DNA from: Negativicutes bacterium
GTDB lineage: Bacteria; Bacillota_C; Negativicutes; Sporomusales_B; JARLHX01
DNA length: 64,000 nt
Direction of reading: 5' to 3'
Assembly (NCBI GenBank): GCA_031292035.1
Contig: JARLHX010000092.1
Span: forward strand, 1-64,000
Numbering within the stretch: the stretch's first letter is position 1; each line of letters starts with the position of its first letter. A program made the translations under genes and the position numbers. Of the stretch, positions 1 to 64,000 are shown piece by piece. The notes beneath the pieces were generated by a model. The model worked only from the letters and a program-made list of their open reading frames with translations, ran no database searches and was not told the origin of the DNA.

Positions 1-127
1 GTTCTCGCAAAAGATGGTTAATCCTTTTTGCGACAGGATTTTTTGCAGTTGATGGCAAATACCGTTGGAAAGTAATGTGTTGTGGAAATAATGCCTGGCT
101 GGCGATACGAGCCTGAGGGAGGTCGCG

Positions 128-883
128 ATGAAGCGGATCAATAGATGGTATGTGACCTTGGTGCTGTCGCTGCTGTCGGCGTCAACAGCGCTGTATCTGG
201 TGCATTATATTATTTTTCGCGACGCCCAGCATATCCTGAGTTTCTTACTGGAGGACATCGGTTTCGTGCCGCTCCAGGTGCTGTTGCTTACTCTTATTAT
301 TGATCGATTGCTCAATGAGCGGGAGAAAAAATCGACCATCAGCAGGCTCAATATGGTGGTGGGAGCTTTTTTTAACGAGGTGGGAACAGAGCTTTTGGCC
401 AAGCTTCCGGTCTTTGACACAAGTCCGGAGAAGATAGCCCCCCATCTATTGGTGGACGGTCGCTGGAACAATAAGCAGTTTTTGAAAAGTCGCCAATTTA
501 TCAGCAGACATGGTTTTGAGGTGGACAGCCGAAAGGGCGACTTGAAGGCCCTGCAGGCTTTTATCACCCATCGCAAGAGTTTTCTTCTGCGGGTGCTGGA
601 AAACCCGTCGCTGACTGAATACGAGTCCTTTACCAGTATGCTGCTGGCGGTCTTTCATTTGAGCGACGAATTATCCCGGCGGACGAAGGTGGACGATCTG
701 CCTGCCGACGACTATGATCACTTGTCGCTGGATATCGAACGGGCCTATCGCGCCCTCTTGTATGAGTGGCTGCGTTATATGAACCACCTGAAGCATGATT
801 ATCCTTACCTTTTCTCGCTGGCGGTGCGAACCAATCCGTTTGATCCCAATGCCTCGGTGGTTATCAAGGGTGATTATAAATAA
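128..883 (+). CDS. Membrane-anchored protein of unknown function
   Basis: I do not recognise this 251-residue protein. It begins with a hydrophobic segment (about residues 8-30) and a second one (about 45-62), followed by a charged, mostly helical, presumably cytoplasmic part with no catalytic motif I can name. The layout suggests a two-helix inner-membrane anchor with a soluble tail. The ATG follows GAGGGAGGTCGCG, a good ribosome binding site. The gene stands alone and is closed by a hairpin terminator just downstream. Being an expressed gene is well supported by the binding site and terminator; the function is open. Confidence 0.75.
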   Translation: MKRINRWYVTLVLSLLSASTALYLVHYIIFRDAQHILSFLLEDIGFVPLQVLLLTLIIDRLLNEREKKSTISRLNMVVGAFFNEVGTELLAKLPVFDTSPEKIAPHLLVDGRWNNKQFLKSRQFISRHGFEVDSRKGDLKALQAFITHRKSFLLRVLENPSLTEYESFTSMLLAVFHLSDELSRRTKVDDLPADDYDHLSLDIERAYRALLYEWLRYMNHLKHDYPYLFSLAVRTNPFDPNASVVIKGDYK

Positions 884-896
884 CCGGATAGGGCTA

Positions 897-922
897 AACC
901 GCGCGGGCTGCGCGGTTTTTTT
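897..922 (+). terminator. Rho-independent terminator
   Basis: AACCGCGC pairs with GCGCGGTT across a five-base loop and is followed by a run of T. It ends the transcript of the membrane protein at 128-883. Confidence 0.85.
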
Positions 923-998
923 GCGCTGTGTCGCTCTGTCATCGAATTGTCATACTTTGCCAATATACTGAGGGCAAGCAGGAGGGGAGAGGAAACGG

Positions 999-1466
999 AT
1001 GAAAAAAATCACAGCAATGTTTTTGTTGGTGTTCCTTTTGGTGGGGCTGAATAGCTATGCCTTTGCCTGGGCCCCGAAGGATCAGGGGCAACCGGACGTC
1101 TTCAGGCCCGGTGATATCAGGGGGTATTTTATATGGCACGACGAAGTCGGGATGCATTTATGGACCTCAACCCGCGGGACAAGGCATGTGTTCAGCGGGG
1201 TCATCCGCACTAACGGCGCCTTTGTCGACGCGTACGGCAAGCGGCCAGAGGGAGAACCTCTTTTCCAAGTCGCCCGCGGTCAGGACACCCTTACCTTTCG
1301 TTTGGAGACGGAAGGTGGCGCAGAAGGCGTAAATTTCCGGATCGACGGCGGCAGTTGGGCTAATTTTGACCTGTTTATTGATGGGCGCCGGATTGATCCG
1401 GACGAGATATTTATCGGCGACCGAAGCTTCCACCCCAGGCGCAGTGACTTTACCCTATTTCGCTAG
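999..1466 (+). CDS. Small exported protein of unknown function
   Basis: A 155-residue protein with a clear signal peptide: MKK, a hydrophobic core to about residue 20, and a likely cut after the AFA at 22-24. The mature part is rich in Gly, Arg, Asp and aromatic residues and alternates like a beta sandwich, with no cysteines. I recognise no family. The ATG has AGGAGGGGAGAGG upstream. A terminator follows directly, so it is a single-gene unit. It could be a periplasmic or surface protein; that is inferred only from the signal peptide. Confidence 0.75.
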   Translation: MKKITAMFLLVFLLVGLNSYAFAWAPKDQGQPDVFRPGDIRGYFIWHDEVGMHLWTSTRGTRHVFSGVIRTNGAFVDAYGKRPEGEPLFQVARGQDTLTFRLETEGGAEGVNFRIDGGSWANFDLFIDGRRIDPDEIFIGDRSFHPRRSDFTLFR

Positions 1467-1477
1467 AATCGACAGGG

Positions 1478-1505
1478 AAAAGAGTCTCCAAGGGAGACTC
1501 TTTTA
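1478..1505 (+). terminator. Rho-independent terminator
   Basis: AAAAGAGTCTCC and GGAGACTCTTTT form a 12-pair stem with a three-base loop and T-rich tail, ending the exported-protein gene. Confidence 0.85.
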
Positions 1506-1658
1506 TTGTGCGCTGACACTTGGCTCATTGTTTTTCGGTTAAAATATAGTTTGTCAGCGGTAAAAGTCACCTTGTTGGCAGGAAATGGTCGCGATTCTCC
1601 CGAAATGGTCTCATATAGACCTTTTTTCGACATGAATCGGGCTGGTGGGAAGGTTGAA

Positions 1659-2891
1659 ATGGGTAAAAAGCAGGAACGCAGATGGACAGACAAGCGAATC
1701 AGTTTTTGGCGGAGAACGGCGGTTGTATTTAAAACCGCTCCTTTTGCCATTTTGGTGCTGGCTTCTGGCGTATTTGCCCTGCGGGAGACGCTGCTGACTC
1801 CTCAGATGATCGGTACTCTCAGCCTTGCGTCCTATATTCTGGCCTTTGTCGGCATGGCCATCAGTGCCGGTTTCAATCGCAGCCCGCTGTTTTTTATTTT
1901 GCTGCTGCTGGTGCTCAGTCAACTGGCTTTTTCGGTGCCTATGGCCGGGGCTTTAGATTCACAAAGTTATTTTGGCGTGATTTATTATTTTTCCAGTCTG
2001 CTGCTGCCGCTCAATATTTTGCTGTTTTGCCTGCTGAAGGACCGCGGCACCTTTACCTTGCAGGGGAGACGGCGGCTGGGCTTTATCTTTGTCCAGCTGC
2101 TGATGGTGGCGGTGGTGATCATTTCCCAGGATAAAGAGATTCTGGCCTATATCGGCCAGGAACTGGTCTCGCCGGCTTTTTCCCTTGATACGCCGATACC
2201 GGCCAAAGCGCTGGCGGTGATTGTCGCCGGATTGTTGTTTCTTTTTGTGCGGCAGATGCGCCGGGTATCGCCGGTAGATAACGCCTGTTTTCACAGTCTG
2301 CTGGCCCTGATGCTGGCTTTCCATTATAAAGTATTGGCGCTGCCGCTGTTTTACGCCACTACGGCTGCCATGCTGACGGTGGCGGCCATCAAGGATTCCT
2401 ATGCTATTGCTTATCTTGACGAATTAACCGGATTGCCTTCCCGCCGCTCGCTGCAGGAGGAACTGGCAAAATTGGGCCCAAAATATACTGTGGCGATGGT
2501 GGACATCGATTTTTTCAAGAAGATTAATGATCGCTACGGACATGACGTCGGCGATGATGTTCTTCGGTTTATTGCCGCGCTGCTCGGTCGCGATGTGCCC
2601 TGCGAGGGCAAAGCTTTTCGCTATGGCGGCGAGGAATTCATCCTCCTCTTTCCCGAAAAAGAGGCTGATGAGGTCGAGCCGTGCCTGGAGGAACTGCGTC
2701 AGAATATTGCCAGGCGACCGTTTGTTTTGCGCAGCAAGGGCAAGGATGGCGAAAAGCAGTTGTCGGTTACGGTGAGTGTGGGGTTTGCCCAGCGGCTGCC
2801 CCGGCACGAAAAACCGGAAGAGGTCATCAAGGCGGCGGATGTGGCCTTGTACCGGGCCAAGGAGAGCGGGCGAAATTGTATTGCCGGCTGA
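1659..2891 (+). CDS. Membrane diguanylate cyclase (GGDEF domain)
   Basis: A 410-residue protein predicted to make cyclic di-GMP from two GTP. The first ~235 residues are very hydrophobic, with about six or seven membrane spans, and the C-terminal third is a GGDEF domain. The active-site motif is GGEEF at residues 323-327, an accepted active variant. The RxxD inhibitory site normally found just before it is absent, so product inhibition may be weak. An open frame extends upstream to a TTG at 1506, but the ATG at 1659 is preferred because GGGAAGG lies seven bases ahead and the extra residues overlap the previous terminator. A terminator follows. The signal sensed by the membrane part is unknown. 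Confidence 0.88.
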   Translation: MGKKQERRWTDKRISFWRRTAVVFKTAPFAILVLASGVFALRETLLTPQMIGTLSLASYILAFVGMAISAGFNRSPLFFILLLLVLSQLAFSVPMAGALDSQSYFGVIYYFSSLLLPLNILLFCLLKDRGTFTLQGRRRLGFIFVQLLMVAVVIISQDKEILAYIGQELVSPAFSLDTPIPAKALAVIVAGLLFLFVRQMRRVSPVDNACFHSLLALMLAFHYKVLALPLFYATTAAMLTVAAIKDSYAIAYLDELTGLPSRRSLQEELAKLGPKYTVAMVDIDFFKKINDRYGHDVGDDVLRFIAALLGRDVPCEGKAFRYGGEEFILLFPEKEADEVEPCLEELRQNIARRPFVLRSKGKDGEKQLSVTVSVGFAQRLPRHEKPEEVIKAADVALYRAKESGRNCIAG

Positions 2892-2945
2892 TACAGGATC
2901 AAGTAGATGGCAGAAAGAGGGCGGGCAGGGGCTGCATGAAAGTGG

Positions 2946-2975
2946 AAAGCCGTTTCGCAGGGAATGGCTTTTTTG
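2946..2975 (+). terminator. Likely terminator after the GGDEF gene
   Basis: AAAGCCGTTTC pairs imperfectly, with a G-U pair, to GAATGGCTTT around a short loop and is followed by six T. It lies between two convergent genes. Confidence 0.65.
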
Positions 2976-2979
2976 TTTG

Positions 2980-3792
2980 TTAGTCCATTATCCGCGGTTT
3001 GGTGGGGTCACATTTCGGCATTTTGATTTCCGTTACCTGGGCCAGCTTGGTCAGAAAATAACACTCCTCCCGCAGCATATGGTCGGGTATCAGCGGTGTC
3101 AGTGTCCCCAGAGCCATCTTCCTATTGAGCAGGTTCAGCAATTTACAGAGAAAGTCGTCAAAATTTAGAATTTCTTTTTCTACCTGGAAGTGATAGCGGG
3201 TCAGGGCGGGGAACCGTTCTTCAGCGGTGCGCAGATAGCCTTTCAGCTCGACGGCTTTCAGGTACAGTTCCTTGAAGTCGTGGACAAAGCATTCGCTGGT
3301 TTCCTTTAGCTTGCTTTCGGCAGGGTCGACGCGAGCCGCCAGAGTCTCGGAATGAAGAACCGCGTCCGATACCCACAGCAGATGATGGTGGATCGGATGG
3401 GCTAGAACCGGTATTTCTTTGGCCAGTAGGCATTCCAGTACCCTGAGGTATTCCTCCAGTTCGTTGAGCATGTGGTTGAAGAAGGTCGGCGGCAAGGAGG
3501 TGCTGATTTCACCGACCAGATGGCGGCGGAGCAGTTCCAGTTTGAAACAGCGGAGTTCTTTGGTTGTTTCAAAGGCGGTGCCGGTAATTTCCCGAAGCCG
3601 TTCCGAGGAGCCACTTTCCCGGGCTTCGCACAGCAGCTGGTCGAGGTGCTGTATGAAGCGACTGGCCTCCTTGATGGGCTGGTGTTCCACCGGCGACAGG
3701 GAATGGAAGACGAAACGCGCGTGATCGCCGAGAATCTGAAGCCAGAAGCGATGTTCAAACAACGCGCTTTGCTCGTATTTTGCCAGGCTCAA
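2980..3792 (-). CDS. DUF2935 family protein (hemerythrin-like helical fold)
   Basis: A 270-residue helical protein. The opening MSLAKYEQSALFEHRFWLQI and the two similar halves with spaced His and Glu residues match what I recall of the DUF2935 family of Bacilli and Clostridia, whose solved members are helical bundles that bind metal. The function of the family is not established. The start is a TTG with AAAGGAGG nine bases upstream. It is convergent with the diguanylate cyclase and divergent from the dcuC-type gene. A role in iron binding or oxygen/redox sensing is only an inference from the fold. Confidence 0.8.
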   Translation of the reverse strand: MSLAKYEQSALFEHRFWLQILGDHARFVFHSLSPVEHQPIKEASRFIQHLDQLLCEARESGSSERLREITGTAFETTKELRCFKLELLRRHLVGEISTSLPPTFFNHMLNELEEYLRVLECLLAKEIPVLAHPIHHHLLWVSDAVLHSETLAARVDPAESKLKETSECFVHDFKELYLKAVELKGYLRTAEERFPALTRYHFQVEKEILNFDDFLCKLLNLLNRKMALGTLTPLIPDHMLREECYFLTKLAQVTEIKMPKCDPTKPRIMD

Positions 3793-3956
3793 TGTTGGTA
3801 TCCTCCTTTAAAATTTTGGTGTATTTTATGTAAATATGGTGGCGGTTGTGCGACCTTTTTTTGTCGATAAGCGGGCGAAGGGGGATTGTAATAAAAGGAA
3901 TAGAAGGGCGGCGCTGGAATATATAAGAAAGAAAAACAATTCCAGGAGGGGTAGCG

Positions 3957-5216
3957 ATGGTCTGGGTGGGTGGCCTTATTGTATTAGCGACATTTGTGGC
4001 GATTGTTAAACGGTATGAAACCAGGATGGTGCTATTTTTATCCGGCTTGTTGATGTCGATTTTGGCGATGAAGCCGGCGGCGGCGATTGATGAATTCAGC
4101 GCGGCCATGATCAACAGCGGCTTGGTGCCGGTGATTTGCACGGTGATGGGGTTTGCCTTTGTGATGAAGCAGACTAAATGCGACTCTCATCTGGTGCATC
4201 TTTTGGCCGGTTTTCTCACCAGGTTCCGGCCCATCCTCATCCCCGGTACGGTGCTGGTGACATTTGCCATTAATATTGCTCTGCCCAGCGCGGCGGGGTG
4301 CGCGGCGGCGGTGGGGGCCATCCTCATTCCGACGCTGATGAGTGCCGGGGTTCATCCGGCCATTGCGGCCTGCGCCGTGCTTGCCGGCACTTGGGGCAGT
4401 GTGTTTAACCCTGGCAATGCCCATAACCCGTTTATCGCTAAACTGGCCGGTATCAGCGATCCGATGGTGGTTATTCAGGGCCACACGGTGGCGGCGCTGG
4501 CAGCGGCGGCGGTGGTGGCGACGGCCCTTACCATTGTGGCTATGGTTCGCAAGGAGGACCGGGGTCATGAGACGGAAGTGGTCGACGGCGCGAGTAGCAG
4601 CGAGTTTAAGGTCGATTTTCTCAAAGCCATTGTACCGGTGGTGCCGCTTCTGCTGTTGGTGCTGGGCAGCCAGAAGATCAAGCTGCTGCCCTGGGAAGTG
4701 ACGGTGCCCCAGGCCATGATTTTCGGGGTTATTCTCGGCTTTGTGGTGACATTGAAGAAGCCGCAGGACATTTCTAAGCAGTTTTTCGCCGGGATGGGCG
4801 ACGCCTATGGCAGTGTCATCGGGATCATTATTGCCGCCGCGGTGTTTACCAAGGGGATGGCCCTGATCGGTCTCACCGGGGCTTTAATCGATGTGATGAA
4901 GCATTCCGAGCAGATCGCCAAGGTGGCGGCGACTTTCGGTCCCTTTGTGGTGGCGGTGCTGTCCGGTTCGGGCGACGCGTCGACGCTGGCCTTCAACGGA
5001 GCGATCACCCCTTATGCCAAACAGTTTGGCTATGAGATCACCCAGATGGGATCGGAGGCCTTTTTGAGCGGGGCCTTGGGGCGGTCGATGTCGCCGGTGG
5101 CCGGAGCCACCATCGTCTGCGCAACATTGGCCGGGGTCAATCCGGTGGAGATCGCCAAACGCAACGCTCCGGGGATGATTGTCGCCGCTGTGGTGACGAT
5201 GTTTATTCTGCTGTAA
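3957..5216 (+). CDS. C4-dicarboxylate transporter, DcuC family
   Basis: A 419-residue protein made almost wholly of hydrophobic helices. Two conserved-looking hairpin regions rich in small residues occur, NIALPSAAGCAAAVGA followed by GTWGSVFNPGNAHN, and SGSGDASTLAFNGA, which resemble the DcuC/ion-transporter superfamily. DcuC members exchange or export C4-dicarboxylates such as succinate under anaerobic conditions. It is preceded by AGGAGGGG and followed after 29 bases by an M20 amidohydrolase, so the two probably form one transcript and the substrate may instead be related to the amidohydrolase product. The exact substrate is not readable from the sequence. Confidence 0.85.
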   Translation: MVWVGGLIVLATFVAIVKRYETRMVLFLSGLLMSILAMKPAAAIDEFSAAMINSGLVPVICTVMGFAFVMKQTKCDSHLVHLLAGFLTRFRPILIPGTVLVTFAINIALPSAAGCAAAVGAILIPTLMSAGVHPAIAACAVLAGTWGSVFNPGNAHNPFIAKLAGISDPMVVIQGHTVAALAAAAVVATALTIVAMVRKEDRGHETEVVDGASSSEFKVDFLKAIVPVVPLLLLVLGSQKIKLLPWEVTVPQAMIFGVILGFVVTLKKPQDISKQFFAGMGDAYGSVIGIIIAAAVFTKGMALIGLTGALIDVMKHSEQIAKVAATFGPFVVAVLSGSGDASTLAFNGAITPYAKQFGYEITQMGSEAFLSGALGRSMSPVAGATIVCATLAGVNPVEIAKRNAPGMIVAAVVTMFILL

Positions 5217-5245
5217 TCGCTGTAATAATTAGGAGGATGATCAAG

Positions 5246-6568
5246 ATGGATCAAAAAATTATTGAACAGGCAAAAAATCTCGCCGCCAAGACGGTAGGCT
5301 ACCGGCGCGACTTTCACCGTCACGCCGAAGCCGCCTGGACCGAGTTCCGCACCGCGGCGGCGGTGGCTGACGTATTGACCGGACTGGGCTGGCAGGTAAC
5401 GGCGGGGGATGAGGTCATCGCCGCTGAAGCTATGATGGGTGTGCCTTCGGCCAAGGACCTGGAGGCCCATATGGAGCGGGCGCTGGCCCAGGGTGCCAAC
5501 CCGGTGTGGGTGGAGAAGATGCGCGGCGGCAAGACCGGTGTGGTGGGCGTGATGAAATTTGCCAAACCCGGCCCGACGGTGGCTCTGCGCTTTGACATGG
5601 ACGCCAACGATGTGGGCGAAACCCAGGAAGAGAGCCATCGGCCTTTCCGCGAGGGCTTTGCTTCGGTCAATAAGGGGACGATGCACGCCTGCGGCCATGA
5701 CGGCCATACCGCTTTCGGCCTGGCGGTGGCCGAGATCCTGGCCGGACTGAAAGACGAGCTGTCCGGCACCGTCAAGCTGGTTTTCCAGCCGGCTGAAGAA
5801 GGGGTGCGGGGCGCCAAGGCCATGGTGGTCAAGGGTGTTGTCGATGATGTCGACACCATTTTGGGGATGCACTTTGGGGTACAACTACGCAAGACCGGGC
5901 AGATGGCCTGCCGGACTGAGGGCTTTTTGGCCACTACCAAGCTGGACGCTGAGTTTGCCGGGATCCCGGCCCATGCCGGCATGGCGCCGGAGGAAGGCCG
6001 CAACGCCCTTTTGGCTGCTGCGTCGGCGACTCTCAATCTGCACGCCATTTCCCGCCACGGAGCAGGGGCGTCCCGGGTCAATGTCGGGGTGCTGCAGGCC
6101 GGTTCGGGCCGCAATGTCGTTCCTGCCAACGCCCTTTTAAAACTGGAGACCAGGGGAGCGACGAGCGTCATCAATGAATTTATGTACGGCGAGGCCATGC
6201 GGATTATCAAGGCTGCCGCCGCGATGTATGATGTGAAACTCACTGTGACTGAAATGGGCGGAGCGGCCGGCTGTGAGAGCGACCCTGAATTGGTGGAGCG
6301 GGTCCGGCAGGTGGCTGAGCGTACCGGACTGTTTTCCCAGATCCTGCCGAACGGCAATATCGGCGGCAGTGAAGACTGCACCTATTTGATGGAGCGGGTC
6401 CAGCAGCGGGGCGGCACGGCAGGCTATATCCTGGTGGGCACCGAGCTGGCAGCCGGACATCACGACTTCCGTTTTGATTTCAATGAAGACGCGCTACCAC
6501 TTGCGGCAGGGCTCTTGGCCTGTGCGGCTGTCGATCTTTTGCATAAACCGCTGACAAAAGGGAAATGA
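5246..6568 (+). CDS. M20-family metal-dependent amidohydrolase
   Basis: A 440-residue enzyme that probably cleaves an N-acyl or peptide amide bond with two metal ions. Family marks are DFHRHAEAAW near the N-terminus, the metal-binding MHACGHDGHTA, QPAEEGVRGA with the catalytic Glu pair, and GMHFG. An insertion before the first metal site and the whole layout resemble the AbgA/AbgB (aminobenzoyl-glutamate) branch rather than classic N-acetyl-diaminopimelate deacetylases; the substrate is not certain. The in-frame ATG at 5237 touches the AGGAGG, so the ATG at 5246, nine bases beyond it, is the better start. It follows the DcuC-type carrier, which may import its substrate or export its product. 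Confidence 0.85.
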   Translation: MDQKIIEQAKNLAAKTVGYRRDFHRHAEAAWTEFRTAAAVADVLTGLGWQVTAGDEVIAAEAMMGVPSAKDLEAHMERALAQGANPVWVEKMRGGKTGVVGVMKFAKPGPTVALRFDMDANDVGETQEESHRPFREGFASVNKGTMHACGHDGHTAFGLAVAEILAGLKDELSGTVKLVFQPAEEGVRGAKAMVVKGVVDDVDTILGMHFGVQLRKTGQMACRTEGFLATTKLDAEFAGIPAHAGMAPEEGRNALLAAASATLNLHAISRHGAGASRVNVGVLQAGSGRNVVPANALLKLETRGATSVINEFMYGEAMRIIKAAAAMYDVKLTVTEMGGAAGCESDPELVERVRQVAERTGLFSQILPNGNIGGSEDCTYLMERVQQRGGTAGYILVGTELAAGHHDFRFDFNEDALPLAAGLLACAAVDLLHKPLTKGK

Positions 6569-6603
6569 CATAGGAATAAACCAGGCGGGAAGGAGGCCGG
6601 GCG

Positions 6604-9117
6604 ATGAACCTGTTGAATCGACCACTTGCTGAGGTGTACAAGCAGCTGGGCTGCGGCGAGGCCGGGCTGACAGCGGCTGAGGCGGCAAGACGGCTTGCGG
6701 TTTACGGCCGCAATGTGCTGGGCCAGCAGGAGACCGCCGGCGCCATTGTCGCTTTTCTCCGGCTCTTTTTGAACCCGCTGGTGGCTATTTTGCTGATCTC
6801 GGCGGTTATGTCCTATTTCCTGGGTGAGGTGAATGGGGCGCTGATCATCGCTGTGCTGGTGGTGGTGAGTGTGGTTTTTCAGTTTTACCATGAGCACCGC
6901 AGTGGTGCGGCCGCCGCGGCTCTAAGGCAAAGGGTGGCGGTGCACGCCACCGCCCTGCGCGATGGTGCGAAACAGGAGATTCCCATCGAGGAAATCGTGC
7001 CAGGGGATATCATCTATCTCACTGCCGGCGATATTGTTCCCGGCGACGCCCGGATCATCAGCGTCAAAGACCTCTATGTCAACCAGGCATCCCTGACCGG
7101 TGAATCCTTCCCGGCGGAAAAGGCGGCCGACCCTGCCGCCCGAGACGAAGCCGGACTGACCGAGATGACCCAGGCGGTGTTCATGGGGTCCAATGTTACC
7201 AGTGGCCTTGCGACGGCGATGGTGACAACCACCGGCCGGGAAACCGAGATCGGCAAGATCGCCAACACCCTGGCCCTGACCCCGCCGGAAACCGAATTCC
7301 AGCGCGGCATCCGGGAATTCAGCCTGATGCTGATGAAGGTCATCATTGTACTGGTGCTGGTGATTTTCTTCATCAACGCCTTTCAAAAACACAATCTATT
7401 CGAATCCTTTCTCTTCGCTTTGGCCATATCGGTGGGCATCACTCCTGAACTTTTGCCGATGATCATGACCATCAACCTGGCTAACGGCGCGGTGGCCATG
7501 TCTCGTAAAGGAGTCATCGTCAAATGGCTGTTTGCCATCCAGAATTTCGGCAGTATGGATGTGCTTTGCTCAGATAAGACCGGCACGCTTACTGAAGGCG
7601 AATTCCGGTTGGTCAGCTTCACCGACTATAATGGCACGGAAAGCCCGTTTTTTTGGCACGCCTATCTCAACAGTACCCTGCAGGGGGGGATGAAGAACCC
7701 GCTCGATCTGGCTGTTACTGCCTTTCGAAAGCCGGAAGAGGCTGCCGCCTATACCAAGGTGGACGAGATACCCTTTGACTTCGTCCGGCGGATGCTGTCG
7801 GTGGTGGTCGAAGGCAAGGGCGAGCGGCTGCTGATTACCAAGGGTGCGCCGGAAAGCCTATTGACCAGATGCAGCCGCTATCTGGACGGAGGCGATATCA
7901 AACCGCTGACGGCCGAGGGTCTGAAAATCATCCAGGATCGCTTTGCCGCCGACAGCGAAAAAGGCAACCGGGTGATTGCCATGGCCTATAAGCCGGTGGA
8001 CGCCAAGCAAGATAAATTTGCGTTAGCAGACGAAACCGATTTGATTTTCAGTGGGTTGCTGGCCTTTTTCGACCCGCCCCGGGCCTCGGCTGGCGAGACC
8101 ATCGCCGCCCTTAATGGCCTCGGCGTCCAGATCAAAATCCTCACCGGCGATAATGAGATCGTCGCCCGGAAGGTGTGTGCAGAGGTGGGCATCCCGGTGG
8201 ACCGGGTGCTGACAGGCACCGATATGGACAGGCTGTCCGATGAGGCGCTGAGCCGCGTCATTGACACCACCGCGGTCTTCGCCAGGCTCAATCCGGTGCA
8301 GAAGAACCGCATCATCTATCTCCTCAAACGCAAGGGACATGTGGTCGGCTATATCGGCGACGGCATCAACGACGCCCCTTCGCTCAGGGCCGCCGATGTG
8401 GGCATTTCGGTCAACAACGCGGTGGATGTCGCCAAGGAATCGGCGTCGATCATCCTGCTGGAAAAAAGCCTGGTTGCCCTAAAGGACGGTGTGGTGGAAG
8501 GGCGGCGAACCTTTGCCAACACCATGAAATATATCATGATGGGGACCAGCTCCAATTTTGGCAATATGTTCAGTATGTCGTTCGCGTCGCTGATGGTGCC
8601 CTTTTTGCCGATGCTGCCGGTCCAGATTCTGCTCAACAACCTGCTGTACGACTTTTCCCAGGTCAGCATACCCACCGACGCGGTAGATGACGACTACATC
8701 AAACGGCCGCGCCGCTGGGATATCAAGTTTATCCGCCATTTCATGCTGATATTCGGTCCGGTGAGCTCACTGTTTGACCTCTTAACCTTCGGCCTGCTGC
8801 TCTATGTCTTCAAGGCTGACCAGGGACTGTTTCAAACCGGCTGGTTTGTTGAGTCGCTGGCCACCCAGGTGCTGGTCATTCATATCATCCGTTCGCGCTA
8901 TAGTCCGCTGAAAAGCCATGCCAGCAAATGGTTGACCCTGACCACCACCGGTTGCGCCGTTCTTGGACTCATCATCCCGTATACGGCCCTGGGGACCTTC
9001 TTCGGCTTTGTGCCGCTACCACTGCCTTATTTGGCGGCCATCGCCGGGCTGGTGGCTCTGTATCTTTTACTGGTGGAGCAGGTAAAACGCTGGTTTTTCG
9101 TCAAATACGGCTGGTAG
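6604..9117 (+). CDS. mgtA: Magnesium-translocating P-type ATPase (MgtA/MgtB)
   Basis: An 837-residue P3B-type ATPase that imports Mg2+ across the inner membrane at the cost of ATP. Visible marks in order are the N-terminal cation-ATPase domain, a membrane pair at about 50-90, TGES of the actuator domain at 165-168, the phosphorylation motif DKTGT with Asp324, the nucleotide domain, GDGINDAPS at 585, and a C-terminal set of about six membrane helices. It is somewhat shorter than the enterobacterial enzyme. The ATG is preceded by GGAAGGAGGCCGG. It follows the amidohydrolase after 35 bases and might be cotranscribed. No Mg2+ riboswitch is visible upstream. Confidence 0.93.
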   Translation: MNLLNRPLAEVYKQLGCGEAGLTAAEAARRLAVYGRNVLGQQETAGAIVAFLRLFLNPLVAILLISAVMSYFLGEVNGALIIAVLVVVSVVFQFYHEHRSGAAAAALRQRVAVHATALRDGAKQEIPIEEIVPGDIIYLTAGDIVPGDARIISVKDLYVNQASLTGESFPAEKAADPAARDEAGLTEMTQAVFMGSNVTSGLATAMVTTTGRETEIGKIANTLALTPPETEFQRGIREFSLMLMKVIIVLVLVIFFINAFQKHNLFESFLFALAISVGITPELLPMIMTINLANGAVAMSRKGVIVKWLFAIQNFGSMDVLCSDKTGTLTEGEFRLVSFTDYNGTESPFFWHAYLNSTLQGGMKNPLDLAVTAFRKPEEAAAYTKVDEIPFDFVRRMLSVVVEGKGERLLITKGAPESLLTRCSRYLDGGDIKPLTAEGLKIIQDRFAADSEKGNRVIAMAYKPVDAKQDKFALADETDLIFSGLLAFFDPPRASAGETIAALNGLGVQIKILTGDNEIVARKVCAEVGIPVDRVLTGTDMDRLSDEALSRVIDTTAVFARLNPVQKNRIIYLLKRKGHVVGYIGDGINDAPSLRAADVGISVNNAVDVAKESASIILLEKSLVALKDGVVEGRRTFANTMKYIMMGTSSNFGNMFSMSFASLMVPFLPMLPVQILLNNLLYDFSQVSIPTDAVDDDYIKRPRRWDIKFIRHFMLIFGPVSSLFDLLTFGLLLYVFKADQGLFQTGWFVESLATQVLVIHIIRSRYSPLKSHASKWLTLTTTGCAVLGLIIPYTALGTFFGFVPLPLPYLAAIAGLVALYLLLVEQVKRWFFVKYGW

Positions 9118-9226
9118 GCTGGGAACGTCCGGTGGCCTGGGTATGGGCGTCGGGTTAGTCTTTAGCCGTGGCGGCCTTGAGCATAAACAAGAAATGTTAT
9201 CTCATTAATTGATAGGAGGAATAAAA

Positions 9227-9796
9227 ATGATCCGTGATCTTGTTTTACGTAATCGCTCTTACCGTCGTTTCTTTGAGGAACACGTCATTTCCCGCGAAAC
9301 TCTGCTCGAATTGGTGGACCTTGGCCGCTTGACGCCCTCCGGTGGCAATAAACAGCCGCTGAAATACATTCTTTCTTGTGATAAAGCCAAGAATGCCCGG
9401 ATCTTCCCTACCCTGCTCTGGGCGGGATATCTGGCCGACTGGCCGGGCCCTGTGGAGGGTGAACGGCCTTCAGCCTATGTGATCGTCCTCCAGGACAAGA
9501 ATATCGGAGCCAGTATGGTCGATCACGGCATTTCCTGCCAGAGCATGCTGCTGGGCGCTGTCGAACAGGGCTTGGGCGGCTGCATGCTGAACAATGTCAA
9601 GCGCGAAGAGTTGAAAAAAGAACTGAACATTCCCGACCATCTGGATATTCTCCTGGTCGTCGCCCTGGGCAAGCCGAAAGAAACGGTGGTCCTTGACGAA
9701 GTCGCCGCCGGGGCGGATATTAAATACTGGCGGGATGGCGACAAGGTTCATCATGTACCTAAACGAAAACTGGCTGATGTTATTGTGGATCTATAA
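9227..9796 (+). CDS. Nitroreductase-family flavoprotein
   Basis: A 189-residue protein of the FMN-dependent nitroreductase fold. It starts with the family pattern of an N-terminal helix followed by NRSYRRF, then GRLTPSGGNKQPLKY, where Ser, Asn and Gln contact FMN, and GLGGCMLNNVKRE in the second half. Members reduce nitro compounds, quinones or flavins with NAD(P)H; the true substrate is unknown. AGGAGG lies seven bases before the ATG, ruling out the ATG 18 bases further upstream. A strong terminator follows, so this is a single-gene unit. Confidence 0.88.
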   Translation: MIRDLVLRNRSYRRFFEEHVISRETLLELVDLGRLTPSGGNKQPLKYILSCDKAKNARIFPTLLWAGYLADWPGPVEGERPSAYVIVLQDKNIGASMVDHGISCQSMLLGAVEQGLGGCMLNNVKREELKKELNIPDHLDILLVVALGKPKETVVLDEVAAGADIKYWRDGDKVHHVPKRKLADVIVDL

Positions 9797-9836
9797 ACAA
9801 AAACACCTGCCGCAATTTTTGCTTCCGGTGAATTAT

Positions 9837-9870
9837 AAGCCCCTTTTGTCTGTTGACAAAAGGGGCTTTG
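9837..9870 (+). terminator. Rho-independent terminator
   Basis: AAGCCCCTTTTGTC and GACAAAAGGGGCTT form a 14-pair stem with a four-base loop, followed by a T-rich stretch. Confidence 0.9.
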
Positions 9871-9974
9871 CTTTATGGTGGAGGGGCGTCTTTTTGGAGG
9901 GCAGGAACACGCGGAAATATTTAACATAATAAATAGACATTTATTAATGGAACAAATTGGATCACTCTAAAGTA

Positions 9975-10015
9975 TTGACTAGCTTACAACCTAGATGTTA
10001 ACATAAGGTTGTAAG
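9975..10015 (+). promoter_or_regulatory. Promoter overlapped by a 10-bp inverted-repeat operator
   Basis: TTGACT (9975-9980) and TAACAT (9999-10004) are spaced 18 bases apart as a plausible sigma-A promoter. The perfect inverted repeat CTTACAACCT (9983-9992) and AGGTTGTAAG (10006-10015) straddles it, with the small palindrome TGTTAACA in the centre. This is what a dimeric repressor site covering a promoter looks like. It drives the DapB-like gene at 10043. The regulator is not identified. Confidence 0.6.
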
Positions 10016-10042
10016 TTAAAAAGGGCTCCGGGAGGGATACGT

Positions 10043-10840
10043 ATGAAGATTGCGTTGATCGGGCTCGGTACTACCGGTAAGATTGTGGCCGAATATTTGT
10101 TAAAACAACAGACCCTTTCTATGGTGCTCTGCCGGCGGGGCAGCCCCAATGAAGGCAAAGACCTGGGAGAGATACTACATAGGCCGGCTACCGGTATGCT
10201 CGTCGAATCGGTGGAAGAGCTGGGGGCAAAGCTCGGGCGGTATAAACCCGATGTACTGATCGATTTCTCCCACCCCGCCTTCCTGAGCGAGCACCTGGCC
10301 ATACTGGCCAAAGCCAAGGTCAACGTGGTCACTGCTGTGACCGGCTTCAGTGAAATGGAGCGAAGACGCATCAAGATGGTGGCGCAAAGCGGCAAAATCG
10401 GGGTTGTGGTGGCCCCCAATATCACCTATGGCGTCAACGTGCTGCTGCTGATGGCCCGAATGGCTGCCCAACTCCAACTGGAATGCGATTTTGAGATCAT
10501 TGAGGAAAATCACAAAAGCAAGATAGATAGTCCGTCAGGCACGGCGAATAAAATCGCTGCCGCCATCGAAGCCACTCTTGCAGAAAATGGAGGTGAGACG
10601 ACAACGGTTCCGATCCATTCGATTCGTTCCGGGGATATCATCGGCCGGCACAAAATCCTGGTAACTGGGAAGTATGATCAAATCGAAATCGCCCACACGG
10701 CTTTTTCCCGTGAAGCCTATGCCGAGGGAGCCTACAAGGCGGCTGTGTTTATCAGCGGCAAGCCAGGCTGGTTTGAGATGAAAGACGTTTTCCGGCTAGA
10801 GAAGAACAACTATAAAATCAGCCGGTCGCTCTCCTGTTAG
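10043..10840 (+). CDS. DapB-like reductase (4-hydroxy-tetrahydrodipicolinate reductase family)
   Basis: A 265-residue NAD(P)H-dependent reductase. The N-terminal nucleotide-binding loop is GLGTTG at residues 7-12, less typical than the GAxGRMG of classic DapB. The catalytic region ENHKSKIDSPSGTA at 156-168 keeps His157 and Lys160, and IHSIRSGDIIGRH is the usual substrate-domain segment. DapB makes tetrahydrodipicolinate for lysine and peptidoglycan. Here the gene is alone, not with dapA, and has its own promoter/operator, so it may be a specialised paralogue. The related 2,4-diaminopentanoate dehydrogenase is an alternative, but the intact DapB signature argues against it. The start has GGGAGGG ahead. 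Confidence 0.78.
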   Translation: MKIALIGLGTTGKIVAEYLLKQQTLSMVLCRRGSPNEGKDLGEILHRPATGMLVESVEELGAKLGRYKPDVLIDFSHPAFLSEHLAILAKAKVNVVTAVTGFSEMERRRIKMVAQSGKIGVVVAPNITYGVNVLLLMARMAAQLQLECDFEIIEENHKSKIDSPSGTANKIAAAIEATLAENGGETTTVPIHSIRSGDIIGRHKILVTGKYDQIEIAHTAFSREAYAEGAYKAAVFISGKPGWFEMKDVFRLEKNNYKISRSLSC

Positions 10841-11023
10841 CTGGTGAAGAAGGGGTGTAGTACATATATAATATAATTAATGTAAATACAGTTATTACAG
10901 TTTATATGTATTTAAAAGGCTGTTTAGGAGCGAAATTTATGATAGGACGGTGATTTTATAGTCGATTAAGGCCAAAGCGTGCTCAGGAAGAGGGTAGGTG
11001 GTTGGAGGTGTTAGCTTAGCAAT

Positions 11024-11063
11024 AGACCAAGAAGCCCTGACCTAGGTCAGGGCTTCTTGGTCT
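11024..11063. repeat. Perfect 40-bp palindrome over the stop of the BusR-like gene
   Basis: The 20 bases from 11024 are the exact reverse complement of the 20 bases ending at 11063, with no loop bases. The stop codon of the minus-strand regulator (11042-11044) sits at the centre. Neither strand has a proper U-tract after the stem, so it is not a textbook terminator, though the RNA hairpin could still end or protect the transcript. Confidence 0.8.
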
Positions 11064-11686
11064 TGGTTGTCAGGGCTGTTGATGAAGTTGACGGTGCGTT
11101 CCAGCACTCCGCTGTCGCCGACGATCACCACCCTGTCGCCAGGGAGGATGTTTGCGCCGGGACCGGGGGAGATGATGATCTCGGCGCCGCGGCGAATAGC
11201 CACAATGGTGGCTCCGGTGCGTTGCCAGAGCTTGATTTCGGCGATGGTCCGGCCGGCGATGTAGGCAGTCTCTTGAACCAACACTTCCACCGGGTTATAA
11301 GGGGTGAGGTTGCGCAGCCGGTCGGAATAGTTGATGATATCGATGAGCAGGTTTTCCAGTTTGGCGTCGATGGTGCGTTTTTGCTCGAGCAGCACCTCGA
11401 CATCCTGCTGCAGGGAATACACCGAGTCGGCGCTTTTATAATGTTCAATGAAGCCATAGGCGTTGTCGTTGGAGATGACGGTGACTTCTTTTCCCTGCGA
11501 GACGGCGACGACGTTTTTCATTTTGAGCAGGGCGATGGCTTTGCGGACGGTTTCCGGCGAGACGTTGTAGTGGCTGGCAAGAACGGTCCGTCCGGACATT
11601 TTCGCCCCAATCGCGAATTCGCCATTGATGATTCGTTGCGCCAGATCGATCGCGATCGAGCGATACATCGATGTCGCCGGTTTCAT
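11042..11686 (-). CDS. GntR-type regulator with RCK_C domain (BusR-like)
   Basis: A 214-residue regulator. Residues about 1-70 form a GntR winged helix (VLASHYNVSPETVRKAIAL is the recognition part), residues about 80-125 a coiled-coil linker, and residues about 130-210 a TrkA-C/RCK_C domain (ILPGDRVVIVGD). This fusion is the architecture of BusR of streptococci and lactococci, where the RCK_C domain binds c-di-AMP and the protein represses an osmolyte or ion transporter. That function is known for BusR; its transfer to this protein is inference. The ATG has GGAGG nine bases ahead. No transport gene adjoins it, so its targets lie elsewhere; a KimA-type importer is 47 kb away. Confidence 0.82.
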   Translation of the reverse strand: MKPATSMYRSIAIDLAQRIINGEFAIGAKMSGRTVLASHYNVSPETVRKAIALLKMKNVVAVSQGKEVTVISNDNAYGFIEHYKSADSVYSLQQDVEVLLEQKRTIDAKLENLLIDIINYSDRLRNLTPYNPVEVLVQETAYIAGRTIAEIKLWQRTGATIVAIRRGAEIIISPGPGANILPGDRVVIVGDSGVLERTVNFINSPDNQDQEALT

Positions 11687-11835
11687 GTCAAACCTCCGTT
11701 GTGATGCTCGGTTCCGGGCTTATTATTCCCTTTCTCTTTCGGGGATAATCAAACCGGTGGCTAATATTACCTGGAGGGTTTTCGCGGTGTTAACCGAATG
11801 TTGATGCCATACGAAGCTGCAGGGAGGAATCTATT

Positions 11836-12663
11836 TTGTTGCAGACGGCACTTATTATTGATGACTATATCCGCCTTGCTCCTTGTATCGTCACCTTGCT
11901 TGATGTGGGGGTTTTTATCTCTGATTTGAAAGAAATTGTCTATTATAAACCAAGTCAAAGTTTTGATCTCAAAATGCAGTCCGGCTTGCCGGTAAAACCA
12001 GGAATGGCTTCGTATACTGCGATTGAGCAGCGGCGCCGCGTTATGCTGCGCAAGGATACTTCTTATAGTGGTCAGCCTTTTATCACCATCGTCATCCCAC
12101 TTGTCGATGGGAAAAATACGGTCATCGGAACGATGGGGATTACCGAACCGGTTGAACGACAAAATAAGTTGAAAAGCCTGTCGTTGAAACTCAGCGATGG
12201 AATGGGCGCACTAGCCGGCACTACCGAGGAAATTACCGTTCAAGCTGAGGAGATCGCCGCCCTGGCCGAAAAGATCGTAGCTGCCAATCAAGAATCGCAG
12301 GCAAGGGTCAAAGAGACCGATCAGGTATTGGGCTTGATCAGGTCGATTGCAGGACAGACCAATCTTCTCGGCCTGAACGCTGCTATCGAGGCGGCTCGGG
12401 TCGGGGAGCAGGGACGAGGCTTCGGTGTCGTGGCGGAGGAAATCCGGAAGCTGGCGGCAACCAGCACCGATTCAATAAAAAAGATTGACAGTATTATAAA
12501 AGGCGTGCAGGAAGATAGTCGCGCGACCCACGCCAATATCTGCGAAATCCGTAATTCACTGCTGCAGATCGCCGCAGCAATCGAGCATTTTACCGAGACC
12601 ATCCAGGAGAATTCTGTCCTGACGGGACAGCTGGACAAGATAGCCGATGAATTGGTGAAATAA
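11836..12663 (+). CDS. Soluble methyl-accepting chemotaxis-type protein
   Basis: A 275-residue protein with no membrane segment. Residues 1-110 are a small sensory domain resembling PAS/cache-like folds found in soluble receptors of Firmicutes. The C-terminal half is a short MCP signalling hairpin with the tip motif QTNLLGLNAAIEAARVGEQG, which contacts CheA and CheW. The length and plan recall Bacillus YfmS-type cytoplasmic receptors. The start is a TTG with AGGGAGG eight bases ahead. It lies just upstream of a c-di-GMP riboswitch unit but that has its own promoter. The ligand is unknown. Confidence 0.85.
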   Translation: MLQTALIIDDYIRLAPCIVTLLDVGVFISDLKEIVYYKPSQSFDLKMQSGLPVKPGMASYTAIEQRRRVMLRKDTSYSGQPFITIVIPLVDGKNTVIGTMGITEPVERQNKLKSLSLKLSDGMGALAGTTEEITVQAEEIAALAEKIVAANQESQARVKETDQVLGLIRSIAGQTNLLGLNAAIEAARVGEQGRGFGVVAEEIRKLAATSTDSIKKIDSIIKGVQEDSRATHANICEIRNSLLQIAAAIEHFTETIQENSVLTGQLDKIADELVK

Positions 12664-12732
12664 CCTTTCGGGTGGGATGATCTCAGGCGGCTTGTTTTAA
12701 CATTCAGTAGCCCAAAAATAATCTGGGCGGGA

Positions 12733-12761
12733 TTGACCCTGTTCGGGAAATAACATATAAT
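12733..12761 (+). promoter_or_regulatory. Sigma-A promoter of the riboswitch transcript
   Basis: TTGACC at 12733-12738 and a perfect TATAAT at 12756-12761 are separated by 17 bases. The start point would fall about 12768, just before the c-di-GMP aptamer. Confidence 0.88.
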
Positions 12762-12778
12762 AACTGGTAATAAAGTAA

Positions 12779-12868
12779 TATTTGGCAAACCTGCCGAAAG
12801 GCAGGGACGCAAAGCTATGGGTCTACAGTCGCTATCGCGACAATGATTGCCAGGCCGCCGTGCTAGTT
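12779..12868 (+). ncRNA. Cyclic di-GMP-I (GEMM) riboswitch aptamer
   Basis: The sequence carries the conserved GEMM blocks in order: GGCAAACC, a hairpin closed by a GAAA tetraloop, GGGACGCAAAGC, TATGGGTCTA, a second variable hairpin, and GATTGCCAGGCCGCC. The GAAA loop and its receptor and the G that pairs with c-di-GMP in this class are present. A terminator hairpin follows at 12883, so control is most likely by transcription termination. The aptamer's CCTGCC could also pair with the terminator arm GGCAGG, a possible switching pairing. It controls the uncharacterised gene at 12977. Confidence 0.93.
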
Positions 12869-12882
12869 TTAGACTAACATGC

Positions 12883-12911
12883 AAAAAGGCAGGCAGTCCC
12901 TGCCTTTTTTG
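12883..12911 (+). terminator. Terminator of the c-di-GMP riboswitch expression platform
   Basis: AGGCAGG-cagt-CCCTGCCTTTTTT forms a stem with a T6 tail 15 bases after the aptamer and 66 bases before the next gene. Its position makes it the regulated terminator. Confidence 0.88.
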
Positions 12912-12976
12912 TTTTAGCCGGTTGGCTGATAGAAGACCTTGGTGCGAGAATTTTCAGGATAGGAGAACATCGTGAC

Positions 12977-14092
12977 ATGGCTGGAGAACTGAACAACCCC
13001 CAGGGAGAGAGAATCGTCGACAAGATGGCCGAGATTCGCGACGGTTCGAGTGACTCAACGTCGCGCAGGGAACGGCGTGAATATCAGAAATTTGTCAGGA
13101 AAACCAAAAGCCTGGAAGCTCTGCGCGATTTTTCCTATACGGAATTCGACTACGCGCCCCATCTTGAACGGCAGGAATTCATTCCTCTGCCAACGCCGGA
13201 CTATGGTTATCTTGTTACCGATGCCGAGGCAAAAGCCAAGGCTGACACGACCTATCGAAGCCGGCTGACGGAGATCGCTCTCGCCGTGGGCCTTGGGATT
13301 GCTTTGGATGTCATTTTTATCAATCTGACCGGGATTTTATCGCTGTTATGTCTGGCTGGGGGCGGAATGGCGGTTCATCATCTGCTGGAAAAACGCCGCA
13401 GAGCCATTCTGAGGGCAATGGAGATCGCCAGGCTTGAGGGTGTACGCCTGGTGGCGGAATTTGAGGCAGGTTTGGACAAGGCCAGGGAAGATTTTCTCCA
13501 GGAACAGGATGAACGGATCAAGGCGATTGAAAATATTTTGTCCGGGATTCCCAGTGCGATACTGACGGCGTGTGAAATCGCCGCATCCCAGGTGGAGGTG
13601 CCGTTTTTTCTCCGGGGCCGCATCGAGTTGGCGAAAAAGGAACCGGTGATTCATCTCGAACTGCCGGACATTCACTTTGTTCCCACCGCTGAGTGGGAAG
13701 AGTCAAAAACCGAGGGATACCGGGTAATCGAGCGCACACCGACCGCGATCAACCGGCAGTATGCCGAGGCGACAACCTCGGCGCTGTTTCAGGTGGCTCT
13801 CCGGATTCTGGAGCGCGTGCCATCCTTGGAGGAGCTTGTCATCAACGGCTTCACCCGGGGGGAGGGCGGCGAGTCTTGCCGGATGAGCGTGCGGGTGAAA
13901 CGCGAGGATATCCCGCTGATTGTGGCTGCTGACAGCGGTGTTACTTTAATGGATCAGTTAGGCAATATCCATGTTCTGACCGGCGCTTCGTTGGCGGCCG
14001 TGGATGCAGTGGCTGTCGAATGGACAGAGAAGGCAGTCGGTCAGGAAATACTGCGCAGCAGCATCTGTGTGTCGTATCAAGCCACCGACTGA
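12977..14092 (+). CDS. Uncharacterised membrane protein under c-di-GMP riboswitch control
   Basis: I do not recognise this 371-residue protein. A charged, Arg/Glu-rich N-terminus (1-100) is followed by two adjoining membrane helices (about 100-138), a long charged helix likely to be a coiled coil (about 140-190), and a C-terminal soluble domain with mixed strands and helices. There is no signal peptide, so both ends probably lie in the cytoplasm. Only the start fits the binding site AGGAGA, about 12 bases ahead. Expression depends on the c-di-GMP riboswitch in its leader, which in other bacteria often controls motility, adhesion or exopolysaccharide genes. The role here is unknown. Confidence 0.85.
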   Translation: MAGELNNPQGERIVDKMAEIRDGSSDSTSRRERREYQKFVRKTKSLEALRDFSYTEFDYAPHLERQEFIPLPTPDYGYLVTDAEAKAKADTTYRSRLTEIALAVGLGIALDVIFINLTGILSLLCLAGGGMAVHHLLEKRRRAILRAMEIARLEGVRLVAEFEAGLDKAREDFLQEQDERIKAIENILSGIPSAILTACEIAASQVEVPFFLRGRIELAKKEPVIHLELPDIHFVPTAEWEESKTEGYRVIERTPTAINRQYAEATTSALFQVALRILERVPSLEELVINGFTRGEGGESCRMSVRVKREDIPLIVAADSGVTLMDQLGNIHVLTGASLAAVDAVAVEWTEKAVGQEILRSSICVSYQATD

Positions 14093-14172
14093 CTGCTGGC
14101 TGTGTCTGTCGTCCGCGCAGAAATTAAGAGTTATTCAATCAATTTTCGCGTGTTTTTTCCCCGAGCCGCCAT

Positions 14173-14200
14173 TGACAATCCCTACCTGCTTTGATACAAT
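14173..14200 (+). promoter_or_regulatory. Sigma-A promoter of the pyr operon
   Basis: A perfect TTGACA at 14173-14178 and TACAAT at 14195-14200 lie 17 bases apart, giving a start near 14207, immediately before the first PyrR-type leader element. Confidence 0.92.
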
Positions 14201-14217
14201 GCTACTAATAAGATATA

Positions 14218-14312
14218 GCCTTTAAACTGGTCCTGTGAGGCCGGGAAGGTCGATTATAGCGTTTATTCGTTTGGATTGGCCTTCCTGCGCTCACCTGCAG
14301 GGAGGCTATTTT
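14218..14312 (+). promoter_or_regulatory. PyrR-type attenuator 1 of the pyr leader
   Basis: The stem-loop CCTTTAAACTGGTCCTGTGAG followed by GCCGGGAAGG matches the PyrR binding loop (consensus TCCNGNGAGGCY in the loop, CCTT/AAGG base). A terminator follows at 14279-14312: GCCTTCCTGC pairs with GCAGGGAGGC and a T-rich tail. GGAAGG of the binding stem can pair instead with CCTTCC of the terminator, the expected antiterminator. Known PyrR proteins bind the loop when UMP is high and favour termination. No pyrR gene is in the window. Confidence 0.88.
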
Positions 14313-14337
14313 GATTACCAGGCTGTTTTGAAAAATG

Positions 14338-14440
14338 AATACCTTTAAGCTGGTCCTGCGAGGCCGGAAGGAAAACTTTAGGTTACTGACAGTATGCCTT
14401 CTTGTGCCGCGCGCCAAGGAGGCATTTGTGCATCTTTTTT
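14338..14440 (+). promoter_or_regulatory. PyrR-type attenuator 2 of the pyr leader
   Basis: A second copy: ACCTTTAAGCTGGTCCTGCG leads into AGGCCGGAAGG, again with the PyrR loop pattern. The terminator arms are ATGCCTTCTTG (14394-14404) and CAAGGAGGCAT (14415-14425), followed by a T-rich tract to 14440. GGAAGG can pair with CCTTCT of the terminator. It ends 57 bases before pyrB. Two attenuators in series should multiply the repression by uridine nucleotides. Confidence 0.85.
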
Positions 14441-14497
14441 GCTTGGCGGCAGGACTCTGGCAGGGGTATGGGGGCAAACTAAAAGAGGGGTGAGACC

Positions 14498-15454
14498 ATG
14501 AAAAAAGGTCAGGTATCATTGCGCGACAAGGATATCCTCGAACTGCAGACCATGACGGTGCCCGAGATGGAACTGATTCTCGACACCGCCAAAGAAATGA
14601 AGAATATTATCGACAGAGACATCAAAAAGGTGCCTACCCTCCGCGGAAAGTCGATTATCAATCTATTTTTTGAGCCCAGTACCCGTACCCGTACTTCGTT
14701 TGAACTGGCAGGCAAGTATCTGGGCGCCGATGTGGTCAATATCACCACCAGCGCCTCCAGTGTGGTCAAAGGTGAGAGCCTGCGGGACACGCTGCTTACC
14801 GTCGAGGCGATGGGTGTAGACGCCATCGTCATGCGCCACGAGGCCGAGGGAGCGTCCCATTTTGCCGCCAAGGCAGTGAGCCCGGTGATCATCAACGCCG
14901 GGGACGGCCAACACGAGCATCCCACCCAGGGGCTGCTGGACATGTTCTCGATCATCGAGAAAAAAGGCAGTCTGGCCGGTCTGAAGGTGGCCATCATCGG
15001 TGACATCCTCCACAGCCGGGTGGCCAGATCAAATATCTGGGGCCTCTTAAAGATGGGGGCCGAGGTCCGGCTGGCAGGGCCGCGGACGCTGTTGCCCCGT
15101 GATATCGAAAAGCTCGGGGTCCAGGTCTACGACCGGGTGGAACCTGCTCTGGAAGGGGCGGATGTGGTGAATATCCTGCGTATCCAGCGGGAGAGGCAGC
15201 AAAAGGGGCTGTTCCCCACTCCCCGCGAGTATGCGCGCATCTTTGGCATCAATCTGAAGCGACTGGCTCTGGCAAAACCTGACGCCCTGGTGATGCATCC
15301 CGGCCCGATGAACCGCGGCCTGGAAATATCGCCGGAGGTGGCCTACTCGGCCCAGTCGGTGATCGCCGAGCAGGTAAAAAACGGCCTGGCCATCCGGATG
15401 GCCATACTCTATCTGGTGCTGATGGGAGGCAAGGAAATTGAAACTATTGCTTAA
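14498..15454 (+). CDS. pyrB: Aspartate carbamoyltransferase catalytic chain
   Basis: A 318-residue enzyme joining carbamoyl phosphate to aspartate, the first committed step of pyrimidine synthesis. The carbamoyl phosphate loop STRTRTSFE is at about residues 65-73, and HPTQGLLDM and MHPGPMNRG are typical substrate-binding segments. Length is normal for the family. No pyrI regulatory chain is present, as in most Firmicutes. The ATG is preceded by AGAGGGGTGAGACC. It is first in an eight-gene operon and overlaps pyrC by 17 bases. Confidence 0.97.
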
Positions 15455-16727
15455 AGGCGGGCGGATCATCGATCCATCTCAGAAGATAGACAAAATTGCT
15501 GATCTACTGATCGACGGCAGCCGGATCGCTGGCGTAGGTGAAGGGTTGACCGACTCTGACGCCCAGGTGCTGGATGCCACCGGAATGGTGGTCGCCCCCG
15601 GGCTGGTGGATATGCATGTTCACCTGCGCGAACCCGGCCATGAGGCCAAGGAAGATTTCGCCTCGGGCACAAGGGCGGCGGCGGCCGGCGGTTTTACGAC
15701 AGTGGCCTGTATGCCCAACACCCGACCGGTGGTGGATAACTCGGTGCTGGTCAACGGACTGATCCGGCGGGCCGAGCTGGAGGGGCTGGTCAACGTCAAG
15801 GTGATCGGCGCCCTGACTAAGGGCCAGGAGGGCAAGGAGCTGGCCGAGATCGGCGATATGCTCCAAGCCGGTGCGGTGGCCATCTCGGATGACGGCCATT
15901 ATGTGGATAGCGCCCGCCTGCTCAGGACCGGGCTGGAATACGCCGGCATGTTCGGCGGGGTCATCATCTCCCATGCCGAGGATGAGACCCTGGCCGGCGA
16001 CGGCTTTATGCACGAGGGGGCGGTGTCGGCCATGCTGGGCCTCAGGGGTCGGCCGACGGTGTCGGAGGATATCGCTGTGGCCCGGGATCTGATGCTGGCT
16101 GAGTATACCGATTGCCGCATCCATATCGCCCATGTCAGTACCAAGGGCGCGGTGGAGCTCATCCGTCAGGCCAAGGCCCGCGGCGTCAAGGTGACTGCCG
16201 AGGCCACCCCCCACCATCTGACTCTGACCGACGAGGCGGTGGTCGATTTCGATCCGGCCACCAAGGTCAACCCGCCTCTGCGCTCAGCCGACCATGTGGC
16301 TGCTGTCGTTGACGGCCTGAAGGATGGCACTCTGGACATCCTTGTCACCGATCACGCTCCCCATGCCTTCGAAGAGAAGGACGTGGAGTTTCGCTACGCT
16401 CCCAGCGGCTTTGCCGGACTGGAAACCTCTCTTGGGGTGGTGCTTACCGCCCTGTACCACAGCGGCGCCTTTTCCTTGAGTGAAATTATCGAGAGGATGG
16501 CAGTTGCTCCGGCCCGGATCTTTGCTCTGGAGGCGGGATCTCTGAAGATTGGCAGCCCGGCCGACATCGTGATCTTCGACCCGGACGCCGAGTGGACGGT
16601 GGACAGCAGCAAGTTTTATACCCGGGGAAAATGTACCCCGTTTGAAGGAAAGACACTGAAAGGCAGGGCCGTGGCCACCATCGCCGGCGGCCGGCTTGTC
16701 ATGAGAGACGGGGAGGTGTGTGAATGA
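15438..16727 (+). CDS. pyrC: Dihydroorotase
   Basis: A 429-residue type I dihydroorotase closing carbamoyl-aspartate to dihydroorotate. [10 protein letters not shown] carries two zinc-binding His residues at about 59-61, later His residues appear in ISHAEDE and [11 protein letters not shown], and the catalytic Asp is in VTDHAPH. The start is a TTG inside the end of pyrB with GGAGG nine bases ahead; the two genes overlap by 17 bases, implying translational coupling. It also overlaps carA through ATGA. Confidence 0.96.
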
Positions 16728-17788
16728 AGGGAAAGCTGATTTTAGCAGATGGCAGCAGTTTTGACGGACAGGTGATCAGCGGCGCACAGGCGCTGGGTGA
16801 GGTGGTCTTCAACACCGGCATGACCGGTTATCAGGAGGTGCTGACCGATCCCTCCTACTGCGGCCAGATTGTTACCATGACCTACCCGCTGATCGGCAAC
16901 TACGGCACAGCCGGACTGTTTGATCAGTCAGGCAAACCCTTTGTGCGCGGTTTTGTCATCGGCGAGCTGTGCGATGTCCCCAGCAGCTGGCAGGAGGAGA
17001 AGGGGCTGCCTCAGTATCTCGCTGATCACGGCGTGCCCTGCATCTATGGGGTCGACACCCGGGCGGTGACCCGCAAAATCCGCTCAGTCGGGACCATGAA
17101 AGGGATCATCGTGCCTGACGGCACGTCCTCAGATAAAATAGAGGCACTTTTGGTCGCGCCGCTCGAGACCCAGGTGGTGGCCGAGGTGACCACAAAGGAA
17201 AAGTACCGCATCCCGGCCGATGGGCCGCGGGTGGCGGTACTGGACTATGGCATCAAACGCAATATTTTAAACTCGCTCCACAAGGTGGGCTGCGATCTGA
17301 TCGTACTGCCGGCTGACACCAGTGCCGGAGAGGTGCTGGCCCTCGACCCGGACGGAATATTCCTCTCCAATGGACCAGGTGATCCCAAGGATGTGCCGGC
17401 ATCTATCGCCGCCATCAAAGGGTTGGTCGGCAAAAAGCCCATCTTCGGCATCTGTCTGGGACACCAACTGCTTGCTCTGGCGATGGGGGCCAATACCTAC
17501 AAACTGAAATTCGGCCACCGCGGCGCAAACCACCCGGTGAAGGAACTAGCCACAGGCAAGGTATATATTACCTCCCAAAACCACGGCTATGCGGTGGAAG
17601 AGGAGTCGCTGGCCGGCAAAGGATTTGTCGTCACCCACCGGGCAGTCAATGATGGCACGGTGGAGGGCATGAAACACAGCACCCTGCCCCTCTTCTGCGT
17701 CCAGTACCATCCTGAGGCGGCGCCGGGACCGGATGACAACACCTATCTTTTTGACGAATTTCTCGCGCTGATGCAAAAGGGGGCCTGA
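16724..17788 (+). CDS. carA: Carbamoyl-phosphate synthase small chain (glutaminase)
   Basis: A 354-residue glutamine amidotransferase subunit that supplies ammonia to CarB. The N-terminal half has [15 protein letters not shown], typical of CarA, and the class I amidotransferase domain has the nucleophile in [10 protein letters not shown], with the catalytic His-Glu in [10 protein letters not shown]. It begins at the ATGA overlap with pyrC, with GGGAGG ahead, and is followed by carB after three bases. Placement in the pyr operon suggests pyrimidine-dedicated control rather than arginine control. Confidence 0.97.
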
Positions 17789-17791
17789 GCC

Positions 17792-20700
17792 ATGCCAAGA
17801 AATATGGATTTGAAAAAAGTCATGGTGATCGGCTCGGGGCCGATTATCATCGGCCAGGCCGCCGAATTTGACTATGCCGGCACCCAAGCCTGCCGGGCTC
17901 TCAAAGAAGAGGGGATCGAGGTCGTACTCATCAACTCCAACCCGGCCACCATCATGACTGACGCCAACATTGCCGACCGGGTATACATCGAACCCATCAC
18001 CCCCGAGTTCGTCGAGGAAATCATCGCCAAAGAGCGCCCTGACGGGCTGCTGCCCACCCTGGGCGGCCAGATCGGCCTCAACATGGCGGTGGAAGTCGCC
18101 ACCCGGGGGGTGCTGGAAAAATACAATGTCAAGCTGCTGGGCACTCCGCTCAGCGCCATCAAAAAAGCGGAAGACCGCGAGCTGTTTAAAATGACCATGC
18201 AGGAGATCGGCCAACCTGTACCTGAGAGTACTATTGTGGAGGATCTGGCCAGCGCTAAAGCCTTTGCCGGGCAAATCGGCTACCCGCTCATCATCCGCCC
18301 GGCCTATACCATGGGCGGCACCGGCGGCGGCATCGTCCACAACGACACCGACCTGAAGGATGTGGTCATCCGCGGTCTGAAACACAGCCCCATCGGTCAG
18401 GTGCTGATCGAGCGCTCGGTGGCAGGCTGGAAGGAAATCGAATACGAAGTGCTCAGAGATGCAAACGATACCTGCATCACTGTCTGTAATATGGAGAACT
18501 TTGACCCGGTAGGCATTCACACCGGCGACAGCATCGTGGTGGCACCCTCTCAGACCCTGACCGACCACGAGTATCAGATGCTGCGCAGCGCGTCTCTGAG
18601 GATCATCCGGTCCCTGGGCATCGAAGGGGGCTGCAATGTGCAATACGCCCTCGATCCCTACAGCACCAATTACTATGTTATCGAAGTCAATCCCCGGGTC
18701 AGCCGCTCCTCAGCCCTGGCTTCCAAGGCCACCGGCTACCCCATCGCCAAGGTGGCGAGCCAGATCGCCATCGGCTATCACCTGGACGAAATCACCAACG
18801 CCGTAACCGGCAAGACCAAGGCCTGCCATGAGCCCGCCCTGGATTACCTTGTCGTCAAGTTTCCCCGCTGGCCGTTCGATAAATTCAACTTTGCCGACCG
18901 GATTCTCGGCACCCAGATGAAGGCCACCGGTGAGGTCATGGCCATCGACCGCTCTTTCGAAGGAGCCCTCCACAAGGCGGTGCGCTCGCTGGAAATCGGT
19001 CTGCACCGCCTCCACATCCCGGAGATTGCCGCCCTAGATACTGCGGCAGTCAGGCACAATCTCACCCTGGCCAACGACGAGCGACTGTTCGTGGTGGCCG
19101 AGGCGCTGCGCCGGGGCGTTACTGTCGATGAAATCCGCGAGATTACCGGTATTGACCGCTGGTTTTTGCGGAAAATCGCCAACATCATCCGGATGGAGGA
19201 ACGGCTAACCAAAGAGGAGCTGACCCTCGATCTCTTGGCGGACGCCAAGAAACTCAATTTTGCCGACCGCTCGATCGCCGAGCTGACCGGCCGCGCTGCC
19301 GACGACCTTCGGTCGCTGCGCAAAGCCAACGGCATTGTTCCCTGCTACAAAATGGTGGATACCTGCGCCGCCGAATTTGAGGCGCTGACCCCTTACTACT
19401 ACTCGACCTACGCCCAGGAGGACGAGGTGAAGACCACCAAACGCCGCAAGGTGCTGGTGCTGGGCTCCGGCCCCATCCGCATCGGCCAGGGCATCGAGTT
19501 TGACTACTGCTCGGTCCACTCGGTGTGGGCCCTCCGGGAGATGGGCATCGAGTCGATCATTATCAATAACAACCCGGAAACGGTAAGTACCGACTTTGAT
19601 ACCTCCGACCGGCTGTACTTCGAGCCGCTGACCATCGAGGACGTGCTGAACGTCATCGACAAGGAGCAGCCCGAAGGGGTCATCGTCCAGTTTGGTGGTC
19701 AGACGGCCATCAACCTTGCCGAACCGCTGGCCCGGGCTGGGGTCAAAATCATCGGCACCAGTGTCGATGATATCGACCGAGCCGAGGACCGGGAGAAATT
19801 CGACGTCTTGCTGGAAGGACTCGGCATCCCCAGGCCGAAAGGCACGACAGTCGCCAGCGCCCAGGAAGCGATTGCCGTGGCAGAAGACATCGGGTTTCCG
19901 GTGGTGGTACGACCGTCCTATGTGCTAGGCGGACGGGCGATGGAAATCGTCTACAACCAGCAAGAACTGAAATATTATATGAAGCATGCCGTCAAGGCTT
20001 CGGCCGAGCACCCGGTGCTGGTTGATCGCTATATGCAAGGGACCGAGGTGGAGGTGGACGCCATCTCTGACGGCCGCACCGTGCTTATCCCCGGCATCAT
20101 GGAGCATGTCGAGCGGGCCGGGGTCCACTCCGGCGACAGTATCGCCGTCTATCCATGCCGGACGCTGTCTCAGGGGGTTATCGACACCATTGTCGACTAC
20201 ACCCGCCGCCTGGCGGTGGATCTCAAGGTCCGGGGTGTTATCAATATCCAATACGTGGTGGTGGATGACGCCGTCTATGTTATCGAGGTCAATCCGCGTT
20301 CCAGCCGGACCATCCCCTTCCTGAGCAAAGTCACCAATGTGCCGATGGTCAACATCGCCACCCGGATTGCCATGGGAGCGACGCTGACTGAGCTGGGATA
20401 CACGGGCGGCCTCCTGCCCACCCCGAAATACACGGCAGTGAAGGCTCCGGTCTTCTCCTTTGCCAAGATGCAGCAGGTAGACATCTCGCTCGGGCCGGAA
20501 ATGAAGTCCACCGGCGAAGTCATGGGGATCGACTACAACTACGCCCGGGCGCTGTACAAAGCTATCACCGCCGCCGGGATGAATATCCCGCACGAGGGCA
20601 CGGTACTGTTCACGGTGGCTGATAAAGACAAAGAAGAAGCCGGCGTGCTGGCCCAAAGCTTCGCCGAACTGGGCTACGGCCTGGTGGCCACCAGCGGCAC

Positions 20701-21013
20701 CGCCACCTACCTCAGGTCGCTGGGGTTGGAGGTAGAAACAGTCTACAAACTGCGCGAACAAAATCCCCATATCATCGACCGGATCAAAGAAGGCAAAATC
20801 AATATGGTTATCAACACCCTGACCAAGGGCAAGGAGCCGGAAAGCGACGGTTTTAAAATCCGCCGGGCGACGGTGGAACACGCCATTCCTTGTCTGACCT
20901 CCATCGACACCGCCAGCGAGGTCGAACATGTCCTCAGCGTGATGCGCGAGCGGCGGCTGATTTATGCCCTGGCTCTTCAGGACTATGTGGGCGGGGGTGA
21001 CACCCTTGCCTAA
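17792..21013 (+). CDS. carB: Carbamoyl-phosphate synthase large chain
   Basis: A 1073-residue enzyme making carbamoyl phosphate from bicarbonate, ammonia and two ATP. Two homologous ATP-grasp halves are visible: the first begins with [20 protein letters not shown], the second near residue 550 with [20 protein letters not shown]. Each half has the [12 protein letters not shown] or [12 protein letters not shown] loop. The C-terminal ~130 residues are the MGS-like allosteric domain where UMP and IMP act in known enzymes. Length is standard. It ends a few bases inside pyrK. Confidence 0.97.
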
Positions 21014-21776
21014 AACGGTGGAGCAGGCTCTGGTGTTGGACCATAAGACCATTGGTCCGCTGGTGCAGCAAATGACGCTCAAGGCGCCGGATATCGCGAG
21101 GGCTGCCAAGCCTGGTCAGTTTGTCCATGTCCGGGTGGGCGGCGGGCATGACCCGCTGCTCAGGCGGCCGCTCAGTATTGCTGCGGCTGATGCGGACAAT
21201 GGGACCATCAGCCTGATTTACCGCATCGTCGGTCGCGGCACGGCCCAATTGGGCCACCTGAGCTACGGTGATACGGTGGACTGCATGGGGCCGCTGGGCA
21301 GCGGGTTTAGTCTGGCCGCCCAGCGGCCGCTCCTGGTGGGGGGCGGTATAGGGCTGGCCCCGCTGCTCTTTTTGGCCCAGGAGCTTTGCCCGCACCCGGT
21401 CAACGTACTGATGGGCGGGCGGAGCAAAGAGGAAATGTACTGGCAGCATCTTTTCGAGGATGTCTGCCGGAATATACATATTACCACCGATGACGGCTCA
21501 CTGGGGGAGCGGGGGTTCACCATCGATCACCTGCCTGCTCTGTTGGCTGGCGGTGGCTACGATTTTCTTTATGCCTGCGGCCCGAGACCGATGCTGCAAG
21601 GGGTTGCCCGGCTGGCCAAGGAATATGGAATACCTTGTGAAATTTCGTTGGAAGATCATATGGCCTGCGGCGTGGGAGCTTGTCTTTCCTGTACCTGCGC
21701 CGGCACCGACGGCAGGCGCCGCAAGGTGTGTAGCGACGGGCCGGTTTTTGCCGCCGGGGAGGTGCTGGACCTATGA
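21006..21776 (+). CDS. pyrK: Dihydroorotate dehydrogenase electron-transfer subunit
   Basis: A 256-residue iron-sulfur flavoprotein passing electrons from PyrD to NAD+. The FAD part has [11 protein letters not shown], the nucleotide part [17 protein letters not shown], and the C-terminal [2Fe-2S] site [11 protein letters not shown] followed by a fourth Cys in KVCSDGPVF. The frame is open further upstream to 20964, but the TTG at 21006, behind GGGGGTG and overlapping the carB stop, gives the expected N-terminus; a GTG at 20997 is an alternative. It overlaps pyrD by four bases. Confidence 0.94.
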
Positions 21777-22681
21777 TGAACATCGATCTGGCAGGGATAA
21801 AAATGAAGACGCCGGTATTGACGGCGTCGGGGACCTTCGGTTTTGGGCCGGAATATAGCGAGTTCGTCGACCTGAATAAGGTGGGGGCCATCGTGGTCAA
21901 GGGGACCACCCTCGCACCGCGGCCGGGAAATCCAGGGCGGCGGATCGCCGAGACCCCGGCAGGGATGCTAAACGCCATTGGCCTTGAAAATCCCGGGGTA
22001 GAGGAGTTTCTCAGCTCCATCCTGCCGAAGTTGGCAGCCTACGATGTGCCGGTCATTGTCAACATCTCGGGCTCGATGGCGGAGGAATACGGCGAACTGG
22101 CTGCCCGGCTAAGTGTGCCGGGGGTTTCCGGCATTGAGATCAACATTTCCTGCCCCAATGTCAAACAGGGCGGCCTTGCTTTCGGTACAGACTGCGTCAG
22201 TGCGGCGGCGGTGGTCCGCATCGTCAGGGCCAATACCCGCCTGCCGGTCATTACCAAGCTTTCCCCCAACGTCACCGACATTGTCGCTATGGCCCAAGCA
22301 GTCGAGGCCGAAGGGACAGACGCTATTTCGCTGATCAATACTCTGCTGGGCATGGCCATCGATATCCATCGCTGGCGGCCGGTGCTGGGCAACGTGGTCG
22401 GCGGCCTGTCCGGGCCGGCGGTCAAGCCGGTGGCTCTCAGGATGGTCTGGCAGGTGGCCCGGGCGGTGAAGTGTCCGGTCATCGGCCTGGGCGGCATCAT
22501 GACCGCCGAGGACGCCATCGAATTTCTGCTGGCCGGGGCCAGCGCCGTGGCGGTCGGTACCGCTAACTTCGTCAATCCCCGGGCCAGTGTCGATGTGGCA
22601 GAGGGCATTAAGGACTACCTGATGAAACGCGGGCTGACACATGTCAGTCAGTTGGTGGGCCGGGTCAATGATAATATCTAG
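21773..22681 (+). CDS. pyrD: Dihydroorotate dehydrogenase, class 1B catalytic subunit
   Basis: A 302-residue FMN enzyme oxidising dihydroorotate to orotate. The N-terminal [14 protein letters not shown], the [12 protein letters not shown] segment with the class 1 catalytic Cys, and [16 protein letters not shown] are typical. Presence of pyrK next door fixes it as the NAD-linked class 1B type. ATGATG at the pyrK stop offers two possible starts one codon apart. It is cotranslated with pyrK by overlap. Confidence 0.95.
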
Positions 22682-22711
22682 TGCGGCTTTGTGAAAGGGG
22701 AGAGTGGTATT

Positions 22712-23428
22712 TTGAAAGCAGATAAACGGCTGATTGTTGCCCTGGACGTGCCGGGGCTGGGCGAAATGAAGGCATTGGTGACGAAACTGGGCGACGCGGT
22801 ACAGTATTATAAGGTCGGCATGGAGCTTTTTTACGGCGCCGGGGCGGAGGCCATCCAATTTCTTCGCGGGCAGGGCAAGGAAGTCTTTCTTGATCTGAAG
22901 ATGCACGACATCCCCAACACGGTGGCCCAAAGCGCCAAAGTACTTACCGGACTGGGAGCCTCGATGTTCAACATTCACGCCATCGGTGGAACAGCCATGA
23001 TGGCGGCGACTGCTGCGGCGGTGCGCGAGACAGCCGAAACGCTACAGGTGGACAGACCTAAACTTATTGCCGTCACGGTGCTGACCAGCATGGATGCTGC
23101 CGAGTGGTCGCGTCTCGGTTATCAGGTTCCGATTGGAGAGCAGGCGTTGCATTTGGCCAAGCTGGCCCGCCAGGCCGGTCTGGACGGGGTGGTGGCGTCG
23201 CCGCAGGAAGCGCCGCAGATTCGGCGGGAGTGCGGCCCGGAGTTTCTCATTGTCACCCCTGGTGTGCGGCCGGCCGGCAGCGCCGCGAACGACCAGAGCC
23301 GTACGGCGACACCGGCGGGCGCTCTTGCCGCCGGAGCCAGCCACCTTGTCATCGGGCGGCCGATTACGGCGGCGTCTGATCCGCAGGCTGCTGCTGTTGC
23401 AATTATACGGGAGATGGAGGGAAACTAG
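22712..23428 (+). CDS. pyrF: Orotidine 5'-phosphate decarboxylase
   Basis: A 238-residue enzyme making UMP from OMP. Family marks are RLIVALDVPG, the catalytic FLDLKMHDIPNTV (Asp-Lys-x-x-Asp), and TPGVRP. A GTG at 22691 would add seven residues; the TTG at 22712, about nine bases after GGGGAG, gives the usual N-terminus and is preferred. It is followed directly by pyrE with no gap. Confidence 0.94.
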   Translation: MKADKRLIVALDVPGLGEMKALVTKLGDAVQYYKVGMELFYGAGAEAIQFLRGQGKEVFLDLKMHDIPNTVAQSAKVLTGLGASMFNIHAIGGTAMMAATAAAVRETAETLQVDRPKLIAVTVLTSMDAAEWSRLGYQVPIGEQALHLAKLARQAGLDGVVASPQEAPQIRRECGPEFLIVTPGVRPAGSAANDQSRTATPAGALAAGASHLVIGRPITAASDPQAAAVAIIREMEGN

Positions 23429-24001
23429 ATGCAGGAAGGTGAAGTACGGCAACTGCTGGTGGATACCGGCGCCATTCTCGAAGGACATTTTCTCTTGACT
23501 TCGGGGCTGCACAGCCCTCTTTATGTGGAGAAATTCCAGGTGCTGCAGTGGCCGCAGCATACGGCACGGCTTTGCGCCGCACTGGCGGACCGGTTCAAGG
23601 ATGAAGGGGTCGGCGTGGTGGTAGGTCCGGTGACCGGCGGTATTCTTTTGGCTCACGAGGTGGGAAAAAATCTCGGTACCCGGGCGATTTTCACTGAACG
23701 CGAAAACGGCAAGATGACCCTTCGCCGCGGTTTTTTCATCGAGCCTGGTGAGAGGGTGCTGGTGGTGGAGGATATTGTCACCACCGGCGGCTCGGTCGAG
23801 GAGGTCATCGAAGTGGTCAAGGCGTGCGGCGGGGTGCTGGCCGGGGTGGGCCTGCTGGTGGATCGCAGCGGCGGCAAGACGTCTTTCGGGGCGCGCACCG
23901 AGGCGCTGCTGAGTCTGGAGGTACCGACTCATCAACCGGACGGATGTCCGCTTTGCGCTCGGGGAGTGCCGATCACTAAGCGGGGACGGACCGGGAAATA
24001 A
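23429..24001 (+). CDS. pyrE: Orotate phosphoribosyltransferase
   Basis: A 190-residue enzyme attaching orotate to PRPP. The PRPP-binding motif VLVVEDIVTTGGS lies at about residues 109-121, and LTSGLHSPLYVEKF near the start is usual. The C-terminal DGCPLC pair of cysteines is characteristic of the Firmicutes-type longer PyrE. It is the last gene of the operon, closed by a strong terminator. Confidence 0.95.
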   Translation: MQEGEVRQLLVDTGAILEGHFLLTSGLHSPLYVEKFQVLQWPQHTARLCAALADRFKDEGVGVVVGPVTGGILLAHEVGKNLGTRAIFTERENGKMTLRRGFFIEPGERVLVVEDIVTTGGSVEEVIEVVKACGGVLAGVGLLVDRSGGKTSFGARTEALLSLEVPTHQPDGCPLCARGVPITKRGRTGK

Positions 24002-24020
24002 GATGGGATTGAAAAATATA

Positions 24021-24054
24021 AAAACCCTGTGCACAGAAAGTGCACAGGGTTTTG
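24021..24054 (+). terminator. Terminator of the pyr operon
   Basis: AAAACCCTGTGCAC and GTGCACAGGGTTTT make a 14-pair stem with a five-base loop. It is near symmetrical and can also serve the converging gene at 24072. Confidence 0.92.
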
Positions 24055-24071
24055 GTTTTAACAAACAGGAT

Positions 24072-25169
24072 TTATGCGCCGAATTTCAGCACTTCGATGA
24101 TCGACAGCTGGGGGTGGCGGTTCAGGTCGATGATGACCCGGTTGGCGTTGACAACCACCGGCAGCGCCGACATAAATGAACTCATTTCCATGACTTCGGC
24201 CTGGGTGCCGTCGCTGAGCAGCACCGTACCGCCGATGAGGTCGTGCAGAACATGGCGGATGAAAATCTTGCAGAGATCCCGGTCTAGTGTGGCAAACATG
24301 GTATCCATGAATATTTCTGTCGCCTTGAACGGCGTGACGCTTTTTTGGTATACCTTGTCGGTGGTGAGGGCGTCGTAAACGTCGGAAATGGCGACGATTT
24401 TGGCGAAAAGATGGGTTTGCGGACCGGTCAGCTTTGCCGGGTAACCGGAGCCGTTTTCCCGTTCATGATGCTGCAGGATGGCCTGTTGAACCTCGGGCGG
24501 AATGCCGGGAAGGCTTTTTGTCATGTAGAAGCCGTATTGGGGATGAAGGTTCATGGTCTTCTGTTCATCAGGGGTGAGCTTGCCGGGTTTGTCAAGGATA
24601 TGCAGAGGAATCTGGGATTTGCCGATATCGTGCATGAGGCCAGCCAGAATCAGCTTTTTTACTGCGTCATCTTTCAGGCCGTTCCACATTCCGATGAGGC
24701 CGGAGACAATTCCGACGCCGACGGCGTGCAGATAGGTATAGTCGGCATATGGTTTTAGCTTATATAAATTGCCCAGTGCTTTCTTTTCCATTGCCAGTTC
24801 GTAAAGATTCTCGGTGGCTAATTTGTAAAGCTCCTTATAGGGCACATCCTCACGGTGGCGCATGTGATGAAACAATTTACCGGCCAGATCGGTGGCTTCA
24901 CTATATTTTTCAAAAAAGCCCGGATCTTCTTCGATGAGTTGTTCGCGTACCATGGCGGACAGGTGGGAACGGCCGGCACTTTGTCCGACAGTGGTGGGGA
25001 TTTCCAATTTCACCCTTGCGGCTTCAACCCCCCAATGGGAGAGGCTGCGGATGATGTTTGCCGTGAGTACCGTATTTTGCTGCAGAATGAGTTTGTCGTT
25101 CCGCCGCAAGGCTTCTGCGACAATCATACCAGGTTTAAGTTCACTTATTTTCATCTGACGGCTGGTCAT
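24072..25169 (-). CDS. HD-GYP domain protein, probable c-di-GMP phosphodiesterase
   Basis: A 365-residue protein. After an N-terminal ~120-residue domain of the kind often found before HD-GYP (ISELKPGMIVAEAL), the HD-GYP domain shows LMHDIGKSQIP with the metal-binding His-Asp and HHERENGSGYP with the GYP signature. Such proteins hydrolyse c-di-GMP to pGpG or GMP. An extra ~60 residues follow the domain. The frame is open to 25226, but the ATG at 25169 with AAAGGAA nine bases ahead is a better start. It lies alone, convergent with the pyr operon. Confidence 0.9.
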   Translation of the reverse strand: MTSRQMKISELKPGMIVAEALRRNDKLILQQNTVLTANIIRSLSHWGVEAARVKLEIPTTVGQSAGRSHLSAMVREQLIEEDPGFFEKYSEATDLAGKLFHHMRHREDVPYKELYKLATENLYELAMEKKALGNLYKLKPYADYTYLHAVGVGIVSGLIGMWNGLKDDAVKKLILAGLMHDIGKSQIPLHILDKPGKLTPDEQKTMNLHPQYGFYMTKSLPGIPPEVQQAILQHHERENGSGYPAKLTGPQTHLFAKIVAISDVYDALTTDKVYQKSVTPFKATEIFMDTMFATLDRDLCKIFIRHVLHDLIGGTVLLSDGTQAEVMEMSSFMSALPVVVNANRVIIDLNRHPQLSIIEVLKFGA

Positions 25170-25541
25170 AACAAACAGTTCCTTTCCCCGCGGGCTGCCA
25201 AGTAGGGCCGATATAACGAATAACACTCCTGGCGGCCGCTTGTTAAAGAAATTATATGAAAAAATATGGAAAAAATATGTCGAAGTCCGCCGCCAATTGT
25301 AAAAAAATTACTAATGTTTGTAAAGCTGATCGCGAGGGGCAGCAACACGCGCTTCTGTCGCTCTATTTCCGGGAAATGCACAAAAGGATATTTTTGAAAT
25401 TTTTGGCGGCAAGGCCTTGCTGGCCGAGCGTCGCTGGGGTCCAGGGCTTGTTGCGCCTGACTGCTTTATCAGATGAAGGAATGTTGTAGTCAGCAATGTT
25501 ATAATGGCTATGGGTGAAGACGAAAGATAGGGGTAACTACG
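25170..25541. other. Intergenic stretch, divergent promoter region
   Basis: This 372-base gap separates the HD-GYP gene from the small gene at 25542. It is A-rich near 25250-25320 and G+C-rich later. A TATAAT at 25500-25505 could be the -10 box for the small gene, but no good -35 box is at the right distance. No RNA gene or convincing reading frame was seen. Confidence 0.5.
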
Positions 25542-25811
25542 ATGACGTTGCAAAGATTCGCGATTACAGTGGATTATCCTGACAGCCATACGTCAGACGA
25601 TGTACGGGAATGGATCAGCCTGGCGCTGGCTGCGGTGGCCGGTGAGCACCATATGGTGGTGGCCTCGGTGGGCAGTCACTGCTACGGTCATATCCTGAAG
25701 GTTCAGCTTGAGATAAACAGCAGTTGCGCGATCGATGGGGCGACAGTAAAGAAGCTGCTGGCGACTTCGCCCGGGCGAGGCCCGAAGCTTACCGGATTTC
25801 GGGCGATATAG
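25542..25811 (+). CDS. Small protein of unknown function
   Basis: An 89-residue soluble protein with several His residues (TSDDVREWISLALAAV, then VGSHCYGHILKVQ) and no membrane segment. I recognise no family. The ATG has AGGGG eight bases ahead, a TATAAT lies about 40 bases upstream, and a terminator follows at once, which together support a real gene. Its strand pattern could be a small ferredoxin-like alpha/beta fold; that is speculative. Confidence 0.6.
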   Translation: MTLQRFAITVDYPDSHTSDDVREWISLALAAVAGEHHMVVASVGSHCYGHILKVQLEINSSCAIDGATVKKLLATSPGRGPKLTGFRAI

Positions 25812-25814
25812 TCG

Positions 25815-25843
25815 AAAATGCCCTGGCATTATGCCAGGGCATT
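25815..25843. terminator. Bidirectional terminator
   Basis: AATGCCCTGGC and GCCAGGGCATT form an 11-pair stem between convergent genes. T-rich bases follow on both strands (TTGGTTGTT on plus, TTTT on minus). Confidence 0.8.
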
Positions 25844-25865
25844 GGTTGTTCGAAACAGGAAAGAG

Positions 25866-26015
25866 CTAGCTTTTGGTTTTTTTTTGGTTGGTTGCCTGAC
25901 GCAATTCGTCTTGGATTTCGCCGCCGCTTTTACCTTTGGAATAGTTGACCATAGCTGCTTTCGAGTTACTTTTGTCAAACTCAGGCTGCAGATTAGAGCC
26001 GCCGTCTTTCGCCAT
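25866..26015 (-). CDS. Small hydrophilic protein (49 residues)
   Basis: A very polar 49-residue protein with many Lys, Ser, Asn, Gln and Gly, no cysteine and no membrane segment. GGAGGTGG lies about seven bases before the ATG, which makes this start better than the upstream ATG at 26063. The composition recalls small spore or stress proteins of Firmicutes, but I cannot match it to a SASP family. It is isolated, convergent with the 89-residue gene. Confidence 0.6.
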   Translation of the reverse strand: MAKDGGSNLQPEFDKSNSKAAMVNYSKGKSGGEIQDELRQATNQKKTKS

Positions 26016-26083
26016 CCTACTACCACCTCCGGCGTTAGTATTGCCGGAAAATGCACCAGGCATGTCGGCTGAGCGACTATGTG

Positions 26084-26725
26084 TCAGCGGGTGAGGAAAT
26101 AGCGCAGCAGTCCCTTGAAGATGCCTTCGGCGATCTGGGCTTGGTACTTGTCGTCCGCCAGGCGGGCGGCTTCGGCCTTGTTGGTCAGAAAGCCCACCTC
26201 AATCAGTGCCGCCGGGATATCACTATTGCGCAGAACATAGAAATTTGCCGGACGGACTCCTTTGTCCACCATGCCGACCTCGCCCACCAGTCCGGGCTGT
26301 ATGGCTAGGGCTAGATCGCTTGGTCGGCCGGCGGGATAAAAGCTGATGGCGCCCGCTGTTTCTTCATTGGGATGGGCATTGGCATGCAGGCTGACAAAGA
26401 TGTCGGCGTCAGCTGCCGCGGCCACATCGACCCGGGCCTGGAGTTCACCGGCTGCTCCCGAACCGGGTACGGCTACCGAGCGGTCGGTGGTGCGGGTCAT
26501 AACCACTGTGGCTCCGGCGGCAGCCAGCTTGTCGCGCAGCTTGAGCCCAATGGCCAGGTTGACGTCGGCTTCCCGCACGCCGAAATGGACTGCGCCGTCG
26601 TTGTTGCCGCCATGGCCGGGATCAAGGGTGATGATCTTGCCATCCAGCAGCCCCGGGTTGGCGCTGCAGACCCCGGAAAAAAGGCTGACTATCAGGAGAA
26701 TGGCAAGGAAACAGGTTGTGCGCAT
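26084..26725 (-). CDS. N-acetylmuramoyl-L-alanine amidase, exported
   Basis: A 213-residue peptidoglycan hydrolase of the Amidase_3 family. A signal peptide covers residues 1-22. Zinc ligands are His38 in DPGHGG, Glu52 in READVNL and His114 in SLHANAH; the catalytic Glu176 lies in IEVGFLTN. It removes stem peptides from muramic acid. It consists of the catalytic domain only, like CwlD of spore formers, but lacks any spore-specific context. GGAGGG precedes the ATG. Confidence 0.9.
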   Translation of the reverse strand: MRTTCFLAILLIVSLFSGVCSANPGLLDGKIITLDPGHGGNNDGAVHFGVREADVNLAIGLKLRDKLAAAGATVVMTRTTDRSVAVPGSGAAGELQARVDVAAAADADIFVSLHANAHPNEETAGAISFYPAGRPSDLALAIQPGLVGEVGMVDKGVRPANFYVLRNSDIPAALIEVGFLTNKAEAARLADDKYQAQIAEGIFKGLLRYFLTR

Positions 26726-26822
26726 AGCAGGCCCTCCTCGTCTGATGGATGATTTGATGGTAGCATATTTCGTTTTTACCTGCTACCGGAATATTCCGCC
26801 TGGCGGCTTTGGTTTGTGTCGG

Positions 26823-27434
26823 TTAGGTATTTTCCAGGCTTCGCCATAGGTACCAGCTGGCGATGGAGCGCCAGGGGCGCCAGGGTTCGGCGATCAATTC
26901 CATCTCGAGTTTGCCGGGCATGGCTTCCAGGCAATAGCCCTGCATGATGGCTTTGCGCACCCCGAAATCGTCGGTGGGTAGCACGTCAGGACGGTTTAGG
27001 GCGAAGATCAGGAACATCTGGGCGGTCCACACGCCGACACCCTTCACCTGGACAAGCTGGGTGATCACTTCTTCGTCCGGCAGAGCGGCAAAATGCTCAA
27101 GACTGATGGTCCCATCAGCGACTTTGGCGGCAAGGTCGTAGAGATAAGTGATCTTTTGCTGGGAGAGGCCTTGTTCCCGCAGTGTTTCCCGTGGGGTGGC
27201 GGCTACTTCGGCAGCTGTCGGTGTATGGCCGAATAAGCTGGAAAACCGGCCGAATATGGCTGCAGCCGACTTTGTGGACAGCTGCTGGGAGACAATGGAT
27301 TTACATAGCTGAGTAAAATAATCGGCGCGGGGTTGAAGCGGACAGGGACCGTAGCGGGCGACCAGTGCCGCCATAAATTCATCGGTACCGGCCAGGTGGT
27401 TTTCAGCCTGGTACCAAGTGTTTTGTGTGGTCAT
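26823..27434 (-). CDS. DNA-3-methyladenine glycosylase II (AlkA-type)
   Basis: A 203-residue base-excision repair enzyme of the HhH-GPD superfamily. The helix-hairpin-helix is VQVKGVGVWTAQMF and the catalytic Asp lies in LPTDDFGVRKA; the segment SIVSQQLSTKSA is typical of bacterial short AlkA proteins. It would excise 3-methyladenine and related lesions. It lacks the N-terminal domain of E. coli AlkA, as is common in Firmicutes. An upstream ATG at 27458 is possible, but the one at 27434, behind GAGGT, fits better. Confidence 0.9.
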   Translation of the reverse strand: MTTQNTWYQAENHLAGTDEFMAALVARYGPCPLQPRADYFTQLCKSIVSQQLSTKSAAAIFGRFSSLFGHTPTAAEVAATPRETLREQGLSQQKITYLYDLAAKVADGTISLEHFAALPDEEVITQLVQVKGVGVWTAQMFLIFALNRPDVLPTDDFGVRKAIMQGYCLEAMPGKLEMELIAEPWRPWRSIASWYLWRSLENT

Positions 27435-27638
27435 GGCTACCTCGCTTTGTTTCGTCATTTGATCTTTATTTTACACCATATCCGGCTGGCGGGCAAAAGA
27501 CAGGTCAAGTTTTCGGATTGATACTTATTGTAAACAAGCCAGACAGGGCGTAATACGGCGCATGACAGGAATAATTGCGTTTAGCGGCTGCCAGAGGTAC
27601 TTGAAATCCATAGCGAAGCGTGGTAATATAAATGCTAC

Positions 27639-27715
27639 GGCCCCGTGGTGTAGTGGTCTAACATGCCGCCCTGTCACGGCGGAGATCGACGGTTCAAATC
27701 CGTTCGGGGTCGCCA
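27639..27715 (+). tRNA. tRNA-Asp (GTC)
   Basis: A 77-base cloverleaf with GGCCCCG/CGGGGTC acceptor stem, anticodon loop CTGTCAC, the GGTTCAAATCC T-arm and an encoded CCA. Anticodon GTC reads aspartate codons. Confidence 0.97.
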
Positions 27716-27722
27716 TTTTTAT

Positions 27723-27797
27723 GCGGAAGTAGCTCAGTGGTAGAGCATCGCCTTGCCAAGGCGAGGGTCGCGAGTTCGAATCTCGTTTTCCGCTCCA
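27723..27797 (+). tRNA. tRNA-Gly (GCC)
   Basis: A 75-base cloverleaf with acceptor GCGGAAG/TTTCCGC, anticodon loop TTGCCAA, T-arm GAGTTCGAATCTC and encoded CCA. It lies seven bases after tRNA-Asp. Confidence 0.97.
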
Positions 27798-27802
27798 TTC
27801 AT

Positions 27803-27878
27803 AGGGGTATAGCTCAATTGGTAGAGTAGCGGTCTCCAAAACCGTTGGTTGAGGGTTCAAGTCCTTCTGCCCCTGCCA
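27803..27878 (+). tRNA. tRNA-Trp (CCA)
   Basis: A 76-base cloverleaf with acceptor AGGGGTA/TGCCCCT, anticodon loop CTCCAAA, T-arm GGGTTCAAGTCC and encoded CCA. It is third in the tRNA cluster and is followed by a terminator. Confidence 0.97.
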
Positions 27879-27890
27879 CAAAAACACACG

Positions 27891-27922
27891 AAAAGGCTCT
27901 TTGCGCATGCAAAGAGCCTTTT
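27891..27922 (+). terminator. Terminator of the tRNA cluster
   Basis: AAAAGGCTCTTTGC-gcat-GCAAAGAGCCTTTT is a perfect 14-pair stem ending in T4. Confidence 0.93.
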
Positions 27923-28106
27923 CGCTATGGTCGTTTGATTCGCGGCGAAGTCCGCGGACGGTGGTAGTTCTATTCTGGCGAACAACTGTCACTTAAAATT
28001 AAAAACATTCTTTACCAATTACATGGGTATGAAGGAAAATGATGGATAATGTCGTAACTAGTCAGAGTCAGGATCCTATTTGGTAATAAAGTGAGATGAA
28101 CTAAAG

Positions 28107-29894
28107 ATGGATTTGTGTCTCCCCCCATTTTTTGACCAAAAAAGAGTTCGCGATTACAGTCTAGCATTTCTCATTGTCTTGACCGCAACATTGCTTAGAT
28201 GGTGGGCAGATTCATCACTTGGGGCTAATTGGCCCTATATTACTTATTATGCGGCTGTTGCTGTTGCTGCCGGGATTTTTGGGCGCGGCCCTGGACTTTT
28301 TGTTACATTTAGCGGTTTGATTATCGGTTATGTATTTTTTCTGGAAGGGCGAGATTTTGTTTTTAATGCAGAAATGATTAGAATGATGATATACCTTGGG
28401 TGCGGCATCATTATCAGTTGGTTCGCAGGCAAATTACATACCCAGCAACGACTTTCAAAGCTTAATGAGCACCAGATAAAGGAAAGCGAGCGCCACTATC
28501 GGACGCTGGTGGAAAATCTTCCAATCGTGATTTCTCGCTACGATAAAGAATTGCATTACACCTATATGTCACCGCAGTGGGATGATTTATTCCACCAAAA
28601 CAGTAAAATGAAGATCGGAAAGACCTGGGCGGAAGTTGGAATTTCTGAAGAGATTTACCGTCCGTGGCGGGACAAATTCACTGAAGCCCTGCAAACTGGG
28701 CGCACAGTGGAATTCGAAAGCAGGAACCTAGATATTGGCGGTGAGACATGGGATTTCCTCACGCGGGTCGTGCCGGAGACCAGCGAGGAGGGGCAAGTTG
28801 AATCGTTATTGGCAGTTTCCCTGAATATAACCGAGCGGAATGAAGCGCATGAAGCGTTACGACAGTCTGAAGATCGCTTCAAGCGGCTATTTAACGATAG
28901 TCCGGCTATGATTGCCATTTTGCGATTTTCCGATGACAGGTATATAGAGATAAATCATAAATTTGCTGAGAATATAGGGTATACCAGGGAAGAAGTACTG
29001 GGGCGTACACCTGCTGAAATGAACATCCGGATGCGGAAGCCCGAGGTCATGGAGCCGTTTTTGGCCAAGCTGCTCGAGGACGGAGAAATAGCAAACGTAG
29101 AATATAACATTCGGACAAAAGCCGGAAAAATTTTAACAGTAATTGGCTCTTTTACTCTTTTCACTTTCAATGGAGAGTTGTGCCGACTGATTTCGATGCA
29201 GGATATAACCAAGGAGAAAATGATGGAAACCGAGCTGTTGCGACTCGACCGTCTAAACACCGTTGGTGAGATGGCGGCTGCTATTGGCCACGAAGTCCGC
29301 AATCCGTTGACTACTGTGCGCGGCTATCTGCAGATGTTTCTACGCAAACCGGAGAGCACCCAGTATCATGAACAGTTCACAACGATGATTGAGGAGCTTG
29401 ACCGGGCCAATGTCATCATCAGCGACTTCTTGTCGTTGGCAAAAAACAAGACAATTGAATTGAAAGCGAATAACCTGAACGATGTCATCAGTACATTACT
29501 GCCACTCCTGCAGGCCGAAGCTCTCCGTACTGGCCACGAACTGACAATTGATAGGGGCGATATTTTTGATATCAGCATGGATGAGAAGGAGATCCGCCAG
29601 CTTCTCCTAAATCTCGCCCGTAACGCCTTCGAGGCCATGGAACCCGGTGGGAAGCTGACCATCAGGACAAATGTTGAGAATGGTAACGTTGTGCTGAGTG
29701 TCTGTGATACAGGCACAGGAATACCGCAGGAAGTGCTGGACAAGCTGGGAACGCCATTTCTGACGACTAAGGAAAACGGAACAGGGCTGGGTCTGGCGGT
29801 ATGCTACCGGATTGCCGAGCGGCACAAAGCGAAGATTTTTGTCAAGCCGTTAGCTCAGGGGACAGCCTTCAGCATTCACTTCAAAGTATCCTAG
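28107..29894 (+). CDS. Membrane sensor histidine kinase with PAS domains
   Basis: A 595-residue kinase. Residues about 15-110 contain four membrane helices of the DUF4118 type, as in KdpD. Two PAS domains follow (about 125-250 and 255-375). The HisKA domain has His395 in IGHEVRNPLTTVRGY, and the ATPase domain has NLARNAFEAMEPGG, DTGTGIPQ and GTGLGLAV. The HEVRNPLT type of H-box is that of the PAS-kinase group to which the Bacillus sporulation kinases belong, but the role here is unknown. No response regulator adjoins it. The binding site is weak; base composition is lower in G+C than its neighbours. Confidence 0.88.
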   Translation: MDLCLPPFFDQKRVRDYSLAFLIVLTATLLRWWADSSLGANWPYITYYAAVAVAAGIFGRGPGLFVTFSGLIIGYVFFLEGRDFVFNAEMIRMMIYLGCGIIISWFAGKLHTQQRLSKLNEHQIKESERHYRTLVENLPIVISRYDKELHYTYMSPQWDDLFHQNSKMKIGKTWAEVGISEEIYRPWRDKFTEALQTGRTVEFESRNLDIGGETWDFLTRVVPETSEEGQVESLLAVSLNITERNEAHEALRQSEDRFKRLFNDSPAMIAILRFSDDRYIEINHKFAENIGYTREEVLGRTPAEMNIRMRKPEVMEPFLAKLLEDGEIANVEYNIRTKAGKILTVIGSFTLFTFNGELCRLISMQDITKEKMMETELLRLDRLNTVGEMAAAIGHEVRNPLTTVRGYLQMFLRKPESTQYHEQFTTMIEELDRANVIISDFLSLAKNKTIELKANNLNDVISTLLPLLQAEALRTGHELTIDRGDIFDISMDEKEIRQLLLNLARNAFEAMEPGGKLTIRTNVENGNVVLSVCDTGTGIPQEVLDKLGTPFLTTKENGTGLGLAVCYRIAERHKAKIFVKPLAQGTAFSIHFKVS

Positions 29895-29906
29895 GAATGG
29901 TTGCGG

Positions 29907-29936
29907 GAATCTCTCCTGTGTCGAGAGATTCTTTTT
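29907..29936 (+). terminator. Rho-independent terminator
   Basis: GAATCTCTC and GAGAGATTC form a nine-pair stem followed by T5, ending the histidine kinase gene. Confidence 0.9.
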
Positions 29937-30049
29937 GGTACAGGGTGCTAAAATTAGTAGTGCGCAAAAATAGACCACAGCAGCCGGAGGCTTTTGCGGT
30001 GTGAAAGCGAATACTATTTTGAACTGAAACGGTAAGCCCTACGACGCGG

Positions 30050-30529
30050 CTATTGATGGACGAATTCTGAGGTGATCAGGGGGATGGTAACCTGCGGTGA
30101 AGTCTTTACTTGCAGCGCTGCTCGATAGGTGCCGTTTGTACCGCTGTCTACAAAATAAGAAGGCGAAGGCGAACCTGCGACTGTCAGCAAAGTGCCGGGA
30201 ACCATGTAAGTGGCCGTACCCTGGTCGATGACGATATAGAGCTGCGAGCCTGGCGCTGGTGCGGGCGGAGTGGTGGCAAGGTATCCGGCGCTTACCAGGT
30301 CAGTGAGTTGATTTGGTAAGACGCCAAATCTAGCCTGATACAACGAAATTGCCGAGTCAATAACGCTGAGGTCGGTGGCCACCTTGGCGGTCAGAGCGGC
30401 AGGGGCGGTATCGGTGAATCGCGGAACGATAAGTGCGGCCAGTATACCGAGAATCACAACAACAGCCAATAATTCTACCAGTGTAACGCCTTTTTGATTT
30501 CTGACCAGTTTGCGCAGTTTGATGAGCAT
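30050..30529 (-). CDS. Type IV pilin-like prepilin
   Basis: A 159-residue prepilin. The class III signal is clear: a short basic leader, Gly14, then VTLVELLAVVVILGILAA with Glu at +5 and the long hydrophobic N-terminal helix. The rest is a small globular domain with no cysteine pair. It would be cleaved by prepilin peptidase and assembled into a type IV pilus or pseudopilus. No assembly ATPase, peptidase or inner-membrane component is nearby, so it is an orphan. GGGGGA lies ahead of the ATG, and a palindrome-covered promoter is upstream. Confidence 0.9.
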   Translation of the reverse strand: MLIKLRKLVRNQKGVTLVELLAVVVILGILAALIVPRFTDTAPAALTAKVATDLSVIDSAISLYQARFGVLPNQLTDLVSAGYLATTPPAPAPGSQLYIVIDQGTATYMVPGTLLTVAGSPSPSYFVDSGTNGTYRAALQVKTSPQVTIPLITSEFVHQ

Positions 30530-30559
30530 TGCATTTCCCCCTTTGTTTATTCTTTCAAT

Positions 30560-30604
30560 ATTTTAACATATTTTCCAATAATTACCAATATAATTTTATA
30601 TTGG
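30560..30604 (-). promoter_or_regulatory. Promoter of the prepilin gene with overlapping palindrome
   Basis: On the minus strand TTGGTA (30588-30583) and TAAAAT (30565-30560) are 17 bases apart, placing the start about 25 bases before the ATG. The -35 box overlaps CCAATATA-atttta-type palindrome 30585-30604, whose eight-base arms CCAATATA and TATATTGG are perfect, a likely regulator site. Confidence 0.65.
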
Positions 30605-30638
30605 TCTATTTCTGAGCTAATGAAGAGGATAAGGAAAA

Positions 30639-30663
30639 GACGCCGGGTGTCGGCGTCTTTTTT
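30639..30663. terminator. Hairpin terminator, usable on both strands
   Basis: GACGCCG-ggtgt-CGGCGTC followed by T6 on plus and TTTT on minus. No recognised gene reads into it from the plus side. Confidence 0.7.
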
Positions 30664-30702
30664 GTTTCGGTAGCTTGTGCTTTGTTTTGGGAGCATTTGC
30701 AC

Positions 30703-30734
30703 AAAAAAAGGCGGGGGATGTTCCCCGCCTTTTG
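30703..30734. terminator. Hairpin terminator, usable on both strands
   Basis: AAAAGGCGGGG and CCCCGCCTTTT form an 11-pair stem; the minus strand has the longer U-tract (T7). Second of three hairpins in 140 bases. Confidence 0.75.
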
Positions 30735-30751
30735 TAATAAGGGTATCAGGC

Positions 30752-30780
30752 AAAAAAAAACCTCCGGTGTGAACCGAAGG
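30752..30780 (-). terminator. Terminator on the minus strand without an assigned gene
   Basis: Read on the minus strand, CCTTCGGTTcacACCGGAGG is followed by nine T. It must end a transcript coming from 30780-31000 on the minus strand, where no protein gene is seen. Confidence 0.75.
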
Positions 30781-31162
30781 ACACGAGAGGGTGAGTCACC
30801 GTGTGACGGAATGGATGTCTTGTTTTGTATTTTACAAGGTAAGTCTGAAAAAAGCATGAAAATAACGCAAAAGTATCAAAAAAGGTGCTTAGTAAGCAAA
30901 TTTCGGGAGGCTGATAGAGGAATTATAGGGAGTGCTTGGGATGATGTAAGGGGGTAAACGTGCCGAGGGGGGGGGCAGTCGGCTGACGCGGGCTGAAGGT
31001 CTTTTTTTGTCGCTGGAGGTTTGGTTTTATATAAGCGATTGCGCTAAAAAATCGAAAACGCCTGTGGCATTTTTCGATTAACATATCACCTTAACTATAA
31101 TCGGAGAATAGTATATAGCAGGATTACCCTTAATAAATAAAATTCAGAAGGAGCGTAAGATA
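30781..31162. other. Gene-free region, possible small RNA
   Basis: No convincing reading frame lies here. A hairpin (ACAC..GGTGagtCACCGTGT, 30781-30805) adjoins the minus-strand terminator at 30752-30780, so a short minus-strand RNA is possible. An A/T-rich inverted repeat (AATCGAAAA ... TTTTCGATT, about 31050-31079) and a TATAAT at 31096-31101 lie before the repeat-protein gene and may form its promoter, though no good -35 box is at the right distance. Confidence 0.4.
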
Positions 31163-31639
31163 ATGGGTATTTTTAGCGACGTCACGGTTGGTAACGTTAC
31201 TTTTTTTGTTAACGCGAGTGGTGTTTTGATGGTAACCGGAACGATTATCCGTCCCGACTTCCCTCCCCGCCACCATGATGAGGAGAAATTCATCTTCCCG
31301 CAACCCCCCATCAAGGTCGAAATCAAAGATCCAGTAAAAGTAGAGGTCAAAGACGAGGTCAAAGTTGAGGTTAAAGACGAGGTTAAAGTTGAGATCAAAG
31401 ACCCGGTAAAAGTTGAGATCAAGGACCCGGTAAAGGTTGACCTGAAAGACGAGTGCCTGAAGGTTGAGCTGAAAGATGAAGAGTTCAAAGTGAAAGTTCA
31501 CGGGGAAATAAGAGAAGAAGAAAAGTTCATCATTGTGAGTATTTCGCCGACTGAGGCCGATGCTCTTGGGATCGAGACCGGGTATTATGCGCTCAATGTG
31601 GATTATATTGTTGCGTTCGGACCGATCGGAGTCGGTTAA
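31163..31639 (+). CDS. Protein with charged octapeptide repeats, unknown function
   Basis: A 158-residue protein with three parts: a small N-terminal strand-rich segment (1-45), eight tandem octapeptide-like units of pattern KVExKDxV (residues 51-116), and a C-terminal segment (117-158) ending in a hydrophobic strand region. The repeat alternates Lys, Val, Glu and Asp, so each strand would have one hydrophobic Val face and one charged face, favouring a regular beta stack or solenoid. No signal peptide is present. GGAG precedes the ATG and a terminator follows. I know no family; a structural or coat role is a guess. Confidence 0.85.
   Translation: MGIFSDVTVGNVTFFVNASGVLMVTGTIIRPDFPPRHHDEEKFIFPQPPIKVEIKDPVKVEVKDEVKVEVKDEVKVEIKDPVKVEIKDPVKVDLKDECLKVELKDEEFKVKVHGEIREEEKFIIVSISPTEADALGIETGYYALNVDYIVAFGPIGVG
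31313..31510 (+). repeat. Tandem 24-bp coding repeats (octapeptide KVE[IV]KD[PE]V)
   Basis: Eight in-frame units, mostly 24 bases, encode residues 51-116 of the repeat protein; the sixth and seventh units carry one extra codon. The third base of many codons varies between units, so the repeat is old or held by selection on protein rather than a recent slippage product. Confidence 0.9.
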
Positions 31640-31680
31640 TACCTTTGGTTAGAAAGTTCCATCGCCTGGTGTTTACTGCA

Positions 31681-31714
31681 AATAGCAGCTCTTTGATGAG
31701 CTGCTATTTTTTTT
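31681..31714 (+). terminator. Rho-independent terminator
   Basis: AATAGCAGCTC and GAGCTGCTATT form an 11-pair stem with a T8 tail, ending the repeat-protein gene. Confidence 0.92.
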
Positions 31715-31791
31715 GACGACTACTTGTAACTGGCCGCTATTATAATAGAGGCTTACCAGGAAGAAGGTTGGTTTTTAGCTGGAGGAGTGCA

Positions 31792-33117
31792 TCACTTGTA
31801 GAAGGGATGCTGTTTTTCGGGATTGTGCAGCAGGCATTTCTTCCACTTTGTATCGAGGCCGTTTTTCAGGCAGTGAGGACATTTGTCGTTTCTGCCGAGT
31901 TTGTTCGAAATATCCCCGGACGCCAGTTCGAAAATTTCGGCCCACTGATTTACGATATTGTCCCAGGAAAGGCCGATTACCCATTGGTAGGCTTTTTCGG
32001 CCGCTTCTTTATATTTGCCGCGGTTGTCGTGGCAGTCGACCAGCGCCGCCACCATGTCGTCGATGTCGGTCAGGGGCCGGTATTGACTGGCATCGTTGGC
32101 GCCAAAACAGATAAATTCTTTGCCGCATTTGACCAGTCTGGCCCGGCCGTCGGCGCCGATTTCACTGAAGGAGGTGTTGTCAGGGATGATCAGCGGCACC
32201 TTTGCGGCCATGGCTTCGGTGGCCGTCAGGCCCCAGCCTTCGCCGAGGGTGGTCGAGACAACGACATCGGAAGCGTTATAGATTTTATTCAGAACATCAA
32301 TGGGATAGCCCTTGCAGATGTCTAAGTCCATTGGAACCATGAAGTGGTTATTTTGTTCAAGGTCCCAATAGGCAGCCATGTCAAGGAGGTTGCCGCCGAC
32401 ATCGTCTGGCCGCATATGAAGATATAAAAAGGAATCGGGCCTGAGCTGGCGGAACCGGGCAAAGGCGGCGAGGGTGCGGGGGATATCCTTGCGTGGCTGG
32501 TTCCTGTTTACATTGGTGACAATGAATTTAGCGGCGTGTTCTTTGAAGAAGGTGTGGCGAAAGGCGGCGATGTCCCCGACAGGGTGAAAATCCTTTGTGT
32601 TTACCCCGTGGTAGATGACCCGGGGATTGGCAGCGGGATTGACTTTCAGGGTTTCGTTTTTACCGAAGTGGGTGAAGGTGACGGGAAAATCGGCGGTTAA
32701 GGCGTTATTGATCCAGCTTGCCTGGGGCTTTCCGTCGATAGGGAAATAAAATATCCATTTGAAGTTCAAATGCTTTTTCGCTTCGCTGATCTGGCTGGCG
32801 AGGGGCTCAATAATAAAGGTGTCCTGCAGGGTAAAAACAATGTCATACTTGCCTGTGCTCAACAAGTCCAAAAAGCGTTGCCGGCCGAAGGGATCTTGGT
32901 ATTTCTTGTCTGTTCCCCCTTTGGCAAAATCGATGGCCGGATAGATGGGAAAAGGCCATCTGGTGAAATCGTACGGCTCGCCGAAGTGGTTTACCGCCAG
33001 CACATCAAAGTCATAGCGGCCTGTTTTGAGGAGCTGGCTGACAATATTCTGGGAAACTGTGGCGAACCCGGTGGCGCAGTTGAAATCGCTGTGCCACAAG
33101 ACTTTCTTTTTTTCCAT
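31792..33117 (-). CDS. Glycosyltransferase family 4-like with Cys-rich SEC-C-like tail
   Basis: A 441-residue glycosyltransferase of the GT-B fold. The C-terminal nucleotide-sugar domain has VNRNQPRKD and LGEGWGLTATEAMAAKVPLI, the usual E-x7-E region. The N-terminus MEKKKVLWHSDFNCATGFA suits an acceptor-binding domain. After the fold, residues about 405-435 read GRNDKCPHC ... KWKKC, close to the SEC-C zinc motif known from SecA C-termini. The frame is open to 33309, but the ATG at 33117 with AAAGGAG nine bases ahead is the true start. Sugar donor and acceptor are unknown; no other polysaccharide gene adjoins it. Confidence 0.87.
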   Translation of the reverse strand: MEKKKVLWHSDFNCATGFATVSQNIVSQLLKTGRYDFDVLAVNHFGEPYDFTRWPFPIYPAIDFAKGGTDKKYQDPFGRQRFLDLLSTGKYDIVFTLQDTFIIEPLASQISEAKKHLNFKWIFYFPIDGKPQASWINNALTADFPVTFTHFGKNETLKVNPAANPRVIYHGVNTKDFHPVGDIAAFRHTFFKEHAAKFIVTNVNRNQPRKDIPRTLAAFARFRQLRPDSFLYLHMRPDDVGGNLLDMAAYWDLEQNNHFMVPMDLDICKGYPIDVLNKIYNASDVVVSTTLGEGWGLTATEAMAAKVPLIIPDNTSFSEIGADGRARLVKCGKEFICFGANDASQYRPLTDIDDMVAALVDCHDNRGKYKEAAEKAYQWVIGLSWDNIVNQWAEIFELASGDISNKLGRNDKCPHCLKNGLDTKWKKCLLHNPEKQHPFYK

Positions 33118-33359
33118 TCCTGGACTCCTTTCCCCAGGGCAGGGCTGGCGCACCGAATGTCGGTGACTACTATACCCTATGTATTGAGACCAGGCGGGGT
33201 GACAGGAAATGCCGCTTTGGCGGCCGGCAAACAGCGGCAGGCAATGGGCGCCGGCCAGCTCCTTTTTTATGTTCTGATGGATTAAACAGTAACACTGCCA
33301 GCTCCTCACTCATACAGTATAGTAAGTTAAATTGAACTCGAATAGGAGGTATATATCGT

Positions 33360-33950
33360 ATGGCGATTTTTGCGGAACTCCGCAATGAGTGCTTGGTCAG
33401 GGAGCTCAGCCGCGAACTGAATACAGACATCGTCCTGTTTAGCTTTGACGGCAATTCCTATTTTGGTAACCTGCAGGCGATCGAAGACGGCCGCATCGCT
33501 ATCCTTGGCCCGGCGATCAAAGCCGAGTCCAGCTCTGTGGAAATTCTCACCGCTGGTGGCGAGGTTCTGCATGTTGATTTCGCCCGGGTCGACCTTTGGC
33601 CGCTGGTTGGCAAGGGTACCGCGATAGTAACTGATCCTTTCTTAGAGGAAAACCTTGTGCTTCAGACCCAGGCAACTGCCCCTGTGGCGATACCAGACGC
33701 AGGCCGGCAGGAAAGCCATTGTCTGATCCACGTTCTGCGGCAGGAAATCGGAGAACGGGTATTTATCGGGACTCTCGGCGGCTTTGTTTTTGAAGGAACG
33801 CTGGGCGCCCTTGACGACGAGCTGGCCATCCTGACGGTGGCGGAGATCTTTGTACCCGGTACCAGTACTTCGATCTCGGACAGCAGGCTGCGGGCAGCAG
33901 TGGTTAATCTCGAGGCCATCACCTCGGTTTCGACCCGTCGCCGCGGCTAA
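33360..33950 (+). CDS. Protein with an internal duplication, unknown function
   Basis: A 196-residue soluble protein made of two similar halves. Residues 11-53 (CLVRELSREL ... GNLQAIEDGRIAIL) line up with residues 121-163 (CLIHVLRQEI ... GTLGALDDELAIL), each a helix followed by short beta strands, as in Sm-like or related small beta barrels. A Thr/Pro-rich linker joins them. I recognise no named family. AGGAGG lies 11 bases before the ATG and a terminator follows. It is divergent from the glycosyltransferase gene. Confidence 0.75.
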   Translation: MAIFAELRNECLVRELSRELNTDIVLFSFDGNSYFGNLQAIEDGRIAILGPAIKAESSSVEILTAGGEVLHVDFARVDLWPLVGKGTAIVTDPFLEENLVLQTQATAPVAIPDAGRQESHCLIHVLRQEIGERVFIGTLGGFVFEGTLGALDDELAILTVAEIFVPGTSTSISDSRLRAAVVNLEAITSVSTRRRG

Positions 33951-34023
33951 TCTGCCCTATATCCATCGACCGTGATGAGTTTTACGGCCATGAGACCCCG
34001 CATGCGGGGACTACATTACCTCG

Positions 34024-34057
34024 AAAGACCCGGTGGGCATTCTTACCGGGTCTTTTT
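34024..34057 (+). terminator. Rho-independent terminator
   Basis: AAAGACCCGGT and ACCGGGTCTTT form an 11-pair stem with a T5 tail. A further small palindrome CCCCGCATGCGGGG lies just before it (33996-34009). Confidence 0.9.
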
Positions 34058-34084
34058 AATTAGCGCTTTGATGGAGGATTCCTT

Positions 34085-34933
34085 ATGCTTACAGCTGTAA
34101 AATATCTGGGGCGGATGAGGGTGGGTATCACGACGCCGCGATTGTTCCGGGCCGATGACCGGAAAGTCTATGTCGTCAAGCTGCAGAATAATTTACTCGG
34201 TCCAAGGGTGCTGGCCAGCGAACTATTGGCAACAAAGCTCGGCGAAATGATGGGACTTCGTTTTCCGCCGGGGGGGATTATCACAATCGGAGAGCAATTG
34301 CTGAAGGAGAGCAGGTCGCTGCAGGAAGCAGGGGGCAGTCCGGGTCGGCATTTCGCTTCTTTGTTTTTGAATCATGCGGAATATGTCGATCGGGGAAACA
34401 TGGGAAAAGCCGTCAATAGCGCAGAAATGGCCGGCATCCTATTGTTCGACCATATGTTTCACAACGCTGACCGGAGTACCAACGGAAAAAATCTATTACT
34501 GCGGCGGGAAGAAAAAGGCCCGATGATGTATGCCATCGACAATTCCCATCTTTTCAAGTCTGGCCGCTGGACCGCCGAGTCGCTTCGCCGGTTGGGGAAT
34601 GTTATTACACCCTATTATCGCTATTCCTATGGGCGGCTGCTCAAAAACCATCTGTCGCCAGAGGATTTCCGGCCCTATATGGCCAAAATGGCGGGCATCA
34701 GCGATGCACAAGTCGCCGATTTGGTGCGGGAGATCCCGTGGGAATGGCTGCCGGATGAAGAGGTGAGGGCAGAACTCAGCCGCTTTATCGGCATGAGGCG
34801 GGATCGGATGGAAGGTATCTGGGAGGAACTGTGCAAGCATATCCCAATAGCGCGCGGGGGCCGTCAGTGGTGGGGCGGGGAAAAAAGCGATCCAGGGGAA
34901 GAGAAAAAGCGCAAGTGGCTGGGTAAATACTGA
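34085..34933 (+). CDS. HipA-like kinase-fold protein
   Basis: A 282-residue protein of the HipA_2/HipA-like kinase type. VYVVKLQNN with Lys32 matches the ATP-binding Lys, FDHMFHNADRSTNGKNLL (121-138) the catalytic loop with Asp129 and Asn136, and YAIDNSHLF (Asp152) the metal-binding DxD-like motif. Unlike toxin HipA, it has no HipB partner next door and is shorter. Related proteins without partners occur in many Firmicutes with no known substrate. GGAGG lies ahead of the ATG. Confidence 0.8.
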   Translation: MLTAVKYLGRMRVGITTPRLFRADDRKVYVVKLQNNLLGPRVLASELLATKLGEMMGLRFPPGGIITIGEQLLKESRSLQEAGGSPGRHFASLFLNHAEYVDRGNMGKAVNSAEMAGILLFDHMFHNADRSTNGKNLLLRREEKGPMMYAIDNSHLFKSGRWTAESLRRLGNVITPYYRYSYGRLLKNHLSPEDFRPYMAKMAGISDAQVADLVREIPWEWLPDEEVRAELSRFIGMRRDRMEGIWEELCKHIPIARGGRQWWGGEKSDPGEEKKRKWLGKY

Positions 34934-34968
34934 TAAGTATTTTTCGTCAGCCTCGCATCTAAAACCGA

Positions 34969-34998
34969 TTGACACAGTCGCGTCGCTGCTGGTACGAT
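34969..34998 (+). promoter_or_regulatory. Probable sigma-A promoter before the sodium symporter gene
   Basis: TTGACA at 34969-34974 and TACGAT at 34993-34998 lie 18 bases apart. The transcript would have about 140 bases of leader before the ATG at 35146. Confidence 0.6.
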
Positions 34999-35070
34999 TA
35001 TCCTATAGGATAAAGTGTAAACAGAAAAAGTATTGTTTCCGTGTGGTGTGGCGGGAAGGCGAACGAAAAG

Positions 35071-35101
35071 GCAGGCACTCCTGGCGTGGGGGTGCTTTTG
35101 T
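35071..35101 (+). terminator. Terminator-like hairpin in the symporter leader
   Basis: GGCACTCC pairs with GGGGGTGC, with one G-U pair, and is followed by TTTTGTT. It lies between the promoter and the gene, so it could attenuate; alternatively it is a chance hairpin. Confidence 0.45.
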
Positions 35102-35145
35102 TATGAGGACAGGCCGCCTGGCAGGCGGGAGAGAGGGATGGGAAA

Positions 35146-36552
35146 ATGAGTATACAATTGGTTATCGTTATCGCTTATATCATTGTTTTATTTGCGATCA
35201 GCATTTATGTGAAACGGCGGGCGGCGAGCAGTACCGGCTTTTTATTCGCCGGACGCAAGCTGACTACCCTGCTGGTGGCCACCAATATTGCCGGTACGGC
35301 GATTGGTGCGGCATCGACCATCGGGGTGGCTGAAAACGCTTTTACCTCAGGTATTGCCGCCGGCTGGTACAACGTCGCCTGGGCGGCAGGGGCGGTGCTG
35401 ATGGCGATGGTGGCGGCCGGAAAGTACCGTGAAATGAACTGCACTACCATCCCGGAGCTGTTTGAACGCTATTATGATAAAAAAGGACGGGCCATTGCCG
35501 TTTTGGGGCTGATTACCATCCAGTTGGTCATCACGTCGCTGCAGTATCTCGCCGGCGGCGCCATCTTGTCGTCGCTTTTGCCCAATATTTTTTCTTTTGA
35601 AGGCGGCATGATCACCAGCGCGATTGTCTTTATCGGTACTACCATCATCGGCGGCCTGTGGTCGTCAGGTCTTTCGAATATTCTCAGCGTGACCCTCATA
35701 TATGTAGGTGTGTTGATCAGTACGGTAACCATCGTATCCAATCAGGGCGGGATTAACGCCATTGCGGCCTCGCTGCCGACAGGGGTCGACTGGTTCGGAC
35801 CGGTGGGCGGACTCGGCCTGGCGACGGTCATCGGCTGGTTCGCGGTTATGATGACCCAGACCATTTCCGCTCAGGGACCGGTGCAGGTGGCCTGCTCGGC
35901 GGTGAACGCCAAGGCGGCGCGGAACGGCTTTTTGTGGGGGGCGCTGCTGATCTTTCCGGTCGGCTTTTTGTGCGCTATTATGGGGGTGGCGGCCCGGGCG
36001 GCTCATCCTGGCATCAAGGCGACCATGGCTCTGCCGCAGATGATTATGGGCCTCGACCCGGTAGTGTCCGGTCTGACGCTGGCGGCGCTGTGGGCGGCCG
36101 ATGTTTCTACCGCCTGCCATATTTTGCTGGGAGCGGGCACGCTATTTTCCCAGGATGTGTATAAACGGTTCATTAATCCGTCAATCAGCGATGCCCGCTA
36201 TACCCTCATGAACCGTTTGGCGATACTGGGTCTGGGGATTGTGACCTTGTGGCTGGCCTTCAACGCAGTCGGTATTGTCAGGACGATGCTGATCGGCCTC
36301 AGTCTGACCACTGCTTTTACCCTGGTCTTTTTGTTTACGATGTTTGCGCCGCGCTTTTGCCGTCGTAACTCGGCCTTTTATACCACCCTGGCCGGGATGG
36401 TGACTCTGTTTGCCTGGCAGATGTTCCCGGCGGTCCAGGTCTTCGCTCATCCCATCTATATGGAGTGGCTGGTATGCCTGGTGGCCTTCTTTGCCGTCGC
36501 TGTGGTGGATAAGGAAGCCATTGCCGTTCCAGCGCCTTCTGGAGAAAGGTGA
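35146..36552 (+). CDS. Sodium:solute symporter (SSS family)
   Basis: A 468-residue transporter with about 13 hydrophobic helices. FLFAGRKLTTLLVATNIAGT near the start and the AGGAILSSLLPN and LAALWAADVSTACHILLGAG regions fit the SSS family, which couples uptake of organic solutes such as amino acids, sugars or carboxylates to Na+. The precise substrate is not evident. GGGAGAGAGG lies ahead of the ATG. The following alpha/beta hydrolase begins 46 bases later and may share the transcript. Confidence 0.88.
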   Translation: MSIQLVIVIAYIIVLFAISIYVKRRAASSTGFLFAGRKLTTLLVATNIAGTAIGAASTIGVAENAFTSGIAAGWYNVAWAAGAVLMAMVAAGKYREMNCTTIPELFERYYDKKGRAIAVLGLITIQLVITSLQYLAGGAILSSLLPNIFSFEGGMITSAIVFIGTTIIGGLWSSGLSNILSVTLIYVGVLISTVTIVSNQGGINAIAASLPTGVDWFGPVGGLGLATVIGWFAVMMTQTISAQGPVQVACSAVNAKAARNGFLWGALLIFPVGFLCAIMGVAARAAHPGIKATMALPQMIMGLDPVVSGLTLAALWAADVSTACHILLGAGTLFSQDVYKRFINPSISDARYTLMNRLAILGLGIVTLWLAFNAVGIVRTMLIGLSLTTAFTLVFLFTMFAPRFCRRNSAFYTTLAGMVTLFAWQMFPAVQVFAHPIYMEWLVCLVAFFAVAVVDKEAIAVPAPSGER

Positions 36553-36598
36553 GGGCATCGATCGCTGGTGATGAATTGACGGGAGGGAAAAGAAGGAA

Positions 36599-37480
36599 AT
36601 GGCTCAGGGAAGCGACTCTCTTTTCGCGCCGGAAAATATCAAACGGCTTGGACTGCCGATGTTTATATTTTTGAAATGTTTAGCGGCCGTTTTCGGCTGC
36701 TTTATTTTCCTGATGCTATTGTTGTACTTCTACCAGGATAATCTGCTTTTTTCGCCGCGGCGGGTTTCCGAGCAGCAGCTGCAGCATATCGCAGTGCTGG
36801 GAAACCGGGTGGAAACAATCAGCCTCAGGATGCAGGACGGAACGATGCTCAGCGGCTGGCTGGTAAAGAACAGCGGCGCCGATCAGCATAAACTGGTGAT
36901 CTACTATGGCGGCAACGGCGATGAATTGTCGCGGATGGTGGACTCCGCCAAACGGTTTGGCGACTGGTCGGTTGCCCTGATCAACTATCGCGGCTACGGT
37001 TTGAGCGAGGGGAGCCCGAGTGAAAAGCATCTTTGCAGTGATGCCCTTGAAGTATATGATTATTTTTCGCAAAGGCAAGATGTAGACAATTCACGGATCA
37101 TGCTGATGGGGCGAAGTCTCGGGACCGGGGTCGCCGCCTATGTGGCTGCCAATCGCAGTCCGGTCGCGGTCGTTCTTGTGTCGCCGTACGACAGTATGGT
37201 GAGTGTCGCCCAAAAACATTATCCGCTGGTTCCTGTCGATTGGCTCTTAAAACATCGTTTCGAGTCTGCCAGGGAGGCCCCGGCGATCAAGGTGCCGTTA
37301 TTGATGGTGGCTACACCGGATGATGATGTCGTACCCTATGAGCTTTCTAAACGGCTGGCCCGAATGTGGGGCGGCCCTGTAACGATTCAGGAGATAAAAG
37401 GCGCGACTCATAACTCGATCTACTCCAAAGAGGAAGTATGGGCCGGAGTTGGCCGGTTTTTGCAAACAATGGGTCAATAG
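36599..37480 (+). CDS. Membrane-anchored alpha/beta hydrolase
   Basis: A 293-residue protein with one N-terminal membrane helix (about residues 21-45) and an alpha/beta hydrolase domain. The nucleophile Ser173 sits in GRSLGTG, a likely acid in ATPDDDVVP and the His in KGATHNS. INYRGYGLSEG is the family's oxyanion/strand region. This plan resembles the YfhR/Bem46 group of serine hydrolases of unknown substrate. The ATG at 36599 has AAGGAA directly before it and GGGAGGG further up; the inner Met21 is a possible alternative start. Confidence 0.82.
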   Translation: MAQGSDSLFAPENIKRLGLPMFIFLKCLAAVFGCFIFLMLLLYFYQDNLLFSPRRVSEQQLQHIAVLGNRVETISLRMQDGTMLSGWLVKNSGADQHKLVIYYGGNGDELSRMVDSAKRFGDWSVALINYRGYGLSEGSPSEKHLCSDALEVYDYFSQRQDVDNSRIMLMGRSLGTGVAAYVAANRSPVAVVLVSPYDSMVSVAQKHYPLVPVDWLLKHRFESAREAPAIKVPLLMVATPDDDVVPYELSKRLARMWGGPVTIQEIKGATHNSIYSKEEVWAGVGRFLQTMGQ

Positions 37481-37583
37481 CTTGCTGGTTGTATAAAATC
37501 GGCGGCGACGCCGGATACTCAATAACGATGATTCATGGTACAATTTGGCTGAAGAGAATAACGATTGCTGAGGTGATGACGTG

Positions 37584-38594
37584 ATGAAGTGGAACTGGAC
37601 TTATGGTTATCTGGCGGTGCTGGGCGGATTTGTGGTGCTCTTATTCTGGTTGGCCACCAAGCTGGCCATCGTCCTGTTTGTCGCCTTTTTACTGACCTTG
37701 CTTCTTAAGCCGCTGGTGGACAAGCTCCAGACGCGAATCAGCCGGGGCTGGGCTTCGCTGGTGGCCCTGGCGGCTTTTCTCGGCGTCTTTTTGTTGTTTT
37801 TCCGTTGGGTGCTGCAGGCTATTTTGCCAGGGTTCGCCCAGGTTGCCAAAAAGCTTCCCGCCTATGTTAATCCAGAGACGGTGAACACGCTGACCGAGAG
37901 GCTCAATCTGCCGCCGGAATTTGCCGCCTATGTGCATGGAGCCATCAATCAGGCTGCCGGTTTTGCGGTGGAGGGACTGAAGGAAGCTGTTTATCCGTTG
38001 CTGCATGCCATGTCCGGCGCGGTGGAGCTGATCGGGGTACCCTTTTTGGTTTTCTATTTTCTAAAGGACGGCCTGAAACTGCGCTGCGCCCTGTTCAGCT
38101 TCGCGCCGGAGGTCGAGCAGCAGCGCCTCTGCGCCATCGGCGACGATGTGGCCCAGGTGCTGAGCGGGTACATCCGGGGCCAGTTGTCGGTCTGTCTATT
38201 TTCGGGGGTGGCGGGGTTCCTCTTTTTTGTGGTCATGGGGCTGCCTTTTCCGGCGGTATTTGCCGCACTGGGAGCTTTCGCCGAGTTTATTCCGGTGGTC
38301 GGTCCGGTGGTGGTGGCGACTCTGGCAGTCAGTCTGGGCTTGGTCCAATCGACAGCCACTGCTCTTCAGATCGCTGTTTTTTACATCGTAATGCTCAAAA
38401 TCAATCACAATATTGTTTCTCCCAAACTGATCGGCAAAGCGGTCAATCTCCACCCGGTGGTCATCATGATCGGGCTGCTGTTTTTCGGCCACCTGTTCGG
38501 CGTGCTGGGCATGATCATGGCGACGCCGACCCTGGCCGTCGTCCGGGTGCTGGCACTGGAAATTCATGCATTTTCGCTGTCCTGCAAGCTCTGA
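37584..38594 (+). CDS. AI-2E family transporter-like membrane protein
   Basis: A 336-residue protein with about eight membrane helices and the family pattern LVDKLQTRISRGWASL, FYFLKDG, the SGYIRGQL segment, and FAEFIPVVGPVV followed by KLIGKAVNLHP near the end. Members have been linked to autoinducer-2 export or to Na+/H+ exchange, so the true substrate is open. GAGGTG lies eight bases before the ATG at 37584; a GTG three bases earlier is possible. It stands alone. Confidence 0.9.
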   Translation: MKWNWTYGYLAVLGGFVVLLFWLATKLAIVLFVAFLLTLLLKPLVDKLQTRISRGWASLVALAAFLGVFLLFFRWVLQAILPGFAQVAKKLPAYVNPETVNTLTERLNLPPEFAAYVHGAINQAAGFAVEGLKEAVYPLLHAMSGAVELIGVPFLVFYFLKDGLKLRCALFSFAPEVEQQRLCAIGDDVAQVLSGYIRGQLSVCLFSGVAGFLFFVVMGLPFPAVFAALGAFAEFIPVVGPVVVATLAVSLGLVQSTATALQIAVFYIVMLKINHNIVSPKLIGKAVNLHPVVIMIGLLFFGHLFGVLGMIMATPTLAVVRVLALEIHAFSLSCKL

Positions 38595-38679
38595 TAATGC
38601 GGTAGGGAATTTTTTTAGAATACCATCTTCTTTTGCGGCAAATACTATGGTTGGATGAACTGCTTTGGGAGGGATGGCT

Positions 38680-38820
38680 GTGGCCAAACGACTGATGCCC
38701 GGCAATTTTTCCAGCATACCGATGGCAACGCTGATCGCCGCCACTTTGGACGTCGATCCGGAGGATGAGGTCCGGGACGATGCAGCCGAAGCGGTGGACC
38801 AACCGCCCACGGCCGAGTAG
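38680..38820 (+). CDS. Small acidic protein (46 residues)
   Basis: A short frame starting at GTG with GGGAGG seven bases ahead; an in-frame ATG at 38674 touches the binding site and would add two residues. The product has a short hydrophobic start and an acidic tail (DVDPEDEVRDDAAEAVDQ). It lies between the AI-2E gene and a bidirectional terminator. I recognise no family, and a 46-residue frame can arise by chance, so this rests on the binding site and terminator. Confidence 0.45.
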   Translation: MAKRLMPGNFSSIPMATLIAATLDVDPEDEVRDDAAEAVDQPPTAE

Positions 38821-38848
38821 CCTGGGGTGGGTTTGTGGACTTAAATAC

Positions 38849-38881
38849 AAAAGCCGTTCTCTTTAATGAGAACGGCTTTTG
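38849..38881. terminator. Bidirectional terminator
   Basis: AAAAGCCGTTCTC and GAGAACGGCTTTT form a 13-pair stem with a six-base loop between convergent genes; T4 follows on plus and the minus strand is equally suited. Confidence 0.9.
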
Positions 38882-38891
38882 TTGCTCTAGA

Positions 38892-39890
38892 TTACAGATT
38901 GGCGATGATGGCGGCGGTGAATTGGCTGGTGGTGGCTTTGCCGCCGAGGTCGGGGGTGAGAGCTTTGCCGCTTTGCAGGACGGCGTCGAGGGCGGCGCGG
39001 ATGCGTATTGCAACAGCCATTTCGCCGATGTGCTCCAGCAGCAACAGGCCGGACAGCAGCAGGGCAGAGGGGTTGGCGACGTTTTTACCGGCAATGTCGG
39101 GGGCGGTGCCGTGGACGGCTTCGAAGATGGCGCAGTCGGTGCCAATGTTGGCGCCGGGGACAACACCGAGACCGCCCACCAGGCCAGCGCAGAGGTCGGA
39201 AATAATGTCGCCGTAAAGGTTGGGGGCGACCAGTACGTCGTATTTACCGGGATTGACAACCAGCTGCATGCAAAGATTGTCAACAATGACTTCGTCGTAA
39301 GTGATGGCAGGGTAAGCTTTGGCCACCTCGCGGGCACAGGTCAGGAAGAGTCCGTCAGATAATTTCATGATGTTGGCCTTGTGTACTGCCGTGACTTTGC
39401 CGCGGCCGTGCCGGGCGGCATAGGCGAAGGCGGCTTCAGCGATGCGGGTGGAGGCCTCACGGGTGATGATTTTGATCGATTCGGCGGCATGGCTGCCGAC
39501 CCGGTGTTCTACCCCGGCGTAAAGATCCTCGGTGTTTTCCCGGAAGATGACCAGGTCAATGTTTTCAAACCGGGTCTTCACCGCCGGCAGTGACTTGACC
39601 GGACGCAGGTTGCAGTAAAGGTCAAAGGTTTTTCGCAGGGTGACGTTGATACTGCGGTAGCCTTCGCCGATCTGGGTCGTCAGGGGTCCTTTCAGGGCCA
39701 GTTTGGTGTTTCGAATGCTTTCGAGGGTGCGGGGCGGCAGGGGATCGCCGCAGCTTTTCAGCCCGCCTTCGCCGGCGGTACATAGTTCCCAGTCGAGCGG
39801 CGCCTGGGCGGCGGCAAAAATCTCTTGGACAGCGGCGGCGATCTCCGGGCCGATGCCGTCCCCGGGGATCAAAGTGACTGTGCGGCTCAT
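38892..39890 (-). CDS. NAD-type isocitrate dehydrogenase
   Basis: A 332-residue enzyme of the isocitrate/isopropylmalate dehydrogenase family. LIPGDGIGPEI opens it, SINVTLRK and FENIDLVIFRENTEDLY are the substrate-binding segments typical of the NAD-linked isocitrate dehydrogenases, and NLYGDIISDLCAGLVGGLG and HGTAPDIAGK are conserved for the cofactor side. It converts isocitrate to 2-oxoglutarate and CO2. Isopropylmalate dehydrogenase is less likely because no leu genes adjoin it and the substrate segment has Ser-x-Asn. AAGAGGCGAG precedes the ATG. Confidence 0.9.
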   Translation of the reverse strand: MSRTVTLIPGDGIGPEIAAAVQEIFAAAQAPLDWELCTAGEGGLKSCGDPLPPRTLESIRNTKLALKGPLTTQIGEGYRSINVTLRKTFDLYCNLRPVKSLPAVKTRFENIDLVIFRENTEDLYAGVEHRVGSHAAESIKIITREASTRIAEAAFAYAARHGRGKVTAVHKANIMKLSDGLFLTCAREVAKAYPAITYDEVIVDNLCMQLVVNPGKYDVLVAPNLYGDIISDLCAGLVGGLGVVPGANIGTDCAIFEAVHGTAPDIAGKNVANPSALLLSGLLLLEHIGEMAVAIRIRAALDAVLQSGKALTPDLGGKATTSQFTAAIIANL

Positions 39891-40051
39891 GCTCTCGCCT
39901 CTTTCTTACTTGATTTGCATTATTATGCAGTTTGAATGCGGGTTTTGGAAATAACCTGGTGCATAGGAAATTTTTCTGAACAGAGATTCATGAAGATATA
40001 ATGTGCAGGAGAAGATGGTGTTTCTTAGTTGTTGGTTATTAGATTAGCGGA

Positions 40052-40069
40052 TTGGCATTCGAATGTCAA
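40052..40069. promoter_or_regulatory. 18-bp near-perfect palindrome, likely operator
   Basis: TTGGCATTCGAATGTCAA is its own reverse complement except for one pair of positions. It is placed in the divergent intergenic region and has the form of a dimeric repressor site; the protein is not identified. Confidence 0.5.
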
Positions 40070-40084
40070 GATAAACGTATACAA

Positions 40085-40134
40085 TAATACATAAATACAA
40101 TGTATTATTTATGTATAGAATATACATTGTAAAA
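40085..40134. repeat. Nested A/T inverted repeats
   Basis: ATACATAAATA is followed eight bases later by its complement TATTTATGTAT, and TACAATGTAT about 20 bases later by ATACATTGTA. The two repeats interlock, which would suit several copies of one regulator or an easily melted site. Confidence 0.5.
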
Positions 40135-40293
40135 AATTAGGACCTTGTTTTCAATTGCGGTAATGTTTACAATTTTTACACATTTCGCTATGATCTGAAA
40201 GGATTTGCGACCGGCGAACAGAAGTAGAATAGTCATGTATAGGCGAAAAATGGCGATTTTATGAGGTTGGGTGAATGACGAGGGGAAGATAGA

Positions 40294-42252
40294 ATGCTGT
40301 GTGAAGGTAGGCAAAAGAGCAGCGAAAAAACGCTGCGGCAACAAAATGAATATCTGGCACTGCTCCACCAGACGGCGCTGAGTTTGGTCAACCAACTGGA
40401 TCTGGATGCGGTGTTGAACCGGATTGTGATTAGCGCTGCCAGGCTGGTGGGCACGCCCAATGGATGCATTTTCCTGCTGGACAAGGATAAGGGGATATTT
40501 ATCAGGACTCACGGCGTCGGAGTCTATGAACACGATATCGGAGCCACGAGAACCCTGGAAGAGGGCTTGATCGGCATTGTATATAAGACTGCGGCGCCGG
40601 CGCAAGTTGGACAATATTCCGGCTGGCAGAAGCGGGTTTTGTCCCCGATTGTGGATCAAATTCACGCCATGCTGCAGGTGCCGCTGAAATCGGGCCAACA
40701 GGTCGTCGGCGCGATTGGTTTGGCTTATCTGGAGGACGGCGAGACCTTCGGTGAAGAGGAGGTCGAAATCTTGAGCCGATTCGCCGAACTGGCGTCGATT
40801 GCGCTGGAGAACGCCCGTCTGCACACCGCCCAGCAAGCCGAACTGGCCGAACGCCAGAAGGCGGAAGAGGCTTTGATTAGTAGTGAGGCCAACAACAAGG
40901 CCCTCTTGGCAGCCGTACCGGATACCATTTTCCGCTTTAACCGCCAGGGGGTGCTGCTGGATTTCCGCCTGGGGCGGGAACCGGTGTCCTGGATACTTCC
41001 GGCAGCCGGCGGCAGCAGCATCAGCGCCGTCATGTCGCCGCAAATGGCCCAGAATATCCTGCGGCACGCTTTGCTGGCCGAGCAGTCTGGCGGTATAATG
41101 GAGTTTGAATACAGTGTCGGCGATGGAACGGCCTGGGAGGTGCGGATCGGGACCAGCGGTCGGGGTGAATTTCTGGCCATTGTGCGCAATGTCACCGAAC
41201 GCCGGGAAATGCAGAGCCGCCTGGAGTATCTGAGTATGCATGACGCTCTCACCGGGCTTTTCAACCGCTACCGCTTTGAGCAGGAAATGTTCCGGTTGAG
41301 CAAGGGCGGCGGACGGGCCGGGATGATCATCTGCGATGTGGATGGACTGAAATTTATTAACGATTCGCTGGGCCATGAGGCCGGCGATGCCTTGCTCAAG
41401 ACTACGGGGACGATTTTGCGGGAGGTTTTCGCCGCAGAGGATATTGCAGCCCGGGTGGGGGGCGATGAATTCGCTATTCTCCTGCCCAACCGGTCGCATA
41501 GCGAAGTGGAGCAAGACTGCCGCCGGCTGCAAAAATCGGTCGACAGCCATAACCGGGAGAATCCCGGCCTGCCGCTCAGCATTTCCATCGGTTTCGCCGC
41601 CAGTTCGGAGGAGCTGGCAGAGATGAGTTCGCTGTACAAAGAGGCTGACAATTATATGTACCGGGAGAAGCTGCACCGCAAGACCAGCATCCGCAGCTCG
41701 ATTGTCCAGGCCCTGATGAAGGCGATGGAGGTCAGGGACTATGCCACCCAGGGCCATGCGCAAAGGCTGGAGATTTTGACCGTCCGGCTGGCCGCGCGGC
41801 TCAGGCTGCCAGATCACTCGATCGGCGACCTGCGGCTTTTGGCCCAATTTCATGATATCGGCAAGGTGGGGATTCCGGACCGGATTCTTTCTAAGGCCGG
41901 GCCGCTGACAGACAAAGAGCGGCTGGAGATGAGGCGGCACAGTGAGGTGGGGTTCCGACTGGCCCAGTCTATACCCGAACTGGTTCCTATTGCCGACTGG
42001 ATTTTGAAGCATCACGAATGGTGGAATGGACAAGGTTATCCGCTGGGGCTTCAGCGGCAGGAAATTCCGCTGGAATCCCGGATCATTGCTGTCGTCGATT
42101 CTTTCGATGCGATGACCAGCGACCGGCCGTACCGCAAGGCCATGAGCTTAGAAGAAGCACTCGCCGAGCTGGTGCGCTGCAGCGGGACTCAGTTTGATCC
42201 CGATATCGTGCCGCTGTTTGTCGAAATTGTGGCCGAAGACCGGACTGAGTGA
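40294..42252 (+). CDS. GAF-PAS-GGDEF-HD-GYP bifunctional c-di-GMP protein
   Basis: A 652-residue cytoplasmic protein. Domains in order: a GAF domain (about 25-185), a PAS-like domain (about 195-310), a GGDEF domain with intact GGDEF in ARVGGDEFAIL, and an HD-GYP domain with FHDIGKVGIPDR and HHEWWNGQGYP. It can in principle both make and break c-di-GMP, with the GAF and PAS parts setting the balance. The inhibitory RxxD before GGDEF is absent. Dual proteins often have only one active half; here both motifs are intact. GAGGGG lies nine bases before the ATG. Confidence 0.93.
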   Translation: MLCEGRQKSSEKTLRQQNEYLALLHQTALSLVNQLDLDAVLNRIVISAARLVGTPNGCIFLLDKDKGIFIRTHGVGVYEHDIGATRTLEEGLIGIVYKTAAPAQVGQYSGWQKRVLSPIVDQIHAMLQVPLKSGQQVVGAIGLAYLEDGETFGEEEVEILSRFAELASIALENARLHTAQQAELAERQKAEEALISSEANNKALLAAVPDTIFRFNRQGVLLDFRLGREPVSWILPAAGGSSISAVMSPQMAQNILRHALLAEQSGGIMEFEYSVGDGTAWEVRIGTSGRGEFLAIVRNVTERREMQSRLEYLSMHDALTGLFNRYRFEQEMFRLSKGGGRAGMIICDVDGLKFINDSLGHEAGDALLKTTGTILREVFAAEDIAARVGGDEFAILLPNRSHSEVEQDCRRLQKSVDSHNRENPGLPLSISIGFAASSEELAEMSSLYKEADNYMYREKLHRKTSIRSSIVQALMKAMEVRDYATQGHAQRLEILTVRLAARLRLPDHSIGDLRLLAQFHDIGKVGIPDRILSKAGPLTDKERLEMRRHSEVGFRLAQSIPELVPIADWILKHHEWWNGQGYPLGLQRQEIPLESRIIAVVDSFDAMTSDRPYRKAMSLEEALAELVRCSGTQFDPDIVPLFVEIVAEDRTE

Positions 42253-42267
42253 GAAAGGAGGGGTGAG

Positions 42268-43140
42268 ATGAAGGGCTGGGCCTATGGGCTAATCGCGGCG
42301 GCAGCTGTTTTTTGGGGCATTGTTTCGCTTTTTGTCAAAGGGTTGAGCGCGTATGGCTTTTCCGCCCTGCAGCTTGTCGCCATCCGGGCAGTGACCGGTG
42401 CCGCCATCCTCACCCTGTACCTGGCAATCACCGATCGCAGTCTGCTGCGCATTCGCCTGGCGGACGGAAAATATTTCGTCGGTACCGGCATTTTCAGCAT
42501 TGTCTTTTTCAACTGGTGTTATTTCACCGCCATTCAGGAGACTTCGGTGGCGGTGGCCGCTATTTTGCTTTATACCGCGCCGGCATTTGTCATCATCCTG
42601 GCGCGGATTTTTTTTCATGAGGCGCTGACCGGGCGAAAAATGGCGGCCTTGACCGCGACGCTAGCCGGCTGTATCCTGGTGGCGGGAGCACCGTCGGGGC
42701 TGGACGGGGCCATCGGGCTGCGCGGCCTGCTGGTCGGCCTTGGGGCCGGTGTGGGTTATGCCCTGTATAGCATTTTCGGCAAGTTTGCCCTGGCGCATTA
42801 TCGCCCCCTGACGGTGACGACCTACACATTTTTGTTCGCCGCCGCGGCCATGCTGCCGGTGAGCGGACTGTGGCAGGAACGCGAACTTTTTCTTCAGTGG
42901 CCGGTAGCGGCCTACAGCCTGGGCTTCGGTTTGCTGTCGACGGCAGCGGCCTATCTTTGCTATACGGTGGCTCTGACTTATGTGGAGCCTGGCCGGGCAT
43001 CGATTGCGGCGACGCTGGAGCCGGTGGTGGCGGCACTGGTGGGGACGCTGGTCTTTGGGCAAGGACTGACCGCCTGGCAGGTCGGCGGCATGGTCCTCAT
43101 TCTCACCGCAGTGGTCGCTGTGCAGGAGAGGAATACCTAG
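42268..43140 (+). CDS. DMT-superfamily transporter (EamA type)
   Basis: A 290-residue protein of ten hydrophobic helices in two homologous EamA halves; the first begins with AAAVFWGIVSLFVKGLSAYG, the second with LLVGLGAGVGYALYSIFGK. Members export amino acids or other metabolites; the substrate is not evident. It begins 15 bases after the GGDEF/HD-GYP gene behind AAAGGAGGGG, so they probably share a transcript, though no functional link is plain. Confidence 0.9.
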   Translation: MKGWAYGLIAAAAVFWGIVSLFVKGLSAYGFSALQLVAIRAVTGAAILTLYLAITDRSLLRIRLADGKYFVGTGIFSIVFFNWCYFTAIQETSVAVAAILLYTAPAFVIILARIFFHEALTGRKMAALTATLAGCILVAGAPSGLDGAIGLRGLLVGLGAGVGYALYSIFGKFALAHYRPLTVTTYTFLFAAAAMLPVSGLWQERELFLQWPVAAYSLGFGLLSTAAAYLCYTVALTYVEPGRASIAATLEPVVAALVGTLVFGQGLTAWQVGGMVLILTAVVAVQERNT

Positions 43141-43266
43141 TTGCGAAATAGTCTGTTTTGGTTATATAATAAAGTGGTGCGGAATGGGCCGCATCGACTA
43201 CTGGGGGCAATGGGGCTCGCGGGTTTGGCCGAGGGCTTTTTATTTTTTTATCCGGGGGTAATGTAA

Positions 43267-44148
43267 ATGGCTATTCATCATGTCTTTGTATATGGGACGC
43301 TGATGCGGGAAATGGATAATTTCCATCTGATCGCACCTTACGCCGGGGCCATCGAACCCGGGGAGACAGCAGGGGAGCTCTTTCATCTGGACTATGGGTA
43401 TCCGACCCTGGTGTCCAGTGCTGCGTCTACCGTCCAGGGGGAGCTTGTGCGGCTGAAGGATGTCGCCGCCGCCTTGCCGGTGCTGGATCATCTGGAAGGA
43501 TATCGCGGGACCGATCATCCGGATAATCTTTATGAGCGGGTGGTCTGCCAGGTGGCGACGGCGGGGGGAGAGACGGTGGAGGCCTATGTCTATCGTTTCT
43601 CCCACCCTGAACGGCTGAGTGATATCGGCATCCGGGTGAGGGGTGGCTGCTGGCGCCAATTTATGGCCGAACGGCGCGATGACGTGCCGGACCGCTATTA
43701 TTTTGCCTACGGCTCTTGCATGGAAGATGGGTACCTCGCCGCCAGCGGCTATGCGGCCGATTTTCAACGTGTGGGCCCGGCCCGGCTTGACGGCTGGCGT
43801 TTCCGGCTCAACAAGCGGCATTCGGACGGTTTTGCCACCGCTAACATCGTGCCGGCGAAGGACGGGGCGGTCTATGGCATTCTTTATCATATCACCGGCC
43901 GGGCGGAAAAAGAGTTTCTCAACTGCCGGGGCGGCTATCCGCAGCACTATTTCAAGGAATATCTTGATGTGATGGTCGGAGAGACGGTATATCCTTCGGC
44001 TGTTGTCCATGTTGCCAGACAGGAGTACATCGACGAGCATCTGCCGGTGAAGCCCGACTATGCCAGCCGGCTTCGTCGTGCAGCCGAAAATCTGCTGCCG
44101 GCCTACCGGGGCGAGTTGTTCGGCGAACTGGACCGGAGGCATGGGTGA
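43267..44148 (+). CDS. Tandem gamma-glutamylcyclotransferase-like protein
   Basis: A 293-residue protein with two domains of the GGCT/AIG2 fold. The first (about 5-115) has VYGTLM and LDHLEGYRG, where Glu77 is the catalytic residue of the family. The second (about 143-250) has YFAYGSCM, but the matching segment reads LNCRGGYP, with Gly222 where the Glu should be. The first half may thus cut gamma-glutamyl-amine-type bonds while the second is probably a non-catalytic or binding half. Substrate unknown. It lies alone behind GGGGGTAATGTAA. Confidence 0.82.
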   Translation: MAIHHVFVYGTLMREMDNFHLIAPYAGAIEPGETAGELFHLDYGYPTLVSSAASTVQGELVRLKDVAAALPVLDHLEGYRGTDHPDNLYERVVCQVATAGGETVEAYVYRFSHPERLSDIGIRVRGGCWRQFMAERRDDVPDRYYFAYGSCMEDGYLAASGYAADFQRVGPARLDGWRFRLNKRHSDGFATANIVPAKDGAVYGILYHITGRAEKEFLNCRGGYPQHYFKEYLDVMVGETVYPSAVVHVARQEYIDEHLPVKPDYASRLRRAAENLLPAYRGELFGELDRRHG

Positions 44149-44253
44149 AAAAATGACTGCTGAAGAGGGTTTTTGCGGCAGGGCAGCGAAATAGGCTGTG
44201 GCTGGATAGGCTTGGCAGACGCCGCATGAATCCGGCCAGACGGAGGGGTTATT

Positions 44254-45423
44254 TTGCCTGAGAATAAGAGGCTTCTCTCCAATTTTGGGCGCGTGGCGCA
44301 TCTGGCGCTGGGGCTGGCGGTCGTCTGGCTTGCTGTGAGCGGCCTGATGAATTATCTGCCTGTTTTACGCGGACCGACTGCCGGAATCCACTGGTTTTTG
44401 GTCCAGGGACATATTGCCGTGGGCTTGGCGCTGCCAGTTATTCTGGTGGTGAACATCCCCTTTTTCCTTAATGAGACGGTGCTCGCCCGGGTGGCTGCCA
44501 GCGACTGGACGGCAGTACTGGTGCTGGTGGCGGTGGTCTGTCAGGCGGCGACAGGTTTGGCGCTGTATTTTAGTATGGCGCCGTCATACGCGGGTCTGGT
44601 TCATATATTTATTGCGCTGTTTTTTTTGCCGCTCCTTGGGCGGCATGTATATCTTGTACTGAAACCGACCAACTCGGCTGAGGCTGTAGAGGAGCCGGGG
44701 GCTGGACTGAGTGGCCGCCGGGCTTTTCTGGCGAAAACCGGGGGGCTTATTCTCGTGCTGGCGGGCTGGGCAGGCATTGAATGGATCAAGGATGTGCTGG
44801 CTGCCCGCAAGGTAGAAAACCTGGCGATGTTCGAGGACTGCAATCAATTGAATCCGGTGATTGGTCCGCAAGGCCCGGGGGCGTCCTATCCTGGTTATCA
44901 GGGACAGTTCAAGCCATATACGGTGACGAAGATTCCCTGTGCCACCACCGAGGCCTGGCAGTTTTTGGTCGAAGGGCTGGTCGAACGGCCGCTGGCCTAT
45001 CATTGGCCGGAATTCGCCGCCCTGCCGCGGACGGTCCAGCTCAGTGATTTTCACTGTGTCGAAGGCTGGTCGGTGACTAAAATCACCTATGAAGGCATTC
45101 CGCTTCGCGCCCTGCTGGCTTCGGCCGGGGTGCGACCAGAGGCTGGCTATGTCGAGTTTATTTCCGGCGACGGACTTTACACCGACACTCTGACGCTGGA
45201 ACAGGCGGCGGTAGAAGATGTGATGGTTGCCCTTCTTATCGACGGCAAGCCCATTCCGTCGGCGCTGGGGGGGCCGGCGCGGCTGGTGGTGCCGCAAATG
45301 TACGCCTATAAGTCGGTGAAATGGCTGATTGCCATCCGGCTGATCGATAAACCGAAGGCAGGCTACTGGGAGGAGCGCGGCTATCCGGCCGACGCGACTA
45401 TCAAGGGCCCGAAAAACGGGTAG
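44254..45423 (+). CDS. Cytochrome b-Tat-molybdopterin oxidoreductase fusion
   Basis: A 389-residue fusion. Residues 10-137 form four membrane helices with His16, His46, His53, His117 and His131, fitting a di-heme cytochrome b. Residues 152-175 read SGRRAFLAK plus a hydrophobic stretch, a twin-arginine-like signal placed inside the protein. Residues about 210-389 are a sulfite-oxidase-fold molybdopterin domain with Cys268 in DFHCVEGWSV as the expected molybdenum ligand and YAYKSVKWL at the end. The Moco domain would face the periplasm and pass electrons to or from the membrane. MsrP/YedY is the nearest known idea, but there the heme subunit is separate. TTG start behind GGAGGGG. Confidence 0.85.
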   Translation: MPENKRLLSNFGRVAHLALGLAVVWLAVSGLMNYLPVLRGPTAGIHWFLVQGHIAVGLALPVILVVNIPFFLNETVLARVAASDWTAVLVLVAVVCQAATGLALYFSMAPSYAGLVHIFIALFFLPLLGRHVYLVLKPTNSAEAVEEPGAGLSGRRAFLAKTGGLILVLAGWAGIEWIKDVLAARKVENLAMFEDCNQLNPVIGPQGPGASYPGYQGQFKPYTVTKIPCATTEAWQFLVEGLVERPLAYHWPEFAALPRTVQLSDFHCVEGWSVTKITYEGIPLRALLASAGVRPEAGYVEFISGDGLYTDTLTLEQAAVEDVMVALLIDGKPIPSALGGPARLVVPQMYAYKSVKWLIAIRLIDKPKAGYWEERGYPADATIKGPKNG

Positions 45424-45461
45424 ATTTCAGGGACGGCGTCATTTTTTGACTCGGCTTTGCC

Positions 45462-45497
45462 AAGAAACTGCCGAAAAACAGGAGGCAGTTTCTTTTA
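45462..45497 (+). terminator. Rho-independent terminator
   Basis: AAGAAACTGCC and GGCAGTTTCTT form an 11-pair stem followed by a T-rich tail. Confidence 0.9.
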
Positions 45498-45567
45498 TTT
45501 TCTGGTAGAATGCAAGATGGATACCCTTACAATACTGATATTACTTTAGGGAAGTGTACGATAAGAC

Positions 45568-46503
45568 ATGGCATTTTTTCAGGCAATGGAAGGTATTTTC
45601 AGTGTTATGATTATGGTGGCTGTCGGCTATCTGCTTGCTGGGCGGGGCTGGTTCGACGCGGCCTGTACCCGGATGATTCCGCGGCTGGTTAACTTAGTGG
45701 CCATTCCCATGCTGATCATCTGGAATTTCACCAGTGCTTTTGACCGGGCCAAGCTGCTGGCACTGGCCTACGGCCTGCTGGTACCGTTTTTATCGATGCT
45801 GCTTTGCTGTCTGCTTGGTTATCTGACGGCGCGTGTACTGAAGGTGGCACCCAACCGACGCGGGGTCTTTTGCACCATTTTCTTTTGTTCCAACACGGTT
45901 TTTATCGGAATACCGGTGAGCATGGCTCTGTTCGGCGATATCGGCACCCCTTTTGTCATGCTGTATATTGTGGTAAATGCCTTTTTCTTCTGGACGTTAG
46001 GCAACTATCTCATTAGTACCGACGGCAAAATGGCTGAGGTGAAACTGTTTAGCGTTGCCAGCTTTAAAAATGTATTGTCGCCGCCCTTTATTGCCTTCAT
46101 GGTGGCAGTGGCTCTTATTTTGCTCAATATCAGTCTGCCTGATTTCGCCACCGCCACCGCCAAGTATCTGGGTGGCATGACCACGCCGCTGTCGCTGTTG
46201 TATATCGGTGTCGTCTTGTTTGGGATCGATATCAGGGCCCTACGCTTCAATAAAGATGTAATCGCTATTCTGGCCGGCCGCTTTATCGCCGCGCCGCTGC
46301 TGGTGCTGCTGGTGGCTTCGGTTTTCCCCATCCCGCCGCTGATGCGCAAGGTGTTTGTCATCCAGTCGGCTATGCCGCCGATGATGTTGGTGGCGATTAT
46401 CGCCAAGGTCTATGACGCCGATTCGGAATACGCCACGTCGCTGACGGCCATCAGCACCCTGGCGGCGGCGATCGCCATCCCCATTTATATGGTGATTCTG
46501 TAA
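45568..46503 (+). CDS. AEC-family transporter
   Basis: A 311-residue protein of about ten hydrophobic helices in two halves, with the family features VAVGYLLAGRGWFD near the start, FFCSNTVFIGIPVSMALFG, and a C-terminal QSAMPPMMLVAIIAKVYD. Auxin efflux carrier-family proteins in bacteria move malate, malonate or other organic acids. The substrate here is not evident. It stands alone and is closed by a terminator. Confidence 0.9.
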   Translation: MAFFQAMEGIFSVMIMVAVGYLLAGRGWFDAACTRMIPRLVNLVAIPMLIIWNFTSAFDRAKLLALAYGLLVPFLSMLLCCLLGYLTARVLKVAPNRRGVFCTIFFCSNTVFIGIPVSMALFGDIGTPFVMLYIVVNAFFFWTLGNYLISTDGKMAEVKLFSVASFKNVLSPPFIAFMVAVALILLNISLPDFATATAKYLGGMTTPLSLLYIGVVLFGIDIRALRFNKDVIAILAGRFIAAPLLVLLVASVFPIPPLMRKVFVIQSAMPPMMLVAIIAKVYDADSEYATSLTAISTLAAAIAIPIYMVIL

Positions 46504-46508
46504 ACGAA

Positions 46509-46541
46509 AAGAGGCCCGGAAAATCCGGGTCTCTTTTTTTG
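46509..46541 (+). terminator. Rho-independent terminator
   Basis: AGAGGCCCGGA-aaa-TCCGGGTCTCT, with one G-U pair, followed by T7, between convergent genes. Confidence 0.9.
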
Positions 46542-46559
46542 CGCCTGACAGGGGTATGG

Positions 46560-47468
46560 TCAGGGGGAATAGTGTACCCGGCCGGGCTGCCGCTTGATGG
46601 CCCGGCGATAGGTGACAGACGGGTAGCCGAAAAGCACCAAGGGACCGGGGACCGGGTTGTCGGGGATGCCGTATTGTTGACGCAGGGAGCGGGAATAGCG
46701 GATGAAGGGGGCGACGCTGCCGAGCAGGCAGGTGGACAGCCCTAATGTCTCGCCGGCAAGCATGGCGTAGGTTGCCGCGACCTGGCAGTCGGCCGGATCG
46801 GCAAATCCGGCGCTATAAAAGTAGATGGCCAAAGGCGCCCCGCCGGACAGCCAGTCTTCCCCGGCTGCCCGTTTCTCCTCCAGGGTGGCGATGAGGGGCA
46901 GCAGGAAGGCGGTAATGGCCGCGTATTCATCCCGGCTGAGAAGAGGCCGCAGGATCAGGCGCGGCAAGGGTGAAAACAGCCAGCGCCATTTTTTCATCTG
47001 GTCGATGACGGCGAAGGAAAAGGACTGCACTTTCTCGCGACCAGCAAGTACCAGCAGTTCGACGTTGGATGGGGTTATCTGCACCGGAGCGGTGGCGGTA
47101 AAAGTCAGGATTTTTTCGATGAGTTCGGCCGGGACTTCTTTTTCCTGGTATTCGCGCACACTCCGCCGGGTGAGCGCCAGGGCATAAAGGCTGTCAAAGG
47201 AGGGCTTTTCGGCATCCGGCAGTGGACAGAGGCTGTCTTCGCCGAGGGTCCTACCGCGGAGCTGGATGCAGCCTTGGGGGCAAACGGCGGCGCAGTGGGC
47301 GCAGCCTATGCAGCCATAGCTTTTTCCGTGGCTGATGGTGATGGCGCCGTGGGCGCGCTGAAGTACACCGGCCTTGCAGACGGCAGTGCATTGCCCGCAG
47401 CGTTTGCACTTGGTGGTATTGACAAGAAGGACGGTTTCGTCTTCGCCGCGCCCGCTTTTGATGGTCAA
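46560..47468 (-). CDS. Ferredoxin-domain nitroreductase
   Basis: A 302-residue fusion of a two-cluster ferredoxin and a nitroreductase. CKRCGQCTAVCKAG (about 21-34) and CIGCAHCAAVCPQG (about 53-66) each bind a [4Fe-4S] cluster. The flavin domain follows with RRSVREYQEKEVP and a C-terminal LLGSVAPFIRYSRSLR region. Such proteins occur in anaerobes and probably reduce small nitro or quinone compounds with ferredoxin-type electrons. The start is TTG at 47468 with AGGGTG about nine bases ahead. Confidence 0.88.
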   Translation of the reverse strand: MTIKSGRGEDETVLLVNTTKCKRCGQCTAVCKAGVLQRAHGAITISHGKSYGCIGCAHCAAVCPQGCIQLRGRTLGEDSLCPLPDAEKPSFDSLYALALTRRSVREYQEKEVPAELIEKILTFTATAPVQITPSNVELLVLAGREKVQSFSFAVIDQMKKWRWLFSPLPRLILRPLLSRDEYAAITAFLLPLIATLEEKRAAGEDWLSGGAPLAIYFYSAGFADPADCQVAATYAMLAGETLGLSTCLLGSVAPFIRYSRSLRQQYGIPDNPVPGPLVLFGYPSVTYRRAIKRQPGRVHYSP

Positions 47469-47669
47469 GAGATTTCACCCTTTGCTTTGTCGCATGGGGA
47501 TAGTATGTCCGGTTTTTCGCAGGATGACAGCCCAAAATAAAATGCCGCCATGATCGAGCAGCGGTACAGCTTTTTCCCGGATCGCGGGCCTTCTTGCGGT
47601 GGCCCAGGGTTCTCTGGCTGTATTAAGGGGCATACTAAGGTCAGAAAGATGGAAAGGAGTCAAAAGCCA

Positions 47670-48059
47670 ATGTCAATATCCTCTGAATATCTGTCCAACG
47701 GAGTGGCTGTGAGTGCTGTTGGACCTTCGCCCTATAACATGGTGAAAATCGCCTACGACGGACTTCTGGCCAAAAGTGGGGCGACGAAGGTCTATGCCCA
47801 TGTCGGTTTCAACAGTGGCTGGGAAAACGCTCGCGACTATCCTATGGCCAAAACGTTTGATGGTTTTGAGACCACGGTTTTTCTCCATGACGGTGTGGCC
47901 AGCGTCAATGTCTGCTTCCGCGACGCCGTAGGCAACTGGGACAACAATTCCGGGGCCAATTATTCCTTCTCGGTGGAAGAGGAATCCGAATACCCGGCGA
48001 CATGGTATGAGCATTTAGGCCGCGACAATCTGGATCATACCTATTACTGGAAAGAATAG
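47670..48059 (+). CDS. Stand-alone carbohydrate-binding module (CBM25/53-like)
   Basis: A 129-residue protein that is one beta-sandwich module. KVYAHVGFNSGW, the aromatic/Asp-rich middle and GNWDNNSGANYSF match the starch-binding CBM25/CBM53 pattern. There is no signal peptide and no enzyme domain, so it would act inside the cell, perhaps on glycogen or as a tag on another protein; that is inference. The frame is open from 47550 but the ATG at 47670 has AAAGGAGT about nine bases ahead. A ~50-residue acidic tail ends in EHLGRDNLDHTYYWKE. Confidence 0.8.
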   Translation: MSISSEYLSNGVAVSAVGPSPYNMVKIAYDGLLAKSGATKVYAHVGFNSGWENARDYPMAKTFDGFETTVFLHDGVASVNVCFRDAVGNWDNNSGANYSFSVEEESEYPATWYEHLGRDNLDHTYYWKE

Positions 48060-48623
48060 CTGGCTGCGAGATTGAAATACCATTTATTTCAAGGGATGAG
48101 AGCCGCCTTTTTTGCAGATGATATGTAGCGTAAAGGGTCTATAATGGTCGAGCGAAGATTGGTGTCGGGTCTTTAAAGGGCTCGGCATTGGTCGACCAAA
48201 GAGTATTGTCGGGTCGCTCTGCGGTTCGGCAGTAGTCGGCGGGCAGACTGGCACGGGTTTTGAAAGGCTGTACGGCAGCCCAACTGTTGTCGTGTGGTCC
48301 CAAGGTATCCGGGTCGGTCGAGCTAAGATTGCCATGGGTGCTGAAATAATATGGGTCTATTGCAGTCGAGAGATTGCAGTAGGTTCAGTAGGTATCTCTG
48401 GTGGTCGAGCAAAGGTCAGTGTCGGTTGTGTAATGCTTGTGGGTAGTCGAAAGATTGCGTATAGGTATGTAATGATCGGTATTGGCTGTAGCGTAGATTA
48501 TTATAGGCTCTTTACCCCCCACAAGCCTGCGGAATGTTTCTGCCGGCTATTATTTTGCCCCCGCTTCCCGAGTATTAGCCGTACCGCCGGAAAATGCAGT
48601 CTGAACAGGCAGGAGGTGATACG
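48060..48623. other. Gene-free region holding an inverted-repeat-bounded element
   Basis: No convincing gene lies in these 564 bases. The core, 48130-48509, shows repeated GTCGA-containing units and terminal inverted repeats and is listed separately. The last ~100 bases lead into the small gene at 48624 and end with its AGGAGGTGAT binding site. Confidence 0.5.
48130..48509. mobile_element. Possible MITE-like element with degenerate internal repeats
   Basis: GTAAAGGGTCTATAAT on the left and ATTATAGGCTCTTTAC on the right are inverted copies with two mismatches in 16. Between them a GGTCGAGC-AAGATTG-like unit recurs at about 48146, 48190, 48316, 48364, 48403 and 48445, in imperfect copies. No transposase frame is present. 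A small non-autonomous element, a structured RNA, or decayed tandem repeats are all possible. Confidence 0.45.
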
Positions 48624-48761
48624 ATGGGCGGGAGAACACTGGACCAGTTCAACAGCCGCCAGCAGGCGAAAGCCAAGGCTCCGAAGGATGCGCAGGATAC
48701 CACCGTCAAAATTCCGGGTAAAGATCAGGGGCAATCCGGTGCGAAGGAGACGCGTTCCTGA
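48624..48761 (+). CDS. Small hydrophilic protein (45 residues)
   Basis: A 45-residue, Lys/Gln/Asp-rich protein (DQFNSRQQAKAKAPKDAQD) without cysteine or membrane segment. The ATG has an almost perfect AGGAGGTGAT seven bases ahead, and a terminator follows within 50 bases, strong support for a real gene despite its size. It is similar in style, not in sequence, to the 49-residue protein at 25866. A spore- or stress-related role is only a guess. Confidence 0.65.
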   Translation: MGGRTLDQFNSRQQAKAKAPKDAQDTTVKIPGKDQGQSGAKETRS

Positions 48762-48808
48762 CGCCGGCTGCAGCTTATTTGCCGGCAGACGCCGTAGAGG
48801 CAATCAAA

Positions 48809-48836
48809 AACAACCGCTTTGCAGCGGTTGTTTTTT
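48809..48836. terminator. Bidirectional terminator
   Basis: AACAACCGCT-ttgc-AGCGGTTGTT with T6 on plus and T5 on minus. It serves both the small gene at 48624 and the hydABC operon arriving on the minus strand. Confidence 0.92.
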
Positions 48837-48866
48837 GTGGTGTATCTCGTTATGCGGATGAATGAT

Positions 48867-49556
48867 TTATGCCGTTTCGCGCTGGGCGACGGCGACTTGG
48901 GGCCGTACCGGTTCGATTTCTTTGGCTACCCAGACCGGGTTGTGGTCCTGGGCTTCTGTCAGCGGCTGGGTGCCGTCGCCAAACATGGCTTTGAATTCTC
49001 CCCAGTTGTACACCCCGAGGAAGATGTGCACGAACATGAACAGGCCGAGGAATATCCCCATGACAAGATGGAGCTGATCAGACCAGTAGATGAAGACTTT
49101 GGGGGAAACGGGGATGAAAGCATAGAGGATCCAGCCGGTCAGGATGAGGGCCAGGCTGCCTAACAGCAGACAGATACCGAACATTTTCTGGCCGGAATTC
49201 ATCTTGCCCATTGGCGGTACCATGATCTTTTTGCCGAGAAACATTTTTTGCGGATAGCCGCCGCCTACCAGCATCCAGCCAACATCCCGGTCGTCGAAGC
49301 TGAAGATGCGGCGGATGAAGGCGACCACCCTGTCAAGGCAAAAGACGGTATAGAGGATAGCCGAGAGGGTGAGGATGGCTGCGCCGGCGATATGGATGCG
49401 CACGGCCAGGTTGACGAGGTCTTCGCCGCCTGGCTTGAGCCACAGGACAAAGCCGGTGAGGGCTGCCGGCAGAAAGCCGAGGATCAGACCCCAGTGAAAG
49501 AGGCGGGAGGCCAGAGGATGCTTGAGGACTCGCGGGCCGTTTTCGTCATGATGCAT
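48867..49556 (-). CDS. hydC: Cytochrome b subunit of membrane-bound [FeFe] hydrogenase
   Basis: A 229-residue protein of the formate dehydrogenase gamma-type cytochrome b family with four membrane helices. His residues in FHWG, VRIHIAG, DQLHLVMG and FMFVHIFLG are suitable heme ligands. It would anchor the hydrogenase and exchange electrons with the quinone pool. It overlaps the stop of hydB and is last of the operon. A C-terminal hydrophilic tail of about 40 residues follows the last helix. Confidence 0.87.
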   Translation of the reverse strand: MHHDENGPRVLKHPLASRLFHWGLILGFLPAALTGFVLWLKPGGEDLVNLAVRIHIAGAAILTLSAILYTVFCLDRVVAFIRRIFSFDDRDVGWMLVGGGYPQKMFLGKKIMVPPMGKMNSGQKMFGICLLLGSLALILTGWILYAFIPVSPKVFIYWSDQLHLVMGIFLGLFMFVHIFLGVYNWGEFKAMFGDGTQPLTEAQDHNPVWVAKEIEPVRPQVAVAQRETA

Positions 49557-49876
49557 CAGCTCATCCCTCCCAGCTTGCTGCGATCGATGTATTTGGTGTG
49601 AAAGAGCTCTTCGGCCAGCGGGCTGAGGGGCTTGCCAGCAAAGTTTTTATAGACGTCGGCCACGGCGGTGTTGTTGTGGCTCTGCCGCACCTTGGCCTGG
49701 GTATCGTCCTGATATAAGGCTTTGGTTCGCATTTTGATGTATTTTGTGCGGTCCTGAACCAGATCGGTGGCTACATAGGCGCCGGTCCAGAGCACTGCCG
49801 CCCCGACCCCGAGGACGCCAAGGAACTCACGCCGGGAGACCTTGACGGCTTTTTCAACATAATCATAGCGTGCCAC
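49556..49876 (-). CDS. hydB: [FeFe] hydrogenase small subunit with Tat signal
   Basis: A 106-residue protein. The twin-arginine signal SRREFLGVLGVGAA lies at residues 14-27, followed by a hydrophobic stretch, and the rest is the small iron-hydrogenase domain that wraps the large subunit. In Desulfovibrio the small subunit carries the only export signal and HydA rides along with it; the same is inferred here. It lies 12 bases after hydA and overlaps hydC. Confidence 0.88.
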   Translation of the reverse strand: MARYDYVEKAVKVSRREFLGVLGVGAAVLWTGAYVATDLVQDRTKYIKMRTKALYQDDTQAKVRQSHNNTAVADVYKNFAGKPLSPLAEELFHTKYIDRSKLGGMS

Positions 49877-49888
49877 TTAGATACCTCC

Positions 49889-51148
49889 TTATGACCATGG
49901 CAGCATTGCCTTGTATTTGTCCAGCCACGAGGTTCCCATGGGGTTGATGGGCTGCCCGCCGCCGTTGACGCAGCCACCCGGACAGTTCATGACCTCGATG
50001 AAGTGATAGGGGGATTTGCCGGCGACCACCTGCTCGACGACAGGCTTGAGATTTTCTTTGATGCCGTGGACCACAGCCACGTTCAAGGTGATGTCTTTGC
50101 CGGTTTTGGCGTCTTTTAGGACGATGCTGGCCGACTTGACTCCCTGCAGGCCCCGTACCGGCGTCAGCTCAAGGGAGGCGAGTTCCTGGCCGGTGATGAC
50201 GAAATGGGCGGTGCGGAGTGCGGCCTCCATGACGCCGCCGGTATTGCCGAAAATGGTGCCTGCCCCGCTGTAACGGGCCAATGGATTGTCTTGGTCGGTG
50301 AATTCGGCCACGCTTTTAAAGTCGATGTTCATTTTCTTTAGCAGGCGGGCCAGGTCACGGGTGGTGAGCACAGTATCGACGTCGGGATAAGCGCCGCTTT
50401 GCCCCTGCTTTTGCCAATAGGCGGAGGCGCTGGCGAATTCCGGACGGGAGGATTCGAATTTTTTTGCGGTGCAGGGCATGATGCCGACGACATACATATT
50501 TTCCGGCTTTGTCGCCCAGACCTTGGTCGCGCCGTAGGTCTTGGCGAGGGCGCCGGCCATCATGAGCGGCGATTTAGCGGAAGACATATTGGGGAGAATC
50601 TCGGGGTAATAAAGTTCGGCATAGCGCACCCACGCCGGGCAACAGGAGGTAAACTGGGGCAAGGGTCCTGGATGATGCTCTGCCGCTTCACTCAAAACAT
50701 GGTAGCGAATCCTGCCGATCAGCTCCATCCCTTCTTCCATGATGGTCTGGTCGGCGGTGAAGTTGGTGTCCAGCAGCTTGAAGCCGGCTTGCTTCAGGGC
50801 TCCGTAAAGTTTCTCTGTGGCCAGGGTGCCGGGAGGTAGGCCGAATTCTTCGCCGATGGCGACGCGGACGGCCGGGGCTGTGCTGGCGACAACGGTTGTC
50901 TTGCCGTCTTTCAGCTTGGTTAGCACTTTGTCGACTGCGTCCACCGTGTCACGGGGCGCGCCAAAGGGACAGTTAACCAGGCACTGGCCGCAAAAGACGC
51001 ATTTTTCGCTGTCCACGCTATGGACGGCGCCGTATTTGCCGGTGATGGCGCTGGTGGGACAAAAGGCTTTGCACGAGTCACAGCCTTTGCAGGTTTTGCG
51101 GTCGATTTCGATGATACCGGACAGTTCCTGCTGCTGAAGGCCTTTCAA
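49889..51148 (-). CDS. hydA: [FeFe] hydrogenase large subunit
   Basis: A 419-residue hydrogenase. Two [4Fe-4S] clusters are bound by Cys20/23/26/30 and Cys50/53/56/60. The H-cluster motifs are TSCCPAW (168-174), MPCTAKKFE with Cys226, and EVMNCPGGCVNGGGQP near the end, all complete. It lacks its own export signal, as expected when HydB carries the Tat signal. It could oxidise H2 at the periplasmic face or evolve it; coupling to the cytochrome b suggests uptake or reversible use. The start is a TTG behind a G7 tract about eight bases ahead. Confidence 0.95.
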   Translation of the reverse strand: MKGLQQQELSGIIEIDRKTCKGCDSCKAFCPTSAITGKYGAVHSVDSEKCVFCGQCLVNCPFGAPRDTVDAVDKVLTKLKDGKTTVVASTAPAVRVAIGEEFGLPPGTLATEKLYGALKQAGFKLLDTNFTADQTIMEEGMELIGRIRYHVLSEAAEHHPGPLPQFTSCCPAWVRYAELYYPEILPNMSSAKSPLMMAGALAKTYGATKVWATKPENMYVVGIMPCTAKKFESSRPEFASASAYWQKQGQSGAYPDVDTVLTTRDLARLLKKMNIDFKSVAEFTDQDNPLARYSGAGTIFGNTGGVMEAALRTAHFVITGQELASLELTPVRGLQGVKSASIVLKDAKTGKDITLNVAVVHGIKENLKPVVEQVVAGKSPYHFIEVMNCPGGCVNGGGQPINPMGTSWLDKYKAMLPWS

Positions 51149-51185
51149 AAAAATCCCCCCCTACTCTTAAATGATGGCATAGAGC

Positions 51186-51220
51186 GGGCGTGGCGGAAAC
51201 ATCCGCCACGCCCTTTTTTT
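51186..51220 (+). terminator. Strong hairpin between lldP and hydA with its U-tract on the plus strand
   Basis: GGGCGTGGCGG and CCGCCACGCCC form a perfect 11-pair G+C stem followed by T7 on plus. Both flanking genes are on minus, where the stem lacks a U-tract and could act as an RNA-stability or processing element. Confidence 0.75.
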
Positions 51221-51231
51221 CTTGCGAGCGG

Positions 51232-52884
51232 CTAGGGCAGCATCCAGTGCAGCACATAGGCCTGCAGATAGGTCAGCACGCCCATGAAGAGAAGCATGGC
51301 GACACTGTGGGGCAACGCGAACCGGAAGATGGTTGACTCTTCGCCTACCAGGCCGGTGGCGGCACAAGCTACCGAAATGCTCTGCGGCGAAATCATCTTG
51401 CCGCAGACACCGCCGGACGAGTTGGCGGCCACCATGAGACCAGGGTCGACGCCGATTTGTTCGGCGGCCGTTTTCTGCATCGCTCCGAACAGGGCGTTCG
51501 AAGAGGTGTCAGAACCAGTCAGGAATACCCCCAGGTAGCCGATGACCGGTGCGAAGAAGGGGAATAAGGCTCCGGTGGCGGTAAAGGCCAGTCCCAGGGT
51601 GGAACTCATGCCCGAATAGTTCATGATATATGCCAGACCGAGGATCATGGCAATGGTGCAAATGGGGAAGACCAGTTGTTTTACGGTTCTGCCAAAACAG
51701 GCAGCCGCACGGCCGGCGCCGTAGTTGGGGATGATCATCAGGGAGAGCAGGCCAGCGGTGAAGATGGCGCTGCCGGCAGCAGAGAGGAAGTTGATTCCAT
51801 AGGTAGCCGCGTAGGGAGTGGCTTTGGTGACGACAGGAGCCGCCTTGATGACCATGTTATGGAGACCAGGCCAGGTAACAAAGGTCAAACCAATGGCCTT
51901 CTCCCAACCGACGAGGACATTTTTGAAGCCGACAAATTTGTCGTCCGCCCACAAGAAGACCAGGACGGCCAGGATCAGATAAGGGGCCCAGGCGCGCAGC
52001 ACCTCGCCGCCCGAATATTTCAGCTCGACCGGACCGGTGGCGGCTTTTTCATCAGGGAAATGCCACACCTGGCTGGGTTTCCAGAGCTTGAGGAAAATCA
52101 AGAGGCCGATGATGGTCACCAGCGCCGAAGTGATGTCCGGCAGGTAGACATTGACATAGTTGGAGGTGAAAAACTGGGTGACGGCAAAGCACAGACCGGC
52201 GACGATAACGGCCGGCAATACTTCGACAGCCCGTTTCCAGCCGCACATCAGAACTACCAGCCACAGCGGCACTAGTACCGACAGGAAGGGCAACTGGCGG
52301 CCGACAATCTTGCTGATGGTCATCGGATCGATGCCGCTGACCTGACCGGCGACCACGATGGGGATGCCGATGGCGCCGAAGGCCACCGGGGCGGTGTTGG
52401 CGATCAGGCAGATGCCGGCTGCATACACCGGGTTGAAGCCGAGACCCACCAGCATGGCGGCGGTAATCGCCACCGGGGTGCCGAAGCCGGCGGTGCCTTC
52501 GATGAACGAGCCGAAGGCGAAAGCGATGAACAAAGCCTGGAGGCGACGGTCATCGGTGATGGAAGCCAGGGAATTTTTGATAATCTCAAACTCGCCGGAC
52601 TCCACCGTCATATTGTAAACCCAGATGGCGGTAACGACGATCCACACGATCGGAAAAATACCGACAAGCGCTCCATTCAGGGTGGCGCTGATTGCTAGAC
52701 CGGCCGGCATTTTAAAGACGAAAATGGCGATCAAAACGGCGGAAAGAACGCCGAAGAAGGCGGCGTTATGGCCTCTGGAACGCTTAATGCCCAGCATGTA
52801 CAAAAGGATAAAGAGCGGAATGGCGGCCACAACTGCCGAAAGGGCGATGCTTCCAAGCGGATTATAGTCTTGAATCCAATTCAT
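51232..52884 (-). CDS. lldP: L-lactate permease
   Basis: A 550-residue transporter of the LctP family with about 13 membrane helices. GSFIEGTAGFGTPVAI, NTAPVAFGAIGIPIV, and the C-terminal SSGGVCGKMISPQSI region are typical. It takes up lactate (or glycolate) with a proton. The ATG at 52884 fits AAGGGG eight bases ahead better than the GTG nine bases further out. Its position just before hydABC on the same strand suggests that lactate oxidation and hydrogen metabolism may be co-regulated. A GntR-type site lies upstream. Confidence 0.93.
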   Translation of the reverse strand: MNWIQDYNPLGSIALSAVVAAIPLFILLYMLGIKRSRGHNAAFFGVLSAVLIAIFVFKMPAGLAISATLNGALVGIFPIVWIVVTAIWVYNMTVESGEFEIIKNSLASITDDRRLQALFIAFAFGSFIEGTAGFGTPVAITAAMLVGLGFNPVYAAGICLIANTAPVAFGAIGIPIVVAGQVSGIDPMTISKIVGRQLPFLSVLVPLWLVVLMCGWKRAVEVLPAVIVAGLCFAVTQFFTSNYVNVYLPDITSALVTIIGLLIFLKLWKPSQVWHFPDEKAATGPVELKYSGGEVLRAWAPYLILAVLVFLWADDKFVGFKNVLVGWEKAIGLTFVTWPGLHNMVIKAAPVVTKATPYAATYGINFLSAAGSAIFTAGLLSLMIIPNYGAGRAAACFGRTVKQLVFPICTIAMILGLAYIMNYSGMSSTLGLAFTATGALFPFFAPVIGYLGVFLTGSDTSSNALFGAMQKTAAEQIGVDPGLMVAANSSGGVCGKMISPQSISVACAATGLVGEESTIFRFALPHSVAMLLFMGVLTYLQAYVLHWMLP

Positions 52885-53135
52885 CATATGCACCCCTTAA
52901 TTTTATATGCTATCAGATAAAGATACTGCTGCTGATAGGTTTTTTGAACATCCCTCCTTATTGTTGTTGTCAGACTGGGCAAAGTGGTTGCGGCTTTTTG
53001 CGCGAAAAAGTGTGCAGCCTTTCCAGCGCAGATACGAATGACTTGGTGATCTAGCCTCATGGCGATCGGTCTTGCCGGCGGCTATTGTTAGCAGGAGAGG
53101 CCGGAAGCACTCTTTTCCTTGGCCGAGAGGTCTAG

Positions 53136-53146
53136 TGGTCTGACCA
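53136..53146 (-). promoter_or_regulatory. GntR/FadR-type operator upstream of lldP
   Basis: TGGTCTGACCA is a perfect match to TNGTNNNACNA, the site known for FadR-subfamily GntR regulators such as LldR of lactate operons. It lies about 250 bases before lldP. No lldR gene is in the window. Confidence 0.6.
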
Positions 53147-53353
53147 ATGAGATACATAATTCGTGCCGGTGAGGGAAAATCCTGCCGAAATAACAAAAGA
53201 TTCTCGCAATTTTTTTGTCGATATATGTAGATGGGCAACGCGGCTGGCTTCGAGGCCATCTGGCAACCGGCCAGACTCTGGATTTGCCTGAATCTACCTA
53301 AAGGTACAGTCCGCTATAGCGTCGAAAAAAGTTAACATAAAGTAACGTGATGG

Positions 53354-53457
53354 TTGCCATTTCGCGCCAAGGTACTGGTATGACTGCAGGCAAGAAGTGG
53401 CGTGACCTGTGGCGGATGAGCCACACCCGCTTTCATGATCCGCGCGGCGGTTTTTTT
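53354..53457 (+). ncRNA. Candidate structured leader of the PBP2 gene
   Basis: TTGCC (53354-53358) can pair with GGCAA (53389-53393) while CGCGCCA (53363-53369) pairs with TGGCGTG (53398-53404); the order A-B-A'-B' makes an H-type pseudoknot. A hairpin TGTGGC-ggatga-GCCACA (53408-53425) follows, then CCGC-gcg-GCGG with T7 (53440-53457), a small terminator-like stem. I match it to no known riboswitch class. It may be chance. Confidence 0.4.
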
Positions 53458-53512
53458 ATTTCGCGGGTCGGCAGGCGATCAGGAAAAATGACAGGAAAGG
53501 GACGCTGCCGTT

Positions 53513-55432
53513 GTGACAGGAAGTTATACCAATCGCAGACTTCAGGCGCTAGGCTATGTCGTTATTTTTATATTTGTTGTCTTGACAACCCGTTTGGGAT
53601 ATCTGCAGATTGCCCACGGGACAGACAACCGGCGCCTGGCTGATAATAACCGCATAAAGCTAATGCGAATCATGGCCCCGAGGGGCCTTTTCTATGACCG
53701 TAACATGGTGCCGCTGGTCTCTAACCGGCCTGGTTTCACTGTGTCGCTGGTCCCGATTTCCGGACCTATCGCGGATGACGTGATTGTCAAGCTGGCCGGT
53801 TATTTGGGGATGAAACCGGAGGAGATCCGCCAGAAGGTGGGGCAGCAGGACAATCCGCTGGAACCCATCCGGATCAAAAACGACGCCGGCCCGGATATTG
53901 TGACGAGAATCGAGGAACACCGCGGCGACCTGCCGGGGGTCATTATCGAAATCCAGTCGGTGCGCAACTATATGAATGGCGGGCTGGCGGCTCATATTTT
54001 TGGCTATGTCAGCGAGATCAGCGACACCGAACTGGAAAAGCGCAAGGCCGACGGCTACAAAACTGGCGACATTGTTGGCAAGTTCGGCCTGGAGAAGGTC
54101 TATGACAAGGAACTGCGCGGCACCGACGGCGGCAGCCAGGTGGAGGTCGATGTCGCCGGCCGGCCGGTGCGGATGCTGGGCAAGAAGGAGCCGGTGCTGG
54201 GTGAAAGCCTGGTACTAACCATTGACGCCAAAATCCAAAAGGCGACGGAAAAGGCGATGGATGACCGGCTCCGCTATCTGCAGACCCGCCTTGGAAATCC
54301 GGGTGCCAAAGCCGGCGCCGCAGTGGTGATGAACCCCAAGACAGGCGAAATTCTGGCGATGGTCAGCCGCCCGACCTTTAATCCCAACTCTTTTAACGGG
54401 GGGATTTCGTCCAAGGACTGGAAGGTCATTAATGATGATCCGTTCAATCCGATGGAAAACCGGGCCATCACCGGCGAATATCCGCCAGGTTCTACTTTCA
54501 AGATTATTACCAGTACGGCGGTGCTTGAGCTCGGGAAAGTAAACCCTGAAGATAAAATCCTCGATACCGGCCACTATATGGGGAAAGGAAACGCCCTGAA
54601 CGAGGCGCTGGGCTGGATCGATTTTAAAACAGCCCTGGCAAAATCGGATAACGTGTACTTCTATCAAATGGGCGAACGGGTAGGGATCGACAATCTGGAA
54701 AAATACGCCCGGATGTATGGCCTGGGGGACTATACCGGCATCAATCTGCCAGGAGAATCCGACGGGTTGGTTGCCAACCGGAAATACAAGGAAAAAGCCT
54801 ATGGCGAAGACTGGTATCTGTCAGAGACGTTGGATGCCGCCATCGGCCAGGGCTTCCAATTGGTCACGCCTATTCAGATGGCGACAGTGATGAGCGAAGT
54901 GGCCAACGGGGGCCATCGTTTCCGGCCTTATCTGGTGAGCAAGATGATTAATCCGAACGGGGATGTTGTCAAGACGTTTGAGCCGGAAGAATTGGGCCAG
55001 GTGCAAATAACGGATCGTAATATAAAGCTTATCCGGGACGCTTTATATGATGTGGCCCTGCCCGGCGGGACGGCCGCCTATGTCTTTGAAGGGCTCCCGA
55101 TTTCGATCGCCGGCAAAACGGGCACGGTAGAGAATCCCCACGGTGAGGACCACGGCTGGTTCGTGGCCTATGCTCCCTTTGACAATCCGACGGTGGTGGT
55201 GGCGGTACTGGTGGAACAGGGCGGTTTCGGGTCAGACTCGGCAGCGCCGATCGCCCGCAAGATTCTGGAGGCTGCCTTCAATCTTCCGCTTCACAAGGAC
55301 GCCGCCGATCTGATGGTGGAGGAAGAGGCCGCCAAAGCCGGTATCAAGATCGAACCCCCTGCGGCTGAGAAAGAGCCTCCGAAAGAACCTGCAAAAGTCA
55401 ATTTGCCGCCCGCTCCGGCGGCGAAGCAATAG
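53513..55432 (+). CDS. mrdA: Penicillin-binding protein 2
   Basis: A 639-residue class B transpeptidase of the elongasome. One N-terminal membrane helix (about 12-32), a dimerisation domain with PRGLFYDRN, and the transpeptidase domain: S327-T-F-K, S378-D-N and K535-T-G, all intact. It cross-links peptidoglycan in rod-shape growth with RodA and MreBCD. None of those genes adjoins it here, so it may be a second PBP2-type copy. The last ~45 residues are Pro/Lys/Glu-rich. The GTG start has GGGACG about nine bases ahead. Confidence 0.92.
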   Translation: MTGSYTNRRLQALGYVVIFIFVVLTTRLGYLQIAHGTDNRRLADNNRIKLMRIMAPRGLFYDRNMVPLVSNRPGFTVSLVPISGPIADDVIVKLAGYLGMKPEEIRQKVGQQDNPLEPIRIKNDAGPDIVTRIEEHRGDLPGVIIEIQSVRNYMNGGLAAHIFGYVSEISDTELEKRKADGYKTGDIVGKFGLEKVYDKELRGTDGGSQVEVDVAGRPVRMLGKKEPVLGESLVLTIDAKIQKATEKAMDDRLRYLQTRLGNPGAKAGAAVVMNPKTGEILAMVSRPTFNPNSFNGGISSKDWKVINDDPFNPMENRAITGEYPPGSTFKIITSTAVLELGKVNPEDKILDTGHYMGKGNALNEALGWIDFKTALAKSDNVYFYQMGERVGIDNLEKYARMYGLGDYTGINLPGESDGLVANRKYKEKAYGEDWYLSETLDAAIGQGFQLVTPIQMATVMSEVANGGHRFRPYLVSKMINPNGDVVKTFEPEELGQVQITDRNIKLIRDALYDVALPGGTAAYVFEGLPISIAGKTGTVENPHGEDHGWFVAYAPFDNPTVVVAVLVEQGGFGSDSAAPIARKILEAAFNLPLHKDAADLMVEEEAAKAGIKIEPPAAEKEPPKEPAKVNLPPAPAAKQ

Positions 55433-55442
55433 CGTGATGCCT

Positions 55443-55470
55443 GACACCGGCCTGTTGGCCGGTGTTTTTC
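55443..55470 (+). terminator. Rho-independent terminator
   Basis: ACACCGGCC-tgtt-GGCCGGTGT followed by T4-T5. Confidence 0.92.
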
Positions 55471-55532
55471 TTGCGCAGTATTGATCTGGTGCAATAGCGG
55501 GAAAGGGAAGAACTCTTTTTTGCAGAATTAGA

Positions 55533-57212
55533 ATGGATATGCGTTTGGTGGGGGTGATAGCCATCAGAACTGAGCAGACAGGTCTGTCTGACTCCGAGCG
55601 GTCGGTACCGCGGCTTCGGCGGTTTTTCGGCGACGAGCCCGCTTTGACTGTTGCAGAGGGGGATGGGCCTCGCTATGCCTGGCTGAATTATGCCGGGGGA
55701 CTGCTCATGGTGGCCTTGGTTACCGCTTTTTGCTGGTCGATCAAAGAGAAGGCCGAGCTGATCAATATTGGTCTTCTTTATCAGTTGCCGGTATTGATGA
55801 GCGCTTTTTGGTGGGGGCGATGGCCGTCCTATTTTACGGCCCTTTGCGGGGTAATGGTTTTTGACTTTTTTTTCGTGCCACCAATTTTTGCCTTGACCAT
55901 CGTCGATGATTTACCTTTTTTATGGAGCTTTGTCTGTTTTTTGATGGTGGCTTATGTTTTTGGCGGACGGACGGAAAGACTCCGGGCGGAGGCTGTGGGG
56001 GCGCGGCAGCGGGAAAAAAGCACCCGTGCGCTGTATGAGTTCAGCCGGGAGATTGCGGCGATTATCGACCTGGATGTGATTGCCCAGGTTCTGACCAGGC
56101 AGGTGGCTGATACCATCAACCGACCGGTGCTGGTGCTGTTACCTGGCCCGGGCGGCAAACTTCTCATTCGGGCGGCCCACAATCCCCGCCATGGCGCGGC
56201 ATCAGCCGGTGCCGACCAGGAAGCCTCGTTGCCGGAGACCGAGGCTGCGGCAGCCGACTGGGTTTTCATCCACGGACAGGCGGCCGGCGCTTCCACCGAC
56301 AAGTGGCCCGAGGCCAGGTTTCTCTATGCGCCTTTGGGGCATCACGACCATATTGTCGGCGTGATGGCTGTCGCGATGACTGACAAAATCCAGCCCAATC
56401 AGCGACAGTTGATCGACGCGTGGGCCGCCCTGGCAGCCATTGCCATCGAGCGGGTAAAGCTGACGGAAAAGGCTCGCGAGGCGGCTCTCCTCCTAGAGTC
56501 GGACCGGCTGCGGACTGCGCTTTTTAATTCAATTTCCCACGAACTGCGCACCCCTCTTTCCTCCATCATCGGGTCGGTTTCCACCCTGGTGGAATCGGAC
56601 GAAGTGTATTCCCGGACAGCAAGGCGAGAGCTGCTGGAGACGATGAAAGACGGCGCGGCCCGGATGGAACGGGTGGTGACCAACCTTTTGGATTCCGCGC
56701 GGCTGGAAAGCGGCATGGCCCGCCTGAAAATGGACTGGTGTGATGCCGAAGATTTGGTGGGAGCGGCTCTCAGGCGGCTGGGAGACAGTCTGAACAATGT
56801 CCGGGTGAAGGTGGCGATTATGCCAGGGACACCGCTTCTAAAGGCTGATTTTGTTTTGTTGGAGCAAGTGCTGGTCAATCTGATCGACAACGCGATAAAA
56901 TACTCTTCGCCTGGGTGCGGCGTCGTCATTGTCGCCAAGGCGGAAGGCGGTATGGTGGAATTTTCGGTTGCCGATTGCGGGGTGGGTATTCCCGAGGAGC
57001 ATTTACGCCGGGTCTTCGATAAGTTTTACCGGGTTCAGCAGCCGAAAGCGGTCACCGGAACCGGCTTAGGGCTTTCGATTTGCCGGGGGATTGTCGAGGC
57101 CCACGGCGGGAGCATTTGGGCAGATGGCAATCCGGGTGGCGGTACGGTGGTGAGTTTTACCATTCCTGTCGCCGCCGGGGAAAATAGTTTGCAAAGGGAG
57201 GCAGGTGGCTGA
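55533..57212 (+). CDS. KdpD-like histidine kinase lacking the N-terminal KdpD/USP part
   Basis: A 559-residue sensor kinase with the C-terminal plan of KdpD: four membrane helices of DUF4118 (about 50-150), GAF-like domain (about 165-310), HisKA with His336 in SHELRTPLSSIIGS, and ATPase motifs NLIDNAIKYS, DCGVGIP and GTGLGLSI. The ~400-residue cytoplasmic KdpD and universal-stress domains of classic KdpD are missing. It sits in front of kdpE and upstream of a KimA-type K+ importer. The start is uncertain: no good binding site precedes the ATG at 55533. It overlaps kdpE by eight bases. Confidence 0.85.
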   Translation: MDMRLVGVIAIRTEQTGLSDSERSVPRLRRFFGDEPALTVAEGDGPRYAWLNYAGGLLMVALVTAFCWSIKEKAELINIGLLYQLPVLMSAFWWGRWPSYFTALCGVMVFDFFFVPPIFALTIVDDLPFLWSFVCFLMVAYVFGGRTERLRAEAVGARQREKSTRALYEFSREIAAIIDLDVIAQVLTRQVADTINRPVLVLLPGPGGKLLIRAAHNPRHGAASAGADQEASLPETEAAAADWVFIHGQAAGASTDKWPEARFLYAPLGHHDHIVGVMAVAMTDKIQPNQRQLIDAWAALAAIAIERVKLTEKAREAALLLESDRLRTALFNSISHELRTPLSSIIGSVSTLVESDEVYSRTARRELLETMKDGAARMERVVTNLLDSARLESGMARLKMDWCDAEDLVGAALRRLGDSLNNVRVKVAIMPGTPLLKADFVLLEQVLVNLIDNAIKYSSPGCGVVIVAKAEGGMVEFSVADCGVGIPEEHLRRVFDKFYRVQQPKAVTGTGLGLSICRGIVEAHGGSIWADGNPGGGTVVSFTIPVAAGENSLQREAGG

Positions 57213-57906
57213 TTTGGCGGACAAAGGACAACATATTCTGATTATTGATGACGAACCCCAGATTCGTAAACTCCTGAAAGTTTCGCTGGAGGCCCACGGT
57301 TACCAGACTTATGAAACAGCCACCGGCCAGGACGGAATCAACCTGGCGGCGATGCACCGGCCTGATTTGGTGATCGTCGATCTCGGCCTGCCGGACATGG
57401 AAGGTCGCGAAGTGGTTGTGCGCATCCGCGAGTGGTCTCAGATGCCGATTATTGTATTGACAGTAAGGGATCAGGAGCAGGGAAAGATTGAGACCCTCGA
57501 CGCAGGGGCGGACGATTATCTGACAAAGCCCTTCAGTGTGGGCGAGCTGATGGCCCGGATGCGGGTTGCCCTTCGCCGGGCGGTGACTGCCGAGAATGAG
57601 CCTGTCGTGACCTGCGGTGATTTGGTCATTGACCTGTTGCGGCGCAGCGTTACCGTCAGAAAGCAAGAGGTGAAGCTGACCCCGACAGAATATGAGATTC
57701 TAAAAATTTTGGCTCGCTATCCCGGCCGGGTGATTACCCACAACCAGTTGCTCAAATCGGTCTGGGGCAACTCGTGCAGTGACGACACCCATTATATCCG
57801 GATCTATATCGGCCAGCTCAGGCGAAAGATCGAGGCCGATCCGGCCCAACCGCGCTATATTATCACCGAGTCGGGTGTAGGATACCGGCTGAATTACCTG
57901 CCCTGA
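57205..57906 (+). CDS. kdpE: KdpE-type response regulator
   Basis: A 233-residue OmpR-family regulator: receiver with Asp-Asp-Glu near the start (IIDDEPQIRK), phosphorylated Asp59 in VDLGLPD, Lys in LTKPF, then a winged helix with LTPTEYEILKILARYPGRV and GVGYRL. It is cotranslated with the KdpD-like kinase by overlap. In known systems KdpDE activates kdpFABC when K+ is low; no kdpFABC is seen here, and the nearest K+ gene is kimA, 470 bases downstream. GTG start behind GGGAGG. Confidence 0.88.
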   Translation: MADLADKGQHILIIDDEPQIRKLLKVSLEAHGYQTYETATGQDGINLAAMHRPDLVIVDLGLPDMEGREVVVRIREWSQMPIIVLTVRDQEQGKIETLDAGADDYLTKPFSVGELMARMRVALRRAVTAENEPVVTCGDLVIDLLRRSVTVRKQEVKLTPTEYEILKILARYPGRVITHNQLLKSVWGNSCSDDTHYIRIYIGQLRRKIEADPAQPRYIITESGVGYRLNYLP

Positions 57907-57973
57907 CGCAAGTTCAGGGGGAGGATTGAGCGCAAGGCGTGCCATATGGTGAAGAAATTGTATGATTTTACAT

Positions 57974-58012
57974 TTTTAACGCTCTTCGTCTGTCGAGGAG
58001 CGTTAATTTTTA
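57974..58012 (+). terminator. Rho-independent terminator after kdpE
   Basis: TTAACGCTC and GAGCGTTAA enclose a short loop region and are followed by T5. It separates kdpDE from kimA. Confidence 0.85.
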
Positions 58013-58139
58013 TGTTTCGTTTACACCATATTTATATTTTCATTACACTTAAGGCTGTTTTATTTACGGCTTTTTTACAGAGAAATAAGATAGAATTGGG
58101 GTGTAAAGTCGCGTATTACAAGGACTAAGCTGGACTGGC

Positions 58140-58360
58140 GGCGATTTTACGGGGAGAATACCGCAAAAATGCTGAAAAAGAGAACATAAAGATGGTGCAA
58201 AAGAAGTGGGGGTAGCCACTTCTTTCTTAGTCTCGGTGCTGAAAAGCCGGTTGGCTGTGCCGGGCCGTGCCGCCATCGTCAGCATGATTGCTGAAAAGAG
58301 TTGATGTTTTGGCCTGCAGCATCTCGGAAAAAGCAATATGAATAAAACGTGTAATTTTAG
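58140..58360 (+). promoter_or_regulatory. Long leader of kimA with repeated TGCTGAAAAG and hairpins
   Basis: The leader holds TGCTGAAAA at about 58170, 58238 and 58279, a stem AAAGAAGTGG-...-CCACTTCTTT (58199-58226) with weak U-tract, AGCC-ggtt-GGCT, and TCAGC-atgatt-GCTGA. In Bacillus kimA is preceded by the ydaO c-di-AMP riboswitch, but its conserved blocks are not recognisable here. A different regulatory RNA is possible; this is not shown. TTTACG-17-TAAGAT near 58050-58090 is a weak promoter candidate. Confidence 0.4.
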
Positions 58361-58376
58361 GAGTGAGTAACCGCAA

Positions 58377-60221
58377 ATGATGCGAGAGGTAAGACGGTGG
58401 CTGATTGGCAAACCGTTACACAACAAGCGCTTGGCTCATGAAAAACTTCCCAAGTGGAAAGCGCTGTCGATTTTCTCTTCTGACGCGCTTTCGTCTGTGG
58501 CCTACGGTCCTGAGGAAATCATGCTGACTCTGGTAGCGGTGCCGGGAATTATTGCCTATGGCTATATGGCACCGGTGGCGCTGTCCATATTGGCCCTGTT
58601 GGCCATAGTTGCCCTCTCCTATGTGCAGGTGGCCAAGGCCAACCCTGGCGGCGGCGGTGCTTATGCTGTAGCCAAGAAGAATCTGGGGGAATATCCGGCA
58701 CTTATCGCGGCAGGCGCGGTATTCGCCGACTATGTGCTCACTGCAGCGGTCAGCGTTTCAGCAGGCACAGCGGCGATTGTATCGGCCTTTCCGTCGCTGG
58801 ACGGCCACGCAGTGGCCATTGATCTGGTTGTGCTTTTTGTTTTATTGATGGTGGTCAACCTCCGGGGAGTCCGCGAATCCTCCAACGCCTTCGTCATTCC
58901 CACCTATGCGTTTCTTTTAGGTATGCTTACCCTGGTTGGTACCGGGGTTTTCCAGGTTCTGACCGACAGTGTTCCTATTTTGCCGGCCGCATCGGTGGCC
59001 AAGCAGCAGCTTGACTGGATGATGTTGTTTGTCATCCTGCGGGCCTTTGCCAACGGCTGCAGCTCGATGACCGGCATCGAGGCCATCGCCGACAGTGTAC
59101 CCATGTTCAGAACCCCGGAATCGCGCAATGCTACTGTCACGACTTATTGGATGGCTGGCATTTTGTCAGTGATGTTTCTCGGCATTTCTTTTTTGATCAT
59201 GCATTATCATATTTTGCCGGTCCCGGATGTTACCGCCCTGTCCCAACTGGCGGAGACGATTTTCGGCCGCAATGCGTTTTACTTTTATATTCAGATTTCC
59301 ACCATGCTGGTGCTGTACCTGGCAGCCAATACCGCCTATAACGGCCTGCCGGTGCTGATGTCCATCGTCGCCAAGGACGGCTATATGCCGCGCTACCTGG
59401 CAACCAGGGGCGAACGCCTGACCTTTTCTAATGGAATTATTCTTCTTACGATGGCTGCGGCGACGCTGATTATGGTGTTTAACGGCCAGACCGACCAACT
59501 GATCTCGCTGTACGCCATCGGGGTATTCATCTCGTTTACCATCGCCCAGACCGGGATGATTGTCCATTGGCGGAGCCACCGGGGCACCGGCTGGGTATTC
59601 AAGGCTTTTTTGAACGGACTGGGGGCCTGCGCCACCGGGCTGGTGGTAGTGGTGATTACGGCGACCAAGTTTATTTACGGCGCCTGGATTGTGCTGCTCT
59701 TTATCCCAACCATGGTTTATCTTTTCAAGCAGATCAAAGCCCACTATAACGCCATGGCCGAGCAGCTCCACCTGCCGCTGGAGTGCGCGGCTGAAGAAAG
59801 TGCTGCCCTGCCAGGCAAACATATTGTGGTGGTGCCAGTCGCGACCCCTACCAAGGTGGTGTACGAAACCCTGAAATATGCCAGAATGCTCAGTTCGCAT
59901 ATCATCGCCGTCCATGTGGCCAGCGACGAAGCGGCCGAAGCTAAGACCAGGGAGAAATGGAACTGTTGGAATCCTGGAGTGGAACTGGTAGTCTTGCGTT
60001 CCCCCTACCGGCTGCTGATGAAGCCGCTGATCCGCTATATCGAGACGCTGGAAAAACGCAAAGGGCCCAACGATTATATTACGGTGGTCATTCCCGAATT
60101 CGAAACCAAGGAATGGTGGCACCGTCTGCTGCACAATCAAACCGGCTGGTTTCTCAGGACGTCGCTGATTCTCAAGGAGAATGTGGTGGTGACAACCGTC
60201 CCCTACCACCTGAAGCAGTAA
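58377..60221 (+). CDS. kimA: KimA-type potassium importer
   Basis: A 614-residue protein matching the KimA (formerly YdaO) family: twelve hydrophobic helices of the APC fold (about 30-455) preceded by PKWKALSIFSSDALSSVAYG, then a ~160-residue soluble domain resembling a universal-stress fold. Bacillus KimA imports K+ with a proton, and c-di-AMP inhibits it; length and the conserved start agree. The product would keep K+ balance along with KdpDE upstream. The first ATG is 13 bases after GGAG; a second ATG adjoins. Confidence 0.88.
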   Translation: MMREVRRWLIGKPLHNKRLAHEKLPKWKALSIFSSDALSSVAYGPEEIMLTLVAVPGIIAYGYMAPVALSILALLAIVALSYVQVAKANPGGGGAYAVAKKNLGEYPALIAAGAVFADYVLTAAVSVSAGTAAIVSAFPSLDGHAVAIDLVVLFVLLMVVNLRGVRESSNAFVIPTYAFLLGMLTLVGTGVFQVLTDSVPILPAASVAKQQLDWMMLFVILRAFANGCSSMTGIEAIADSVPMFRTPESRNATVTTYWMAGILSVMFLGISFLIMHYHILPVPDVTALSQLAETIFGRNAFYFYIQISTMLVLYLAANTAYNGLPVLMSIVAKDGYMPRYLATRGERLTFSNGIILLTMAAATLIMVFNGQTDQLISLYAIGVFISFTIAQTGMIVHWRSHRGTGWVFKAFLNGLGACATGLVVVVITATKFIYGAWIVLLFIPTMVYLFKQIKAHYNAMAEQLHLPLECAAEESAALPGKHIVVVPVATPTKVVYETLKYARMLSSHIIAVHVASDEAAEAKTREKWNCWNPGVELVVLRSPYRLLMKPLIRYIETLEKRKGPNDYITVVIPEFETKEWWHRLLHNQTGWFLRTSLILKENVVVTTVPYHLKQ

Positions 60222-60297
60222 TTGCCGCAGGTTGCCTGAAGAGTATGGCAGACCAAGATCCGGTTTCCCTCAGTCAATGGATGTGGGAGGTATGCCT

Positions 60298-60546
60298 ATG
60301 GATTCTGGATACAGAGGAAAGATGGACGAATTGTTCCGGCAGATTTGGCTGCTAGAACAGCGCTTCAGCAACCAGCCCTCGCCGGAATTGGCCCGGACTT
60401 TGGTCGAACATTTGAGCCGGGTCGGCAGCCGCGGTTATTTCAACCCGGTTCTGGGGGTGAGCTGGATGCCGGCCAGTATGGCGGAAAAGCGGCTGTCCTA
60501 TCAGCGTTATATTGAGTCACAGTGCGAGGGTTGTCAGGAAGGTTAA
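60298..60546 (+). CDS. Small protein of unknown function
   Basis: An 82-residue soluble protein with GKMDELFRQIWLLEQRF and a C-terminal CEGCQEG pair of cysteines. I recognise no family. The frame is open from 60232, but GGGAGG lies seven bases before the ATG at 60298. It follows kimA by 76 bases and is closed by a strong terminator, which supports a real gene; a shared transcript with kimA is possible. Confidence 0.65.
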   Translation: MDSGYRGKMDELFRQIWLLEQRFSNQPSPELARTLVEHLSRVGSRGYFNPVLGVSWMPASMAEKRLSYQRYIESQCEGCQEG

Positions 60547-60591
60547 TGCAGCTTGGCCGGGCAACTCGGACTGGCGGAGGAAATAAGAAGG

Positions 60592-60629
60592 GCGTATTCT
60601 TGCCGATGGCGCAAGGATACGCTTTTTTT
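60592..60629 (+). terminator. Rho-independent terminator
   Basis: GCGTATTCTTG and CAAGGATACGC, with one G-U pair, around a nine-base loop, followed by T7. Confidence 0.9.
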
Positions 60630-60787
60630 ATGGGGGAATCGTTACGTTTTAAGAGGGGTTTTGTTTCGGCGACAGAGAATAAAGAGCAAGAAGAGACGGA
60701 AGAATGATGTAGGCAAGGTCTGTGGTGCAGTCGCGCCTTTTTGCCACCGGCTTGCCGGGGAGGGGAAGAGAGTTGGGAGAGCAGGCT

Positions 60788-61198
60788 ATGATCCGGCCGA
60801 TGACGATGGCCGATTATGACGAGGTTATCGCGCTGTGGCAGGGGGTCGAAGGGGTAGGGCTGAGCGACGCGGACAGCCGGGAGAAAATAGATGGCTTTTT
60901 GGGGCGTAACCCACACATGAGTTTTGTCGCCGAGGCGTCGGGTGAGCTGGTAGGGGCGGTGCTCTGCGGCCACGACGGGCGAAGGGGCTATCTTCATCAT
61001 TTGGCGGTACATAGAGCCCGCCGCGGACAGGGGATCGCCCGAAGCCTGGCGGAGAGCTGTTTTGACCGCCTGCAGGGTGAGGGGATTTCCCGCTGTCATG
61101 TGTTTGTTTATCCTGACAATATTCAGGGGATGAATTTTTGGATGAGGGTCGGTTTTTTCAAACGCGACGACTTGTGCCTGTTTTCGCGGGATTTGTGA
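60788..61198 (+). CDS. GNAT-family N-acetyltransferase
   Basis: A 136-residue acetyltransferase. Motif A, which binds the acetyl-CoA pyrophosphate, is RRGQGIARSL; LHHLAVHRA precedes it and VFVYPDNIQGMNFWMRVGF is the usual motif B end. The acceptor is unknown. The frame is open to 60722, but the ATG at 60788, eight bases after GGGAGA, gives the typical start IRPMTMADYDEV. It stands 45 bases before the FliB-like gene. Confidence 0.87.
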   Translation: MIRPMTMADYDEVIALWQGVEGVGLSDADSREKIDGFLGRNPHMSFVAEASGELVGAVLCGHDGRRGYLHHLAVHRARRGQGIARSLAESCFDRLQGEGISRCHVFVYPDNIQGMNFWMRVGFFKRDDLCLFSRDL

Positions 61199-61242
61199 TG
61201 AGGATGGTCCTGCCGGAGACGGTGGGCGCAGGAGATAGATAG

Positions 61243-62196
61243 ATGCTGTATTTTAAAACCGATATTTATGATGAGTTTCGCTGCGTGATGTGCGGGACGT
61301 GCTGTCGCAATGACTGGTTGGTGACAGTGGACGCAGGGGGTTATGAGCGCAACAAGGCCCTTTTTGCTGCAGCAGGCAAGGCGGCGGAATTTGAGAAGGT
61401 CTTTATCCTGCTCAAAGATGGCGGTCCGGGGGAATACGCCGCCATCGCCAAACAGCCGGACGGCGGCTGCTGGTTTCTGGGCTCCGACAATCACTGCCGT
61501 CTGCACCGCGAGGCAGGCCATGGCCACCTGGACCCGGTCTGCCAGCTCTTTCCCCGCTATCCGGTGAATACCACCCGCGGCGTGGAGCTGACGCTGAGTT
61601 TCAGCTGCCCGGAAGTGGTCAGACTGGTGAGCAGAAGGGCGCCGCTGGCGGTGATCCGGTCGGAAGAGCCGGGAGCCTATATCCCGCCTGACAGCTTTGT
61701 GGCCGGAGTCTACCCGGAGCAGCAGCCTGTCGATACGCCGCTGCGCCATTATTTTGAGCTGGAACATCATTTTAGCGATATTCTCCAGCAGCGGTGTCTG
61801 CCGCTCGCCGAGCGTCTGGACCTGCTAAGGGCCACGGCGCTGGCATTGGAGGGGCTCAAGCGGGACGAAGAATTTCGGACGGAGTTGGGCAGGATTATCG
61901 CCGCTAACTACCGCCTTCTGGACGCCAAGGCAGGGGCGGAGAATGCCGCACCGGCTGAGGCCGAGATATTGCTGGAACACTTTTTTGTCAATCTGGTGTT
62001 CAAGAAGATCTTTTATCTGCACGGCCTGGCAGAGGGCGTCAGGCTGCTTTCAGCCGTCTGGGGGGCGATTGCCGCTGCGCGAGAGCAGGCGGCCGAGCCG
62101 GCTGCCGACCTGGAACGGACCCGCGCCGCCGTGATGGCCGCGGAGTTTGAGTATAGTCACCATCGCCGCAGCCTTTTGGGCGAGCGGGAAAAATAA
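61243..62196 (+). CDS. Flagellin lysine N-methylase-like (FliB family)
   Basis: A 317-residue protein. The N-terminal FRCVMCGTCC (Cys14, 17, 20, 21) and the later CWFLGSDNHCRLH and CQLFPRYP cysteines match the FliB/YkgJ-type metal-cluster fold. In Salmonella FliB methylates lysines of flagellin; related proteins exist in many bacteria without proof of that role. No flagellin or flagellar gene is in the window. The C-terminal third is helical and less conserved. It may be cotranscribed with the GNAT gene. Confidence 0.82.
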   Translation: MLYFKTDIYDEFRCVMCGTCCRNDWLVTVDAGGYERNKALFAAAGKAAEFEKVFILLKDGGPGEYAAIAKQPDGGCWFLGSDNHCRLHREAGHGHLDPVCQLFPRYPVNTTRGVELTLSFSCPEVVRLVSRRAPLAVIRSEEPGAYIPPDSFVAGVYPEQQPVDTPLRHYFELEHHFSDILQQRCLPLAERLDLLRATALALEGLKRDEEFRTELGRIIAANYRLLDAKAGAENAAPAEAEILLEHFFVNLVFKKIFYLHGLAEGVRLLSAVWGAIAAAREQAAEPAADLERTRAAVMAAEFEYSHHRRSLLGEREK

Positions 62197-62266
62197 GCGG
62201 CTGGCAGGATTCTGGCCGGGGCGGCGGGAAATAATATAACTTGCAATCAGAGCAAAGGAGCAAAAC

Positions 62267-62896
62267 GTGACAGAAAAGAGCGATGAAATCAAGCCCAACC
62301 AGCCGGAACCCGATATCCATCCCTGGCTAGGTGTTCTCGTCCGGCCGCGCAGCACGCTGGAGCAGCTTTTGCGGCGCGAGACCCCGCAGTCGGCCCGGAC
62401 CCTGTGGCTGTCCTTCACGGCGCTGGTTATCGCCTTTCTTTTTTTAGGGGCGACCTTCTATCCCGGCGATTTGGATCGAGCAGCTTTAAGGATGCGGCTG
62501 GTATTTGCCACACCCTTTATTTTTGCGTTGTCTTATCTTTATTTCGTAGTGGAAAGTTATCTGCTGCACAAGGTCGGAGAATGGTTTGGCGGCCGCTCCA
62601 CACCCGCGGCCATGCGGGTGATCAACGCGTATACCACCGTCATTCCCGGAGTGATCCTCGGGCCGCTGAATATCCTGGTGGCGGTGCTGCTTGACAAAGA
62701 CTCGCTGGTGCGGGGCACGCTGGAAAATATTATTCTTGGCTGGACGGTCTATATTACCGCCGTTGGCATCGGCGTGGCAGCCGGCATCAACCCCTGGCGG
62801 GGGCTTGCAGTTTATATCGTCACTCTGCTTTTCTGGCTGGCACTCGGCCTTCTCGCCGGAACGCTGTTATTCGGGCAACTGCCGACAGCCTTTTAA
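62267..62896 (+). CDS. Yip1-family membrane protein
   Basis: A 209-residue protein with about five membrane helices after a cytoplasmic start containing PWLGVLVRPRSTLEQLLR, the usual Yip1 pattern. The family has no settled bacterial role. The GTG start lies seven bases after AAAGGAG and the gene is closed by a terminator. Confidence 0.85.
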   Translation: MTEKSDEIKPNQPEPDIHPWLGVLVRPRSTLEQLLRRETPQSARTLWLSFTALVIAFLFLGATFYPGDLDRAALRMRLVFATPFIFALSYLYFVVESYLLHKVGEWFGGRSTPAAMRVINAYTTVIPGVILGPLNILVAVLLDKDSLVRGTLENIILGWTVYITAVGIGVAAGINPWRGLAVYIVTLLFWLALGLLAGTLLFGQLPTAF

Positions 62897-62908
62897 AAGA
62901 AAAAGAGG

Positions 62909-62940
62909 AAGCGACAGAGGAGGATCTGTCGCTTTTTTTA
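62909..62940 (+). terminator. Rho-independent terminator
   Basis: AAGCGACAGA and TCTGTCGCTT form a ten-pair stem followed by T7. Confidence 0.92.
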
Positions 62941-63118
62941 TGGATCGATCGCGGGACGGCTGGCAGGTCGTCTTTTTTTTATTGACTGGGGGAAATTACC
63001 ATGATAAAAAACGGAAAAAATGGCAGAGGCAAAGGACCGGGAGCATATATTAGACCATAAATATTTTGCGGCAAAGGGATGGTACTGACAACAGATGCTG
63101 CAAATAGGAGGTTGGAAA

Positions 63119-63793
63119 ATGAAGAAAATTGCTATGATTGTCACTTGCCTGCTGCTACTATGCAACATGGCGCTGGCCTCGCCCCTGATGGATTTTTCTC
63201 AGGGTAAGGGCTCTATCGACCTGACCTGGCGCAACGCGGACACTAATCTGTCAGGCCCCGGGTATAGTCAAGACTTCGCCAAAAACTATAACCTGGAGGG
63301 GGGACTGACCTACGGCCTGGGCAATAAATTTGCCTTTCAGTTCCGGACCTTTGAGGCTAAATCAGGCGATACTATTACTACTACGCCGCTGTTTGCTCCC
63401 GACAGAGCCAACTTCAAACTAACCACCAACGAATATAATGTCCTCTACAAGCTGGACAAAAATCTTGCCGCTTATGCCGGACTGGTCACCGCTAAAGGTA
63501 CGTTTGCCGACCTTACCTTCCCGGGGAACAGTGGTGGTACCAACACCCGGAATTTCTGGCAGGTGGGCTTGGTGGGCAGTACTGAGATCGCCAAACGGAC
63601 GACGCTGTGGGCCAATGTGGCGGCTGGCACCGATCTGACCAACTGGGGCGTGGGGGTCAGCTATGCATTTACTCCCAGCTGGGAACTCAATGTCGACTAT
63701 CGCGATTTCCAGGCTAAAAATTTGACTATTCCCGGCGGTAAAGTGGACGGTAAAGCCAAAGGGGTGGGCATCGGCGTTACTTATAAGTTTTGA
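63119..63793 (+). CDS. Outer-membrane beta-barrel-type protein
   Basis: A 224-residue secreted protein with a signal peptide ending about ALA at residues 18-20. The mature part alternates polar and hydrophobic residues in strands with aromatic girdles and Gly turns and ends GVGIGVTYKF, with the terminal Phe that outer-membrane barrels carry. About eight to ten strands are likely. A diderm cell envelope follows if correct. AGGAGG lies seven bases before the ATG at 63119. It is convergent with tyrS. Confidence 0.78.
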   Translation: MKKIAMIVTCLLLLCNMALASPLMDFSQGKGSIDLTWRNADTNLSGPGYSQDFAKNYNLEGGLTYGLGNKFAFQFRTFEAKSGDTITTTPLFAPDRANFKLTTNEYNVLYKLDKNLAAYAGLVTAKGTFADLTFPGNSGGTNTRNFWQVGLVGSTEIAKRTTLWANVAAGTDLTNWGVGVSYAFTPSWELNVDYRDFQAKNLTIPGGKVDGKAKGVGIGVTYKF

Positions 63794-63807
63794 GTGCGGC
63801 ACATAGC

Positions 63808-63840
63808 AAAAGACCCGGAGAAAAGTCTCCGGGTCTTTTG
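63808..63840. terminator. Bidirectional terminator
   Basis: AAAAGACCCGGAGA and TCTCCGGGTCTTTT form a 14-pair stem between the convergent outer-membrane protein gene and tyrS. Confidence 0.92.
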
Positions 63841-63851
63841 CGTATCGGATA

Positions 63852-64000
63852 CTATTCGACCACAATGCGGTGGTAGTTTTTCTTGCCTTTGCGGATAAGG
63901 AGACTGCCGTTTTCAAGGAGGTCGGCGGTAAGGAGAAGGTCGGGGTCGGTGACTTTGGTGTCGCCAAGGTAAAGTCCGCCGCCCTGGATGAGCCGTCGGC
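63852..64000 (-). CDS. tyrS: Tyrosyl-tRNA synthetase, C-terminal end (partial)
   Basis: The last 48 codons of a gene that enters from beyond the window. The minus-strand frame reads ARRLIQGGGLYLGDTKVTD and ends in LLIRKGKKNYHRIVVE before the stop, the RNA-binding S4 domain that closes bacterial TyrS. The catalytic part lies outside. Other S4 proteins are less likely because RKGKK-x-Y/F-HR-x-V is characteristic of TyrS. Confidence 0.85.
   Translation of the reverse strand, partial: RRLIQGGGLYLGDTKVTDPDLLLTADLLENGSLLIRKGKKNYHRIVVE

Follow-up and report, generated by a model that had tools for sequence, protein, structure and literature searches.

A class I c-di-GMP riboswitch, predicted to act as an OFF switch, ahead of the gene for a fast-diverged Negativicutes membrane protein

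The window, as the 64,000-nucleotide stretch of Negativicutes DNA analyzed here will be called, carries an entire c-di-GMP-I (GEMM-I) aptamer ahead of an open reading frame of 371 codons (ORF371; 12977-14092, plus strand). The reading that we favor, and consider reasonably probable as a whole, is that the riboswitch is an OFF switch through which ORF371 is made at low c-di-GMP, and that ORF371 is a fast-diverged member of a family of Negativicutes membrane hairpin proteins whose soluble parts are cytoplasmic. The aptamer, the promoter and terminator consensus, the open reading frame, its homologues, the private linkage of riboswitch and gene, and the long branch of ORF371 were each computed directly; the start of transcription, the ligand, the OFF sense, the topology, and the role of ORF371 are what we infer. 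The regulatory part is ordinary, and what is noteworthy is the private linkage together with the fast divergence of ORF371. On this reading, the c-di-GMP-I regulon of Sporomusa-type Negativicutes would gain a target of unknown function.

Leader elements and the predicted sense of the switch

A cmscan of the window matched RF01051 (c-di-GMP-I) at 73.5 bits (E 1.6e-12; gathering score 35), with an alignment that spans the full model (1-87 of 87) at 12774-12862 on the plus strand. The sequence-only reading had claimed a match to the GEMM-I consensus with a promoter ahead of it and a terminator behind it. The Infernal match, well over gathering, bears out the first of these, and the other two were recovered as a sigma-70-type promoter, TTGACC-17-TATAAT, at 12733-12761 (plus strand; 11 of 12 consensus matches), and an intrinsic terminator at 12883-12909 (plus strand) with a hairpin of 11 pairs, a 5-nt loop, and a T-rich tail. 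Promoter-like sites with at least 9 of 12 matches number 6 between 11.6 and 14.6 kb (2.9 +/- 1.8 in shuffles), and terminator-like sites in the same region number 9 (3.5 +/- 2.0 in shuffles). The GAAA tetraloop stem and the conserved GGCAAA and GGACGCAAAG blocks are all present in the aptamer, and its family membership points to c-di-GMP as the ligand of 12774-12862. A G is found at both 12784 and 12785, one of which we take to be G20, the ligand-specificity position of class I RNA. One report describes a crystal structure of a G20A class I RNA with cGAMP (PMC6274999). The start of transcription would lie just 3' of 12761, the leader folds more stably than its shuffles (z -3.96), and AGGAG at 12961-12965 (plus strand), 11 nt 5' of the ATG, is a probable ribosome-binding site. 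A GTG open reading frame of 6 codons (12972-12992), out of frame with ORF371, overlaps its start, the GTG being 6 nt past the same AGGAG; translational coupling of the two is possible.

The sense of the switch was examined with equilibrium folding models, which exclude tertiary contacts. With the aptamer pairs forced, the probability of the terminator was 0.997, and in the unforced leader it was 0.38, from which an OFF switch is predicted; even unforced, the terminator thus forms 38% of the time. Among randomized controls, terminator probabilities of 0.38 or below were reached by 1.5% when linker and loop were randomized (n=400), by 0% when the loop alone was (n=300), and by 0.5% when arms, loop, and linker all were (n=400). 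The gain in stability of the antiterminator before the 3' arm of the terminator is made (8.5 minus 4.9 kcal/mol) was matched by 16-19% of randomized controls and is not significant. When a transcript that stops at 12898 is folded unforced, the minimum-free-energy structure joins 12845-12851 to 12892-12898 and 12854-12856 to 12888-12890, so that part of the 3' half of the aptamer (12845-12856, plus strand, the predicted antiterminator strand) would block the 5' arm of the terminator. In the full unforced fold, the tetraloop and 3' arm (12796-12805, plus strand) of the aptamer stem at 12790-12805 capture the 3' arm of the terminator, aided by a 9-base repeat, AAAGGCAGG, present at 12797-12805 and 12885-12893. 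Folded by itself, the aptamer stretch (to 12862) is more stable in a non-native structure, and keeping its native pairs costs 5.0 kcal/mol.

In the mechanism proposed here, the nascent leader, transcribed from just past 12761, would fold into the c-di-GMP-I aptamer. When c-di-GMP is bound, the aptamer would hold 12845-12856 paired, the terminator at 12883-12909 would form, and transcription would stop. At low c-di-GMP, the 3' half of the aptamer would pair with the 5' arm and loop of the terminator, the stem arm 12796-12805 could also hold its 3' arm, and with the terminator blocked, transcription would read through into ORF371. Since read-through would be confined to low c-di-GMP, this mechanism describes an OFF switch, and we regard it as likely that the riboswitch is a transcriptional one that shuts off ORF371 when c-di-GMP is high. 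Control of the next gene, as claimed earlier, is supported.

One report (PMC11477304) describes the class I c-di-GMP riboswitches of C. difficile as transcriptional OFF switches and those of class II as ON type, with flagellar and adhesion genes among the known class I targets. The class II riboswitches are a precedent for the opposite sense, in which binding of c-di-GMP promotes read-through into ORF371, and the pre-terminator energy measure is not decisive between the two. We nevertheless hold an ON switch to be unlikely, as forcing the aptamer lifts the terminator probability from its unforced value to near certainty and at none of the nine transcript lengths folded did an intact aptamer stand in the way of the completed terminator. 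The predicted OFF switch has in common with class I riboswitches of C. difficile (e.g., that before the flgB operon) the class I aptamer, a termination platform, and the OFF sense, although in the window this sense is a prediction and the target is a single membrane-hairpin protein. According to two further reports (PMC11218506, PMC4933901), the class I riboswitches Bc1 and Bc2 of Bacillus thuringiensis likewise lie in the 5' region of their target genes; unlike the window riboswitch, Bc1 has two terminators within a long platform, and Bc2 precedes the gene of a collagen adhesion protein. A literature search for a c-di-GMP riboswitch paired with Negativicutes, Sporomusa, or a hypothetical membrane protein found no such paper in the library searched; in a separate search, the one paper among the matches listed that names Pelosinus concerns a purine riboswitch candidate (PMC4521916).

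An alternative is that the real output is the leader RNA released by termination, or else transcription that continues into the downstream pyr operon, with ORF371 incidental in either case. Termination would release a leader of roughly 145 nt, and no terminator is listed between the stop of ORF371 (14092) and the pyr promoter (14172-14200), but the pyr operon has its own promoter (11 of 12 matches) as well as PyrR attenuators, and ORF371, which has a ribosome-binding site, starts 67 bases past the terminator stem; we hold this explanation to be very improbable.

ORF371 and its family

The reading frame of ORF371 shows a coding bias of +0.21 (the remaining five frames give -0.06 to -0.56), and its GC3 of 0.63 falls within the range of 17 other genes of the window (0.55-0.77). 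A hydropathy scan places a hydrophobic stretch, probably a two-helix hairpin, at codons 96-134 (13262-13378, plus strand). The structure model predicts helices at residues 77-112 and 118-189, with a poorly modeled turn between them (block 111-120, pLDDT 56). Beyond the hairpin, codons 137-189 (13385-13543, plus strand) belong to the second of these helices and probably form a cytoplasmic, coiled-coil-like stalk (pLDDT block means of 86-96 across 131-190), followed in the model by a C-terminal alpha/beta domain at codons 190-330 (13544-13966, plus strand) that weakly resembles the C-terminal domain of the cation-diffusion-facilitator protein MamM, which makes it at most a candidate for a domain of the MamM or YiiP kind. 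This agrees with the two membrane helices, coiled coil, and soluble domain described earlier from the letters alone.

The hydropathy scan found no hydrophobic stretch in residues 1-95; a KRRR cluster lies C-terminal to the hairpin, and the flank N-terminal to the hairpin is neutral in charge (3 K/R, 3 D/E). On these simple grounds of hydropathy and charge, the N- and C-terminal soluble parts are both probably cytoplasmic, which counts against the surface factor that had been suggested. A second hydrophobic stretch was found near residues 250-293 in 24 of 30 aligned family members with a lenient hydropathy scan, and in ORF371 at 333-347 rather than 250-293. Structure models make the 250-293 stretch a helix of the alpha/beta domain; a third membrane pass there is possible, would change the topology, and leaves some doubt about it. 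A guess that we hold only weakly is that ORF371, tethered to the membrane, acts in the cytoplasm as a scaffold or regulator for the planktonic state, when c-di-GMP is low.

With E values up to 1 allowed, ORF371 matched nothing in Pfam, NCBIfam, PHROGs, or PADLOC, and a single PDB sequence was returned (E 0.48); neither a solved structure nor a clear fold was matched. A protein database search returned only ORF371 itself among 8000 scored candidates, and a pattern scan of genome contigs found no relatives. The pyrB gene downstream, with 80% identity to Pelosinus, led to a direct search of Pelosinus-group genomes, which gave homologues in 9 of 10 (E 4.5e-22 to 6.4e-12 with ORF371 as query), and the view of ORF371 as an orphan protein was therefore abandoned. 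An additional weak match in one genome (G008; E 0.007) is a kinase-like open reading frame. For the order to which the closest relative belongs, 22 of 28 genomes had a homologue, and for the Negativicutes 47 of 300 did (48 matches); these sets and the Pelosinus-group set overlap. An undescribed membrane family is thereby brought to light, carried once per genome by 46 of the 47. G123, alone among the 300, carries it twice (L165 and L167), and both copies fall in the ORF371 clade.

ORF371 aligns with the members of this family over its full length and shares with them the hydrophobic stretch and the C-terminal region. Its identity to the members is 19-27% in an alignment of 30, and local matches reach 28.7%. 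All 30 aligned members have a hydrophobic stretch, 33-51 residues long, that falls within positions 77-146. Ten columns of the alignment are invariant (M1, R31, L46, Y59, R180, P230, P236, Q261, E264, and P282), and it should be noted that ORF371 keeps these by construction, since it belongs to the alignment. By sequence comparison, then, the family is one of widespread, undescribed, and uncurated Negativicutes membrane proteins of about 370 residues. The earlier statement that ORF371 has no known family stands with respect to Pfam, NCBIfam, PHROGs, PADLOC, and PDB and fails in that an uncurated homologue family exists; ORF371 is a strongly diverged member of it and not a solitary novelty.

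Weak Pfam matches were scattered among the 30 aligned members, the commonest to YwiC (5 of 30; best E 0.0006), and the best of the weak NCBIfam matches was to TatA (1 of 30; E 5.5e-5). The alignment matched ATP synthase subunit b among PDB sequences (E 0.037) across the coiled coil. All three identities were rejected as noise from membrane helices and coiled coils. One of the 30 members matched SLATT_6 (E 0.0062 in Pfam, 0.0097 in NCBIfam), which ORF371 itself did not. A role as a sporulation gene was also considered: of 56 genomes with Spo0A_C, 38 are among the 47 that carry a homologue and 18 are without one, counts that are confounded by kinship and reveal no tight link.

Linkage of riboswitch and gene among relatives

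Scanning of all 48 homologue loci with Rfam (in sets of 9, 20, 10, and 9) yielded no RF01051 match at the gathering score; relaxing the threshold to E 0.5 for 13 of these loci, the nine of the nearest clade among them, brought up none either. Upstream sequence at the loci extends at least about 0.7 kb, with some ending at 0.7-1.5 kb at the edge of a contig. RF01051 occurs over cut-off elsewhere in all 47 of the homologue-bearing genomes (9 of them in a set of 10 genomes and 38 of 38 in another set), and its absence from the homologue loci therefore makes the pairing with ORF371 private to the window among the genomes searched, which comprise 300 genomes as a sample of the class and, for the host, the 64-kb window. 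A conserved riboswitch-gene pair was rejected on the count at these 48 loci, and the homologue loci lend no comparative support to the regulation of ORF371. The riboswitch is thus dedicated to ORF371, as had been claimed, in the window and at none of the homologue loci. Compared with the other family members, ORF371 sits on an extreme branch, lies before pyrB, and is the only one with the riboswitch.

Across the ten closest relatives RF01051 gave 48 matches, 46 of them over cut-off, and 9 of the 10 genomes had a match. From these 48 loci 30 were fetched, one of which had no open reading frame, the target being defined as the longest open reading frame starting within 700 bases. By eye, the starts of the targets at these loci resemble those of chemoreceptors, response regulators, secreted lipoproteins, UvrC, and others, and none resembles ORF371 (best BLASTP E 0.48). 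The fetched aptamer nearest to that of the window (87% over 78 nt; L262 in genome G135) precedes a lipoprotein-like open reading frame, and the expression platform of the window has no match among the fetched loci, a combination consistent with a common element having been captured or shuffled. At four loci from four close relatives (L247, L256, L261, and L262), RF01051 precedes lipoprotein-like open reading frames that are similar to one another.

The surroundings of the homologues also differ from those of ORF371. In the stretches fetched, uraA or a superoxide reductase gene is found at 37 of the 48 homologue loci and neither at the remaining 11, which include all nine of the closest clade. 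At all nine loci of the Pelosinus group (L081-L089) the homologue is flanked by a divergent uraA on one side and a superoxide reductase gene on the other, and at 8 of these 9 a PyrR element was matched at the gathering score; the block often adds a protein of approximately 210 residues. A mobB-like open reading frame lies nearby, by eye, at 6 of 10 other loci (L160-L162, L164, L166, and L168 among L159-L168). In genome G123, one of the two copies (L167) is followed, by eye, by motA/motB-like open reading frames. When the 64-kb window was searched for these two genes, nothing was found for uraA at E up to 1, and superoxide reductase gave only a match of E 0.17.

Divergence and possible role of ORF371

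The ten nearest of the 300 genomes by pyrB are 84-88% identical to the window in that gene. Neither ORF371 (tblastn, E 1e-4) nor RF01051 (gathering score) was found at their pyrB loci, for which 4.4-13.5 kb were fetched, in some cases ended by contig ends. A homologue of ORF371 is located elsewhere in 8 of the 10, G135 and G103 being the exceptions. In a tree of ORF371 and 33 of the 48 homologues, ORF371 groups in the clade of these relatives (support 99/96 in a 10-row set). Its branch measures 3.01 against a median of 0.39, while pyrB differs by 12-16%, and we are unsure of the exact placement of so long a branch. Read most simply, the gene would have been relocated or duplicated, have gained its link to the riboswitch, and have diverged fast; ORF371 may be a paralogue or a relocated orthologue, or may have been transferred from an unsampled lineage.

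The same branch length could mark a relaxed, decaying copy to which the riboswitch came by rearrangement and for which it matters little, and the position of ORF371 away from the usual neighbors of its family, with a linkage that is not conserved, would fit such a history. What argues against decay is the intact frame of 371 codons with its own-frame coding bias and a GC3 within the range of the window, as well as the intact promoter, aptamer, and terminator; the ten invariant columns are also kept, which is true by construction. We consider decay a minority explanation, doubtful but not negligible. ORF371 could also have arisen if a copy, duplicated or moved, of a housekeeping-like Negativicutes membrane protein was captured by the c-di-GMP OFF riboswitch and then underwent unusually fast neofunctionalization toward a c-di-GMP-controlled role, a scenario that we put forward as speculation. 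If true, it would offer a traceable gain of a riboswitch coupled to neofunctionalization, and close strains would reveal how such a gain reshapes a gene.

The earlier proposal of a new surface or motility factor appears improbable. Flagellar and adhesion genes are among the class I targets elsewhere, chemoreceptor-like and response-regulator-like proteins stand, by eye, behind other RF01051 copies in close relatives, and the flagellar export family PF01312 is matched in 47 of 47 homologue-bearing genomes, with only weak matches in G010, G041, and G123. PF01312 is, however, also present in 120 of 253 genomes that lack the gene, in a comparison confounded by kinship; the soluble parts of ORF371 are probably, if not certainly, cytoplasmic; and those neighbors at homologue loci that were recognized are uraA, superoxide reductase, or mobB-like genes, with motA/motB-like open reading frames seen by eye behind L167.

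Several other features of the window were recorded. Directly 5' of the riboswitch, 11836-12663 encodes a short protein of 275 residues with an MCP signaling domain (E 2.3e-26). GGDEF proteins are encoded at 1506-2891 and 40294-42252, the latter with an additional, sub-cut-off match to the model of a c-di-GMP phosphodiesterase family. Tandem PyrR-type attenuators precede pyrB, one at 14215-14315 (55.8 bits; gathering 54) and a sub-threshold one at 14338-14432 (38.9 bits), and a protein resembling the flagellin lysine-N-methylase FliB, over the NCBIfam cut-off, is encoded at 61243-62196.
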